From: Rapana venosa
Taxonomy: Eukaryota > Mollusca > Gastropoda > Neogastropoda > Muricidae
Length of the DNA: 64,000 bases
Direction of reading: 5' to 3'
NCBI GenBank assembly: GCA_028751875.1
Contig: CM054154.1
Coordinates: 52,245,476-52,309,475 of the forward strand
The position numbers were made by a program, and so were the translations under genes. The notes beneath the pieces are model-generated. The model did no database searches and had not been told where the DNA came from. It was given only the letters and a program-made list of their open reading frames with translations. Of the stretch, positions 1 to 64,000 are shown piece after piece (positions within the stretch are counted from its first letter, which is position 1; the number at the start of each line of letters is the position of its first letter).

Positions 1-50
1 AGATTTTCTGAAACAGTTTAATTTCCTCCTACTCTCTTTTTTGGCTTGTC
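1..50 (-). pseudogene. LINE-A1 ORF2 linker, part beyond the SINE
   Basis: Read on the minus strand and joined to position 374 after removing SINE-1a and one target-site copy, these bases continue the same reading frame as the LINE ORF2 to the right. The joined residues run from WFDKEC into a Lys/Arg-rich segment, as expected for the basic linker between endonuclease and reverse transcriptase in this family. The element runs off the left edge of the window. This continuity is seen directly; assignment to the linker is by comparison with the same region of LINE-A4 (28.3-28.7 kb). Confidence 0.75.
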
Positions 51-63
51 TACATTCCTTATC

Positions 64-360
64 GGGGACGGGATAGCTCAGTGGTCGGAGCACTCGCTTT
101 CCCCCAGCCAAGTTAAGCAGCGTCGCGCGTGGTTACCAGTTGGATGGGTGACCGTTTGCGCGCCTTGGCTTCAGTACAGTTTCCCCAGTTCACCCAGCTG
201 TAAATGGGTACCTGCCTCTTTAGGGTCAGGGAAGGTAAAGCAGCGAGGGAGAGGAGATGGGCGCCGCCCTCAATATGCTGGCCCTAGAGAAGTGAGGTCT
301 CTGACGCCTCGCTCCCCTACGACCTTATAGGTTATGGGACTCCTTTACCTTTTTTTTTTT
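64..360 (+). mobile_element. SINE-1a, tRNA/5S rRNA chimeric SINE with 13-bp TSD
   Basis: A 297-bp element with a pol III-like head. The first 35 bases resemble the 5' half of tRNA-Ala (A box TAGCTCAGTGG at 73-83). They run directly into a block at about 107-163 that matches the 5S rRNA internal control region (AAGTTAAGCAGCGTCG, then TTGGATGGGTGACCG). The body ends in CTCCTTTACC and a T run. The 13-bp repeat TACATTCCTTATC flanks it exactly at 51-63 and 361-373, so the insertion is young and made by target-primed reverse transcription. The target was LINE-A1 ORF2. A second copy lies at 10414. Confidence 0.9.
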
Positions 361-373
361 TACATTCCTTATC

Positions 374-1450
374 AAACCATTCTGACTTTTTGTTTTTATT
401 TACATAAAAGATTTTAAGCATGCATCTGCTAGAATCTTTTAGACATTCCACAAAGAGGCTTAGAGCATTGTTCACATCTCTATTTAAAGTACTAGCAGCA
501 AAGGTAAGTCTGTTTTGGACATCTTTGCTTTTTAACATCTTGACAAACTCTTTTTCCCCATTCTCATTCCATATGTATTTCTCACAAACAACAGCTTTAT
601 CAAACCGTGCTGGACTAGTATGGGTATTGCTATTGTCTGTAACATCTACCGTCATGATCAATGGTAAATGGTCAGACTCTGTCTGGCTTTCAACTGTGAG
701 TGATGTAATGTTAAGACAGGTAAGCAAATCACAAGAAACAATAAAATAATCAACTATACTTGTCCTGAGGATGCAATAGCAGCTATCATCAAAATTGTAC
801 TCACTTAGTCCATTTAATATAACACAATCAAACACATTACATATCTCAATTAACTGCTCACCAAAATTATTTATCTGACTTTCTTGAGATTCTCTTGGAA
901 ACCTATTATCATTTGGAATTCTAGTATCACTGATATTGTCATCCCCATTAAAGGTATTATTTTCAGAGCTGGTTCTTGCATTAAGGTCTCCATTTAACAA
1001 AATGAAGAAATCATCAAAAGATTCATATAAGTCAACAATGCATTGCTCCAATAATTCCACACCATAAACACCCTCCTGAGATTTCAAGTGTGGAGAATCA
1101 TATGGAGGAAGATAAGAACAAATAAACATAATGTCTTTTTCCGTCGAAAACAGGTCCTTATGTACTTTTATTACTACCATGTTTTCTGTGTCTGTCTTTA
1201 TACGTTCTACAAAACCTGCAAATGTCTTTCTTATCATAACTACAATGCCTCTAGAGTACCTCCCATGATGGGACAGCTTTTTTGCTTTTTCTATAAATAT
1301 AAGATAATCACTGAAAACAGACGATTCAAAATCATTAGCAATGAAAGTTTCTGTTATAACAAATAAAATTATGAGAAAGAAGAACATTAATGAAGTGACG
1401 GTTCTCCAGTTTTTGAAAAAGACCATTCACATTATAACTCAAGAGTTTAG
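374..1450 (-). pseudogene. LINE-A1 ORF2, AP-endonuclease domain
   Basis: Apurinic-like endonuclease (EEP) domain of a non-LTR retrotransposon; in life it nicks target DNA to prime reverse transcription. Reading leftwards: the N-terminal strand motif LLSYNVNGL at about 1430, the catalytic Glu in ITETF, the LNGDLNART motif, and the SDHLPL box with catalytic Asp and His. A basic linker with WFDKEC follows, where SINE-1a interrupts it. A frameshift near 1340 separates the SYNVNGL segment from ITETF, so the copy is broken even without the SINE. In the ORF2 frame the sequence is open back toward the end of ORF1, which suggests overlapping or fused ORFs. The RT domain lies outside the window. Confidence 0.85.
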
Positions 1451-1483
1451 CTTGCATGCTATTAACATTTTTTACAACTGATT

Positions 1484-3500
1484 CTATTCTATGCCTCTGA
1501 TTTGTAGTGTTTTGTTTTTCTTGTACTGTGGCCTGGCCATGTCCCTATGCGTTAGTGTCTTGTGTATCAGATGTTTTTCCTGTGTTTCCATGTTGGATTT
1601 GCATTGGCTTATCTCTATTTGGCGTCTGGTCCTCAACTTGTGGTTCCTAAAAGAATCAAGAATGCTGCTTTGGCTGCCAGCTCTTTTCAGATGCTTAGCG
1701 CCAGTCTGGCTTCTCCGTCTTGAGCTGGAAGCAGCACATCTTGAGCGTAGTTTCCTGCTGTATGATGTGTTCTGTTTACTCCTCTGCGTTTTGTCAGCAG
1801 TGTTATCTGAATGTCTTCTGTCTGTCTTATCTGGTTGTACGTCAATTGTATTTTGCCCTGTCGAGTCTTCTTTATCTGTATTGTCTGACTCATTCTGTTC
1901 ATCATCACTTATAGTTTTGATGAACTGTTCTGTATTTTGTAAAGCATCACACGGTATGTCTGCATCACTTAGTCTCTCATAATTCCTTTGAGTTTCACTC
2001 TGACCATCAGTGTTACCTACCTCTATTTCAGAGTCCCCAGTGTCACCCTCATCAGCTCTCTCATCACCATTTGACCCCCAATGTCTCTCATTGTCATCTT
2101 GACTCTCAACACCCTCATCCTCAACACTCTGGGTCACTGATGTTTCCCTGCTCACAATTTCAGTGACAGAAAACATGTTCACATCTTTTGCCTGATTGGA
2201 ATCATCTACTTGTATACGTTGGTCACAATCACTTATCTGTTTTTCCACACAACTCCCCAACTGTCTGCTGGAACCTTGGAAGCCCCCTTCATTCAGTTCT
2301 GAAGCAACAGAGTCCAATGTTTTGGATCCAGTCGTGCTGTCTTTTACCCAAACACTTCTCCTGTGCTCGGGTGTTCTCCTTTCTTTTGATGGACCATTAC
2401 CTCTGGTCACCTCACTGTATGTACAAGTCCCTGGAACAACTGGAACGGAAGTGTTCCTGCTTGATTTGCTGTGCTGGGTGTTTTCAAGTTCTCGTGAATT
2501 CTGAGTCCGTTTGTTTCGTCTGTAGCTGGAGTCTGAATGGTCCCTTGTAGTCCCTTCCTTTTCTGGTGAAAACTGTTGATATTCATGTCCTTGATATCGT
2601 GATGGGCCGGTCTTCTTCTGCTTATCGTTCTTTGAATAGGTCCTGCCACTTGCAGGAATGCAGTCACCATTATGTGTGCCTGGATCGCCATTGTCCCAGT
2701 GCCTCTGGTTTCTTCCATATGCCTGCCTGTTGTACTGTGGACTTTTTGTTTGTTGGTTATGTGTCCAGTCATCATAGTCTGAAGAGAAGTGATGTCCACC
2801 ATCAGTGCCATGGAAAGAAGCAGTTTGCTGCCTGTCTCTCACATGCAGTCTTCCATTGTGAATATAAGCAATCTTGCCAAGACCTCGATGAAAGTCAACC
2901 ATATCTGACGGGTGGTCAGGTTCGAAGCAACCCGCACGCCACTGCACCTCAAATTGTCCCTGAGCTCTTTATCCCCAAGCACGGCCATTGTGTCTGCCCA
3001 GCGACAAAGCTGGACAAGAATTGGACGGGGGTCGCTCGCTCCTGGGTGGTCGAGGCCTGCCAAGCCTGAAGGCTCTGGTGATGTCCTGTTGCTGCCAAGG
3101 GGATTATGAGAATGATGATTCAGCAGGTCAACTATGACTTGTATAGCACTGTGTTCATCTTTCCATTCAGTCTCTTCAACGTTGATGACTTTGATGTTGC
3201 AAGCCTTTAAGGTTTGCTCGTTGGTTTCAAGTTTTCTCTCCAGCTGCTCAATTCTTTCTGAGATGTTGTCCTTGTCTTCTTTAAGTTCCTTTATCTCCTC
3301 AGCATTTGCCCCAACCATCCCTTTGAGCTTGCTGATTTCTGAGACGAAGCGTCCAATGTACTTTCAAGAGCACGAAACTGTTCGTCCATTTTGCTCTGTA
3401 ATCCTGTTGAGTGTGTGACAAAGCCCTGCTGCATTTGGGCTATACGCCACTCGATCATTTGCAGGAAACTGGTTGGTGGTGGAAACGAGTTTTCTGACAT
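1484..3500 (-). pseudogene. LINE-A1 ORF1 (coiled coil, RRM-like, Gln/Ser-rich tail)
   Basis: ORF1-type nucleic-acid-binding protein of LINE-A1, probably a trimeric RNA chaperone by analogy with L1 ORF1p. It starts at Met 3500 (MSENSFPPP), has a coiled coil (EEIKELKEDKDNISERIEQLERKL, about 3300-3230), then an RRM/C-terminal-domain-like part ending in SNLTTRQ. A long hydrophilic tail rich in Gln, Ser, Asp and Arg follows (1484-2900). Two frameshifts break it: near 3345 (residues LDASSQ to SEISKLKG) and near 2915 (LTTRQ to SDMVDFHRG). Opposite-strand ORFs here are shadows. No 2A motif is visible upstream, unlike LINE-D and LINE-A4. Confidence 0.7.
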
Positions 3501-3617
3501 TTTTATTTCAGGTGCCTATGGTATTGCTGGACAAAGTTTGCTTTTCAGCAGCCACAACTCTGGTATCAAATAAAAGTACATTTCATGAGCCTGTGTTCAT
3601 CATCGGCATGCTCTTAC

Positions 3618-4010
3618 ACAACCCCAGATAGCAACAGTTCTCGCAACTCTCACTCTTTAGGTAAATGCAGTGTACAACTCCAGATAGCAACAGTTCTCGC
3701 AACTCTCACTCTTTAGGTAAATGCAGTGTACAACTCCAGATATCAACAGTTCTCGCAACTCTCACTCTTTAGGTAAATGCAGTGTACAACCCCAGATAGC
3801 AACAGTTCTCACAACTCTCACTTTTTACTAAATGCAGTGTACAACTCCAGATAGCAACAGTTCTCGCAACTCTCACTCTTTAGGTAAATGCAGTGTACAA
3901 CCCCAGATAGCAACAGTTCTCACAACTCTCACTCTTTAGGTAAATGCAGTGTACAACTCCAGATAGCAACAGTTCTTGCAACTCTCACTTTTACGTAAAT
4001 GCAGTGTATC
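3618..4010. repeat. 56-bp tandem repeat, about 7 units
   Basis: Direct repeats of a 56-bp unit containing CCAGATAGCAACAGTTCTCG and CTCTTTAGGTAAATGCAGTG. Most units are near-identical; the unit around 3790-3840 lacks 3 bases. The array ends 118 bp upstream of the LINE-A1 ORF1 start, in the place where a LINE 5' UTR and promoter would lie. Whether it belongs to the element or to host flank cannot be settled from one copy. Confidence 0.9.
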
Positions 4011-4240
4011 ACGTAGTAGTCTAGATCGAGGGACATGAATAGTACTTATGCCCAAGGTTTCAACATGTCCTGTTCGGTGTTAGATCAATACTGAAAATAT
4101 GTTGTTTATGTCGCTGTTACTGACCTTTTCAGATAACCAATAGCATCTTCATAAGCACTCACATACAACACAGAACTATGCAAAAATTCGCCATGATTTT
4201 AACATTCATTCGGTCACATAGTGCAGAAGTATCAGAGAGC

Positions 4241-4249
4241 TGAGAGAGA

Positions 4250-4320
<71 letters not shown>
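4241..4320. repeat. (GA)n microsatellite
   Basis: GA tract of about 80 bp with two small interruptions, ending in a short G run. On the minus strand it is preceded within 20 bp by AAATAAAACTC, the same poly(A)-signal then (CT)n layout seen at LINE 3' ends elsewhere in the window. Confidence 0.9.
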
Positions 4321-4324
<4 letters not shown>

Positions 4325-4426
4325 AGTTTTATTTCCACATTGAGAGAGATAGATCTAGGTTTAAACTATCAGTTAGGCCTAAAGCCAATGTCAAAGTCTT
4401 GTCTCTCCCCCCTCCCCCATTCGTAC

Positions 4427-4428
<2 letters not shown>

Positions 4429-4516
<88 letters not shown>

Positions 4517-4517
4517 T
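4429..4517. repeat. (GA)n then (ACAG)n compound microsatellite
   Basis: About 45 bp of GA repeats pass into GACAGA and then into an ACAG tetranucleotide run up to 4517. Translated ORFs across it (Glu-Arg runs) are artefacts of simple sequence. Confidence 0.9.
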
Positions 4518-5837
4518 GGGAGTCTCCTAAATGATATGTCTTTCTGAAGATTTTACAGCCTCCTAGTGATCGGCAGCGTTTTTGCTTGATGCTTTAAGTA
4601 CTGTTCTGTAATTAGGGCATCCTCCTTTAGTGAAGGCATTGCTCTTTCCATGTGTGATACACAGGGGATCTATCTTACTGCATGCTGTTCTCAAGCCTGG
4701 GCTACTTGTCTGGCCAGAACTAACGGCTCCATAATAGCAGGAACCTGCTGTTAGGCAGCATCTGCTATCTCCTCAACGATCTCTGTCCCAATCACATCAC
4801 TTGTTTCTGGAGCACAAGGCCTCTTGGATTATGACGTAAATGAAGAGGACAACAGAGCAAGATGTGCCCCCTTTATTATGAAGATGGCTTGTAGATGCAC
4901 ATCTGTAAATCTTGCCTCCTGGAGTAGCCTACAACTTAAGGACGAAGTACATAGGGCCTCTGTGCTTGGTCAAAAGTGAGGCGCTTAGCCAATCAGAAGC
5001 ATCAACAGAAAACTTCAGTGGAAGTGGTGCTTAATTTTAGAAATGATACAACGGCAGTTGCAATGCCCACTATTTGTTCAAAAACATGCTGTCCAGGATT
5101 TTTTGGCGTCCATCAGGACGCACTGCCCACATCACTTTGCAGCAATTTTGAAAAAAATGCGGGAATCCCGCAAGGGCGAACCCTAGAATCAACACTGATG
5201 TGGTTTTGTAAATTTTGTTATCCACTCTCACCGGCACACAATGGCCTACCCTTTAAAACTGAGGAAAAGTTTTAATGAGTGCACAATATGTTATCTGTGT
5301 GTTCACACACAGGACCTCAGTTTACAGTTTATAGGACTCATGTGTGTGGGTGGGTGGGTGGGTGGGGGATGGGGTGCATGTTTGTGTGTGTGTGCGTGTC
5401 ACAGCACGCAAATCAAGCATCACTCAGTCAAGGGTCCAGTGCTAAATTCGGTCCCTTCCTTTTACCTAGTCCAAGTGTGGTTAGTTCCTGCTCTAATCAG
5501 CACCAGCTGGGCTGGAATGGACAGCAGCTGAGAGGAGCTGAAAGTGGGGGAAATGACAGCTGTGTTATGTGTGTGTTACATGTTATCTAACTTTGTATTC
5601 TTTTCCAGGCATGGCACTGGAGGAAAAGCATTTTTCCGTGAAACAGTTTGGGGATCCAGGGGGCATTGCTCCCTGGTGGGGTTAAGGGGCAAAGCCCTTT
5701 GACCAAGTTGAAGGGTTTTCAGGAAGTCTAGCCTGTAAAAAAAGCCTCTCCTTGGTACTAATTTCAGTTCTTCATACTAAGCAAGTTCTGCCCTAAAATA
5801 AGCTCTCCTAAAATGACTTTATCAGTCAAAGGAGGTT
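4518..5837. other. Intergenic or intronic DNA, no gene recognised
   Basis: No domain, RNA gene or convincing splice-flanked exon is seen. There is a GGGT-rich short repeat at 5346-5370. Near 5600 a short segment (GGATCCAGGGGGCATTGCTC) has the look of a dispersed repeat but has no second copy here. Confidence 0.5.
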
Positions 5838-7166
5838 TTATGCCAAAACTATAGAACAATCAGCCTCATCAGCCACGCCAGCAAGATCATGCTCAAAGTT
5901 ATTTTGAATCGACTCAAGAAGGAGGCAGAAGAACACCTTGCAGAGGAACAAGCTGGGTTCAGGGCAGGCAGGAGCACAATCGAACAGATTTTTAACTGCC
6001 ACATCATGATGGAAAAACATCTTCAACATCAGAGAGACCTGTTCCACAACTTCATCGACTTCAAGAAGGCTTTTGACAGAGTATGGCCCGAAGGCCTGTG
6101 GCAGGTCCTCAGAATGTTTGGCATTGAAGAAGGACTAGTGCAAACCATTCAAGCACTATACAACACTGCAAGCAGTGCAGTCCTTCTGAACAATCAGGTC
6201 GGAGACTACTTCAAAACCACAGTTGGGGTCCGACAAGGATGCCTGTTATCTCCAGTCCTGTTCAATCTGTTCTTGGAAAACATCATGAGAGAGACCCTCC
6301 ATGACTTCCACCCTACCATCTCCATTGGCGGCAGACCCCTCAACAACTTACGGTTTGCCGATGACATTGACCTCATGGGCGGAAGTAACACAGAGCTGCA
6401 AGATCTTACGACCAGACTTGAGAACAGAGCTGGAGCATATGGGATGGAGGTGAGCTCGGAGAAAAGTAAAGTACTTGTGAACAGCACGAGCAATGCCACC
6501 GCTAAAATTTACATGAACGGCCAACAACTGGAGGAGGTAGACGCTTTTAAATACCTCGGCGCTACACTCACAAAGGACGGGCGATCGACGACAGAAATCA
6601 AAGTCAGAATAGCCATGGCAACATCTTCCATGACAAAACTCACCACCATATGGAAAAGTAAAGAGATCAGTTTCCCAATCAAACTAAAACTCTACAAAGC
6701 CCTAATTCAGTTGATCCTGCTGTACGGAAGTGAAACCTGGACATTGACTGCTGAAACAGCAAAGCGAATCCAGTCATTCGAAACAAAATGCCATAGAAAA
6801 CTACTGGGCATATCCTGGAGAGAACGAAAGACCAACGAATTTGTCAAGAGTCAAATAACACGGCTGGCAGGTCCACAGGAACCCCTTCTCACCATCGTCA
6901 AGAAGAAAAAGCTGACATGGTTCGGCCACGTCACCCGCCACAACACTCTGCCCAAAACAGTACTGCAGGGAACACTCGAAGGTGGCAGAAGGAGGGGAAG
7001 ACAGAACAAGTCATGGATGGACAACATCAGAGAATGGACCAGGATGAATGACTCGGCACTACTGCGCAGAGCCGAGGACCGAGATGGATGGAGGAGGCTT
7101 ACCACGACATCGTCTTTCATGTCTCCCCCACGACCGCCAAGGTCACGGGTCTGATGATGATGATGA
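5838..7166 (+). mobile_element. RTE-a1, 5'-truncated RTE-type LINE
   Basis: The C-terminal part of an RTE-like endonuclease/reverse transcriptase, open in one frame from 5838 to the stop at 7152-7154. RT blocks in order: NYRTISLISHASKIMLKVI, EQAGFRAGRST, NFIDFKKAFDRVW, GVRQGCLLSPVLFN, the catalytic FADDID (about 6353-6371), then the thumb and C-terminal region (LYGSETWTLTAETAKR, WFGHVTRHN, GRRRGRQNKSWMDNI). The endonuclease and first RT block are missing, so it is a typical 5' truncation. The stop TGA is the first unit of a (TGA)5 tail at 7152-7166 and there is no 3' UTR. The surviving ORF is intact and RTE-a2 is closely similar, so it is recent. Confidence 0.85.
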
Positions 7167-8115
7167 ATCACATAGAGTGGAAGTCATGGAGGGTCTCTCT
7201 CATAATGTTTTCCAAGAACAGATTAACATTATGAGAGAGACCCTCCATGACTTCCACTCTACCATCTCCATTTGCGGCAGACCCCTCAACAACTTACGGT
7301 TTGCCGATGACATTGACCTCATGGGCGGAAGTAACACAGAGCTGCAAGATCTTACGACCAGACTTGAGAACAGAGCTGGAGCATATGGGATGGAGGTGAG
7401 CTCGGAGAAAAGTAAAGTACTTGTGAACAGCACGAGCAACGCCACTGCTAAAATTTACATGAACGGCCAACAAATGGAGGAGGTAGACGCTTTTAAATAC
7501 CTTGGCGCTACACTCACAAAGGATGGGCGATCGACGACAAAAATCAAAGTCAGAATAGCCATGGCAACATCTTCCATGACAAAACTCACCACCATATGGA
7601 AAAGTAAAGAGATCAGTTTCCCAATCAAACTAAAGCTCTACAAAACCCTAATTCAGACGATCCTGCTGTACGGAAGTGAAACCTGGACATTGACTGCTGA
7701 AACAGCAAAGCGAATCCAGTCATTCGAAACAAAATGCCATAGAAAACTACTGGGCATATCCTGGAGAGAACGAAAGACCAATGAATTTGTCAAGAGTCAA
7801 ATAACACGGCTGGCAGGTCCACAGGAACCCCTTCTCACCATCGTCAAGAAGAAAAAGCTGACATGGTTCGGCCACGTCACCCACCACAACACTCTGCCCA
7901 AAACAGTACTGCAGGGAACACTCGAAGGTGGCAGAAAGAGGGGAAGACAGAACAAGTCATGGATGGACAACATCAGAGAATGGACCAGGATGAATATCTC
8001 GGCACTACTGCGCAGAGCCGAGGACCGAGATGGATGGAGGAGGCTTACCACGGCATCGTCTTTCATGTCTCCCCCACAACCGCCAAGGTCACGGGTCTGA
8101 TGATGATGATGATGA
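7167..8115 (+). mobile_element. RTE-a2, RTE insertion with 5' inversion
   Basis: The forward part (7227-8115) begins at the ENIMRETLHDF region and stays open through FADDID to the stop at 8098, followed by (TGA)6. Positions 7174-7221 are an inverted copy of the same element. Their first 34 bases are a perfect inverted repeat of 7227-7260, with a 19-base loop. Both the RTE-a1 tail and the RTE-a2 tail are followed by ATCACATAG, so RTE-a2 inserted at the (TGA)n tail of RTE-a1. An inverted 5' segment fits twin priming. Differences from RTE-a1 are few and scattered. Confidence 0.85.
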
Positions 8116-8155
8116 ATCACATAGAAAAAATTAGGACATATCTAGACAAAGGTGC

Positions 8156-8555
8156 CCAACACCCACAAACTCCAGTCTTTTACCAACAAATGCCTCAGGT
8201 ACATCCTCAACATCAGGTGGCCGGAAGTCATATCCAACAAACAACTGTGGGACAGGACCAGACAAACCCCAATCGAGTCCATCATTAAACAAAGGAAGTG
8301 GGGATGGATCGGCCATACACTCCGCAAGCCTGCGTCAAATGTCACCAGACAGGCCCTTGACTGGAATCCACAAGGGAAGCGGAAAGTTGGTCGACCAAAG
8401 CAGACCTGGCGCAGAAGTGTTGACGAAGAAACGAAGGCAGCCGGAATGACATGGGCCGAGCTGAAGAGGATCTCCCAAAACCGAGTTCGTTGGAGGGGTG
8501 TTGTTGCAGCCCTATGTTCCCCAAGGAACCAAGAGGCATAAGTCAAGTCAAGTCA
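8156..8555 (+). mobile_element. RTE-b, 400-bp 5'-truncated RTE fragment with 12-bp TSD
   Basis: Encodes only the RTE C-terminal region (LQSFTNKCLRYILNIRWPE, WGWIGHTLRKP, GRPKQTWRRSVDEE, LCSPRNQEA), open to the stop TAA at 8539-8541. The stop is embedded in an AAGTC pentamer tail. The 12-bp repeat AGACAAAGGTGC lies at 8144-8155 and 8556-8567 and defines both ends exactly. It is a different RTE subfamily from RTE-a: tail unit and sequence both differ. Confidence 0.85.
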
Positions 8556-8567
8556 AGACAAAGGTGC

Positions 8568-9159
8568 ACTAACACAGATAGAGGAAAAGAGAGAAAGGAC
8601 AGACACAAATGTTGAAGAAACAGAGGGGATGGGGGAAGGGGGTTGAGGGAAAAAGAGGGAGAGGATGGGGTTGTGATGGTAGAGAAGCACATGGAATAAA
8701 TTTTATAAAAAACAACCCATTGTGTGTGTGTGTGTGTGTGCGAGAGAGAGAGAGAGAAGAGAGAGATGGAGAGAGTGTGTGAGAGAGAGGAGGAGGGGGA
8801 GAGTGTGTGTGCTTGTGAGAGAGAGAAGAGAGAGATTGGGGGGGGGGGGGGGGGCTCTCCAGGAAAAAGAAGGGGGAGGTTGCTCTGCCTGCTGATTGTT
8901 ATGTTTACAAGCAGGGCTCTCTGACCAGTCAGGGCTAAAGTGCAACAGCTAGTGAAAGCCCCCCACCCCCATACATTCACCACCACCCCTTCCCTCTTCC
9001 TACCATCCCCCTTCACTCCTCTGCCAGGCCTAGTCCGCCCCTTTCATGAAATCTGATACTCATTGTTGGCCCCCTTCACTTGCTACCTAGTGATGACTCC
9101 TGATGTCAAACAGAGAAGGGAAGTAATCCGCATGGAAGAGTTACATCCCTTAACTGCAC
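8568..9159. other. Simple-sequence-rich DNA without a gene
   Basis: Contains TG then GA dinucleotide tracts (8721-8835) and a G run of 16 or so at 8838-8853. ORFs on either strand here (Thr/His or Ser/Leu runs) are translations of microsatellite. Nothing else is recognised. Confidence 0.7.
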
Positions 9160-9211
9160 ATTGCAAGATACAGCGCTATATAAATTCCATTTATTATCAT
9201 TATTATTATTA
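9160..9211 (+). repeat. L2/LINE-C-type 3' end with (ATT)n
   Basis: The stretch CAGCGCTATATAAATTCC followed by an ATT-rich tail matches the 3' ends of LINE-C at 42055-42090 (plus) and 19170-19210 (minus). Upstream sequence is not recognisable as LINE coding, so this may be a SINE sharing the LINE tail or a severely truncated LINE-C. Confidence 0.6.
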
Positions 9212-10413
9212 ACTGAGTTTTCGTGGGCTTCAGTTTTTCCTCCTTTAAAAAAAAAAATTTCTTTTTCGTGGATTTCTGCGAATTTATGGAATACCATGCC
9301 TGTCTTCCTGCCATGAAAATTAAAAATTAGTGTTCCCACAAAAGGTATTTAACACTCGTTTTGAATCGTATGTTTCATTACTTTTTCTTTGCCTGTTTCA
9401 GAGTTGAAGAGAAGAAGCTCAGAAAAATCATAGACCACACAAGAACAATGGTTCAAGTCTAAGGCAGAAGAAGCAAGGTAGCAGGACAGAACACCATCAG
9501 AGCCCTGAGCTTTACAGACACAATTATCCAATGTGTGGAGGAGATTTATATAAAACTGTGCCGAGGAAAAGGCTGTCAGCGTCCTCCTCCTCCAGCCAGT
9601 GATGTGGAGCACTGACGGAAAGAAATGTGCACAGTTCCTGGTTTTGTGTGTGATTTGTGTAGTGTCATGTGTGATTTCAAATGGATTAAATATGATCAAC
9701 ACAAGACTTTTCTGGAGTTCAGTACGTGACATTTTCATTTCTGTTTTTTTTATGTCACATGAACATTGTTTTTTTATATTCATGATTTTTTATCACATTG
9801 TTCAAATATTTTTTACTTATCTTTTACCCCCCCCCTCCCCCCCCCCCCCCCCCACACACACACCCCCAAAATCCAAAAACAAACAAAAAACCCACCCCAA
9901 AATAGCCGTGTCAACATTCATGACAATATGAGATGCTTGAGAGATCAAGAACTTCACTACCCGACAACTACTTGTTTACACAAGTCCAGTTCAAAATACT
10001 TTTGAAAGTGTGTCAGGCATTTAGTAACAGTACTTACTGAAAATATGCTTTGCCTTCTAGTTCCAAGCTCAAACACAATGCAAAGTTATTGGGGTTTTAA
10101 GTTGTGCTTTTTCATGGTTACAAGATTTGCCCTATTTTCGCTTCATGTTTTTGTCTTATAAAAAGTCATCAAAATCAAGGGAAATTAGAAAATTCTATCA
10201 AACTTTTGCTCAGAGGTCATAGGAGAATACCAGATTAATCTTTTCTCCAAGTTTCATTCACTTAAACACCCCGTTGCTATGGTCTTCTACTCAAAACATT
10301 TGTACACAGTTGAGGAAACTTCAAATGCCATTTTCTCAAAATGGCCATCCTCACCACCATGTGAATTCAAACTACTGGAGTATAACTTTGCTTTTAGTTA
10401 AGCTACACCAATA
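9212..10413. other. Unassigned DNA with C-rich tract
   Basis: No supported gene. A C run interrupted by CT lies at 9828-9854, followed by CA and A/C-rich sequence. A splice-acceptor-like site at about 9401 precedes a short open frame on the plus strand; it is too short to call. The rest is plain AT-rich sequence. Confidence 0.5.
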
Positions 10414-10698
10414 GGGGACGGGATAGCTCAGTGGCCGGTGCGCTCGCTTTCCCCCAGCCAAGTTAAGCAGCATCGAGCGTGGTTACCAGTTAGATGGGTG
10501 ACTGTTTGCGCGCCTTGGCTTCAGTACAGTTCCCCCAGCTGTAAATGGGTACCTGACCTCTTTAGGGTCAGGGAAGGTAAAGCAGCAAGGGAGAGGAGAT
10601 GGGCGCCGCCCTCAATATGCTGGCCCTAGAGAAGTGAGGTCTCTGACGCCTCGCTCCCCTACGACCTTATAGGTTATGGGACTCCTTTACCTTTTTTT
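10414..10698 (+). mobile_element. SINE-1b, second tRNA/5S chimeric SINE
   Basis: Same layout as the copy at 64: tRNA-like A box, 5S-like block (AAGTTAAGCAGCATCG, then TTAGATGGGTGACTG), shared body and a T-run tail. It lacks about 10 bases that are present in the first copy near 190. Imperfect target duplications TACACCAATA (10404-10413) and TACACCAAAA (10699-10708) flank it. It has several mutations at CpG sites in the 5S-like block, so it looks older than SINE-1a. Confidence 0.88.
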
Positions 10699-10740
10699 TA
10701 CACCAAAAACAAATACATCACTGTAAAGCTTAATGACTGA

Positions 10741-10885
10741 CCTTTCTCACTATATGGTGCAAACAGATGACAAAATTTACAAAACCCCATACACAAGGGG
10801 ACTGGATGTAAAAAAGCACATACGTGCTTATTCCATTATCCTCGATATAAAAGAATAGATAAATAAATATATATATATATATATA
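10741..10885 (+). mobile_element. SINE-2 3' tail fragment plus (AT)n
   Basis: Carries the tail signature GGGGACTGGATGTAAAAAAG followed by a short palindrome (GCACATACGTGC) and ATTCCATTATCCTCGATA, shared with the full-length SINE-2 at 45801-46215. The tRNA-like head is absent. A short AT repeat (10866-10886) follows the A-rich end. Confidence 0.7.
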
Positions 10886-11040
10886 TCAAAATCTGAAAAA
10901 TGTATAAAAGGCACTGTGTACCTTTTATAGGAGTGCATCACAAATAATGAAAGGATGTTAACTGAAAAACACAAGAGGACATGAAAGCGAAGCTACAGAA
11001 AGGCAAAAGACAAGAAAAAAACAATCCAAACCCAACTGAC

Positions 11041-11149
11041 AAGAGAAAGTGTTCATCCCAGAAGGGGTTGGTTGAGTTGCTGACGGTGGTGGTGGTATAA
11101 CTCTGTTCAGGTTCGTCAGTTGAGATGTAGCACACCGCGTTCACAGTGC
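11041..11149 (-). CDS. Candidate host exon, second half of a C2 domain
   Basis: A 109-bp exon preceded on the minus strand by GTATGTTGCAG and followed by GTCAGT. The translation includes ISTDEPEQSYTTTTVSN and STNPFWDEHFLL; the NPFWDEHF motif is typical of a C2-domain beta strand. The exon begins with two bases of a codon, and the exon at 12922-13030 ends with one base, so splicing joins PNRG to TVNAVC in frame and restores one C2 domain. C2 domains bind membranes, often with calcium. I do not recognise which protein this is. The donor is GTCAGT, weaker than consensus. Confidence 0.6.
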
Positions 11150-11169
11150 CTGCAACATACACAAACATG

Positions 11170-11440
11170 CAGACATGTACGTGCACATGAATGAGTGCAA
11201 ACACACACAACACAATTTCTCTATTTCACACGTGTGCACGCACGCACTCACACAATTTCACTCATATACTCCCACTCGCTCATTCACACACGCACGCACA
11301 CAGCACATACTCATTCACTCATAAATACACACACATACACGCATGCACACACACACACTCACATAAACATACCCACACACATACACACACACGTGCATAT
11401 GCACTCACACACATGCATGCACACTTCTTCTTCCTTTTTT
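11170..11440. repeat. CA-rich imperfect microsatellite region
   Basis: Imperfect CA/CACG repeats with interruptions. Long His/Thr ORFs in this stretch are simple-sequence translations. A cleaner (CA)n tract follows at 11641-11680. Confidence 0.85.
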
Positions 11441-11639
11441 GTCATGTTTCTCCCAGGGGAGGTTTGACATTGACGAGCCTTCTCCGTCTCTCTCTGTTTT
11501 GAGCTTCCTCCTTATTTATGCCCCTTTCTCTAAGATCATCTGCAACACAGGCAGCCCAGGTTTTGCTAGGTCTTCCCTTTGCATGCACTCTTAACCGTCT
11601 GATGTCACTTTTGGGTGAAAGGATGTTAAACTGAAGAAC

Positions 11640-11684
<45 letters not shown>

Positions 11685-11699
11685 CATGTTCCATTATGT

Positions 11700-12300
11700 T
11701 TACAAGAGGGTTATCATTTACTAGAAAAGGCATTGTGGAGCATGGCCAAAAAGGCTTATTGTCCAAAGGAACATTTTTCGAGCAGGTCTTTATTCACTGT
11801 CCCTGCTGTAAGGGATATTAATCACCCTGAGACCTGTACAAGTTTGGTCCTGGCAAGAAAAGCTAGCGCTCTAATTTGTTCAGATAAAACTGAATGCTTT
11901 TATCACCAAATATAACAAAAATATCAATTGTTTGATGGTGAGAAAATTACTAGCATTCATGTAAATTTTGAATGTAAGATTCTAAAACCATTCTTACCTT
12001 CTTTTTCTGAGAAATCCTTGGAAAAGATATTTTAAAATATTAATTTGGCATTACATATAACAAAATCTTTAATGAACAGTCCTATAGGACATTTGTTATA
12101 GTTGTGTAATGTTAGCCTTTCTTATGAACTTATTTGTTGTTATCATTGCTTAGCCCTTTTCTGTGTACTGTTTACGTTATTTAGCAATAGAAACACATTT
12201 TACTGCACACATGCACCAACATAAGTGCCCCCTCCCCATCCCATCATCGAATTATCACTTTGAGTGAACAGACGTAAAAATCGAAGCAACAACAACACAT
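11700..12300 (+). mobile_element. I-clade LINE 3' end (5'-truncated)
   Basis: The last 170 bp (about 12060-12300) match the 3' part of the I-clade LINE at 43850-44125. Both have AGGACATTTGTTATAGTTG just after the coding end. Both also end with GAACAGACGTAAAA and a CAACAACAACACA tail. Upstream, 11733-11915 is open and may be the end of the ORF2 C-terminus, but no RNase H motif survives. The transcript end sits at a CA-type simple repeat. Confidence 0.6.
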
Positions 12301-12424
12301 ATGTATGTGCATCAAGTATGCACACATGTGTAAGCACAAACACACCTACCCACACACTTACCCCCCCCCCCCTCCATACATACACACACACATCTTGCGC
12401 ACACATTAAATCCTGTTCCGCTTT

Positions 12425-12550
12425 TCACAAGAGTAGGCCATTGTGTGCCAGTGGGAACAGATAACAGAATTCACAAATCCGCAAACACGTGGGAACTGGA
12501 TGTAAAAAAGCATATAAGTGCTTATTCCATTATCCTCAATATAAAAGAAG
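12425..12550 (+). mobile_element. SINE-2 3' tail fragment
   Basis: Contains AAGAGTAGGCCATTGTGTG and GGGAACTGGATGTAAAAAAG, then ATTCCATTATCCTC, the same block order as in the full-length SINE-2 (46060-46195). Head missing. Confidence 0.7.
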
Positions 12551-12900
12551 AAATTTTTTTAAAATAAACACTTCCAAGTATACCAATAAAAAAAAAACCC
12601 AACCAATCAAACGTTGAAAAATAACATAACAGTACACCTCCCAAACAAACAAACACAGAAACAAACAGTTTACCTCCCAACCAAACCAAAATAAACCAAA
12701 ACAAAACAAAGAAGGTACAAAACTAGAGTTTGCCTTCCAACAAATCAAAACACACACACACACACAAAAGTGATACAGTGTATCTCTCAACCAAACACAC
12801 AAAAATCTGATATAAACAGTATTATACCTTCCAACCAAAACAAATCTGATACAACCAACAAACAACCACAACAACAAAAAACCAACCAAACCGTGACACA
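12551..12900. repeat. A/C-only low-complexity tract
   Basis: The plus strand is almost entirely A and C (AAACAAACAAAC, CCAACCAAACC types), giving a strongly strand-asymmetric tract. Similar tracts lie at 34735-35060, 52560-53320, 61440-61740 and 62390-62640. Long ORFs across it are compositional. Confidence 0.75.
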
Positions 12901-12921
12901 ACCAGTACAGGTGCCGCCTAC

Positions 12922-13030
12922 CTCTGTTGGGCAAGGCCAAAGCATTTCCTTTGATGACCTTGACATACAGGCGCTTGTCGCCAACCATACGAGGGGGCTT
13001 CAAGGGCGCAGCGATGGCAGGCGATGTAAA
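12922..13030 (-). CDS. Candidate host exon, first half of a C2 domain
   Basis: A 109-bp exon bounded on the minus strand by GTGATTTGCAG and the donor GTAGGC. It translates from phase 0 with FTSPAIAAPLKPPRMVGD, then KRLYVKVIKGNALALPNR. LYVKVIKG is the usual first strand of a C2 domain, after a Pro-rich linker. It ends in phase 1, which matches the phase of the exon at 11041-11149 exactly. The phase match plus domain continuity is better evidence than either exon alone. The gene is probably a multi-domain signalling or membrane protein; the family is not recognised. Confidence 0.65.
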
Positions 13031-13129
13031 CTGCAAATCACCACACCAATAATGCCAAATCATGATTCCAAATAACGACTTTACAAGAGGGGAATTGCCC
13101 CTGGAGAGCGTTTCCGGTATTCACAGCTA

Positions 13130-13740
13130 AATCATATTATGAGCTTGGAGAAAACAGATCTTTGAAATGGTTATACCATACATTCAAGGTAATATCACTT
13201 TGTACAGTTTGTTTTCTAGTTGAACAGTTCTCCAACACTTCTTAGGATCTTTGAAACTTGAATGTAGTGTATTAAGAACTTGTTCTTGATGTTTGTTCTT
13301 TTTGTCTAGAAGCAAATTTTTATATTCTTTCCTTTTTTCTGTGTAATATTTTCTGCTGTCATCTGCCTTGTCAAGCTGGTGTTTTAACACTTTGTATTTC
13401 CTTAAAGCTTGCCTCAAGAGGCGTCGCTTTTCTCTGCATTCACCATCAAACCAGACATGTTTAGATTTATCGCCAATTGTGATTCGTTTTTTCATACATA
13501 AACCTGCTATATGCATTGCTTCATTAAATTTAGCCCAGGCATTATTTATATCACTTTCTATTAACTCGTGTGCATTTGTCAACAATACAGATACTTTTTC
13601 TGTGAAAAACATAGAACTAAATTCAGCAGCCTTATCCTCATCCCAAATGTATTTAATTATAGTTACTTTTGGGTTTTTCTATCAGTCTCTATGTATTCAG
13701 ATAACTTAACCTTTAACTTGATATAGTGTAGGCAGAAGAA
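13130..13740 (-). pseudogene. LINE-A-type ORF2 fragment (endonuclease-RT linker)
   Basis: Reads YIETDRKTQK, then YIWDEDKAAEFSSMFF, then a basic helical segment with VWFDGECREKRRLLRQAL and ending near NVWYNHFKDLF. This is the linker between endonuclease and RT in the LINE-A family (compare TWFDNECKSMKYKVRKRL at 28.6 kb). Both flanking domains are missing and one stop lies near 13665, so it is a short relic. Confidence 0.7.
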
Positions 13741-13770
13741 ATAATGGGGTATAACTAAAAGTTACACAAA

Positions 13771-14735
13771 AGAGTGGCTTCCCTTGCTTGGCTACCAGCA
13801 GGAAGGAATTTTGAAAAGCAGTGAGTAATCTTGGCGTTATTTTGTATCAAAGACGTTCAATATGCCAGTGACAGGATTGCCTTCGCGCTTAGAGTGTGTT
13901 CTGAACACCTTTTTGCAGGAAATGTATTTAACGTCATTCAAGATAGACAGTAGGGACGATCAAACTGTTATTGTGTTGCGACTGACACCAACTGGACAAC
14001 CCGTTGCACAGTGCAGTGTATCCTAGGAAGGGTCCAGCGCAAGTTGCCAGGGACAAGAGGAGGGCGGAGGTGCACAAGACATCCAGGACAGAGGAACGAA
14101 TGCAGGCAAGTTCATCTTCACCTCCCTCAGGCCTCTTTCTCCCTACGCCACCAAGTCTGTACTATACAACACAGAATGCCACTGCACCTGACACTTTCTA
14201 TGCCACTGACACTTACAACACGGCTCCATGTGTGGCGGAATGTGCACGTGCAGCACAGCAGGCCAACCAGTCCCGTGATACAGTGTATGAGGCGGAGAAT
14301 TCCTTGCCAGTGAAGACACAACACATGAATGTGCGTGTAAATGATGGTGATGATGGAGAGAAGGGTGATGACTGGAGTGAACAAACCGAAGATTTTGCTG
14401 ATGAGACACTGACAATGTCAGACACCGACAGAACACACAGCAGATGAAGCTATGGCAGAAGAAAACGAGACTGTGACAGTGAAAAGTTATGATGTGGAAG
14501 ATAGTACTTGTCAGTCAGCAAGTCAAAGCAAACCAACCAACTGTCTAGTGACTATTGCAGACAAGCCATTGAGTGTATTGAAAAGATACAAAGGGACATG
14601 CGTAGAATGAACACCAGCTTTAGTTCAAGAGAAGACAGACTCAGTCCGGCAAATGGTGAAAATGGAAACCTGTCTACACCACCCGGAAAACAGCAGACAT
14701 CGTGGCCACACCGATAGAGACACGACTTTAACAAG
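13771..14735 (+). pseudogene. Repeat E copy 1 (LINE ORF1-like coding)
   Basis: A 965-bp unit found again at 49405-50358 with the same two ends. The reading starts at MPVTGLPSRLECVLNTFL near 13864 and continues through SFKIDSRDDQTVIVLRL. After a stop at about 14022 a frame change leads to RKGPAQVARDKRRAEVH, then a Ser/Thr-rich region, an acidic segment and a final helix IQRDMRRMNTSFSSREDRLS. The N-terminal block resembles the leader region of LINE ORF1 proteins in invertebrates; this is recall, not a search. It is broken by at least two frame changes. Confidence 0.6.
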
Positions 14736-15314
14736 CTTCACCTTCCTCTTCAGGCAGTGATGACAGTGACAGTCAATATTATTGTTGTAATGTGACTATG
14801 AACGTTACCGCGATCGGACTTCCATTCGCGAAGATCCTGTGAATGTAAATTGTTCGGTTATGTATCCCCCATTGTAAGTTTCCTTCAGCAGAAGATGTTT
14901 TTCAAGGATTCGCGCCTTTTCATTTGGGGTTGTTTTCATGAAAATACTTGGTAAGTACTGCTTGTATCATTCTGACTAGCTACAGTTTGCTATTTGAATA
15001 TATAACAATTGTTCACTTGGGGTTATTGGTCCCCACCTTTTGTCTGACTGTGATCATAGGCAAAAACTTTGCATTAACTATTATCTTTGTATGGTGTCCA
15101 AAAGGAATCAAAATATGACTAAATCTTTTTTTTCCCAAGTTCTTTTTTGTTATGTTGTGTCATTGTTTTGATCATGATTATTTCTATGTTATTATTATTA
15201 TTATTATTTTGAATATACTGTAAAAAAAATAATTAGCATAAAATTTTTCATATGTTAACTTTTTTTTGGGAAATGCATTAAGACACATTCTCTCTGTCCC
15301 TCTCTATCTATTAT

Positions 15315-15370
<56 letters not shown>

Positions 15371-15518
15371 TGCACTCATCCATCCTCCTCCACACACATG
15401 CACATGCAACACACACACACAGACATGTTGTGTTGCATGTGTGTAGAGGAGGATGGATGAGTGCAAGTGTTTGCAGTAAAAGGCTGTTCACTGGTGTAAC
15501 GGGTGTCTAAACTTTGCA
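14736..15518. other. Unassigned DNA with (CA)n tract
   Basis: AT-rich, with a (CA)26 or so tract at 15317-15368 and further CA-rich sequence to 15422. An inverted pair, ACTCATCCATCCTCCTC at 15375 and GAGGAGGATGGATGAGT at 15446, flanks a CA/TG core and could form a hairpin. No gene supported. Confidence 0.6.
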
Positions 15519-17691
15519 GGAATGGACTTCTAGAAGAGCTGATATGGAGGTGTGTATGCTGTGTGGAGATACTCTGGATTCTGGTGGGAAAATTATCGTG
15601 CCAACAGCCAAAGGGAGAGACTCTATCATCAGAGTGAGCAGGGAACGTGATGATACAGTTTTCATTTCTGAAGGACAAGCAGTGCATGAAGACTGCCGTC
15701 GCAATTACACTAACAAATACAATATTCAAAGTTGCATCCGAAAGAAACAAGAAACATCATCTGCAATAAACGCTGCACATAACCTACGTTCACAAAACCA
15801 ACCCTTTGACTTTCCTAAATGTTGTCTTTTTGTGGTACCCCAGCAGAGCTCAATGCTCGCAGTGGCCCAAAGGTGCATCCAGTGAGAACACTTGAATTTC
15901 AGAGCTCGATTGCTAGAGTATGTTTACAGCATGGAGATGAATGGGCAGACACTGTGAAAAGCAGACTGGAATTTGTTTCTGATTTGCCAGCTGCTGACGC
16001 AATTTATCATCAAGCATGCAGCGTCCATTTTAGAAGCAGGAAAAGACTCCCTAAACCCTTTTCTTCAGGAAAAGATGAAAAAAGAATATAGCTTGGACGC
16101 CCAAAAAATGAGAAAAAAAACAGATGCATTTGAAAGGGTTGCTGCTTTTATTCATGAAAATGATAATGAACAAATTACTGTTGGTGAACTCATCAACAAA
16201 ATGAAAGAATACAATGATGGTGATTCCTACAGTCATCCAAAGGATGAAGGAGGAGCTCAGGAAACATTTTGGTGAAGAGCTCGTCATCACAGAACTGGAT
16301 GGAAAAGCGAATGTTGTGACTTTAAGAAAAACAGCATCATCTATTCTGCATACGTTTTATTCAAAACAAATGTCAGATGAAGACACTCAGATAAAAAATG
16401 ATAATAGAAACAGCAGCAGAATTTATCAAAAGTGACATTAAAGTTTTGAATACATCCCGTGCATTGTATCCAAACAAAGATGACATAGCTTCTCTCTCTG
16501 CAAATTTGAGCTTTGTTCCGGATTCGTTGCAGTTTTGTTTATGACCATTATCAGTGGAAAGGATACAGACTTGAAAGTGTCAGCAATAGGCCAAGCAATT
16601 ATGCAAGCAGCCCGTCCTCGAGTTCTCCTATGTCCATTGCAGGTTGGCTTAGCAGTTCAGATGCACCATTGCTTCAATTCCAAGATCTTGGTGGATACTT
16701 TGTACTCTCTTGGTTTTAGTGTGTCATACAGTAAAGTCATGACATATGAGATAAATGCAGCTACATCTGAGCACAGTGTTGCATCTGTTCCCGATGGTCA
16801 TTTTATCCAATACATGGCTGACAATGTTGATCACAACACCGCAACACTTGATGGATTCAACACTTTCCATGGCATGGGAATTATTGCTACAGTTACCCCC
16901 AAAGTGAGTAGCACAATTCTGGTCAAAATGAAAACTGATGTCAGGACAGAAGAGATCATAAACAAGGCAAAGATTGACATTAGATATTACAGAGATGAGA
17001 GCCATGATTTGATGAAACTGAAATTTGAGAATTTGACCAACTCATTTGTTGAAGATCCAACATCAGAAGTGGATTTTCTGTGGAAAGCCTGCTGGCTTCT
17101 ACACCCACACAGACCATCTTGGTCTGGAGTCATGCAGACTGTTCACCATGAGCGTTTCCCAGGACACTCATCAATTATATTCATACCTATGATAGATATG
17201 AATCCTGGTGACAAAACATGCATATATTCCACTCTACACTTCCTTGTACTGAAGCAAAGCGCAACAGGTCAACACCAGTGATAACATTTGACCAGCCACT
17301 GTGGTGGAAAGCACTCAATATCATTTCAAGTGAACTGGAAAACAGTGACCTTAAAGCCATTGTTCTTCGCCTCAGCCCATTTCATCTTGAAATGAGTTTT
17401 CTCGCATGCACCGGGCATCTGATGGAAGAAACAGGTCTCCATGAAGTGTTGTCAACTGTATACGCTTCAAATTCTGTAAGGGCAATGCTTCAAGGAAAGG
17501 CTGTACAACAATCAGTTTGTGGACACTTCATTGTTGATGCAGCATTGAATGCACTCCTGGTGTCAGAAGCATTTGATGTGCCTTTGCCACAGCCAGAATG
17601 TCAGACTACATCAGAGGAAAATTCAAGGATGCTACATGACTCAAATCTGGTGCCAGATTCTGTGATCTCAAGTCACATTGGCCTGGAATGA
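15519..17691 (+). pseudogene. Uncharacterised repetitive-type protein, frameshifted copy
   Basis: A continuous plus-strand coding signal in changing frames. It opens after AAACTTTGCAG with MEVCMLCGDTL (Met at 15544). An N-terminal CxxC and HxxC pair (CMLCGDTL, VHEDCRRNYTN) looks like a zinc site. Further blocks are YHQACSVHFRSRKRLP, ITVGELINKMKEY, MKEELRKHFGEELVITEL, IGQAIMQAARPRVLLCPLQ, QYMADNVDHNTATLDGFN, FHGMGIIATVTP and, at the end, FHLEMSFLACTGHLMEETGL. At least five frame changes or stops interrupt it, around 15840, 16070, 16250, 16435 and 17250, so this copy is broken or poorly assembled. I recall similar unnamed proteins in many invertebrates but cannot assign a transposon class or function. 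No terminal inverted repeats were seen. Confidence 0.65.
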
Positions 17692-18409
17692 ATTTACGCT
17701 TTCCCTCTTTGTCATGCGCTAGGATTTGTTGTATTGTGTACTGTGTGACATCTGTGTATGGCTGATATGCGATTACGTGTATATTTTTCTGTCTGCGTAA
17801 TCCTTATGCATCTTCTTGTTGTCGGTGTTGATTGCATGCATATGTTTGATGTGTGACTGCACTTTGATTTTATTTATCAAGATAATAGTAATATTTATTA
17901 TAAATGAAATTAATGGAAATGAATATCATTTACAAGCAGTGAATGTTAATTGTTGATTTCAAATACAAGCAGAACATTCCAAACATTCATGACAGATCTT
18001 ATCAACTGTAACCAGTGGCCGGGGTTTGCATAAGCTGATAAAAGCTATATTTCTATCACTAGATCATTTTTAGAAGCTGATAAGTAACGTTATTTGGTAT
18101 TATCATTTAACCCTTACATCAGATCTCAATCTTTCGTCCATATTTGGAGTCTATGTCTTAAGACCTTTTCAATGAGATGCATCATGATAGGGTTTGAAAC
18201 AATACGTTTTGGGGGATTTGGGGTCTATATTTATGATATAATCAAATCAACATAAATCAATTATGCAGAAGCGCCCATACTTATAATTTTCAGAATATGA
18301 AGACATGGTCCCAGGAAACGCGTTACAACCAAAAAACTTTTTGTAACAATTTGTTTTGGGTCATAGTTAAAATTTTCACAGGTTAATTACACTAATAGGC
18401 ATATGTTTA
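17692..18409. other. AT-rich DNA, nothing recognised
   Basis: Follows the stop of the uncharacterised reading frame. No domain, repeat copy or splice-flanked exon is seen; it could include 3' flank of that gene. Confidence 0.5.
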
Positions 18410-18411
18410 GA

Positions 18412-19165
18412 TTAAATTCTGGTGGACACATAAAAGCTGAAACCAAGATCAATGATGCTTCTAGACAAAATGAAATAGTCAATAATACTGGCCCCATTGT
18501 GAGCAATATAAGTAAAGTCTCCTGACTCATCACCAGGTAAAAAGCCATTAGTTATAACCAGATTAAATTGATCACATATATTCAGCAAATAGCGTCCAAA
18601 ATCATTACTGACAACATCTTTAGAAACACGTGCACAAACTCTCTCCTCCTCAGACGTATCTTCACTATCAAAAATATGAATATCCCTACCATTTCCCCCA
18701 CCAGTCCTTGCATTCAAATCCCCACACACTATAACAGGAAGATCACCAGAAACTTCAAAAATGTCAAGCAAACATTGCTCAAGCAAGGAAACGCCATTAT
18801 AAATATCAGTTTCATTATAAATCATACTTTGATATGGGGGCAAATACATCCCAAGCAAACTACAATACAGTTGTCATATTCTGTTTCCACCATAAGTGTT
18901 TGGTTTTTAAATCGATTTCTTATGAGCAAAGCTGCACCACCAGATAACCTCACAGTGGCTGCATAAGTTAATTTGACAGGAGGTGAAATAGTAATAAAAT
19001 ATTCTGGAAAAAGAAAACTTGGGAAATTTGTTGAAAATATCTCACAAAGAAATATGAAATCAAAATTATGCAGATATGATCTAACACAAGGATCATATAA
19101 GCAAGTAAGTCCTTCTGTATTGTATGCAACAAAGGAAAGGTAGTTTTTACCAGTATCAGTAGTAT
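18412..19165 (-). pseudogene. LINE-D ORF2, N-terminal AP-endonuclease
   Basis: EEP endonuclease domain read leftwards: YLSFVAYNTEGL, then FDFIFLCEIF (catalytic Glu), GGAALLIRNRF, the VCGDLNARTGGG motif and ASIIDYFILS. A frameshift near 18850 splits it between CIVVCLG and MYLPPYQS. The SDH box and everything after are absent, so it is truncated at about 18410. It is placed directly left of LINE-C1, whose other flank at 22063 is LINE-D ORF1. The two pieces read as one minus-strand element with ORF1 then ORF2, interrupted by LINE-C1. Confidence 0.75.
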
Positions 19166-19169
19166 CATG

Positions 19170-19345
19170 GGCATAATAATAATAATATATGGAATTTATA
19201 TAGCGCTGAATCTTGTAAAAAACAAACAAATCGAAGCGCTTGCACTCAATCATTTACAGGCATGCAACTCCCCTTAAACATAATGAACAACAGATTTCAA
19301 AACCATGCGCGCGCACGTATGCACGCATGCACGCACACACGCGCG

Positions 19346-19418
<73 letters not shown>

Positions 19419-22045
19419 GGAACAACACTTAGAAGGTGAAAGATGCTGTTGAAAATTAGGGACAGATATTTGAGGGGAAAGTCTCAGGTAGGAAATAAGT
19501 GTGTTTTGAGGCTGGATTTGAAGGTATCAAGTGAAGGCTTTTGGCGAAGTGAAAGAGGGAGGTCATTCCAGGTGGATGGACCAGAAACAGAGAAGGAGCG
19601 ACGGCCAACAGTGGTTTGTTTGAATCTGGGTGTTCAAAAGCACAAAGTATCTGCCGCTGAACGAAGGGAACGGGATGGAGTGTACAGATGAAGACAGTTA
19701 CATAGATAAGAGGGTGCAGATTTGTGGAGACATTTGAAACAGAGAGTATTGATTTTATACTCCAGTCTTTGTGAGACAGGCAGCCAGTGAAGAGATCGCA
19801 GAAGAGGAGTGATGTGTTCAGATTTTTTCTTTCTTAGGACCAGTCGAGCTGCAGAGTTTTGTATGCGTTGAAGAGAGTGGATAGATGATGCTGGTAGGCC
19901 AGCCAAAAGAGAATTACAGTAGTCTAAACGTGAAAGAATGAGAGATGTGACAAGCTTGGAAGTTGCATCAGTGACAGATACTTGCGAATCGCGCTTATGC
20001 GCCGTAATTGATAGTAGCAAGACTGGCAGGTCTGGGTGATGAATTTTTTCATAGAGAGTGTGTTGTCAAGAACTACTCCTAAATACTTCACAGAGTTGGA
20101 CAAAGGAACTGACGTACTGCCGAATTCTATTGAAGTTTTTGCGATAGAGGAAAGTTTATGTTGGGTCCCTATGAGCATGGCTTCGGTTTTATCGGCATTA
20201 AGTTGTAACTTGTTCTGAGTCATCCAGTTTTTAATGCCTTGAAGGCAGTAGGACATATTTGTCAGGAGGGAAGGCAAGTTTTCAACAGTATCACTGCACT
20301 GAAGCTGAGTATCATCGGCATAGAAATGATGATCAATATGGTGGTTGTTTATTATATGTGAGAGTGGAGCAGTGTAGAGAGTAAAGAGAACAGGGCCCAG
20401 GACTGATCCCTGCGGGACTCCACATTCCATTTTGACAGGTTTTGATTGAATTTTGTTTACAATAACTTTCTGGAACCTGTCTGTGAGGTATGGAGTAAAC
20501 CAGGTGAGGGCTTTGCCATTAATACCAAACGTATTTTGGAGGCGAGAAAGAAGAATTGATGTCTAGGTATAAAAGGCGCAGATAAGTAAAGAAAGTGAGG
20601 GGGAGTTTTTTCCCATCAAAGCATGTAGAAGTGTATCAAAGGGGTGGACTAGGGAGTTTCGGTGCTGTGGTGGGGCATAGGCAGTTTGAAAAGGGGGAAG
20701 GAGTCATTGGAATGAAGGTGACTTTTGAGTTTTTTGGAACACTTTTTCTAGTACTTTAGGACAAGGGTAAGTTTGAGACGGGCCCTATAATTCTTCAAAT
20801 TTTGGGGATCGGGTCGTGTTTTTTTCAGTAGGGTGTGCTTTTGCTGTTTAAGAGGATGGAAAAATTTCCTGACTAAAGAGGGGGTTTTACTATTTTAGTG
20901 ATAATAGGCAAAAGTTGTGGAAGGCTTGTGAGAAAACGGAGCAGGTATGGGATCAAGGTCGCTGATTTATAGTATTTCCTTCAGAATTGTATGATTTTTT
21001 TTTTCATTTGGGGGATGGAAGGAAAAGAGGGGTTCAGGAACGGGGGCGGGAGGCGAGGGGGAATTGAGTCGACCCAGTCTAGAGCATATGTTTCAAATTT
21101 TTGTCTGAAAAAAAGGGCAGAAAATTGGGGGAAATTTCAGACGGCTGTGGGGGTTAGGCAGGGAGTTGTTTTTGCAGATCCAAGGTTTGAGGGGGGAAAA
21201 AAGAGTTTTTTAGGTGTAGCACGGGAAACTGGGAAAGAAAGTTGTCTGTTTTTGCTGAATGGTTTAAATTTGACTTTGTTTTTTTTTTGGGAAAAGCTTT
21301 TGTTGATTTGGGTTTTTTGATTTCCCCCCCCACGGCGTTTATTTGCCGGCTTTTGCGCTTCGCTTCAATATGTCTTGGGTATACCTGGCGCACAGGGTCT
21401 GTGGGAGGGGATGGTCAAGGAGGTGCATGTCATAAGCATTGGCGGGGAATAGTGTTATAGTGATCAGGGGTCAGTGTGGTCAGAGGTTTGTGAAAAATTT
21501 CGGAAGTTGTGAAGGAAGGTATGAATGTTTAGCCTTAAAAATTTCGACGAGTAAAAATATTTCTTCTTTTACAAAGGTTTTTTGATTTAAATGGAAAAAG
21601 AATGGCGGGTGTTTAAAAATGCGTTCGTCGGTGACAGAAACAGAGTGACAAAATTAAAGAAAACTTTTTTTAACAGCCGTCTAAAATATGACCAGATCTG
21701 TGCGTTTCTCTTTTTTCAGTTGAGAGAGAGAATGGTTGGACGAGAAAGAGAAGACGTTTGAATCGGGGAAATGGTTGTCGAAATGGGAAATTGAAGGGCA
21801 CCCAAAAATTATAATTTAGTGGGGGGAGAGGCTGTAGTGGCGGGAGTGGACTGGTTTTTTGTGAAAAGAGAAAATGTTGGTTGTTTTTACGGCTGGGGGT
21901 GGACGGTTTAAAAGGCAAGATAGTAAAAGAGTGGCCGGTAGGTTGAGATTGTTTCGCAAAAATTCAAAAATTCATGTGAGAATTGAAGGTTGTGACTGAA
22001 AGAAAGAGACGGTTCCAATGTGTCTTTGAGAATGATGGCAATCCC
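19170..22045 (-). mobile_element. LINE-C1, L2/CR1-like LINE nested in LINE-D
   Basis: Open segments at 19634-20430 give an RT C-terminal half: MECGVPQGSVLGPVLFTLYT, HHFYADDTQL (catalytic, near 20310), [50 protein letters not shown], and one frame change near 19980. The 3' UTR contains a (CA)n tract (19345-19416 on plus) and ends at GCGCTATATAAATTCC with an ATT tail at 19170-19210. Sequence to the right of 20560 aligns with LINE-C3 (57.5-58.8 kb) but is very degraded. Likely TSD TCATGG at about 19158-19163 and 22046-22051. Confidence 0.75.
19345..19416. repeat. (CA)n microsatellite inside LINE-C1 3' UTR
   Basis: About 36 CA units preceded by CGCGCACG variants. The plus-strand LINE-C2 has a (TG)n tract at the equivalent place in its 3' UTR, so a dinucleotide tract appears to be part of the family. 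Confidence 0.85.
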
Positions 22046-22639
22046 ACCTCATGGCCGAGTCCCTAGGTGACAACATTAGATCTGGTGTCTGTGTTTTTAG
22101 GAGTACTTTTAAATGTTTCTGTTAACTGTGTTTGTCTGCATTTAGCTCTACTGCGTGTTTGTGGGCCAGCACAGGGTGTCTGAGTCAGTTCATTTTCAAC
22201 AGAGAAACATGACTGAGATAGAATGTCTTGGTTGGTGCTTCCTGACACTTCATGCAGGCCCTCTCCGTCACCCTCTTTGTCGCCTGTTGGAACAATGGCA
22301 CTGTCCTCTGACTTTTCTTCTGACACAAGTCTCTGCTTGACAAAGGTCTGACTTTCAGGGTCGAACATTACATCAGCTGAGTCTCCGTAACAGCCTTGTT
22401 GTGTTTGAGGCTGGAACAGATCCTGACTGGCACCACCACAGGGAGGAGAAAGAGTTGCGCTGCCCCGCACTGTCTCCTGTGGTGAAACAGGGGGGTTACT
22501 GGCTGGAGCCGTGGTGTCAGTCACTGCCTCTGCTGCTGTTGCACTGTGTACCTCTTCAGGGGCCAGGATTTCACAGCTAGAGTCCTGGAGGTGATTTGGA
22601 GACCGGACTTCTGTTGCGGCAGCTGCTCCTGTTGCTGTG

Positions 22640-23752
22640 GCGTCGGTCTTTCTGCCAGTTTCTTCCTTGCAGTCTGTACTGGCAGTCACAGGCAGCTGCT
22701 CCTGTTGCTGTGACGTCATTCTTTCTGCCAGTTTCTTCCTTGCAGTCTGTACTGGCAGTCACAGGCAGTTGTTGCTGTTGCTGTGACGTCGGTCTTTCTG
22801 CCAGCTTCTTCCTTGCAGTCTGTACTGGCAGTCACAGGCAGTTGTTGCTGTGACGTCAGTCTTTCTGCCAGCTTCTTCCTTGCAGTCTGTACTGGCAGTC
22901 ACAGGCAGTTGTTGCTGTTGCTGTGACGTCAGTCTTTCTGCCAGCTTCTTCCTTGCAGTCTGTACTGGCTGTCACAGGCAGTTGTTGCTGTGACGTCAGT
23001 CTTTCTGCCAGCTTCTTCCTTGCAGTCTGTACTGGCTGTCACAGGCAGTTGTTGCTGTGACGTCAGTCTTTCTGCCAGCTTCTTCCTTGCAGTCTGTACT
23101 GGCAATCACAGGCAGTTGTTGCTGTGACGTCAGTCTTTCTGCCAGCTTCTTCCTTGCAGTCTGTACTGGCAGTCACAGGAAGTTCTTGCTGTTGCTGTGA
23201 CGTCAGTCTTTCTGCCAGCTTCTTCCTTGCAGTCTGTACTGGCAGTCACAGGCAGTTCTTGCTGTTGCCGTGACGTCAGTCTTTCTGCCAGCTTCTTCCT
23301 TGCAGTCTGTACTGGAAGTCACAGGCAGTTGTTGCTGTTGCCGTGACGTCAGTCTTTCTGCCAGTTTCTTCCTTGCAGTCTGTACTGGCAGTCACAGGCA
23401 GTTGTTGCTGTTGCTGTGACGTCAGTCTTTCTGCCAGTTTCTTCCTTGCAGTCTGTACTGGCAGTCACAGGCAGTTGTTGCTGTGACGTCAGTCTTTCTG
23501 CCAGCTTCTTCCTTGCAGTCTGTACTGGCAGTCACAGGCAGTTGTTGCTGTGACGTCAGTTTTTTCTGCCAGCTTCTTCCTGCAGTCTTTTACTGGCAGT
23601 CACAGGCAGTTGTTGCTGTGACGTCAGTCTTTCTGCCAGCTTCTTCCTTGCAGTCTGTACTGGCAGTCACAGGCAGTTGTTGCTGTGACGTCAGTCTTTC
23701 TGCCAGCTTCTTCCTTGCAGTCTGTACTGGCAGTCACAGGCAGTTGCTCCTG
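22640..23752. repeat. 67/73-bp coding-region minisatellite, about 16 units
   Basis: Direct repeats of a unit with GACGTCAGTCTTTCTGCCAG, CTTCTTCCTTGCAGTCTGTA and CTGGCAGTCACAGGCAGTTG. Two lengths alternate, 67 and 73 bp, differing by one extra TTGCTG hexamer. On the minus strand a unit encodes QEQLPVTASTDCKEEAGRKT. Both unit lengths equal 1 modulo 3, so each added unit shifts the frame and the array breaks LINE-D ORF1. Confidence 0.92.
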
Positions 23753-24821
23753 ACTGGTTGATGGTTCCTGTTGGCACTCCCGTCGTGGAAGTGAGGGGTA
23801 ATCCGTCATGCTGGAGAGGGAGGGTGGACACTGTGAAGGCTGTTTTGCATTCTCTTCACGTGCTGTCTGTTCTGCACCGTGCTCTCTTCTGGGTGGATGT
23901 CTGACAGAGGATCTGGAGTTTGTGTTTTTGTGGAACCCCCGAGCCTGGAAGTCATTGTTTCTGTACAGGAGAAAGCCCATTACGAAAATAGGCATCTCTG
24001 CCCTGGTTCTTCAGCTCCTGTAGGACCTTTTGCTGTCGAGTGGTCAGCTCAGCCGCAACATGCACGCCAGCTCCTCAGCCATCTTCTTTCTCATGTCTCT
24101 GTTCTCCAAGAGAAACAGCTTGTCTGGCCAGGTGTGGAAGCACCAATGAGAAACACGTGGTCGACTGTGGTTTTGTTGTCTTCTTCCTAGACGGTAGGCA
24201 TATTCTATGTCAGCAGTTGTCCATACCTTGCTGTCATAGAATTTGTTCAGAAGTTTGACAACTTTCTCTCTGCACATCTTGCTGTCTTCTTTGGGACCTT
24301 CATACACATTGAAGAAACGCAGGTTGTTGTTTTTGGAATGTGCCTCAAGTTTGTCCACTTCTTCATCAAGATTGTTTGCTGTGTCAAAACAAAATCGTTG
24401 TTGATCACCAAGTTGCCTGCATTCTTGCTCCAAATAGTCACATGTCTTTCAGGCATTCAACGTCAGCCTTCAACCGGTTGTTCTCTGCCATGAGGGTTTC
24501 ATTGCAGTCTCTGACATGACTCAAGTCTCTGGTCAGAGCAGCTTGGTTCTGGCTCATCTCCTGCAGGTGTCTTGACATGTTGTCTGCCAAGTAGTTCAAG
24601 GAGCCCCCTAAGTGGTCCCCCATGTTCTGCATCCATCGCAGATCCGCAGCTTGAAGGGAAGCAAAGGCAGTAGAAGGAACATGGGTGGATGAAAGGGGAG
24701 GAGGAACAGGGAAAGGTGCAGCATAGGGTGTAGATGTTGAAACAAAACTATGCACAAAGTTGGATGAAGGTGGAAACTGTTCTGTTCCACTGTGGTGGAC
24801 ATCATTTCTTACTTCTCTTCC

Positions 24822-24848
24822 AGGTCCAGGGTTTGATTCAATGTCTCC
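24822..24848 (-). other. 2A translational-recoding peptide in LINE-D ORF1
   Basis: The nine codons read GDIESNPGP, a perfect match to the 2A consensus D-V/I-E-x-N-P-G-P. Such peptides make the ribosome skip the Gly-Pro bond, releasing the upstream product and restarting at Pro. Here the upstream product would be a 137-residue leader with two hydrophobic stretches, and the downstream product the RNA-binding ORF1 protein. 2A sequences are known in the N-termini of some APE-type LINEs. Leader to motif is in one open frame. Confidence 0.88.
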
Positions 24849-25439
24849 ACATTGCAGCAAAAATGCCAAAATGAAAACAATAGCAAAGACAGAAAGATTT
24901 TCAATCACACCCCAATTGTTTTCTTCACGTAAAGAAACACTGATTGTACACAAGAAAGGGATATGCTTGCTTTCCATGAAGAAGTGAGCTGTTGCCAACA
25001 TCTGTATCCAGTGGAGTTGAGGAAACGACTCGTTCAAAGATGGATGACATGCACTGGCACTGTAGTCACAAAGGCTGCAATAATTTTCACACGCTGTCCC
25101 ATTCAAGTCACTGGACCCATAACACAGTATCAGCAGGGAGAGAAGCACTGAAGCAGTGCGAACAAAGTTCAGTGGCCAGCACAGTTTCACCTTCCTTTGC
25201 TGTGTTTGCTGAATGGCCACTACTCTTCCTCGCATGAAAAACTGAAAACGCCAATAAAATTGGCCACATGCATACCTCTGAAGGATAAATTTGATACTGG
25301 CATGATCAGTGTACCTTCATGAAGAAGTTAGTACCAAAATTGCAGTGATGTACTTTGATTACATGCTACTAATTAGCAAAATTAACAGCACAAGTGAAAA
25401 GTACGCTTCTCTGTTGCTTGAGAATAGCTCACCTCCAGA

Positions 25440-25479
25440 GAGAGAGAGAGAGAAACGAGAGAGAAGAGAGAGGAGAGAG

Positions 25480-25510
<31 letters not shown>

Positions 25511-25512
25511 TG

Positions 25513-25543
<31 letters not shown>

Positions 25544-25547
25544 GAGA
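25440..25547. repeat. (GA)n microsatellite at a probable LINE 3' end
   Basis: GA repeats with AA interruptions. Read on the minus strand they follow GACAATAAATGGTCAAAGCG, a poly(A)-signal next to a (CT)n tail. Sequence to about 25700 on the right may be the 3' UTR of an unrecognised LINE; no coding is seen in it. Confidence 0.7.
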
Positions 25548-26084
25548 CGCTTTGACCATTTATTGTCATTGCCCAAAGTGGCCTATTGACAAGGGGGGTT
25601 ATACACGACTTTCTTTTGTAAATACAAATAAATACAAGAAAAATCACATGATGCAATTTAACGTAATGAAAACCAAAAATGAGCTCTTATGAACAGATAC
25701 GACTTTAAGCTCTGACGTTAAACTCAGTTTCAAATTTAACACAAAGTAATAACAAGGAACAACAATAGAACCAATAAGCAATAACTAAAATAATGAAAAG
25801 AACATTCTAGAATGCTATAATTAGACCATCCATTGACATTGTATGTGAAATTTTCAAAAAATATTTTTGCTGAGACTAAAGCGTAATATAAATGTTTTCT
25901 TTAGGTGTTTCACAAAAAATTTTGGAGTTTACATAATATAAATGTTACTTTAGTTTAGTCACAAATGTTAAACTAATTGGAACTTAGCTGTAATTGTCTT
26001 AATTTCAGTGCTTCAGCAATAAACTTTGCAACCGATTTGATCACAATATCATCATCGGACGATAAGATAGAAAAGAGAAAGAAA
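25548..26084. other. AT-rich DNA, possible LINE 3' UTR
   Basis: No coding motif. AATAAA lies on the minus strand about 15 bp from the GA tract, which suggests the end of a minus-strand retrotransposon transcript. The remainder is AT-rich and unassigned. Confidence 0.4.
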
Positions 26085-26170
26085 GAAGAGAGAAGAGAGA
26101 GAGGAGCAGAGAGAGAGAGAGAGAGAGAGAAGGAGAGAGAGAGTAGAGATGAGAGAGAGAGAGAGAGCTC
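26085..26170. repeat. (GA)n tail of LINE-A4
   Basis: GA-rich tract directly abutting the AATAAA-containing 3' end of LINE-A4. On the element's sense strand it is a (CT)n tail. The paralogue LINE-A5 ends in the same way at 32949. Confidence 0.8.
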
Positions 26171-29100
26171 GAACGATTTATTCACAAAAAGGCCATTGGC
26201 CCATACATGAATGGGGTTGCCGAACAGCTTAGCATTTTGGTGCGGGTTAAAAGCAATAGTAAACTACAAACAAACAAAACAAAAAAACAACAAAAAACCG
26301 ACAACATGTTACTGTTAGGATAACAATTATCTCTTATTCTGAAAGCTCTACACAAATATAAAGTGAGGCTGTGCACAGCCTCAGGATGACTTGATGCCAG
26401 GAGTATAACAGAGTCTAAATAAATTAGGCTGTTACTATATTTAATATGTAGTTTCTGCCTAACATCCTCTAATACTGGACAGCACAACACAAAATGCACT
26501 TCATCCTCAGGTGCTTGCTTACATAATGGGCATAGCAGCCTGAGTCATCAATATCATGTTCTCTGTATCTCAATTTATTAACTTTTTTATCTGATACACA
26601 AGTCTAAACTTAGACATAAATTCTTTTCAAATGTATAATCCATAATCAAGTTTTAGATAAGGTTTTGACATCATGCGAACGTATAAATTGTCTGTACATT
26701 TGAAATCTTTCACTGTTTGTATATGATCACTCCATTGCTGCCATCGGCAGTCAATCAATCTTTGCCTGATAGCGTTAATAAACTCTCTACAATTCCGACT
26801 CCTTGATTGAGCCAAACAAATCCAAACCCCAGTTCACACAAACAGGTACGTATTTGTGAAGCCCAGGTGCTGCTTTTCCCCTTGACATCTAGATCATAAA
26901 GCATCTTGTAAGACTTAAAAGGTAACCTGCACTCATCTATATGCAGAATTCTTAATCAATATCTCACGCATCTTTACAGCAGCATTAACAGAGAGAGGAT
27001 ATCTATCAGTTTCACTATTAAACAGATCATTAGGTGTACGTCTATCTAAGCCTAAAAAACTGCTTTAAAGCAAAGAGGTGCACTGATTCACAATGGGGTT
27101 ACAGCTGCATCCAAGCCCCAAAATTTCTGCATCATATAACACAGTGGTGTATTTGTGCATCAAATATCTTCCATGACACAAGTCAAAAGAGTTATTATTC
27201 AATATTCGAGTTTTTTCAACACAAATAAACAAGCTTCTTTTACCTCGACTTGCCAGATCTTTACATGCAGTTATGCAACTAAGCTTTGTAGAAAAACAGA
27301 TTCCTAAATATTTATATACATTAATCACAGGCATGATATTTCCATTGTACAACCATTTTTCATGAGTAGCTAAATATCCACCTTTTCTGAATACAACGAT
27401 ATTACTCTTACACAGATTAACCGTAAGATCCAGTGATGTTGCAGCACTGCTTAGCTGGTTTAACTCGCTTTTGTAAGCCTACAACAGTTTCAGATAGCAG
27501 AATGACATCATCAGCAAGCAGAAGAATAAACAACTCTGAGAAATCTTGGGGAAAGTGGCACCATGTTTACCATTATTGATGACATCTCTGGCTAACTCAT
27601 TGATAAAACAGAAAACAATAAGGGGCTCATACATCACCCTGTTTAACACCAGGTGGTACAGTATATTATGTCGGTCACTTTAGTTCCACATCTTATTCTG
27701 CTTCTGACATTCTGATACATGGCTCTCAAAATCGTAATAGTTTTACCCTTCAAACCATTTTTTCGAGAATAGGCCACAACAAGTTCCTGTTAACAGAATC
27801 AATGTTTTTTACAGTCAATAAATGCTACATACAGCTTACGGTTATGAGCAAACTGTTTCTGTACAAACGCAAGCAGAGTGAACATATGATCTATAGTAGA
27901 GTATCCTCTCTTAAAACCAGCTTGGTGCTCACCTGTAATATTATTTTTCATAACCCATTCCTGTAACCTATTGTTAATAATAGTACTATATACCTTACTA
28001 CTTATGTCTGTATGAGAAATTCCCCGGTAGTTATTAGGGTTATCTACATCACCCTTTTTATGCAATGTTAGTATTATAGATTCAGCCAAGTTATCTGGAA
28101 AAAGACCATCATCAAAAATTTTGTTGAATAGTTTTAGAAGGAAAGCACAATATTTTGATCCCATATTTTAGCAATTCACCAATGATTTGATCAGGACCGG
28201 CTGCTTTCTCACTCTTTAATTTTCTAAGTGCCCCTAATATTTCATTTTTAGATATGGGACGATCAAAATCTTCCTCAGTTCCATTACTGTCAACATCAGT
28301 AATCATGGAGTTGGCTAATGAGTCTTTCTCCAACAGGATTTTGAAATGTTGAAACCATCTGTCAATGATATACTATTCTTTGGCTGACTTTTTCTAAATG
28401 ACACCTTAACACTTTTCCAGAACTGGACTTGAGAAGAGATAGATGACATAATATCTGCAAGTAAGGTCTTATTATACTGTTTCCTTTTTCGTTCAATCAT
28501 GCATTTATATTCCCTTCTTGTGACACAGTACACGTTTTTGTCCTCGTTTCTTAATGTTTTTCGGAAAGTCTTCAGACGTTTTCTGACCTTATATTTCATA
28601 CTTTTACATTCATTATCAAACCAAGTATCATTTGATGGACCTTTATTGATATGTACCTGTTTCTTCATACATTCAGCACTGGCTTTTATGAAACCATTAA
28701 ACAAATCTAAGCTTCATTAATGTTCTCATCAATCATCTGAAAGGCATTAAAAAAAATTCACACATGTTCACATCATGAGGATTTCTTTATAAACTGAGAG
28801 TTTGTTTCATCCCATACAAACTTTCCATAACAGGATGGCTCCTCAGTTTCCACACCTGTATATATATACTGGATTAATATATAATTCAACAGGAAGGTAT
28901 CGGAATCAGAACGCTTGGCAACAAACAAACGACATGAGTCAAAAATCTGAGAGAACAAATCATCTGACCACTAAAAAATATCATAACACCACATCCTCTC
29001 ATCAGAGATGTATGTATAGCATCCTTGTTGGTCACCATTAACATACGCCATTAGAATTTGTAAACTAAGAGCAGTGCACATATCAATAGTAATTTACCAT

Positions 29101-29520
29101 AATTGTTGAGAACATAATCTTCAGAATTACAATTGCTGTAATGAGACATACTTTTACTTGGACATCTGAACTAAAGTCATTTTCTACATGCTGACAAGAA
29201 AGTTTTTGAGTCCTGCTGTTAAGGTCTCCACATAGTATTATATCTACTTCATCCAGTGTCACCACACAATTTACCAAACATTCTTCCAACATAGCAATTC
29301 CATTATCATTGTCAAACATGTTGTAAAAAGGCGAACCTTCAGGTGAGATATACACACAGACAAGCAAAACATTTCTTGCTGTACACAACAGAAATTTGTC
29401 ACAGAGAAAAATGCAAATATTAGGATATGGAACATCTAAACAATTCACAAAGGCAGATAACTCATGCCTTATTAAACAAACTAAACCACTAGATCGCCTC
29501 CCTAACTTTAATTGCCGACT
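26171..29520 (-). pseudogene. LINE-A4 ORF2: endonuclease end, RT and zinc finger
   Basis: The 3' two thirds of a LINE-A element. Reading leftwards: endonuclease (VCVYISPEG, CGDLNSRTQ near 29200); linker (TWFDNECKSMKYKV); RT blocks PISKNEILGALRKLKSEKAA, GDVDNPNNYRGISHTDISSK and GEHQAGFKRGYSTIDHM; catalytic LLADDVILLSE near 27510; VYKYLGICFSTKLSC; and a terminal zinc-finger-like region whose intact form in LINE-A5 is CPLCKQAPEDEVHF. The 3' UTR ends with GTGAATAAATCGTTCGAG and then (CT)n. Many frame changes make it a pseudogene. The RTE-c insertion splits its endonuclease at 29520/31116. Confidence 0.82.
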
Positions 29521-31115
29521 TACAGAAGGCCTTCTTCTTCAAGTGTCCGGTCTGGTCCTGCAGACATCAAAGATCATGGCTCTCCATTCTTCCCTGTTCT
29601 CGGTCCCTCTCATGAGCTCATTGTTGGTGCCCTCTTTATTCGTTGCGAATTTGTTTAAGCTGTCTGTGAATTTTGTGCGTTGTCTTCCTCTGCTCTTGTT
29701 TCCACAGATTTTGCCACTCCATAACAGTTTCTCTAGTCCGTCAGCCCTGATTATATGGCCGAAAAATTTGAGCTGTCTTTCTCTGATGTGTTGAGAAGGG
29801 ATCTCTTGTACCCAGCCATTTCCATTACTTCTGCATTTGTTTTTTCTTTTTGTCCATGAACTTTCGTGATTTTCCGGATGAACCACATTTCCACTGCTTT
29901 CTAGTCGCTGTTCTGTGTCCTTGGCTAGGGTCCAGCACTCACATCCGTACAGAAGAATGGACCATACGTAAGGCTCTCAAAACATGGATCTTTGTCTTGA
30001 GGCTTATCTTACTGTTGGTAAAAATGCATTTCATGTTGTTAAAAGTTGCCTTAGATTGACCGATTCTCTTCTTGATTTCTGTGTCACACTTGCCGTCCGG
30101 GGTGATAGTAACAACCAAGGTATTTAAAGGTGTTTACTTGTCTGATTCTCTCTCCTTTACAGGCTATGTTGCATTGTTGGTATAACAGCTTTTTTCGAGA
30201 TCACCATGCATTCTGTCTTCTTTGCATTGAGCTGTAATCCTTTCTTTTCGCTTTCGTCTGTTACTGTTGTTAAAATCTTTTGCAGTTTTTCTTCAGAGTC
30301 GGCGATAAGGACTGTGTCATCTGCATATCTCAGGTTGTTGATGTTGTGGCCACCTACACTAATTCCCTCATGATTCTCAATATTTCGTAGAATTATTTCA
30401 CTATATACATTAAATAAATCAGGCGAGAACACGCAGCCCTGCCTCACACCCCTGCAGATTGGTCTATATTGACTGATGTCATTGTCGACTCTAATGGCTG
30501 CCTCCTGTTCCCAATATATGTTTCTGAGGACTCGAAGATCTTTCCCGTCGATGTATAGCCCTGCCAGAATATCAAACAAGTCAAGTGTCGTACTTTGTCG
30601 AACGCTTTTGAGTAGTCAATGAAGCAGAGGTACAGGTCTTTCTGGACCTCGATGGATCTTTCCATGAGAGTTTTCAATGCGAAGATTGCATTTCTGGTGC
30701 CTTTGTCTGCCATGATCCAAATTGCGTTTCTGATATTTCTGGGAGTATTTTATTTCTCATTCTCTTCATGAGTATTCGTAAAGAACTTTGGTGAGGTGAC
30801 TCATCAGGCTGATTGTACGATGTTGGTCACATTCAGCTGTACCCAGTTTCTTAGGGATCGCAATGTAGATGGACTTCTTCATATCTGTCGGAATCTCTCC
30901 TGTGTCATATATATTGTTTAGTAGTTTTGTGACTGCCTTAATTCCCACTTCATCCAGGGCTGTTATCAATTCAGATGGGATATCATCAGTCCTGGCGCCT
31001 TACCACTTTTCATCTTGCTGAGTGCATGTCTCACTTCGACTTCCATGATTATGTGGCCATCTTCGTTGCTAATATGAGGCCTAATAGCCAGTAAAACATC
31101 TGGCTGGACATTTTC
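29521..31115 (-). mobile_element. RTE-c, RTE-type LINE nested in LINE-A4
   Basis: Minus-strand RTE RT: EVEVRHALSKMKSGKAPG, ELITALDEVGIKAVTKLL region, TDMKKSIYIAIPKKLGTAEC, FIDYSKAFDKV, GVRQGCVFSPDLFNVYSE, LRYADDTVLIADSEEKL (catalytic, near 30330), then the C-terminal WFGHIIR-like block (LKFFGHIIRADGLEK) and GRQRTKFTDSLNKF. Several frameshifts break it, near 30170, 30590, 30760 and 31000. The stop TGA begins a short GAA tail (TGAAGAAGAAGG on minus, near 29530-29541). A 5-bp TTCTG is shared by the two junctions. Compared with LINE-A1, about 60-75 bp of the LINE-A4 endonuclease is missing at the site. Confidence 0.8.
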
Positions 31116-32594
31116 CAGAACGTTTCTGTCAGACATATAAAATCAAAGCTACGCACATAAGATACAAAATCTCTATCAGCCAGTTTTGACAACAATCCAT
31201 TTATGTTCCAAGACAAAAATGAAAAAGTTTTATTTGTTTTATCTGTATTGCCACAATTCAATTGATCCACACCATCTAGACTGACACTTTCACCAATTAC
31301 ATTGACATGACAAGACACAGCATTTATGCTTTCAACAGTAGTTAAAGAAGGCTCTTTATTAGAAGACTGCCTACAATACTCATGGTCAGCTGGTGTTAGA
31401 CCTAGGCCAAAGTCAGACCTGTCTTTGTCTAGCCCTGTGTGTGGTGATGTGTCACGCCTCACTGCATCAAGCCTCACTTGGCTAAGCCCTATTACATGAG
31501 TGTCTAACTGAGGCTGAGTGACCAGTATCTGTTTACTTTTCCTACCCTGTGAATTGAGACTATGGCCGGCCAACAAGCTATTCCCTTCTTTGAAGATCAT
31601 TAAGGGTCATCCTTTCGCCATTAATGATCAAATGATCAAAGACCATTCTCACATTTTTTTCCCTCTGCCCTAGCACTCTTCAAGTATGGGGTCAGATTGT
31701 GCCTAATATCTCTAACGGTTTTGGAAAAATCGTCGTCTACAAAAATCCTTGAACCTTTCAGAACGAGTTTTTTGCCTTCAATATCCTAAGCTTATCTTGA
31801 TAAAAAACACCTGGCAATAATGGGAGAGTTGGGTTTAGAATTTATCCTGTGCACACTATCAAACTTGACATCTGCTACATCCATTTTTTTCGTAAGAAGA
31901 TTTTTCACAACCATTTCACAATCAGCTCCAGTCTCATTACTTTTCTTTTCCATGCCATGAATAATGATGTTGTTCCGTCTTGACCGGCCTTCTTGATCGT
32001 CTGCTCTCCTTTCTAGTTTTTCCACTCTGTCCATTAGTTCTGTATTTGATTTTTTTAACTCAGCATTTTCAGACCTAAGATTGTTCACATCTTGTCTGAT
32101 ACCACACATTTGTCAACAATTGTATCTCGTTCTTCTTACTCTCCGTTGTTGACTTTAATAAGTTCTCCACTTTCTCCAACTTGGCCGTCATCGTGGTAAA
32201 TGTCTCATCAGGAGCCACTGTAGGAGAAGACTCCTGTCTACAGTGTATGGTTGTAGGTGTGCTGGCGGTCACATCTGCACTTACTTTAGTTTTCCGCACA
32301 CTTTTATCCTGTGATGGTGCTACGACCACCAGCACCGCTCATCAGGCTGGTTTGCCTCAGCTTGCGTCCTTGGCCAGCAGATTTAGGGGGGGGGTCCAGG
32401 GTTGGTCTCCACATCACTACACCGCAGCAAAAGTCCCCCCCAAAGAGATAGGTGAGGGTCAGTCCTAACAGTACACCGTCTCGCCCGCTCTTTAGCGTCA
32501 GGATGGGCGTCCGCATGGACGATTTGAATTCTGCCCGTTTCGACATGAAACAGGCGAATACTGCCGCAAATGTCCCACAGACAGCCCTGTACAA
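31116..32594 (-). pseudogene. LINE-A4 ORF1 joined to the start of the endonuclease
   Basis: Reading leftwards: a 2A relic (32392-32430), a short linker (KSAGQGRKLRQ), Ser/Thr-rich sequence, and a coiled coil (KLEKVENLLKSTTESKKNE; LRSENAELKKSNTELMDRVE). An RRM-like part follows (RRNNIIIHGMEKKSNETG, KFDSVHRINSKPNSPII), then a low-complexity tail. In the same frame as the tail (31049-31600) the EEP endonuclease begins: FSFLSWNINGLLSKLADRDF, FDFICLTETF. ORF1 and ORF2 are thus continuous in frame here. Frame changes near 31700, 32090 and 32390 break it. It ends where RTE-c was inserted. Confidence 0.75.
32392..32430 (-). other. 2A peptide relic in LINE-A4 with C9 homopolymer
   Basis: The frame reads LLRCSDVETNPGP, a clear 2A motif, and is open upstream to beyond 32570. 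Directly after the final Pro codon a run of nine C bases puts a stop (TAA) in frame, whereas the downstream ORF1 lies in the frame that eight C bases would give. Either the copy is decayed or the homopolymer length is a sequencing error. Confidence 0.75.
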
Positions 32595-32739
32595 CTGCAG
32601 CGATATTCCCTTCCTCCTTATCTAACTGTATGCAAACAATGAAAAACTAAGGCCACTTAAAACTGGTTACTAATTCATAAAAATACTAGAGCACTTTCTG
32701 TACGTACAGTCTTCACCTTCACATTACATGATCGGCCCC

Positions 32740-32767
32740 CCGAGTAAGTGAGTGAGTGAGTGAGTGA

Positions 32768-32838
<71 letters not shown>

Positions 32839-32859
32839 TTTGTGAGAGAGAGAGAGAGT

Positions 32860-32948
<89 letters not shown>

Positions 32949-32949
32949 G
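32740..32949. repeat. Compound microsatellite (GTGA)n(TG)n(GA)n
   Basis: GTGA tetramers (32744-32772), TG repeats (32773-32840) and then about 100 bp of GA. It abuts the 3' end of LINE-A5; the GA part equals a (CT)n tail on that element's sense strand. Confidence 0.92.
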
Positions 32950-34150
32950 AGCTCAAACTCGAATGATTTATTCACAAAAAGGCCATTGGCCCATACATGA
33001 AGGGGTTGCCGAACTGCTTAGTATTTTGTTGGGGTAAAAGCAATAGTAACGACAAATGTTACTGGATAACAAAAAGTCTGCTACAAAAATATGACTTAGG
33101 ATAACAATATCTCTCTTATTCTGAAAGTTTTACACAAATATAAAGTGAGGCTGCGCACAGCCTCAGGATGACTTGATGCCAGGAGTAAACAGAGTCTAAA
33201 TAAATTAGGCTGTCTACTACATTTAACAGGGATGTAGTTTCTGCCTAACATCCTCTAATACTGGACAGCACAACAACAAAATGTACTTCATCCTCAGGTG
33301 CTTGCTTACATAATGGGCATAGCAGCCTGAGGTCATCAATATCATGTTCTCTGTATCTCAATTTATTAACATTTTTATCTGATACACCAAGTCTAAACTT
33401 AGACATAATTCTCTTCAAATGTTTATCCATATCAAGTTTTAGATAAGGGTTGACATCATGTGAACGTATAAATTGTCTGTACATTTGAAATCTTTCACTG
33501 TTTTGTATATGATCACTCCATTGCTGCCATCGGCAGTCAATCAATCTTTGCCTGAAAGCGTTAATAAACTCTCTACAATTTCCGACTCCTTGATTGAGCC
33601 AAACAAATCCAAACCCCAGTTCACACAAACAGGTACGTATTTGTGTTGCCCAGTTGTTTTTCCCTTTGACATCTAGATCATAAAGCATCTTGTAGGATTT
33701 AAAAGGTAGCCTGCTCTCATTCATATGCAGAATCTTAATCCAATATCTAACGCATCTTACAGCAGCATTAACAGAGAGAGGATATCTATTGGTTTCACTA
33801 TAAACAAGATCATTAGGTGTATGTATACCTAAGCCTAAAAACTGCTTTAAAGCAAAGAGGTGCACTGATTCACAATGTGTTACAGCTGCATCCAGTCCCC
33901 AAATTTCCGCGCCATATAACACAGTGGGTTGTATCTGTGCATCAAATATCTAAATGAACAAGTCGAAAGAGTTATTATTCAATATTCATAGTTTTTTCAA
34001 AACAATTAACAAGCTTCTTTTACCTCTACTTGCCAGATCTTTACATGCAGTTATGCAACTAAGCTTTGTAGAAAAACAGATTCCTAAATATTTATATACA
34101 TTAATCACAGGCATGACTTTTCCATTGTACAACCACTTTTACCACAATTG
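32950..34150 (-). pseudogene. LINE-A5, 5'-truncated 3' end of a LINE-A
   Basis: A minus-strand copy of the LINE-A 3' end. The segment 33245-33922 is open and includes YGAEIWGLDAAVTHCESVHL, QRLIDCRWQQWSDHIQ, and a terminal zinc-finger-like CPLCKQAPEDEVHF. Further upstream, to about 34150, the thumb region is out of frame (near 33930). It is closely similar to 26180-27360 of LINE-A4. The 3' UTR has AATAAA directly before the (CT)n tail. Truncation near 34150 is a usual outcome of incomplete reverse transcription. Confidence 0.82.
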
Positions 34151-35100
34151 TTGATAACAGAATAAACACTGCATTTTACATACCTTGGGACTCAAAAAGT
34201 GCGAAGATATATTAACTGAGGTAAAATATTTAATTCATTACATAATAGTAATGAGAACAGGGATAGGGATGGGGTTTGGGGGGCTTATTTGGCTGGGTTC
34301 TTTCTCATCCTGATATTATTTACTAGGTTGAAAACGGCTGACTTGTTAGCAAAACAAAAGGTACAATGAGATAAAACAGGGAAAAAACAACAGGAAGCAA
34401 TCTAAAAATGACCAACTAAGAAATCAATACCTTGTTGAAAACTTCTGTGCATAAGGGTTTGTTTTGTTGTTGTTTTTTGGGAGGAGGGGGTTACAATTTT
34501 AAAAAAAAATTCATCCCACCCAAGACATCTCTCAAACCTTAATGATAAACTGCTTTCAAATCCTGGGAAAAACAAATATTCCCAGAATGAATTATGTGCT
34601 TGTTCTTGATCATTACCTCATAATCATGTTCTTTTTCCACAACCAGTCCTAGATCATTCACAATATTAAGAATCTGGCACTGAAATTCAGGCAAAGGCAT
34701 CTGATAATCTCATCATCTGTGAAACCTCAGACCTCTAGCCGAACAACAAAGGAAAAAAACCAAACACACACACCACTAACACAATCACATTCACATCCCC
34801 CCCCCCCCCTAAACAAAATAATAATATGAATGACTGCACATAATAGTAAGAATTCCAAACACTTCTCTTAAAAAAATGTAACCCCCCCCAAAAAAAAACC
34901 CCACCCCACCTCAACAGCAACAACACACACACACACTCATCCACGCACACACACAAAATCCCACAAACAAGAAACCGAGAGAAAAGGAAGAGAGAGAACA
35001 AAAAAGCCCAAACTAACAGTCCTAAAAAAATTAATTAAAAAACAACAACAAAACCCAGTCCCAACAACGGAACTACTAGAGCGCCAGGGGCGGGACTCAC
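34151..35100. other. AT-rich then A/C-only DNA
   Basis: 34190-34735 is AT-rich and unassigned. 34735-35060 is almost only A and C on the plus strand, with C runs at 34797-34809. No gene is supported; the ORFs on the minus strand are compositional except for the exon at 35101. Confidence 0.6.
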
Positions 35101-35226
35101 AGCACTTTGGTACTGGCTGGGCGAAATGGGCTCGAAACGGGACTCGCTGGCTTTGGCGGCAGCAGCCATGCCTCTCTGCTGGGTCTGGGCCAGGGGCTGG
35201 GGCGACGGCTGGCTTCTCTGCTGCTG
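35101..35226 (-). CDS. Candidate host exon, Gln/Ser/Pro-rich linker
   Basis: GC-rich segment in AT-rich surroundings, flanked on the minus strand by a GT-rich tract ending CTGCAG (several in-phase CAG acceptors) and by the strong donor GTGAGT. In phase 0 it reads QQQRSQPSPQPLAQTQQRG, then MAAAAKASESRFEPISPSQY. Length 126 bp, phase 0 to 0, so it can join the C2 exon at 13030 (phase 0 start) without a shift. It is a low-complexity linker, so the family cannot be named. A second frame is also open, which lowers certainty. Confidence 0.45.
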
Positions 35227-35620
35227 CTGCAGCACACACACAGGGTTCAAACCTTCATTCTGCATTCTTTGGGTTGTTGTTGTGCGTTCCCCAGCTTTAC
35301 ACCCTGGGGGTCACCCAGAACCTGCACTCTGCCTCACTCATCCCACCTGGGAATCACTGTGAGATAGGAAGTACACACTGGATAAGAAGTTTGCGTGTAT
35401 GACTGTTTTCAAGTACCTCGCCATAGAGGCAGCCATACTCCAACTTCAGAGGATTTTTTTCTCCTTTAACAAAGGAGAGTGCAGGTTGTTATGTTAAGAG
35501 CTTCTCATGGCTGAGGGCAATCTCAACACAACATTTTACAACATAACAACATTTCACTATAGGCCTTGGCAATTAGCTGACAATAACTGACACAGTTTTT
35601 GGTCTGGGCCAATTCTTTGG

Positions 35621-35905
35621 ATTAATTTTATAATTAAAGTAGGCTTCCGCTAGGAAGGTGGAGTTTAATTAGGATTATTTTGAATCTATCGAATTACTCA
35701 GAGATGTAGCAGAGGAGCAACCGCCAAGCCATTCAGTGTTTAGTATATGTGTCCACTAGACTTAAAATAGGGAGGGTATGTTCATCAGGATTATCTCAAA
35801 TCATTGGGGAGGGCGCTAGTTTCTCTTCCATCCAACAGATTCAAGATAATCTTAATTAAACTCCACCTTCCTAGTGTAAGCCTAGCTTAATTATAAAATA
35901 ATTTT
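35621..35905. repeat. Inverted repeat, arms about 67 bp
   Basis: The left arm (35621-35688) contains GGCTTCCGCTAGGAAGGTGG and AGTTTAATTAGGATTATTTT; the right arm (35839-35905) is its imperfect reverse complement. The 150-bp centre contains no ORF. It lies 3' of the DIRS recombinase gene, so it may be the element's terminal or internal complementary repeat. A separate MITE-like foldback is the alternative. No clear target duplication was found. Confidence 0.75.
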
Positions 35906-36079
35906 TCATCTATTTCTCATACAGAGAAATCACGAAAGACTTTAGTGACCTAGTGGACACACAATCACACAATTTACAAGACACATCCAACATACCTCAT
36001 CCAATGAAAACCAGGTCTGCAACAAACTGATGAAGCATTGTTCAGTGAAGACTCACTATGTACAACTTCAGATATGACC

Positions 36080-36910
36080 CATTATTGTTTTGTAAGGTAG
36101 GTGTCCAAAACCGACTGTCCAAAGTTTGGAGTATCAGCTTTGTAATAATATTTACAAAACGTTTTCTGACTGCTCCAGCCTGCTGCCTTCATGATTGATG
36201 CAAGGGATGCACCATGACTGGCAGCTGCACTGGTACTGGCAGCATGTGTACTGTGGCTTCCATATTTTCAGGTATGTATCTATGCCCGCCATTTCAAGCA
36301 CTGTTTTCACCCAACAGGATAAAGTTTCCCTGGAGATAGAGTCATAAGTCTTAATATAGCTGTTAAACAATTCTGATCCTTTCAAGAACTCCATTTGACC
36401 TCTAGATACTTATAGAGATGTTACAACAAGCACAATTTATCATTGTTAGGGAATAACAAGATATTTGCTGGCTCTGTGTGGACACCTGGCTTTGTATGCT
36501 TCTGTTTCCTAGAGAAAAACATCACATTTGTATCTATTGGGATAAAGTGTAATATCATGCACTGAAAGTGCATGTAATGCTTTATCTCTTTGCCCCGTTA
36601 AGAGGGACAACAACATTACAGCTCTCAAAGTCAACTGTTTCAGTGTCAGATCAAGTATTTCTGGCTACTCAAGCAAGCGTTCCAAAACATTATCTACATT
36701 CCAAGTCTCTTGGTACTTTGGTAGCGCTGGGCATTTCTCAAACACTTCTTTTAATAATCTACAAATGTCAGTATGGGAACCTAGAGAAAAATATGCACTC
36801 ATGGCACTTCTTGCACTGTTTGCCGCACTATACCCTTCACCTTCAGAGTACAGGGAAGCAAGAAGAAAATTTGCTATATTTACAGGGTCAGGTGTAGACT
36901 CATCCACACA
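36080..36910 (-). pseudogene. DIRS-type tyrosine recombinase, inactive copy
   Basis: Read leftwards: core-binding part (DPVNIANFLLASLYSEGEGY, SARSAMSAYF, KCPALPKYQETWNVDNVL) then the catalytic part (SRETLSCWVKTVLEMAGID, KYGSHSTHAASTSAAASHG, GWSSQKTFCKYYYKAD) to a stop near 36083. The enzyme would integrate the circular DNA copy of a DIRS element. Frameshifts lie near 36280 and in 36400-36650. The HxxR motif reads HSTH, so the second catalytic Arg is His (a CGT to CAT-type change), which should inactivate it. The Tyr nucleophile region KYYYK is present. Confidence 0.78.
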
Positions 36911-37049
36911 ATTGTTGTGAGCAGAGTTTTTTCACTTATATAGCAGTTGTTGGTCACCAAGATTCCAAAATCAGGTCTGTTGCAGTATCTGTCAATCTTT
37001 TTTCTCCAAACCTTTCCCTGATATTCTGCATGCCAGAAGATGTAGGCTC

Positions 37050-38115
37050 CCCTTTATTTTACAAGGGGACGTAACTTGCGTGGATGGCTTGGAGGAAGGA
37101 GGATATCCCTGGCTGCTGGAAGGGGACAGGTTCTGCTGTCAGCATACTGGACAGGACTGGCCACCAGACTTACTTGTGTTTTCCAGCTCGGGACAATCAA
37201 TACGCCTGTGGTCTGTTCTTGGCGTACTTTTTGGAGAACTTGCAGAATCACACTGAAAGGAGGAAAAGCACAGAACTCAGTGAATTTCCATGAAATTGAA
37301 AAGGATCCACTGCATGGGCTTCTGGGTCAGGTCTGTAGCTGATATAGCATGCAAACTGCTTGTTTATCCTTGAGGCGAATAAATCCACAGAGGGTTTGGC
37401 CTTCAAATGTGAAAGTGCATTATGCAGCATAGCATAGTTGAGCTTCCATTCAGCATCCAGGTTTATTTTCCTGGATTCTGTATCAGCTGCAGCATTGCCT
37501 CTCCCTGGTATAAATGCTGCTGAAAGGCATATGTTCTTAGCAACACACCATTCCCATATATAGTAGAAGTAATGTCACTGCATGATGGTGAATGGCTGGT
37601 ACAAAAATGTTTAATACAAGCAACGGTTGTAGTGTTGTCTGTCAAAACTCGAGCTGCTTTACCTGCTATAAGAATTGCGTTAAGTTCAAGATAATTGATA
37701 AGGTAGTCTGCTTCAATAGGGAGCCATGCACCACCAGAGCAGTGGTCCTGGAATGAACATCCCCAACCTTCCTTACTGGCATCTGATGTAATAGTCACTT
37801 CAGGCTCTGGATCAGACACAGAGTTGGAGGCACTGTCAATATTCTCAATCCACCATAGCAGTTCCTTTCTTGCTGGGGAAGAAATACTCATCAAAGTTCC
37901 CTCTATTATACTTAAGTGCAAGTTTCTTGTCATTTTCTAAGTGAAAGAAGTGCAATGGTCCATATCCTACAGCTGTAAAGCTAGTTACCATCATTCCTAC
38001 TACCTTAGCAACTTCCCTGATAGGTACTTGCTCCTTCTTCAGCGGCTGTGAGAGACCTAGTTTTAATAATTCTTTCCAATCTTCTTTCAGAACAGACATT
38101 TTCTTCGAATCCATA
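37050..38115 (-). pseudogene. DIRS RT remainder and RNase H
   Basis: After the RT region that precedes RNase H (EDWKELLKLGLSQPLKKEQV, VGMMVTSFTAVGYGPLHFF) comes the RNase H core: TITSDASKEGWGCSF (first Asp), YLELNAILIAGKAARVLTDN (Glu and second Asp), and CIKHFCTSHSPSCSDI. A DIRS-typical end follows: PSVDLFASRINKQFACYIS, RPDPEAHAVDPF and GVLIVPSWKTQ. Frameshifts occur near 37870, 37450 and 37250. The RT catalytic domain (YxDD block) is missing; a SINE-2 head sits at the break. Confidence 0.8.
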
Positions 38116-38136
38116 ATAACACCAAAATAATGAATA

Positions 38137-38320
38137 GTCTGGGATGCCTAGTGGTTAGAACATTGCACACGCAATCTGACGACTCGAGTTCGATTCCCGT
38201 TCAAGGGGATATTTTCCCCTGGAGTTAACATCAGTGCCGACTCCACTCTCCCCAAAAGTCCTTCGGATGAGACTATAAACCGAGGTCCCGTGTGCGAATG
38301 CAGCGATGCAGACAAATTAT
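38137..38320 (+). mobile_element. SINE-2 head and core, 3'-truncated
   Basis: tRNA-like head: A-box-like TGCCTAGTGGTTAGAAC and B box GAGTTCGATTCCC. It is followed by TTTTCCCCTGGAGTTAACAT and the conserved core CCTTCGGATGAGACTATAAA then CCGAGGTCCCGTGTG. The same blocks are in the full SINE-2 at 45801. The tail signature is missing. It lies at the junction between DIRS gag and RNase H. Confidence 0.75.
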
Positions 38321-39153
38321 ATCTTAAGAGTTTATCAGTAACAGGAGTACTGTCACTACAAATTCCAGCAGCAATGGTTGGGTTAAGGCACGGTTTTATT
38401 GCCACCCCTTGCTTGAGAGACAGGTCTTGGGATGCAAGGCCTAACAGAGCTACCGAATCAGCCAGTCCAGAAACCCCTGTTTCCAAAAGATCGGGGTTTT
38501 CTCTGCACTGTGCCTCAGGAATCGCATGCATTGCTTAGGCCACAGCGCTTGTAGCATGCAAAGCTAGACGCTGTGTGTGTGTGCCGTTGGGAGATCCACT
38601 TCCTGGTGTTGGTTGGTGTTGGTTGGCATTGCTTTCCATACCTCACTGTTTACTGTCTGCACACACATTTTGTTTACAATTTGCCTGTGGCGAATGTTTT
38701 TCTGGCAGCTTTTTTACTTTCTTATCAGAGATTTTCTTGGAAAATCGTTCGTTAACAAGCTTCGCAATTGACACCAAAACCTTTTGGTCCTCGACTTCAT
38801 CGAGTTCATCATCCAATTCCTTAATGAGCTCATCCTCATCATAGAAACTAACAGAGAGAACATCGTGTCTGTCTGTTCCTTCCCTGATATCAGAATTAGA
38901 CTCGGCACTATCCTAGCTCAACACGTCCTATTTACTTTTTTGGCCATGCTTTTGTCCCGTCAGCACAAACTTCACTTTCTTGTGACTTAATGGTCTTAAC
39001 CGCTGATGAAACTTGAGATGATAGCTCCGATATCACCTTGTGTATTTTGTCATCTAAGCTTTGGAAGCGGTGTTCCCATTTGGCATCGAGGCTTTCCAAT
39101 TCTGATGCCGATTTGTCTTCCGCGCTTAGGCCTACTTCTTTCTCTCCTGACAT
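38321..39153 (-). pseudogene. DIRS gag-like ORF1
   Basis: Starts at Met 39153 (MSGEKEVGLSAEDKSASELE) with a predicted coiled coil (WEHRFQSLDDKIHKVISELS). An acidic/basic middle follows in another frame (YDEDELIKELDDELDEVEDQ, LVNERFSKKISDKKVKKL), then a block typical of DIRS gag (LADSVALLGLASQDLSLKQG, AIKPCLNPTIAAGI, STPVTDKLL). The frame changes near 38930 and 38600. Together with 36080-38115 on the same strand it gives the DIRS order gag, RNase H, recombinase. Confidence 0.65.
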
Positions 39154-39463
39154 ACCAAGATGTCAAATGAATGTGCACACACACAAAAGTGGTAGATTTT
39201 TCTTTTTCTCAGCGTAAGCTGACCTTTGTTGCCAACTAAGGGCTAGGTAGGCAATGGAAAACTAAGTCACCAGGACTGACAACCTCTATACCAAATCTTC
39301 TTAAACTGAAAACAAATTGGATAAAATAAAGGAGTTTTACCTTGTTCAATGCTTGGGGCAATGCACATGCACACACACAGAAAACAAATACCTACACATT
39401 AAATGTAGACCTATAAAAAGTGTATTTATCATTAACACTTCTGCTCCTCAAACCAAAACTCAC

Positions 39464-39533
39464 TCTGGCGGCTAACTTCATGCCACTGACTCGCCTGGCG
39501 CACAGCTCCACTGCTATATCTTGCACGATTTCT
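39464..39533 (-). CDS. Candidate host exon, 70 bp
   Basis: Bounded on the minus strand by ATTTCTCATACAG and the strong donor GTGAGT. Two frames are open: one reads RNRARYSSGAVRQASQWHEV, the other EIVQDIAVELCARRVSGMKL then AAR. The second ends in phase 0 and would join the Gln-rich exon at 35226 in frame, which is why it is preferred. Evidence is splice sites and phase only; no domain is recognised. Confidence 0.35.
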
Positions 39534-39654
39534 CTGTATGAGAAATAATTTCCATACAACACCATGCATGCACACACACACACACATGTGCTTGTACACA
39601 CACACAGACACACACACGTGTGTGTGCATGCATGCAAACACACATCCATACACA

Positions 39655-40567
39655 ACCATCTGCCAACAAATGAGGAAGAAATCAGGAATATTCTAAAGGA
39701 AACAACCATAACATCATACGATCTTGATCCTGTGCCTGCTTCTCTTTTCACATAGTGCCTTCCACAGCTTATACCAACTATCACAAAAATAGTTAACTCA
39801 TCTCTTCTTTCAGGAATTTTTCCATCAGCTCTCAAATAGCTTGCAATAGTCACACCTCTACTAAAAAAAAAAACACGACCTTGACTGTAAAATTCTGAAG
39901 GATTACAGGCCTGTTTCTAACCTACCTTTCATCTCCAAAGTCCTTGAAAAAGTCACTCTGAAACAACTCAACAGCCATCTTCATTAAATAGTCTCCTTCC
40001 CACATTTCAGTCTGCCTATCGTGTCAACCACAGCACTAAACCCACCCTAGTCCACACCTTAAACACGCTTCTACACGCTTCTGACTCAGGGAAAATCTCC
40101 CTTCTCAGTCTTCTCAACTTATCTGCAGCATTCCACACTATAGATCATTCAATTCTTCCTTCCCGTCTCCAAAAAAAGTTTTGGTATTAAAGGGGCAGCC
40201 CTCACCTGGTTTAGTTCATATCTCACAGATTGATTCCATACAGTTGCAGTAAACAAGATTAAATCAACACCTGCCAAAATGGAATGCGGAGTCCTGCATG
40301 GATCAGTTCTGAGCCCTGTTCTTTTCACTCTCTACACTGCTCCACTGATGACTCTCAGATTCAAAGCAGTGACACTCCTGAAAATGTGCCTTCTCTCTTG
40401 ACAAATGTCACACTGCCTCCAAGGCATTCAAAACTGGATGATACAAAACAAGTTACAGCTAAACGCAGTTAAAACTGAAGCCATGATTGTAAGGACCAAA
40501 CACAAACTCTCTTCCATCACAACAGCTTCAATAGAATTTGGCAATACCACAGTTCCTCTATCCACCA
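39655..40567 (+). pseudogene. LINE-C2, RT 5' part
   Basis: Plus-strand L2/CR1-like RT with many stops. Recognisable blocks: EEIRNILKETTITSYDLDPV, FPSALK then LAIVTPLLKK, QSAYRVNHSTKPTLVHTLNT, SAAFHTIDHSIL, and GIQNWMIQNKLQLNAVKTEA. The FYADD block near 40340 has lost bases (only DDSQIQSSD remains). RTE-d interrupts it at 40568 within the block PLSTTVKYLG known from LINE-C1. Confidence 0.75.
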
Positions 40568-41183
40568 CCTTACCTTGCCTTAATTCTCTCTGTGCCAGGA
40601 GGCACACAAGGCTTGAACATCATTCCTCCACTGGTTCCAGTCTGCAGCTGTGCGTCGTGCGGCGTTCCACGTGCTCCAGCCTGCGCCGTTCCGCTCTACT
40701 TCTACCATTCGTCGCCATGTTGTTTTTGGGCGTCCCCTTTTCCTTCTCCCTTCAGGTGTCCATCCGAGGGCAACAGCACAGTTTTCACTCCTGTCCTTTC
40801 TTAGGACATGTCCGATCCAGTTCCATCTCCGTTTTCTAATCTCCTGGCTGATTTTTTCTGCTCCTGCTATTTCCAAGACTGTCTTGTTGGAAATGTGTTC
40901 TTGCCATCGGATCTTGAAGATCCTCCTCAGACATTTGGTTTGGAAAATGTCTAGTTTCTCTTCTTCTCCTTTCGTTAATTTCCAGGTCTCACATCCGTAG
41001 AGAAGAAATGACAAAACAAGGCTCTTGAAAAGGGATGCTTTGGTTTTTCTGCTGATGTCTCCTGTTTGCCAGATGTTGGATAATCGTTTCATCTGCGCAC
41101 TGGCCAGTGCTACTCTCTTCTTGACGTCTGCTGTTCCTCCTCCGTCTTTGGTGACGTTTGCTCCACAGTCAAGTATTAAGATG
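40568..41183 (-). mobile_element. RTE-d, 5'-truncated RTE nested in LINE-C2
   Basis: An intact minus-strand C-terminal RTE reading frame to the stop at 40580-40582: ANVTKDGGGTADVKKRVALA, LLYGCETWKLTKGEEEKLD, RIFKIRWQEHISNKTVLEI, WNWIGHVLRKDRSEN, GRPKTTWRRMVEVE. The tail after TAA is the short repeat GGCAAGGTAAGG. LINE-C2 resumes at about 41184 with FIDNTLSIQKF, so the insertion is exact within the 3' RT half. Sequence and tail differ from RTE-a, b, c and e. It resembles RTE-b in the IGHVLRK and GRPK.TWRR blocks. Confidence 0.85.
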
Positions 41184-41849
41184 TTTTTATCGACAACACA
41201 CTCTCTATCCAAAAATTCATCACCCAGACCTGCCAGTTATGTTACTATCAATTACGGCGTGTAAGTGCAATTTGAAAGTACCTGTCCACTGATGCAACAT
41301 CCCAGCTTGTCACATCTCTCATTCTTTCACGTCTGGACTATTGCAATTTTCTTTTGGCTGGTCTGCCAGCATCATCAATCCACTCCCTTCAACGCATACA
41401 AACTCTGCAACTCGACTAGTCCTCAGAAAGAACAAATCTGAGCATATCACTTCTCTTGCGACCTCTCCACTGGTTGCTTGTGCCACAGAGAGTAAAGTAC
41501 AAGATCAGTACCCTCTGTTACAAATGTCTCCATAAAACAGCACCCTCCTGCCTCTGTAAATGTCTTAACCTGCACACTCCTTCACGTTCCCTCCGCTCTG
41601 CTGCAGATACCCTGTGCTTACGAATACCTAGATTCAACCAGTCCACCATTGGCCATCACTCTTTCTCTGTTTCTGGTCCATCAATCTGGAATGACCTCCC
41701 TCTCTCCCTACTTATGACACTTTTAAATCCAGCCTCAAGATATATTTATTTCAAACCTTAGACTTTCCCCTATTGTTTCATCTTATAATTATCTGTCCCT
41801 GCCTTCAATGGCCAAAATCCCCATCACTCTGCTGAAGTGTATAACCTGT

Positions 41850-41935
<86 letters not shown>

Positions 41936-42095
41936 TGTGTGTGACCGCACATGTGCATGTGTGAGTGTATTTGAATTTGTTAAAATTATTAATCACTGTT
42001 GGTTGCAAGTGTAGCAGAGGGTTGAATGCAAGCGCTTTGATTTGTTTTTACAAGATATAGCGCTATATAAATTTCATTATTATTACTACTATTAT
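41184..42095 (+). pseudogene. LINE-C2, RT 3' part, 3' UTR and tail
   Basis: Continues LINE-C2 after RTE-d: [88 protein letters not shown], ending near 41760. The 3' UTR holds a (TG)n tract (41852-41942). It ends with AAGCGCTTTGATTTG and GCGCTATATAAATTTC plus an ATT tail (42055-42095), the shared LINE-C end. Several stops and frameshifts near 41280 and 41420. Confidence 0.8.
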
Positions 42096-42170
42096 TAAAT
42101 GCATGCGCATGCATATACATACACACATGCAGACAACAACACAACACTGGGGTCACTTGGGCTTGCTGCT

Positions 42171-42241
<71 letters not shown>
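42171..42241. repeat. (CA)n microsatellite
   Basis: About 35 uninterrupted CA units, followed by CT- and CA-rich sequence to 42290, which marks the left end of the inverted I-clade segment. Confidence 0.95.
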
Positions 42242-42242
<1 letters not shown>

Positions 42243-42289
42243 CACTTTCTCTCTCTCACTCATATACTCACTTACACACACACACATTC

Positions 42290-43010
42290 ATTATATTCAA
42301 ATTGTCATTCTTGTTTACATTAGACACCTCTATGTCAAAGTGTGCTTTATTCATCTCCCATGATGGGCAAGGTAAGATTGCTTCTCGTGTGTCCATGCTG
42401 AGTTGATTGATTTCAGAGTTTTGTACCAGATCAGACACATATGTACTTATGGGCATTATAGAGGCAATATATTTCGCTCTTTTAGGAAAATCTAATTCTG
42501 ATTGTACTTCTATTTCTTCTGAAATAAAGTTTTCTGTCGTTTTGTTTCTAAGCAAATATTTAGCACATGCCAGTTGACGGTAATCATCCAAAGGCAACAT
42601 GCCCACTTCGTTATATATTCCCAGGGCTGAGGCGAGATAAGGCACACCAAGAGCCAGCTTTGCAGTCTATACTTTGTAACTTTTTAAGTAAATACTTAGG
42701 AGCACTGAAAAATACCTCTTGGCCTTACGATAACTTTGAACGAATAATAGAAGTAGCTAAATATTTCAGATTTAATGTGTCTTGGCCCCAGAACTATTTA
42801 CTTACCATCTTCAGAAAGTTTAATCCTTTCTTTGCTTTAGTTAAATTGTGTTCAATATGTGCATTCCAAGTTAGCTTAGAAGTGAGAATAACAAATTAAC
42901 ACCCAAGAACTTTACAGTATCTTTATACTCAATCACGTCGGTCCCAATTCTAAATGCTGGTAGCTCATCTGGATTACTGATATTGTAATATAATGGTTTC
43001 TGATGTCCGA
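42290..43010 (-). pseudogene. I-clade LINE, inverted RT thumb segment
   Basis: On the minus strand: KPLYYNISNPDELPAFRIGT, VIEYKDTVKFLGVN, then in another frame the block that corresponds to SIIRSKLSYGQEVFFSAPKY of the family. It continues with GMLPLDDYRQLACAKYLLRN and LPCPSWEMNKAHFDIEVSN, ending at about 42290. This is the region just upstream of RNase H in an I-type ORF2. The RNase H itself lies on the opposite strand directly to the right, so the segment is a 5' inversion of one insertion. Confidence 0.75.
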
Positions 43011-44125
43011 TCCCACATTCATCATAAGTATTTTGACCATTTACAAATTTATACAGACGGATCACGTCTAGATAATCAAGAAACAGGTTCTGCTTTTGTT
43101 ATACCAGCGTTGAAAATTGAAAAATCATACTATGTTGGTAAATATCACTCGATATTTACAGCAGAACTAATAGCAATATTAATGGGTCTTACTTATATTT
43201 TTGATTTGCCATTGTATATATTTCAAATCCTTCTTTGCGTTGATTCTAAGTCGGTATTGTATGCTTTAAAATCTCCATGTTATAAGAAAACTTCAAAAAT
43301 TATATTAGAAATTAAGCATGTTATCCATCTCTTAACCTTAAAGGGCATAAGTGTTAATTTTTGTTGGGTGCCTTCACACACTGGATTCTTTCCAAATGAG
43401 TGGGCGGATAGAGCTGCCAAAAAAGGTGCAAAACATGAACGGGATGCAATAGAATTGCATGTACCTCTATCCTTAAAAGAGGGGTACAGCTTACTAGAAC
43501 AAAAATCACGGAGACAGGTCACCAAAACTCATCAGCAAAATGATAGATCTTTAACTAGAACTGCAATTAACACCGATAATTTAACAGTCGTGAACCATTC
43601 AAAGGCTTGTGTAAATGTTTTTACGTCAAGAAGAATTACTGCTTTATTTTATAGAATGAAACTAAATGCATTGATAACCAAATTCAGCAAAAATGGTAAA
43701 TGTCTATGTGGTGAGAATATCACCAATACTCATATACTTTTTGACTGCCAGAGTGTAAAACCTTTCATGCCCCATTTTTCTGAAAATTCCCTTACCAGCA
43801 TATTCAATAATTTAAAACTGGCATTTGAAATTGTGAAAGGCCTTTATCGCAGTCCCTTAGGACATTTGTTATAGTTGCATTAACGTTAATGACAGGTTTT
43901 TAGGTTTTTATAATTCCTGTTGCATTGCCAAGTTTCTTTATGTGATTTTTTTGTAAAAGCATGGTTGGTGGGTGGTTGGTGTTTTTTTTTGGGGGGGTAA
44001 TTATTTATTTTTTTTTATCTATTTTTTGTTGTTAATAAGACATCCACCCCTCCATTTGTTACCCCTCGTCTAATATCACTAGAAGTGAACAGACGTAAAA
44101 TTGAAGTCAACAACAACACACATTC
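43011..44125 (+). mobile_element. I-clade LINE RNase H, C-terminus and 3' UTR
   Basis: Open to the stop at about 43872. RNase H residues are all present: Asp in YTDGS, Glu in FTAELIAILMG, Asp in CVDSKSVLYALKS, and the PSHTGFFPNEWADRAAK block. A C-terminal Cys/His motif follows (GKCLCGENITNTHILFDC). RNase H after RT marks the I-group of LINEs. The 3' UTR ends in GAACAGACGTAAAATTGAAG and a CAACAACAACACA tail, then a (CT)n tract. This piece and 42290-43010 together make one 5'-inverted insertion. The RNase H frame has no stop, so the element is fairly young. Confidence 0.82.
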
Positions 44126-44126
44126 A

Positions 44127-44132
44127 TTCTCT

Positions 44133-44212
<80 letters not shown>

Positions 44213-44216
44213 TTCT
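44127..44216. repeat. (CT)n microsatellite
   Basis: About 85 bp of CT repeats with one CCT interruption, between the I-clade LINE tail and a CR1-like fragment. Confidence 0.95.
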
Positions 44217-44219
44217 CTG

Positions 44220-44560
44220 CTTATATACAACCAGACATTGATTACGCCTCTACGTGCTGGGATTCAGTGAGTAAAAACTGTATAAAGCGAATTGAAAGAG
44301 TGTATAGACGTTCTCTACAGTTAATTCTTCTGAGAACTACTTCCTGGAAATATGTGACTATAGAGAGTTGGACATTTTTCCATTTAGTTTGAAGTGTCGC
44401 TTCAAGAAAGGCTTATATTTGTATAAAATTATGAATTGTCTTGTGCCACTTTATCTTTGTCAGAGATTTCCAGTGAAAACAGTTTGAAGTAAAAGTACAG
44501 TGGTTACTCCTCGACCAAGAACTGACCTTATGTCCTCACTTGTGTATTGTGTACCATGCA
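44220..44560 (+). pseudogene. CR1-like LINE C-terminal fragment
   Basis: In three frames it reads YIQPDIDYASTCWDS, VYRRSLQLILLRTTS, YRELDIFPFSLKCRFKKGL and YLYKIMNCLVPLYLCQRF, the thumb and C-terminal region of CR1/Jockey-type RTs. Frame changes and a stop make it a relic. It is related to the minus-strand fragment at the right end of the window. Confidence 0.6.
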
Positions 44561-44708
44561 TACTTGTTCAATTCTTTGTAACATACATTAGTGGGCTGCT
44601 TTGAACTGTGGGTGTGTGTGTGTGGCGGGGGAGGGGAGCACTTGTGTGTGCTAAGGTGTGTTGGGGCGTGTCTGTGTGTGCCTATGTATGAGTGTAAATA
44701 TGAGAGTA

Positions 44709-45800
<1,092 letters not shown>

Positions 45801-46215
45801 GGATAGCCCTATTGGTTAGAGCGTTGCACATTGCATTTGTAATCTGCTGATCCAGGTTCGAATCCCATCAAAGGAATATTTTTCCCCTAGAGTTAACATG
45901 ATTACATCAGTGCCGACTCCACTCCTCCCCCCCCCCCCCCCCCTCCCCCCCCTCAAAAGTCCTTCGGATGATACTATAAACTGAGGTCCTGTGTGCAAAT
46001 GCAAATGCACCAAATGCACACAGAACATCCTGTGCACACACTGAAACCGGTTCCGGTTTTCGGAAGAGTAGGCAATTGTGTCAGTGAGAATGAATAATAA
46101 AATCTACACACACACAAACGCATACACATGGGGACTGGATATATATTTTTTAAAAATTTAAGCACATGAGTGCTTATTTCATTATCCTCGAAATAAAATT
46201 ATAAAATAAATAAAC
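45801..46215 (+). mobile_element. SINE-2, full-length tRNA-derived SINE
   Basis: tRNA-like head at 45801-45875 with A-box-like GGTTAGAGCG and B box AGGTTCGAATCCC. The body has TTTTTCCCCTAGAGTTAACA, a C run (45927-45946), and the core AAGTCCTTCGGATGATACTA followed by AACTGAGGTCCTGTGTG. The 3' part has AAGAGTAGGCAATTGTGTCA and the tail signature GGGGACTGGAT, a GCACATGAGTGC palindrome, and ATTCCATTATCCTC-like sequence, ending in AAT/AAAT. The core resembles the one I recall from MetaSINE-type elements. Truncated relatives lie at 10741, 12425, 38137, 53690, 60178 and 62262. Confidence 0.8.
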
Positions 46216-46235
46216 ACACTCACAGACACACACTC

Positions 46236-46264
46236 TATCTCTCTCTCACTCACTCACTCACTCA

Positions 46265-46298
<34 letters not shown>
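46236..46298. repeat. (CTCA)n and (CA)n compound microsatellite
   Basis: CTCT and CTCA repeats pass into (CA)n just downstream of the SINE-2 tail. Confidence 0.9.
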
Positions 46299-46303
<5 letters not shown>

Positions 46304-46373
46304 CGTCATCAACATGGCCACACTAGGCAGCTCCTGAATTGAGCACTGCGTGCAAACGCAAAGAACATCAAAA

Positions 46374-47620
46374 TGACGAAAACAAGACGTACCAGATCTA
46401 CCTCCTGCTATCTGGCAAGTGTGACCACAGACAAATGTCATGGAGAAGGCAGTGACAACGTGCCTTCAAGCCAGAAAGTCAACAAGACATCTGAGTTAAC
46501 TGATGGACCTTCATCTTCGAATAGTGTTGCTAATGACAAGGGCAACAGTCATTCAGATTGTCAGCAGAATAGTGCCCTTATTTTAGATCTGAAGGCCACT
46601 ATTCTGCTACTTGTGGAGAAGGTGACCCACCTTGAAAAGAGGTGGCAGGGCGGGTGTTGGCGGCACACGGCATAGGAGCGGCAAAAGAATCCTGTCCCTA
46701 TCGCTGCCTATCACCTACACTGGTGCCCTTCGACAACAGACTGCTCCCACATCCTCTGGGAAAAGTCAGCCAGGCCAACATCCTAGACCCAACAGGTCAG
46801 TGCAGTCCATTTCAGCTCCCAATACCAAAAAAGAAAAACGGACAAGCCCAAGAACACCACTTTGACGCAAAAACCATCTGACGTCACAGCATGTAGTACA
46901 GACCACAACTCAGATCTGCCCACTGTCATCCTTCTCCAGGACTCTGTTCTAAATGGCGTTAATGCAAAACGTCTAGGACAGTCCTATGGATTAAGAGTGG
47001 AAAAGAGAAAGTCACACGAAATTAGTGACATTTCTCAGATAATGAGTAATGCCTCTGATATACAAAAAACACATGCTGTAGTTATTCATTGTGGGACAAA
47101 CGATCTTAAAAAGTCCGATCCTCATGAAGCCAGCAAACACCTTGTTAAAAATGTGAAACAGATTGTAGCTTCTTTTCCTGAGACAAAAATTGTCATTAGC
47201 AAGGTTGCCCCTGCGAAAAACCCAAGTCTTCAGATGAAGAGAGAACACTTCAATGCAATGACTTGCTCCCGGTTATACCATCTAAACAATGATTCATTTG
47301 TCTCCCACGAAAATATGTACACCCACTATCATTACAAAGATTCATTTCATCCAAATGCAAAAGGCTCCAGTATACTGGCTAGAAAGATTGGCAGACATGT
47401 TCATGCATTGTTTTGGCAAACAGCAAAGAGGAGACCAAGACGCCAATTTCATCCCATGAACCTTCATCCAGTACCACGCTACGCCTTTGACGACCACTAC
47501 CAGCAGCCAGTGTACAACCAGCCACAGTACGAGCATGTCTTCCAGCAGGACTACCCCGGGTGGAGACAACATGCTCGACATAACAAGTTTCGTGTGTTGA
47601 AAAATCATTCTGAATGGTGA
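46374..47620 (+). pseudogene. I-type LINE ORF1 with SGNH esterase domain
   Basis: Starts MTKTRRTRSTSCYLASV at 46374. A predicted coiled coil (ALILDLKATILLLVEKVTHL) precedes a frame change near 46640, a Pro/Ser-rich part, and another near 46860. The last frame (46862-47620) carries an SGNH/GDSL-like hydrolase: LLQDSVLNGVNAKRLG (catalytic Ser), HCGTNDLK (GxND block) and KDSFHPNAKG (Asp and His). The tail is rich in Tyr, Gln and Pro. Esterase-type ORF1 proteins are known in CR1/L2-group LINEs, where they may act on lipids or acylated partners. The next gene, 270 bp downstream, is an I-type endonuclease, so this is the ORF1 of that element. Confidence 0.72.
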
Positions 47621-47887
47621 CATTTTGTAGTCTTTGCTTTGCACCAGCTATAGATCTAGTACAGTAAATAGACACTGTGACTTCTGCTCACATCTGCAGC
47701 AGCTGCTCTACATGATCCTGAATACTTTGTTGTTTTGTTTTCTTTTATTGCTGTTTTAAGTTAATTATCAGAACGTTTATTACTAGTGCACTTGGACACT
47801 TTTAATTAAGGTGGTTTTTTTCTTTTAGTGTTACCTCCAATACATTTTAAATTTGCGTGTTGTTTTTTTTAAATTAGTTAGGGTTTT

Positions 47888-48710
47888 TTGTGTATAATGT
47901 CTCCAAAAACCTCACTAATGCTTAACGTCATGCAGTGGAATGCTAGATCCATCTCCACGAATTTACCATATTTAGTTCAACATCTTTCTATTAACAGCTA
48001 TCAGGTTCTCATCCTGCAGTCCCTCAATGTAAAGAAGTGTAAATTACCCAGACTTCAAGGTTACTACTACCCACCTGTTAATGAATACGTGGATGCTGTT
48101 GGTAAAGTCAATACAGCAATATATATCCAAGAAGGAACAGATTATAGTGCATGTTGTTCACCTATGCCTAATGATATCCCAGATTCATATTCGTGTGCTG
48201 CACGTGTAAAGTTTACAGATCGTTTGGTCATGAACATTGTTTCAGTATATTTGCCTAAGGGAGCTAATGACTATGATACAAAATGGCTGCACTCATTACA
48301 AGATAATCAGAAATGGCTGGTAGCAGGGGACTTCAACGCTCACGCACCCTTTTGGGATAAAGGAAGTATATCCATCTCCTGCAACCGTTTTTTAGAAAAT
48401 ATAACAGACTCTTGTCTATGCCTACTAAATGATGGAAGTGTCACCAGAATACCTGACATCTCTAATCACAAGGCATCGGCATTAGATCTGTCTTTAATAT
48501 CTTCTGCTCTTGCACCTGAATGTACGTGGGCAACTTATGAAGACACATTGGGAAGTGATCACCTAGCTATTGTTATTTTAAAAATGCCAGTCCCCTGTAA
48601 CACTGAAAAAGATAAACTCCCAAAGTTTAACTATAAAGAAGCTAATTGGAAACAGTTTTAAAGTATCCTTGCAGCTTACAATACAAACAGCTTGGATTCT
48701 GGAAACATAG
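47888..48710 (+). pseudogene. I-type LINE ORF2, AP-endonuclease only
   Basis: EEP domain in one open frame, stop at 48659-48661: LNVMQWNARSISTNLPYLVQ, YVDAVGKVNTAIYIQEG, WLVAGDFNAHAPFWD, ASALDLSLISSAL and the SDHLAIVIL box. The usual catalytic Glu (motif Q-E-T/S) is missing: the sequence reads VLILQSLNVKK. The RT should follow FNYKEANWKQF, but a stop and then GAT-rich DNA follow, so the element is cut at about 48710. An I-clade RT on the same strand at 50358-51330 may be a separated part of the same element. Confidence 0.78.
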
Positions 48711-48728
48711 ATGAATTTTATTCTACCT

Positions 48729-49230
48729 TTACATGTTGATGATGATTATGTAGATGTTCAGAAAGATGGTGGCGATGATGATCAAAATGCTGGAGCTGGT
48801 GTTGATGCAGATGCTGAAAGTGATGATGGTGATGATGTAGATATTGAAGGTGACGATGGTAATGATGGTGTACATTTGAGGATGATGGTGGTGATGGTGA
48901 CTGATGACAGATGTTAAAGATGACGATGGTGACAATGATGTATATGTTGAAAATGACAATGGAAGCGGTGGTGTGGATGATGAAGATGATGATCATGACA
49001 ATGATGTAGATATTGAAGATGATGATCGTGATGATAATTATAGAGGCCAAAGAAGACGATGATATTGTAGATAATGAGGAGGAGGATGTTGGTGATGATG
49101 ACAGATGATGAAAGTAATGATGGTTATGTTGATACACTTGCTGCAGCTGCTGCTATAGGTAATGAAGATGCTGATGGTGATGACTATGTAGATGCTGAAA
49201 ATAATGATGGGGATGATGATAACTAGAGGA
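48729..49230. repeat. Imperfect GAT-type repeat tract
   Basis: About 500 bp dominated by GATGAT, GGTGATGAT and GTAGAT permutations with scattered changes. One strand gives Asp/Gly/Val-rich ORFs, the other His/Ser/Ile-rich; none is a supported gene. Confidence 0.8.
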
Positions 49231-49404
49231 CATTGAGTGTGCTTCTGTATGCTTGCAGAATAGGAAAGGCGAAATGGAAACGTTTTCTGCTATGATGTAT
49301 ACCTACCCCCAGCCCAAAACGTTTTGTATAGGGGCCTAAGGTTTAAGTACAATAAAACTTTTTAGTGTTTCTCTCTCACACACACTCTCTCTCTCACTCT
49401 TTCT

Positions 49405-50358
49405 GTCGCTTCCCTTGCTTGGCTACAAGCAGGAAGGAATTTTAAAACGCAGTGATTACTTTAGGTGTTATTTTGTATAAAAGACGTTCAATATGTCAGT
49501 GACATGACTGCCTTCCCGCTTAGAGTGTGTTCTGAACACCTTTTTGTTAGAAATGTCCTTAGCATCGTTTAAAATAGTAAATATGATCAAACTGCTATTG
49601 TGTTACACTGACACCAACTGGCCAACCATTGCCCACACTCCAACTGACTGTGCAGTGTCAGGTAGGAAGGGTCCAGCGCAAGTTGCCAGGGAGGGCGGAG
49701 GTGCACAAGACATCCAGGACAGAGGAACGAATGCAGGCAAGTTTATCTTCACCTCCCTCAGGCCTCTTTCTTCCCATGCCACCAAGTCTGTTCTATACAA
49801 CACAGAATGCCACTGCACATGACACTTTCTATGCCACTGGCACATACAACACGGCTCCATGTGTGGTTGAATGTGCCTGTACAGCACAGCAGGCCAGCCA
49901 GTCCTGTGATACAGTGTATGAGGCAGAGAATTCCTTGCCAGTGAAGACACAACACATGGATGTGAGTGTACATGATAGTGATGATGGAGAGAAGGGTGAT
50001 GGCTGGAGTGAACAAACAGAAGATTTTTCTGATGAGACACTGGCAATGTCACAGACACTGACAGAACACACAGCAGATGAAGCTATGGCAGAAGAAAGTG
50101 AGACAGTGACAGGGAGAGGTTGTGATGTGGAAGATGCGTCGTCAGTAAGTCAAAGCAAACCAACCAACTGTCTAGTGACCAATGCAGGCAAATAGTTGAG
50201 TGTATTCAAGAGATACAAAGGGACATGCGTAGAATGAACACCAGCTTTAGTTCAAGAGAAGACAGACTCAGTCCGGCAAATGGTGAAAATGGAAACCTGT
50301 CTACACCACCCGGAAAAGAGCAGACATCGTGGCCACACCGATAGAGACACGACTTTGA
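49405..50358 (+). pseudogene. Repeat E copy 2 (LINE ORF1-like coding)
   Basis: Second copy of the unit at 13771-14735, beginning at CGCTTCCCTTGCTTGGCTAC and ending at CACCGATAGAGACACGACTT. The coding part in frame from about 49629 has GRVQRKLPG, then AEVHKTSRTEERMQ, a Ser/Thr-rich region, acidic SDDGEKGDGWSEQTEDFSDE and, after a frame change, RDMRRMNTSFSSRED. The second copy lacks GACAAGAG (in AGGGACAAGAGGAGG, near 14048) and carries a 20-bp or so longer stretch at 49628. It is directly followed by an I-clade RT fragment. Confidence 0.65.
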
Positions 50359-51330
50359 CATATGAGTATGGTTTCATTAAAGATTTTTTGGAAAACAGAC
50401 AAATTAAGGCTAAAATAGGGACTACATATTCATCTACAAGATTACTACAAATGGGAATCCCACAAGGTTCAGTTATTGCCCCTATACTATTTAATATTTT
50501 GATGCATGACTTGCCAGACAATCTTTCAAAAAATGTAGAATTAGCTCAATATGCCGATGATATATGTATGTGGGTGAAAGTTGCAATGAAAATGAACACA
50601 GTTGCTAGGTCTCTAAATTATGCTAAAAGGTTATATCAAAACGATTTAAATACAACAGCTAATGATATGACAGAAAATGGATTACAACTATCATGTGATA
50701 AAACTCATATGATGCTCTTTAATAATGGAGCAAGTCTAATGGAAATGCCTAGTTTTAAAATAAATGGTGGAATTTTACAATATAAACAAGTAGTTAAATT
50801 CCTTGGAGTTTTCCTAACATCAAAATTAACATGGCATAAACATATTGAATATATTTTGACTAAAGCAAGAAAAAGCTTAAACATTTTGAAAATTGTTAGT
50901 AAACAGCCATAGGGCCAAGATATTGTTACCTTGTTGCATCTTTCAACATCTCTCATTCGTTTGAAAGTAACCTTTTCCCAGGAAGTATTTTTCTGTGCCC
51001 CAAAATACCTTTTGAAAAAACTTAAAAGCATAGACTGCAGGGCATATAAACTTGCCCTAGGTCTACCTATCCATGCTTCATGTTTAAAAACATACAGTGC
51101 TTCAGGGGTTTTACCATTGGAAGATTATAGGAGAGTTGCTTGCAGTAAATTTGTGTTACGAAGTCTGACTGTTCAAAACGGTTTGAAATCAGTGGTTAAT
51201 CTCAAGTCTGACATCGATTTTCCAAAGAAAGCTAAATCTATATCATCACAAACTACATTGAGAACATACACATCAAACATTTTTACAAATGCTGGGTTGG
51301 AGCCAACAGAAAATGTAGCACAAAGGGATG
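50359..51330 (+). pseudogene. I-clade LINE reverse transcriptase fragment
   Basis: The 3' half of an RT: YGFIKDFLENRQIKAKIGTT, GIPQGSVIAPILFNILMHDL, ELAQYADDICMW (catalytic, near 50551-50580), ENGLQLSCDKTHMMLF, YKQVVKFLGVFLTSKLTWHK. After a frame change near 50910 it continues with LIRLKVTFSQEVFFCAPKYL, CRAYKLALGLPIHASCLKTY and GVLPLEDYRRVACSKFVLRS. It stops before RNase H at about 51320. It shares blocks with the inverted fragment at 42290-43010. The first RT blocks and the endonuclease are absent. Confidence 0.8.
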
Positions 51331-51990
51331 CATTACACGGCTGCTCAAAACAGGAAAAACCCGACTCTTTAGTTGGCGGCTGGAACTGTCACTCCGTAAC
51401 CTAAATTCCATCTGGCTGCTATCTAGGCACCGCGCGGTCAGGGGTCCAAGTCCAGCGTCTCGCGGTGCCAGCACACATTCCTTCTTTGCTGTCTATTAGC
51501 GACTGGGCGGATTTTTATTTGAAAGGCTTATTTATCATTCGCTGCTGGATTTCCTACATTTTTTACAGTGTTCATACTTCAGAGAACAAAACTTTAATAC
51601 CTGCTTTACTTGTTTGTGGTGACTGTTGTACCGTTGTTTTTGGTTAACTATTTTTTACAAACACGAAGTTTCCCAAGAAACGAAGGGCTGAGTGTCGGCT
51701 TGTTCCTGATTTTCAGAGCAAGAGGCAAAGCATCTCTATCTGTGAGGAATTCTGTGGATTTTTCTTTTAACCAGACTGTTCTCTTTTGTATGTGCTGTTT
51801 GTATTGTGTGAACTTTCTACTTGATGGTGTAGTTTGTCAACAGTTTATTTGTTTGAGTGCTACTGTGTTTGCTTGTGCTTTGTTGAAGTTTTTTTAAGTT
51901 CACTTACTTTGTATCATTACTTGTCTGAGCGTCAGCAAACTGTGTATGTTTATAATATATTTGTGCGTCAGTGCATTTTCTCTGTGTGTG
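51331..51990. other. Unassigned T-rich DNA
   Basis: No domain or repeat copy recognised. A GC-rich patch (51420-51475) precedes AT-rich sequence; it could be low-complexity flank or 3' UTR. Confidence 0.5.
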
Positions 51991-51994
51991 TGTG

Positions 51995-52060
51995 TTAGTG
52001 TGTTGTTGCTTCGATTTTACGTCTGTTCACTCAAAGTGATATTAGACGATGGGAAGGGGA
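51995..52060 (-). mobile_element. I-clade LINE 3' terminus
   Basis: The reverse complement gives CATCGTCTAATATCACTTTG, GAGTGAACAGACGTAAAATC and GAAGCAACAACACAC, matching the 3' ends at 44065-44125 and 12245-12300. The tail leads into a CA-type microsatellite on the element's sense strand. Upstream parts are not recognised, so it is a very short or decayed copy. Confidence 0.65.
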
Positions 52061-52316
52061 GGGGAGGGGACATTGATGTTGATGGTTGTGTGTTGTGAAA
52101 TTGGTATCTGTTGCTAAATATCCTCGTCACATCGTGTTAGTGTGAGTGCAGGGGTGTGTGTGCGTTCACGCGCGCGAGTGTGTTTGCGCATGGTGTGTGT
52201 GTGTGTTTACACATGGTGTGTGTGTGCGCGCATGGGTGTGTGCGTGCGTGCGCGCATGGGTGTGTGCGTGCGTGCATGCATGTGCGTGCGTGCGTGTGTG
52301 TGTATTTGTGGTATGT

Positions 52317-52440
52317 GATGGGCCACAGCACCTACATGTGCCAGGTGCTTCCTGGCTGTGTGTCAGTATCAAGTTGTTAGATTTCTCAAGCACATGTGTG
52401 CCGTGTGCATCTTCTTGTAGTTACATGTGTGTGTGCGTTT
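52317..52440 (+). repeat. 120-bp direct repeat, copy 1
   Basis: Shares GATGGGCCACAGCACCTACA, GGTGCTTCCTGGCTGTGTGT and CATCTTCTTGTAGTTACATG with 53395-53515. Both copies sit within TG-rich sequence. Nature unknown. Confidence 0.8.
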
Positions 52441-52479
52441 GTATGTGTGATTGCATGTGTGTGTGTGTGTGTCAAAGTT

Positions 52480-53320
52480 AAACTTTTATTTTCAGACGGT
52501 ACATTGAATAAGCAGTGCAATTGCTCTTTTTCATCAAGCCATCTATCTAAAGAAAGAAAAAGCGAGAAAAAAAGATAATGTATATGCAGACATAGAATAA
52601 AAAAAACCTAATCTATAGTAAACTATACAAATCAAACAAGAAAAGATAATAACATATGCATATATGGAATTAAAAACGAAACAAAAAACCCGGAAAATAT
52701 TAAACCATACAATTCAAATAATTCAAAAGTCTTGAAAAAAATATCCGTCATAATACAAACAAACAAGCAACAAAGAAAAACCAAACCAAAACAAACAAAG
52801 AAGACAAAACAAAATTTAAAATTTAAAAAACCCACATCAACTGCTTCCGTCCCCCCCCCCCCCCCCCTCACACACACATACACACACAAACCTTCAACCA
52901 TACAAATAACTGAATAAAACAAACAAAAAAAGATGAATCAACAAGAACAACCACAACAAGGAAATAAACAATCAAACACAAACATACGTACACAACAACA
53001 ACAGCGACAATAACATAGGACAAGAATAACAGCCAAGACAAATAAAGAACAATATAGAACTAACAAAAGTTGAGAAAAAGAGTCGAAAATACCCCCTCCC
53101 CAAGAAAACCACCCTAAACCCAAAACAAACAAAAGGAAAAATAAACCAGAACCCCACCCCCACCACCACCAACAATAACAACAACAACAACCAAATGGAT
53201 ATAAACAGAGGAAACTGATGTATCATTTAAACACTTACATACACATACACAACCTCACCCATATCCCCTTCACCACATAATATACTCATATAAAAAAGTT
53301 ATAAGGAAAACAAGAATAAC
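52480..53320. repeat. A/C-only low-complexity tract
   Basis: Plus strand almost free of G and T over long stretches, with a C run at 52850-52867. No gene supported. A short non-repetitive head (52475-52550) starts CAAAGTTAAACTTTTATTTT. Confidence 0.7.
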
Positions 53321-53322
53321 CA

Positions 53323-53385
<63 letters not shown>

Positions 53386-53390
53386 GTGTG
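53321..53390. repeat. (TG)n microsatellite
   Basis: About 30 TG units immediately before the second 120-bp direct repeat. Confidence 0.95.
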
Positions 53391-53394
53391 TGTG

Positions 53395-53515
53395 TGATGG
53401 GCCACAGCACCTACATGTACACAGGTGCTTCCTGGCTGTGTGTCAGTTTCAAGTTGTTAGTTTTCTCAAGCACATGTGTGCCGTGGGCATCTTCTTGTAG
53501 TTACATGTGTGTGGT
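53395..53515 (+). repeat. 120-bp direct repeat, copy 2
   Basis: About 93 percent similar by eye to 52317-52440, in the same orientation, 1078 bp apart. Both are followed by TG/TGCG-rich sequence, so the unit may include the microsatellite. Confidence 0.8.
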
Positions 53516-53689
53516 GTGCACACGCGCGCGTGTATAAGTGTGTGTGCGCGTGCGTGCGTATGTGTGAGTATAGGGTATGCGTGCATGTATTTATGCCATT
53601 AATTTGTGTGTATGTGAGTCTGCTTGTGTGTGTGTGTATGTGTGTGTGCACATGCCCTCATGTGTGTGTGTTTATTTATTTTGTTTATT

Positions 53690-53790
53690 CTTTTATTTCG
53701 AGGATAATGGAATAAACACTCATGAGCTTTTTTACATCCAGTCCCCGTGTATATGCAGTTTTGTAAATGTTGTCATCCGTTTTGTGTGCG
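53690..53790 (-). mobile_element. SINE-2 3' tail fragment
   Basis: The reverse complement has GGGGACTGGATGTAAAAAAG, CTCATGAGTGTTTATTCCAT and TATCCTCGAAATAAAAGAA, the SINE-2 tail. Upstream about 30 bp (GATGACAACATTTACAAAAC) also matches the copy at 10741. No head. Confidence 0.7.
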
Positions 53791-53799
53791 AGTGTGTGT

Positions 53800-55764
53800 G
53801 TTTTCTTTCTGCTTTTTTTTATTTTATTATTGTTGGCTGCTTTGATGTCAAAGTGTAGGCCTGTGTGCAATTTATTCTGTACGACTTTTTTTAGATCGCT
53901 GAAGCATAATCCATTTCGTTTCTTTTTGTGATTGCTTTGGACTTTAAAGACGCTCTAGTCCAGAAATTATTTGTTCGAGCTTGTTAGATTTTAAAAAATT
54001 ATCATTATCCTTTTTTCTTTGCTATATGTAGGTAGCGGCAGCCAAAATTGTATATAGCATGTGTGTACCGAAAATGGTATTTTTGAAAAGAACTTTGTAA
54101 AACAAACACATCAAAAAAAGAATTATGTCTCTATCTCTATTTTTTCAAAAGTTATGGGTGTCTAAAGATGGCGGTACATTTTTCGGCCATTTTAACTGTA
54201 TAGAAGCCTTATTTGGAAAGGACCTGTTGTGGAAAGCACTACAATCACACCCATAAAAAATTCCACATACAATGTCTATAATACTAATAATACCTACAAA
54301 AAGAATCAGCTCTCTATCTTGAAGGGGAAAAATGATATACTTTGTTAAAATTGCCTCATCGTGTGATTGGCGGTTTATTCAAATTGCACGATAAACCATG
54401 TTTGAGGTCCAACAGGTTGGATAAGATAGCATCTTATGGCTACTTTTTTACATTGCTTAAAAGATATGCATACATAGAATATGTCAAATTTTTCTAGGGC
54501 TATACTAGACCAAATGTTTCAAATATTGGGGTCTAATTTTGCCAAAAACCCTAAAATGCCCTGCGACGGACCAAAAAGACAGTACATGGTAGATTTTCAT
54601 TAATAACTTTTGAACCTGTATAGATATTGACTTGGAATTTGGTGGTGTAAAATATGGTTGTATATGCTATTTAAAAATACATTTATTGATTTTTTTCATC
54701 AATTACATAATGTGTTTTCAGATTCAAAATGGCTGCCAAGTGGCTAAATATGTGGTGAACATTTAAGTGAAATGTTGTGAAACATTAGTTTTTGTGAAAA
54801 CATGCTTAGAAAAGAAACGAAAATCCTTTTAACTCATATTTTCATGATTAATCAGATGAATAATCCCTATTTTATTGATTAATCACTTTGCATGCATTTC
54901 ATATGTTGTGATATATCATTCTGAGAACCAGCTTGACTAATGCCCAATTACAGGTGGTAAAGGAGAGGGACAGGTTCATGCCAGGACTGGGGCAGCTCAG
55001 TGCTCCCTCTCTAAACTTGTGAACCTCTGATGTCAGAGAACTAGGCTGGTGTAAATTTGATGCTACAGTGCTAGAGGACACTGAGGATGCAGAAGCGCAA
55101 GAAGCCAGATCACTTGAATCAGCCAAAGCCACTCAACCTACTAATGATGAAACACTCATTTGAAGGAGAAAATACCACAAAAGCAAAAATTTATTCCAGT
55201 CTTTTTATAATTTTTCTCTGTAGGCAGTTGAAGCCAACTTTGATGTCTTATTTATAATTTGTCCCCACTGTTGTGTACAAGGCTGCCTCTTCCACAGAAT
55301 TTCCTGTCAATTGCTCCAACCACTGGTACATATCATTATGTGTTTTCCTATGTCTGTTTTCAAAAGGAATGACAGCTTTCAAAAGTCCACATGAAGGGGA
55401 TGCATAAGTCTCCAGATGATGTCCATGTTGGCTGGTTACAACATTTTCACACAACAATCCTTAAATGGACACAGCTGTCCTATATGAACTGGCTTGGACA
55501 AAAATGTCTTCCTATTGATGTATCCTGTAGTACATTTTCTTTCAACTTAGTCAGAAGACACTGCAACCCTGGAAGCTCAGCATCCAATTGAGTTGACAGA
55601 GAAATGTGGCTGTTTCATCAAATGTCTTCTCACCTTCTTGCTTTAGTACCAATAACTGAATCAGCAGATGCTTGCAAATCTCTGCAACACACCTTTGGAT
55701 GACAACTGTTTAGAGTTACCAGAAAAATGAACCTCATATATTTCAAGTTTGTACATATGGTGAC
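53800..55764. other. Unassigned AT-rich DNA
   Basis: No recognisable transposon domain. A plus-strand frame ends at 55161 with ATVLEDTEDAEAQEARSLES, which looks protein-like but is short and has no supported start or splice site. A minus-strand ORF at 55248-55457 has no recognisable domain. Left unannotated as genes. Confidence 0.5.
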
Positions 55765-56632
55765 TGTAATTGCAATAGTCCAGACATGAAAGAAAGAGAG
55801 AAGCAACAAGTTTGGATGTTGCATCTGTGGACAGGTACTTTCGAATTGCACTAATAGGCTGTAATTGCTAGTAGCAGGATTGGCAGGTCTGGGTGATGAA
55901 TTTTTGCATAGAGAGTGTGTTGTCAATAATGAACCCTAGATGCTTCACAGCAGTGGATAGAGGGACTGATGCATTGCCAAGTTGTATTGAAGCTGTTGTG
56001 ATGGAAGAGAGTTTGTGCTTGGTCCCTACAAGCATGGTTTCCGTTTTATCTGCATTTAGCTGTAATATGTTCTGTATCATCCAATTTTGGATATCTTGAA
56101 AGCAGTGGGCCATATTTGTAAAGAGAGAATGCAGATTTTCAGGAGTGTCGCTGCTTAGAATCTGAGAGTCATCTGCATAAAAATGATGGTTGATCTGATG
56201 GCGGTTAATTATGTGACAGTGGAGCAGTGTAGAGGGTGAACAGAACATGGCCCAGAACAGATCCCTGTGGAACTCCACATTCCAATCTGGCAGGTACTGA
56301 CTGAATCTTGTTTACTGTGACTGTCTGGAATCGGTCAGTAAGGTCTGAACTAAACCAGGTAAGGGCTGTACCAGTAACACCAAATGTTTTTTGAAGACGG
56401 AAGAGAAGAATAGAGTGGTCAATCGTGTCAAAGGCTGCAGATAAGTCGAGTAGAGTAAGAAGAGAGATTTTCCCTGAGTCGGAAGCGAGTAGAAGTGTGT
56501 TTAAGGTGTGGGCAAAGGTAGTTTCAGTACTGTGGTTGACGCGATAGGCAAACTGAAACGCAGGAAGGAGACTGTTGGAGAGAAGGTGGTGGTTGAGCTG
56601 TTTTAGAACTACTTTTTCAAGGACTTTAGAGA
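55765..56632 (-). pseudogene. LINE-C3, RT 3' half
   Basis: Minus-strand L2/CR1-like RT: SAAFDTIDHSILLFRLQK region, FSSDLTDRFQTVTVNKIQ, GTTCCACAGG-type block now frameshifted near 56270, HHFYADDSQILSSD (catalytic, near 56175), QNILQLNADKTETMLVGTK, VKHLGFIIDNTLSMQKFITQ. It ends abruptly near 55765, in the LDYCN block, with no 3' UTR or tail, so a later deletion removed the 3' end. RTE-a3 separates it from the 5' half. Confidence 0.8.
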
Positions 56633-57500
56633 GACTTCCACTCTACCATATCCATTGGCGGCAGACCCCTCAACAACTTACGGTTTGCCGATGACATTGA
56701 CCTCATGGGCGGAAGTAACACAGAGCTGCAAGATCTTACGACCAGACTTGAGAACAGAGCTGGAGCATATGGGATGGAGGTGAGCTCGGAGAAAAGTAAA
56801 GTACTTGTGAACAGCACGAGCAATGCCACCGCTAAAATTTACATGAACGGCCAACACTGGAGGAGGTAGACGCTTTTAAATACCTCGGCGCTACACTCAC
56901 AAAGGACGGCGATCGACGACAGAAATCAAAGTCAGAATAGCCATAGAAACATCTTCCATGACAAAACTCACCACCATATGGAAAAGTAAAGAGATCAGTT
57001 CTCCCAATCAAACTAAAGCTCTACAAAGCCCTAATTCAGTCGATCCTGCTGTACGGAAGTGAAACCTGGACATTGAACTGCTGAAACAGCAAAGTCGAGT
57101 CCAGTCATTCGAAACAAAATGCCATAGAAAACTACTGGGCATATCCTGGAGAGAACGAAAGACCAATGAATTTGTCAAGAGTCAAATAACACGGCTGGCA
57201 GGTCCACAGAACCCCTTCTCACCATCGTCAAGAAGAAAAAGCTGACATGGTTCGGCCACGTCCACCCGCCACAACACTCTGCCCAAAACAGTACTGCAGG
57301 GAACACTCGAAGGTGGCAGAAGGAGGGGAAGACAGAACAAGTCATGGATGGACAACATCAGAGAATGGACCAGGATGAATGACTCGGCACTACTGCGCAG
57401 AGCCGAGGACCGAGATGGATGGAGGAGGCTTACCACAGCATCGTCTTTCATGTCTCCCCCACGACCGCCAAGGTCACGGGTCTGATGATGATGATGATGA
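56633..57500 (+). mobile_element. RTE-a3, RTE insertion nested in LINE-C3
   Basis: Third RTE-a copy, starting at the HDFHSTIS region, through FADDID (near 56688) to the stop TGA at 57483 and a (TGA)6 tail to 57500. Single-base indels break the frame near 56855, 56910, 57000, 57075, 57210 and 57262. It splits LINE-C3 exactly between LPFIS and KVLEKV; GAGA (56629-56632 and 57501-57504) is the likely short TSD. RTE-a2 has an almost identical 5' start, so the two may share a preferred truncation point. Confidence 0.88.
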
Positions 57501-59375
57501 GAGATAAAAGGTAGGTTGGAAACAGGTCTATAGTTCTTCAGAATGTTGGGGTCAAGGCCATGCTTTTTGAGTAGAGGTGTGACTATAGCAGTTTTTTTAG
57601 AGCTGAAGGAACATTTCCAGAGACAAGAGATAACTTTACTATTTTCGTAATAGTGGGAATCAGTTGTGGCAGGCACTGTGCAAAAAGAGAAGCAGGTATG
57701 GGGTCAAGATCACATGATTTTATAGTCATTCCTTTCAGAATTAGCTCGATTTCTTTCTCGCTTGCGGGATGAAAGGAGAGGAGTGCCAGAGAATTGGGGA
57801 TCAGAAGTTGCAGGCTGGAAAGGAGTCTGATCCAAACTGGAGCGAATGTTGCAGACTTTGTCAGAGAAGAATGCAGAAAATATAGAAGGAAGTTCAGAGT
57901 GGTCTCGAATAGAAGGCAGAGGACTAGCCTTCTCAGATCCAAGAAACGTGGATGTGAGGGAAAAGAGAGATTTCATAGAGTGGCATCAAGAACTTGAGAA
58001 GAGTAATACTTTGTTTTTGCTGAATGAATTAAGGTTTTAACTTTGTTGATTTGTTTACGAAGAAGCTGTTTGTTTATTTCGGTTTTTGTTTTTCGCCATT
58101 GCCGCTCTAGTTGCCGGCGTTTGCGTTTTGCGACCAGGATGTCACGTTGTACCATGGTGCACATGGCCTATCAGGCAATAGATGGTCAGTAGGAGGAGCA
58201 TGCTCATCAAGGAGTTGGCTGAGGACGGTGTTGTAGTGCTTAGAAGGGTCAGAATGGTCAGGGGTTTGTGATAGGCGTTCAACAGCTTGGGAAAAGAAAG
58301 TTTGAATATCTATTGCCTTGAGGTTGCCACGGGTAATGCGCTTCTTGTTTCTGATAGGCTTTGCAATGTTGAGAAAGAAAAGAATGGCAGAATGATCGGA
58401 GAGCAGTTCGTCAGTGACAAATACAGACTGAGATGTGACTAGACCTTGTGAAAAATCGGTAATAAGCCAGTCTAAAATGTGGCCTGATCTGTGTGTTGGT
58501 TCATTCACCAGCTGGGAAAGAGAGTGATTTGACAAAGAAAGAGAAAGACGATTGACATCAGGAGATGACTGGTTGTCGAAGTGGTAGTTAAAGTCCCCAA
58601 GAATGATAAGTTTTTTTGGAGAGAGGCTGTAATGGTCAAGGAGTGATTGAAACTCTTGGTGGAAAACTGAAGACGTCAAATTGTTTCTAGGGTTGGGAGG
58701 CGGACAGTAAAGGCAATAGAAAGTAACAGAGTGGCCAGGTAAGGTGAGGTTGAGTTCACAGACTTAGAAAGATTCAGGTGAAAACGGAAGGGAGTGACAG
58801 ATAGACAGAGCTGGATGCAGAGTGTCTTTGTAGACGATGGCAATGCCACCTCCACGGGAGAGTCTGGGGGAAAGAAAGAGTTTTGTAGCCAGGCGGAGTC
58901 AGCTGTTTTATCTTTGGTTCGTGGCCTAGTGGTTTTAGCCAAGTTTCTGTAAGAAAGGTTAGATCTATGTTGTGTTCAGAAATAAAATCAGAAATGAAGT
59001 CAGATTTGCCATCAGGGCAGACAGATTGCGCGTTTAGTAGACACATATGGAGAAGGTTAGAGGGAGACAGAGAGGTTGGAGAAGACGGTGGTGAGTGACT
59101 ATGACTATCTGAGGAACAGGATGAGGGTGATGATAGAGATGTGTACAGCGGAAGAGCAGATAGTTTGGATTGTGAGTCAGGTGTGGAAGAAGGTGAAAGA
59201 ACTGGAGCAGTCTGGGGATTTAAAGTCTCATGCAGATTATGACACACGTTAGAGGTAGAACCCATGTAATCAGAGTCACACACAAATGTTGAAACAGGTG
59301 GAGGACCAGAAAGCGAGGCAGTATTGTGGCTGGTAACAGTTGTTGCGGTAGTGACGTCAGAAGTGAGGGAGATAA
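57501..59375 (-). pseudogene. LINE-C3, endonuclease and RT 5' part
   Basis: From the right: Ser/Pro-rich leader (SSPSSCSSDSHSHSPPSSPT), EEP endonuclease beginning LLHMCLLNAQSVCPDGKSDF, FLTETWLKPLG (catalytic Glu), a frame change near 58860 and 58680, KLIILGDFNYHFDNQSSPDV, LNEPTHRSGHILDWLI-like block and DELLSDHSAILFFLNIA. Next comes a basic linker (AKRKRRQLERQWRKTKTEIN), IFSAFFSDKVCNIRSSL, and the RT start CDLDPIPASLFAQCLPQLIP to KNYRPVSNLPFIS. At least five frame changes. This is the most complete LINE-C 5' region in the window. Confidence 0.82.
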
Positions 59376-59547
59376 TACTAAATATATAATTCTCAAAACA
59401 GTACACAATCACTGTCAACACTTATTTTGATTATACTCATACAAATTATGTCATTATAATGAAATAAACTCAATACCCATACTCTCACACAATAAAAACA
59501 AGGAAGAAATGAAAGAAGAAAAAAACCAGCCAAATCAATATGGTCAT

Positions 59548-59590
<43 letters not shown>
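59376..59590 (+). repeat. Microsatellite-linked 190-bp repeat, isolated copy
   Basis: Contains GATAATACTAAATATATAAT, TCTCAAAACAGTACACAATC, TTTTGATTATACTCATACAA and CCCATACTCTCACACAATAA, then a GA tract (59552-59589). The same block order recurs in the cluster at 61900-63480. Confidence 0.8.
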
Positions 59591-59591
<1 letters not shown>

Positions 59592-59870
59592 ATGTTCTTT
59601 CGAGCCAGAAGGCCCATAGAGCCGGAGCTTATCCCGGTTTCTATAGTGTTAATCGAACTGATGATTTTTCACCACCCCTGTGACAGGACGCTAGTCTGTC
59701 GCCAGATACTTCCCCAGCAGAGCTGGTACCCACTTGTACACCTGGGTGGAGTGAGGAAAATAGGAGTAAAGTGTCTTTCCCAAGGACACAACACCGAGCC
59801 GAGCGGGGATCGAACCCGTGACCTCTGGATCACGAGTTGACCGCCTAAACCACTCGACCACGGTGCCTCC
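59591..59870 (-). mobile_element. SINE-3, dimer unit A
   Basis: Minus strand: tRNA-like head GGCACCGTGGTCGAGTGGTT with B box GGGTTCGATCCCCGC, then the core TGTGTCCTTGGGAAAGACAC and TCACTCCACCCAGGTGTACA, ending GGCTCGAAAGAACATA. About 278 bp. It is followed by a 6-bp linker and a second unit in the same orientation. Functional tRNA is excluded by the long SINE body. Confidence 0.85.
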
Positions 59871-59875
59871 GAGAA

Positions 59876-60155
59876 TATGTTCTTTCGAGCCAGAAGGCCC
59901 ATAGAGCCGGAGCTTATCCCGGTTTCTGTAGCGTTAAGCGAACTGATGGTTTTTCACCACCCCTGTGACAGGACGCTAGTCTGTCGCCAGATACTTCCCC
60001 AGCAGAGCTGGTACCCACTTGTACACCTGGGTGGAGTGAGGAAAATAGGAGTAAAGTGTCTTTCCCAAGGACACAACACCGAGCCGAGCGGGGATCGAAC
60101 CCGCGACCTCTGGATCACGAGTTGACCGCCTAAACCACTCGACCACGGTGCCTCC
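59876..60155 (-). mobile_element. SINE-3, dimer unit B
   Basis: Same sequence as the unit at 59591 with only a handful of differences (for example GTAGCGTTAAGCG versus GTAGTGTTAATCG), mostly at CpG sites. GA repeats border the pair on both sides (59552-59589 and 60159-60170), so the dimer lies in a (GA)n target. Confidence 0.85.
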
Positions 60156-60177
60156 TTTGAGAGAGAGAGAGACAATG

Positions 60178-60255
60178 ACAAATTCTTTTATTTGAGGATA
60201 ATGAATAAGCACCCATGTGCTTTTTTACATCCAGTCCCCGCCCTTAGGGATATAT
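60178..60255 (-). mobile_element. SINE-2 3' tail fragment
   Basis: The reverse complement has GGGGACTGGATGTAAAAAAG, CACATGGGTGCTTATTCATT and ATCCTCAAATAAAAGAATT. Only the tail is present. Confidence 0.7.
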
Positions 60256-60303
60256 ATGATAATAACATAAAATAAAGCCCATAGCAATACACTTACACAG
60301 TAT

Positions 60304-61440
60304 CACTCACTCACTCACTCATCCCTTGGTCGGGGCAACCGTTGGGGTACCCGCACGGACGCTGCAAGTGGACCGCCAAATGGTTCTGTCCTGGGCTGTT
60401 TTCAGGAGGCTTGGTACAGTGAGGCCGGTCCACTCCTTGATGTTGGATATCCAGCTTTTGCGTGGTCGTCCCTGCCTCCTTGCTCCTTCCACCATTCCCT
60501 GCAGGACTGTCTTTGACAGGCTGTTATGCCTTGTGTGGCCAAACCACTTCAGTTTCCTCCGTTTGACTGTATCTAGCAATGGTTCTTGTTTGCCAGCCAG
60601 TGCCTCGATCTGCTGCCAGACGTAGTCATTGGTTTTGCGGTCTCTGTAGGTGATGTTCAGGATCCGCCTGAGGCACTTCATCTCAAAGGCTTGAATGCGA
60701 CGTTCTAAATCGGCAGTAAGTGTCCATGCTTCACAGCTGTACAAGGCAATGGATGTGACGAGTGCCTTGTAGAGTCTGACCTTAGTGTGGGTTCTGATGT
60801 TGTGGTTTCTCCACACTTTCGCCAGCTTAGTCATGGAGGAGAGTGCCACAGCAAGTCTGATCTTCACCTCTTGTGTGCTCGTGCCTTCTTTGGTGATGAC
60901 TGCTCCAAGGTACTTGAAAGTTTCCACCTCCTCTAGTGTCTCGCCACTCATCTTGATGCTGGTGGGAGTGGTCGGTGTGGTACTGTTCACTAGATCTTGC
61001 TCTTTTCCGTGCTGATCTCCATACCGTGGGCATTGGCTGATGTTTCCAGTCTGGTGGTGAGATCCTGGAGTTCTTCTTCACTGCGGCCCATGAGATCAAT
61101 ATCGTCTGCGAATCGAAGATTGCAGACTGGCCTTCCTCCTATTGTGATTGTGGTCTTGAAGCCAAGGAGGGCCTCCTGCATGATGTTCTCCAGGAACACG
61201 TTGAAAAGAACGGGGGATAGCGGGCAGCCTTGTCGAACTCCAACTGAAGTCCGGAAGAACTCCCCGATTTCTCCACCCATGAGGACTGCACTGTGGGAGC
61301 TGTCATACAGCGCCTGGATGACTTGAATCAGGTCCTCGTCGAAGCTATAGTCTCTCATGACTTGCCACAGAGCTTCTTGCCACACTCGATCGAAGGCCTT
61401 CTTGAAGTCAATGAAGTTGTTGTAGAGCTGTAGCTGATGT
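60304..61440 (-). mobile_element. RTE-e, 5'-truncated RTE-type LINE
   Basis: Minus strand: NFIDFKKAFDRVWQEALW, GVRQGCPLSPVLFNVFLENI, LRFADDIDLMGRSEEELQDL (catalytic, near 61105), one frame change near 60990, then TFKYLGAVITKEGTSTQEV, LYSCEAWTLTADLERRIQAF, LKWFGHTRHNSLSKTVLQG and GRPRKSWISNIKEW to the stop. The stop TGA is the first part of a TGAG tetranucleotide tail (60304-60322 on plus). It is related to RTE-a but clearly distinct. 5'-truncated at about 61440. Confidence 0.85.
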
Positions 61441-61740
61441 TGGAAAAAAAATACGAAAAAAAATATCTACACAAAAATCCCCACAAAAATCACGGAAGAG
61501 AGAGAGAAAAAAACAAGTAGCAACAAGTAAGAAAGAAAGCTAAACAGAAAACACAGAAACAACCGAAAAAATAGCAAGAACCAAGAGCAAAACAAAAGCA
61601 GCAACAACAACAAGGAGAGAGGTGACAACCGAATAGTCCCCCCTCAACAAAAAAAAACCCCCAAAACCTCAACCCAACAACAACCCCAAACCCAAACCAA
61701 AACAGAACCAAACAAAGCAAAACCTCCATAATAAATTGTA
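61441..61740. repeat. A/C-rich low-complexity tract
   Basis: Plus strand rich in AAACAAC and CCAAACC types, poor in T. It adjoins the truncated 5' end of RTE-e. No gene. Confidence 0.7.
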
Positions 61741-61858
61741 TCATTTTGGCCAACAGAAAGATACGTCAACAAATTCATTGTGCTTTTATGGGAGGCAACA
61801 GCAATAGTAAACTACATGAAACAAATATTGTATAAGCAATTTGCATCCCCATGCACAG

Positions 61859-61899
<41 letters not shown>

Positions 61900-61900
<1 letters not shown>

Positions 61901-62020
61901 ACGTACCCACACACGATAATGAAATAAACTAAAGACCCATACACTCACACAATAAAAACAAGAAAGAATAGAAAAGAAAAAATCCAAACCTATACAGTCA
62001 TTGTGAGAGAGAATGTGTGT

Positions 62021-62089
<69 letters not shown>

Positions 62090-62851
62090 CAGGGATAATA
62101 CTAAATATATATTCTCAAGACAGCACACATCACCATCAACACTTTTTGATTATACTCATACAATTTTAATTAAGCCCAATACCCATACACTCACACAAAG
62201 AGGAAAATACCCAAATAAAGTCATAAAATGAGCATCTACACATTTTAAGTAAGAGAGACAAATTCTTTTATTGTCAGGATAATGCATAAGTACTCATGTG
62301 CTTTTTTACATCCAGTCCCCGCCCGTAAGGATACATCTTAATAATGAACCCAATACTCATACTCTCAAACAATAGAAACAAAGGGAAACATTTTTTTAAA
62401 AAAAACAGACAAACAAAAAAAGACCCCCCCCCCCCCCCCCCCCCCCCCCCCCGCAAAAAAAAAACAAACCACCACCACAAAACACCACCAACAAAAAAAA
62501 AAAAACAAACAAAAGGAGAAAAAAAACTAACAAAACCCCCACACAAGAACCCCCACAAAAAACCCAAACCAAAACAACAACAAAACTCAACAACAACAAA
62601 TAAACAACAACAACAACAAAAAGATAGAGAGACAAAAGCCAAAAAAGTCAAATTTATAAAGTCATAAAAATGAACACCTTCATATTGTAAAATGGTGCAC
62701 TGTTGTTTCATGTAACAATAAGATATTGAAATAGGACATTCACTGGAACTCAAGTACAGTCAACAAGCCCAAAATAATATTGAAAATAGAAAGTATGAAT
62801 ATGTCCTTCATCAGGATACACAACAACTATAACTATGAGTAAATCAATAAA

Positions 62852-62920
<69 letters not shown>

Positions 62921-63480
62921 TACTAAATATATAAAATTCTCAAAACAATACAAATCACCATCAACACTTATTTTGATTATACTCGTACAAATTATATGTC
63001 ATGATAATGAAATAAACTAAATACCCATACACCCACACAATAAAAACAAGGAAGAAAAGAAAGATAAAAAGCCAAATCTATAAGGTCAGAGAGAGAGAGA
63101 GTGTGTGTGTGTGTGTTTCAGGGATAATACTAAATATATAATTCTCAAGACAGCACAGGATCACCATCAATATTCTTTTTGATTATACTCTACAAATTGA
63201 ACATCATGATAATAAAATAAGCCCAATACCCATACACTCATACAATAAAGAGGGAACAAATCAATAAAGTCATAAAATGAGCATCTACTCATTGTAGGTA
63301 AGAGAGAGAGAGGAGGGGGGAGAGAGAGAGAGGGGGGGGGTGTTAAAGATAATGCTTTTTGTTTGTAAACAAACAAAACAAAGCCAAAAATAATACTGAA
63401 TATAATTCTCAAAACAGTGCACCATCACCATCAACACTCTTTTTGATTATACTCCTACAGATTAGCACATATTATTGTTA
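61900..63480 (+). repeat. Cluster of microsatellite-linked 190-bp repeats
   Basis: At least four full or partial copies in one orientation: about 61910-62240, 62925-63100, 63118-63300 and 63385-63470. Each has TAATACTAAATATATA, TTCTCAAGACAGCAC or variant, ATCACCATCAACACT, TTTTGATTATACTC, then CCCATACACTCACACAATAA. Copies are separated by (TG)n (62013-62087), (GA)n (62851-62916) or mixed tracts. A SINE-2 tail (62262-62335), an A/C tract and a C run (62426-62452) lie inside the cluster. Confidence 0.8.
62262..62335 (-). mobile_element. SINE-2 3' tail fragment
   Basis: The reverse complement has GGGGACTGGATGTAAAAAAG, CACATGAGTACTTATGCATT and ATCCTGACAATAAAAGAATT, again the SINE-2 tail without a head. 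Confidence 0.65.
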
Positions 63481-63589
63481 AGATAGATATATTTCTTTTA
63501 ACTATAGTGTAATTTAAAAACTTTGGTAAACTCACTTACACAACAATGAACATTTAAAAGAGAGAGAGAGAGAACAAGGGACAAGCAGA

Positions 63590-64000
63590 CAGACAGGTGA
63601 AGGGAAAGGGAAGATAGGTAAGGGAGGATATACAACTTTGTTTTTAAGGATAGGACTGTGGTTTGTTATTGTTGATGTATCAAGTGAGTTGATAATTGAG
63701 TTTTGTAGATTGTAATTGACTGATGTTGTTTAACTGAATCAGGAAGGGAGTTCCACAGCGTAGGGCCTGAGTAAAGTAAACTAGATTTGAATAAGTCTAT
63801 TCTTGGGATTGGGACACTAGGCTTTATAGTATTTCTGGATTGGTTTAGGGGGGAATTTGTCTTTTAACTATGATGGAACAGTTCCTGTCATAATCTTGAA
63901 CATCATGACTCCTTTGTTATATTTTAATCGTTGGTGTAAGAGGAGAATATTTAACTGAGTATAGTCGGCTTCTAATAAGCTTGTCTTCTTTCAAAGGACC
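63590..64000 (-). pseudogene. CR1-like LINE C-terminus
   Basis: Minus strand, running in from beyond the right edge: YNKGVMMFKIMTGTVPS, then FKSSLLYSGPTLWNSLPDSV and KQHQSITIYKTQL, the end of CR1/Jockey-type ORF2 proteins. Frame changes near 63860 make it a relic. The 3' end runs into (CT)n at about 63561-63574. No RT core is visible in the window. Confidence 0.65.

What the first reader, a model, noticed from the sequence alone, without database searches (positions are those of the whole stretch)
24822..25235. LINE-D ORF1 begins with a secretory-type leader and a perfect 2A peptide
A 137-residue leader with a signal-like stretch, Cys-rich part and second hydrophobic segment ends in GDIESNPGP, ahead of an RNA-binding ORF1 protein. 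Translation should yield a separate leader and ORF1p. 2A peptides in APE-type LINEs are known, and some 2A leaders can act as signal sequences; a leader with glycosylation-type sites and two hydrophobic stretches suggests a membrane or secreted product from a retrotransposon.
Basis: partly seen in the sequence, partly recalled or inferred. Interest (0 to 1): 0.82.

Follow-up and report, generated by a model that had tools for sequence, protein, structure and literature searches.

The report
LINE retrotransposon with 2A-released leader peptide
A decayed copy of a jumping gene starts its first protein with a 137-residue leader that ends in a textbook 2A "ribosome skipping" signal; the 2A signal is convincing and of a known kind, while the idea that the leader goes to a membrane or is secreted is plausible but rests on one copy.

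Summary
On the minus strand an ATG at 25235 opens a 137-residue leader ending in FLLQCG-DIESNPG|P (24863-24822), in frame with an ORF1-like protein. Chance is unlikely: 200 simulated windows held no DxExNPGP, and 0 of 5000 composition-matched stretches stayed open over 292 codons. The 2A fits a StopGo class tested in vitro: L-rich, G at p11, D at p12, S at p15 (PMC12846837). Downstream lie broken ORF1 pieces, a tandem array, a TAG, a 5'-truncated L2 insertion and an AP-endonuclease piece: a decayed APE-type LINE with an N-terminal 2A, a known kind.

The secretory part is weaker. Two hydrophobic segments, a basic N-region and an acidic Cys-containing loop exist, but 15 of 129 window ORFs of 100+ aa also have two such segments, the start codon is weak, and no second copy was found; the host genome search did not complete. 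A 2A acting as signal sequence is published for sea-urchin NLR proteins (PMC4981915). Another 2A lies at 32392-32415.

The parts
24825..25235 (-). Leader, 137 aa, Met1 to Gly137 (released at Gly137 if StopGo works)
   Evidence: open frame 25316-24441; chance openings 0 of 5000 for 292 codons and 6 of 5000 for the 165 codons 25316-24822
25116..25172 (-). First hydrophobic segment (res. 22-40), after a basic N-region (res. 1-28: +6/-0): possible signal peptide or signal anchor
   Evidence: KD19 1.62; charges; helix 22-39 in a low-confidence model, mean pLDDT 53.5
24912..25115 (-). Loop 41-108, +2/-7, 5 Cys, sequons N45 and N68: predicted lumenal if the leader enters the ER
24855..24911 (-). Second hydrophobic segment (res. 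109-127), 10-28 residues before the release Gly
   Evidence: KD19 2.37; helix 108-127
24822..24863 (-). StopGo/2A signal FLLQCG-DIESNPG|P (p6-p19)
   Evidence: class match, by eye, to PMC12846837 section 10
24441..24824 (-). ORF1 protein N-part from Pro138: Pro/Ser-rich stretch then coiled-coil-like region (by eye); the frame ends at a TGA after residue 265
   Evidence: weak, below-cut-off Pfam matches over 213-263
24047..24448 (-). ORF1 continued in another frame: coiled-coil-like plus RRM-like piece (by eye)
   Evidence: no Pfam match at E<=0.1; strand-helix order compatible with an RRM but mean pLDDT 46
22629..23744 (-). Tandem array in the ORF1 region, about 16 copies of a 67-73 bp unit
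22066..22758 (-). ORF1 C-terminal part, ends at TAG 22063-22065
   Evidence: no Pfam match at E<=0.1
18415..19170 (-). Start of ORF2, AP-endonuclease region, in two frames with a break near 18850
   Evidence: 18873-18415 matches PF03372 at E 4.4e-6, above cut-off; the piece before it is endonuclease-like by eye only (no Pfam match at E<=0.01 for 19178-18828) and is the one in frame with the ORF1 end when the flanks are bridged at CCATGA
19171..22048 (-). 5'-truncated L2 element inserted between ORF1 and ORF2; not part of the 2A LINE
   Evidence: RVT_1 E 4.6e-18 at 20562-19927; related L2 copies in the window; CCATGA at both ends, found by eye (the automatic word search picked another, 7-base word). 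Limits approximate

Best explanation
This is the 5' part of a decayed, APE-type LINE whose ORF1 begins with a leader ending in an L-rich 2A/StopGo signal. Inferred working: ribosomes make residues 1-137, the FLLQCG-DIESNPG nascent chain locks in the exit tunnel, the leader is released at Gly137, and translation resumes at Pro138 to give free, cytosolic ORF1p that can bind element RNA. If the first hydrophobic segment engages SRP, the leader becomes a small ER-membrane protein with cytosolic N-end, lumenal Cys-containing loop and a 9-residue cytosolic tail. The tail is that short because the second segment is still inside the ribosome when release occurs (30-40 residues fit in the tunnel, PMC2978324). 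Shown: sequence, frame, motif, endonuclease downstream. Inferred: skipping, ER entry, topology, any use of the leader.
For: Perfect DIESNPGP with p11=G, p12=D, p15=S and an L-rich hexapeptide ending in CG, the combination described for StopGo motif classes 2 and 6; class 6 was assayed and supported StopGo in vitro, class 2 was not assayed (PMC12846837 section 10). Motif and long frame are absent from simulations. An endonuclease piece lies downstream. A second, different LINE-like ORF1 in the window has a 2A upstream of a coiled-coil-like piece (32392-32415 and 32112-31795). Charges favour N-in with a lumenal loop: residues 1-28 +6/-0, loop +2/-7.
Against: A single copy with frame breaks after residue 265. 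No relative of leader or ORF1 in any collection searched, although the same protein database gave 2076 relatives of the window's L2 RT. Weak ATG context and five upstream ATGs. Two-segment hydrophobicity is common in window ORFs, 15 of 129. The tail is +0/-2 and so gives no charge support for C-in. Hessa-type sums of +3.39 and +0.64. Leader model of low confidence.
Confidence: 0.6

Rival explanations
1. The leader has no targeting role: the second hydrophobic stretch exists for StopGo inside the ribosome tunnel, and the first is incidental or not even translated, initiation being at Met79 or Met87 to give a short leader with one hydrophobic segment. Its only purpose is to set the amount and N-end of ORF1p.
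For: Hydrophobic contacts in the tunnel matter for StopGo (PMC12846837). The ATG at 25235 has a weak context with five upstream ATGs; Met79 and Met87 are in frame. Two hydrophobic windows are not rare in window ORFs (15 of 129).
Against: The hydrophobic run begins at residue 109-113, 12 to 16 residues before the p6-p11 hexapeptide (125-130), so it is longer than that motif. The frame is open well before Met79; chance keeps the 165 codons 25316-24822 open in 6 of 5000. Charge asymmetry between N-region and loop fits a membrane protein.
Confidence: 0.3
2. Dual targeting as in the sea-urchin NLR 2A signal: the share of chains that do not skip carries the leader and is brought to the ER, so ORF1p exists in a cytosolic and a membrane-tethered form.
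For: Shown for the SpNLR2A6 sequence (PMC4981915). Sequences 28-48 residues upstream of the site can inhibit 2A when in the translocon (PMC2978324).
Against: The motif class that was assayed (6) supported StopGo. Here the second segment could stop transfer and leave ORF1p cytosolic even if unskipped, unlike SpNLR. Nothing in this window measures the ratio.
Confidence: 0.2
3. The leader is not part of the LINE family but an accident of this copy (flanking DNA or a rearrangement placed in frame), or assembly error.
For: Only one copy. CT-type simple repeat 25437-25547 just upstream. Part of the neighbouring L2 looks error-rich (46.3 homopolymer runs per kb against 12.4-22.3 in the five other stretches measured).
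Against: A perfect StopGo class motif in frame with the ORF1 frame is hard to get by accident. The 292-codon frame is unbroken while the ORF1 parts after it are broken.
Confidence: 0.1

Closest known systems
2A/StopGo in APE-type non-LTR retrotransposons (Odon et al. 2013, doi 10.1093/molbev/mst102; paper not held; reference seen, content recalled)
   Same: APE-type LINE with a canonical NPGP motif at the N-end of its coding region; recalled as found in Rex1, Crack, L2, L2A, CR1 and Ingi clades and active in tests for several
   Different: The leader is 137 aa with a separate first hydrophobic segment and a Cys-containing loop; whether the published elements have such leaders I could not check
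Sea-urchin NLR '2A-like signal sequences' (Roulston et al. 2016, PMC4981915)
   Same: Hydrophobic stretch directly before the NPGP at the N-end, which can serve ER targeting and skipping
   Different: There one 26-aa segment does both jobs on an NLR protein; here a 137-aa leader with two segments on a retrotransposon ORF1, function untested
L-rich StopGo motif classes 2/6 (PMC12846837)
   Same: L-rich hexapeptide ending in (A/S/C)G, p12=D, p15=S
   Different: Described there from virus ORFs; this one is in a LINE
Type II (L1-like) ORF1 of CR1/L2 LINEs (PMC4120745, passages)
   Same: Coiled-coil-like region followed by an RRM-like piece, 5' of an AP endonuclease
   Different: No significant match to a Pfam family, so resemblance is by architecture only; long tandem array in the C-terminal part

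Membership tests
StopGo/2A element | Core (D/G/C/N)(V/I)ExNPGP in frame | tested here: met
   DIESNPGP at 24845-24822 minus
StopGo/2A element | Matching upstream class motif (p6-p11) with G at p11 when p12 is D | tested here: met
   FLLQCG; comparison with PMC12846837 section 10, made by eye, not with FIMO
StopGo/2A element | Skipping of the Gly-Pro bond in translation | not testable with these tools
   Needs in vitro translation
APE-type non-LTR retrotransposon | AP endonuclease domain in ORF2 | tested here: met
   PF03372 E 4.4e-6 for 18873-18415, 27.1 bits against a cut-off of 24.5; its link to this ORF1 runs across the L2 insertion and one frame break
APE-type non-LTR retrotransposon | Reverse transcriptase of the same element | tested here: inconclusive
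   The RT at 20562-19927 belongs to the inserted L2; no RT was assigned to the 2A LINE, so its clade is open
Type II (L1-like) ORF1p | Coiled coil, RRM and CTD (Transposase_22) | tested here: inconclusive
   No Pfam match at E<=0.1 for 24448-24047; weak AF2 model; similarity to the second 2A element's piece reached by 2 of 2000 shuffles for the whole piece, coiled coil included, and by 93 of 2000 for the RRM core
2A-type signal sequence (SpNLR) | N-terminal hydrophobic segment that targets to the ER | tested here: inconclusive
   Hydropathy, N-region charge and (-3,-1) sites allow it; Hessa-type sums do not clearly favour insertion; no SignalP or TM predictor at hand; 15 of 129 window ORFs also have two such segments
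2A-type signal sequence (SpNLR) | Leader conserved in other copies | not tested
   No other copy in reach; the genome search did not complete

The most novel reading that the evidence does not exclude
An animal LINE family encodes, besides ORF1p and ORF2p, a third protein: a small ER-membrane glycoprotein with a Cys-containing lumenal loop, made in a fixed ratio to ORF1p by StopGo, its last transmembrane segment doubling as the tunnel helix that drives the skip, and used by the element (for example to seat its RNA and ORF1p on ER membranes or for release from the cell).
Probability: 0.2. Interest if true: 0.8.

Novelty: new member of a known kind. Interest (0 to 1): 0.38.

Why it matters
2A in LINEs is known, and so is a 2A that doubles as a signal sequence, but a LINE that also makes a dedicated membrane or secreted leader protein would link retrotransposons to the secretory pathway without an envelope gene. 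The geometry is testable: a chain released at 2A with a hydrophobic helix 10-28 residues before its end should be, by construction, either a stop-transfer or a tail-anchored type of protein.

Tried and rejected
Relatives: protein database with residues 1-265 (629 candidates, none at E<=0.01) and with a longer query holding the next ORF1 piece (3689 candidates, none at E<=1). A control with the window's L2 RT gave 2076 relatives at E<=1e-5 among 2442 candidates, 120 listed, the closest in identity 95% over 56% of the query; so the database does hold LINE proteins, but matches are limited by length and shared words. Viral contigs (6 peptide patterns, 3 stretches, none confirmed) and prokaryote genomes (19 stretches, none confirmed): neither collection is where an animal LINE is expected. 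tblastn of the ORF against the window: itself, the second 2A site at E 0.025, and matches at E 0.4 or worse.

Rejected: that the RT at 20562-19927 is this LINE's own. It lies in a 5'-truncated L2 between ORF1 and the endonuclease.

Rejected: that the ORFs at 3363-1484 are a second copy with leader. The 3363-2839 piece is not similar to the RRM-like piece (blastp E 1.8), and no site within one mismatch of DxExNPGP lies upstream of it.

Structures: AF2 without alignment gave mean pLDDT 46 (RRM-like piece) and 53.5 (leader), too low for fold searches, so none was run. PDB by sequence: leader no match at E<=1; RRM-like piece best E 0.21, to STIM1. Rfam: no match in the window.

Papers: Odon et al. 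2013 and Heras et al. 2006 are not held. Seven text searches (one search listed 20 of 68) listed no paper whose title or shown abstract start describes a 2A-released membrane leader in a LINE; that is no proof of absence. In PMC11203168 (gastropod LINEs) I saw only the passages.

Full report
What is there. The minus strand from 25235 to 24822 encodes a 137-residue leader followed by Pro138, with GDIESNPGP as the last nine residues of the stretch. The frame is open from 25316 to 24441, 292 codons. Two sites in six frames match DxExNPGP with at most one mismatch: this one and 32392-32415. In 200 first-order Markov windows no DxExNPGP occurred and the longest stop-to-stop frame was 253 codons; with local composition the 292-codon frame was open in 0 of 5000 and the 165 codons 25316-24822 in 6 of 5000.

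The 2A signal. In StopGo numbering it is p6-p11 FLLQCG and p12-p19 DIESNPGP. A survey of nearly 10,000 StopGo sequences in virus genomes (PMC12846837; abstract, sections 6 and 10 and some passages seen) reports L-rich upstream motifs 2 and 6 ending in (A/S/C)G, associated with p12=D and p15=S, and a strong preference for G at p11 when p12 is D. This site has all of these. Of the motif classes, 1, 3, 4 and 6 were assayed there and all four supported StopGo. Skipping is therefore likely, but it is inferred, and my class assignment is by eye.

The element. ORF1 continues past residue 265 only in other frames: a 134-aa piece with coiled-coil-like and RRM-like sequence (24448-24047), a further piece (24010-23627), a tandem array of about 16 units of 67-73 bp (22629-23744) and a tail ending in TAG at 22063-22065. 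The pieces 24448-24047 and 22758-22066 have no Pfam match at E<=0.1; the first 265 residues match three families weakly and below cut-off, over the coiled-coil-like part; 24010-23627 was not scanned. So 'RNA-binding ORF1p' is an architectural inference. Coiled coil plus RRM plus CTD is a known ORF1 type in CR1 and L2 lineages (PMC4120745, passages). Next comes a 5'-truncated L2 (about 22048-19171; RVT_1 E 4.6e-18; other L2 copies in the window) with CCATGA on both sides, which I found by eye. With the flanks set side by side there, the frame of the ORF1 tail runs through the single TAG into a stretch that reads by eye like the start of an endonuclease, but has no Pfam match of its own at E<=0.01; a second frame is also open across the join. 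After a further frame break the next piece, 18873-18415, matches Exo_endo_phos at E 4.4e-6. The 2A LINE is thus APE-type if that endonuclease is its own, as position and strand suggest. Its RT was not identified and its clade is open. Whether the TAG is native or a mutation is unknown.

The leader. Two hydrophobic segments (best 19-residue windows 22-40 and 109-127), residues 1-28 +6/-0, loop 41-108 +2/-7 with 5 of the 8 Cys and two usable sequons, and a 9-residue tail of +0/-2. Of 5000 shuffles of the leader, 146 reach the stronger segment and 14 reach both; but 15 of 129 ORFs of at least 100 aa in this window, this one included, have two windows of KD 1.6 or more, so the feature alone is not striking. 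Scales disagree: Wimley-White octanol sums favour both segments (-8.9 and -8.6), unweighted Hessa-type sums favour neither (+3.4 and +0.6); the values are recalled. AF2 shows helices at 22-39 and 108-127 with mean pLDDT 53.5. The ATG at 25235 has context TTTTTCATGC and five ATGs lie upstream within 130 bases; Met79 and Met87 are alternative starts.

Mechanism. With Gly137 in the peptidyl-transferase centre, the 30-40 residues in the tunnel (PMC2978324, outline and Discussion seen) include the whole second segment, so the leader is released before that segment emerges. If the first segment has already brought the ribosome to the translocon, N45, 92 residues from the centre, is beyond the 65-70 residues held by ribosome plus translocon and could be glycosylated; N68 is on the edge. 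If not, the leader would be a tail-anchored type of protein. In both cases skipped ORF1p would start with Pro in the cytosol. Sea-urchin NLR proteins show that such segments can both skip and target (PMC4981915; outline, first part of Results, and Discussion seen), and translocating sequences can lower skipping in some contexts (PMC2978324). Which applies here is not shown.

Relatives and limits. No relative of leader or ORF1 was found. The control shows that LINE proteins are in the protein database, so the element is rare or fast-evolving, or its intact form falls outside the length and word limits of the search. The host genome, the one place where other copies should be, could not be searched: eleven requests did not complete. 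The host is taken to be an animal from its LINEs; nothing here identifies it.

Verdict. The 2A part is convincing and a new member of a known kind. The membrane or secreted product is a fair hypothesis without conservation evidence.

Noticed in passing
32392-32430 (minus): A second, different element has a 2A (LLLRCS-DVETNPGP) upstream of a coiled-coil-like piece (32112-31795); an RVT_1 RT lies further on at 30615-30160 (E 2.3e-19), its link to the 2A not shown. The leader is in broken frames, with a hydrophobic stretch in a neighbouring frame; p11 is S, not the preferred G.
   Followed up: partly
22629-23744: About 16 tandem copies of a 67-73 bp unit inside the ORF1 region of the 2A LINE. Units of such length shift the frame and bring stops, so the array is not one open frame in this copy.
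   Followed up: partly
22063-22065: A single TAG separates ORF1 from the next open frame when the L2 insertion is bridged at CCATGA; it could be readthrough, reinitiation or a mutation in a one-ORF element.
   Followed up: partly
20566-22054: The 5' half of the L2 has 46.3 homopolymer runs (4+) per kb against 12.4-22.3 in the five other stretches measured, with an edge near 20566: looks like unpolished or damaged sequence.
   Followed up: partly
46787-47620 (plus): GDSL/SGNH-type esterase ORF (PF00657 E 1.8e-7), followed at 47882 by an endonuclease-like ORF (by eye, not tested): probably an esterase-type LINE ORF1.
   Followed up: partly
26462-27147 and 33248-33949 (minus): Two related stretches (53% and 58% identical in the best two pieces) that read by eye like LINE ORF2 C-terminal regions (no Pfam match for 33949-33251), with CT-type simple repeats beside both; one lies just upstream of the 2A LINE.
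   Followed up: no
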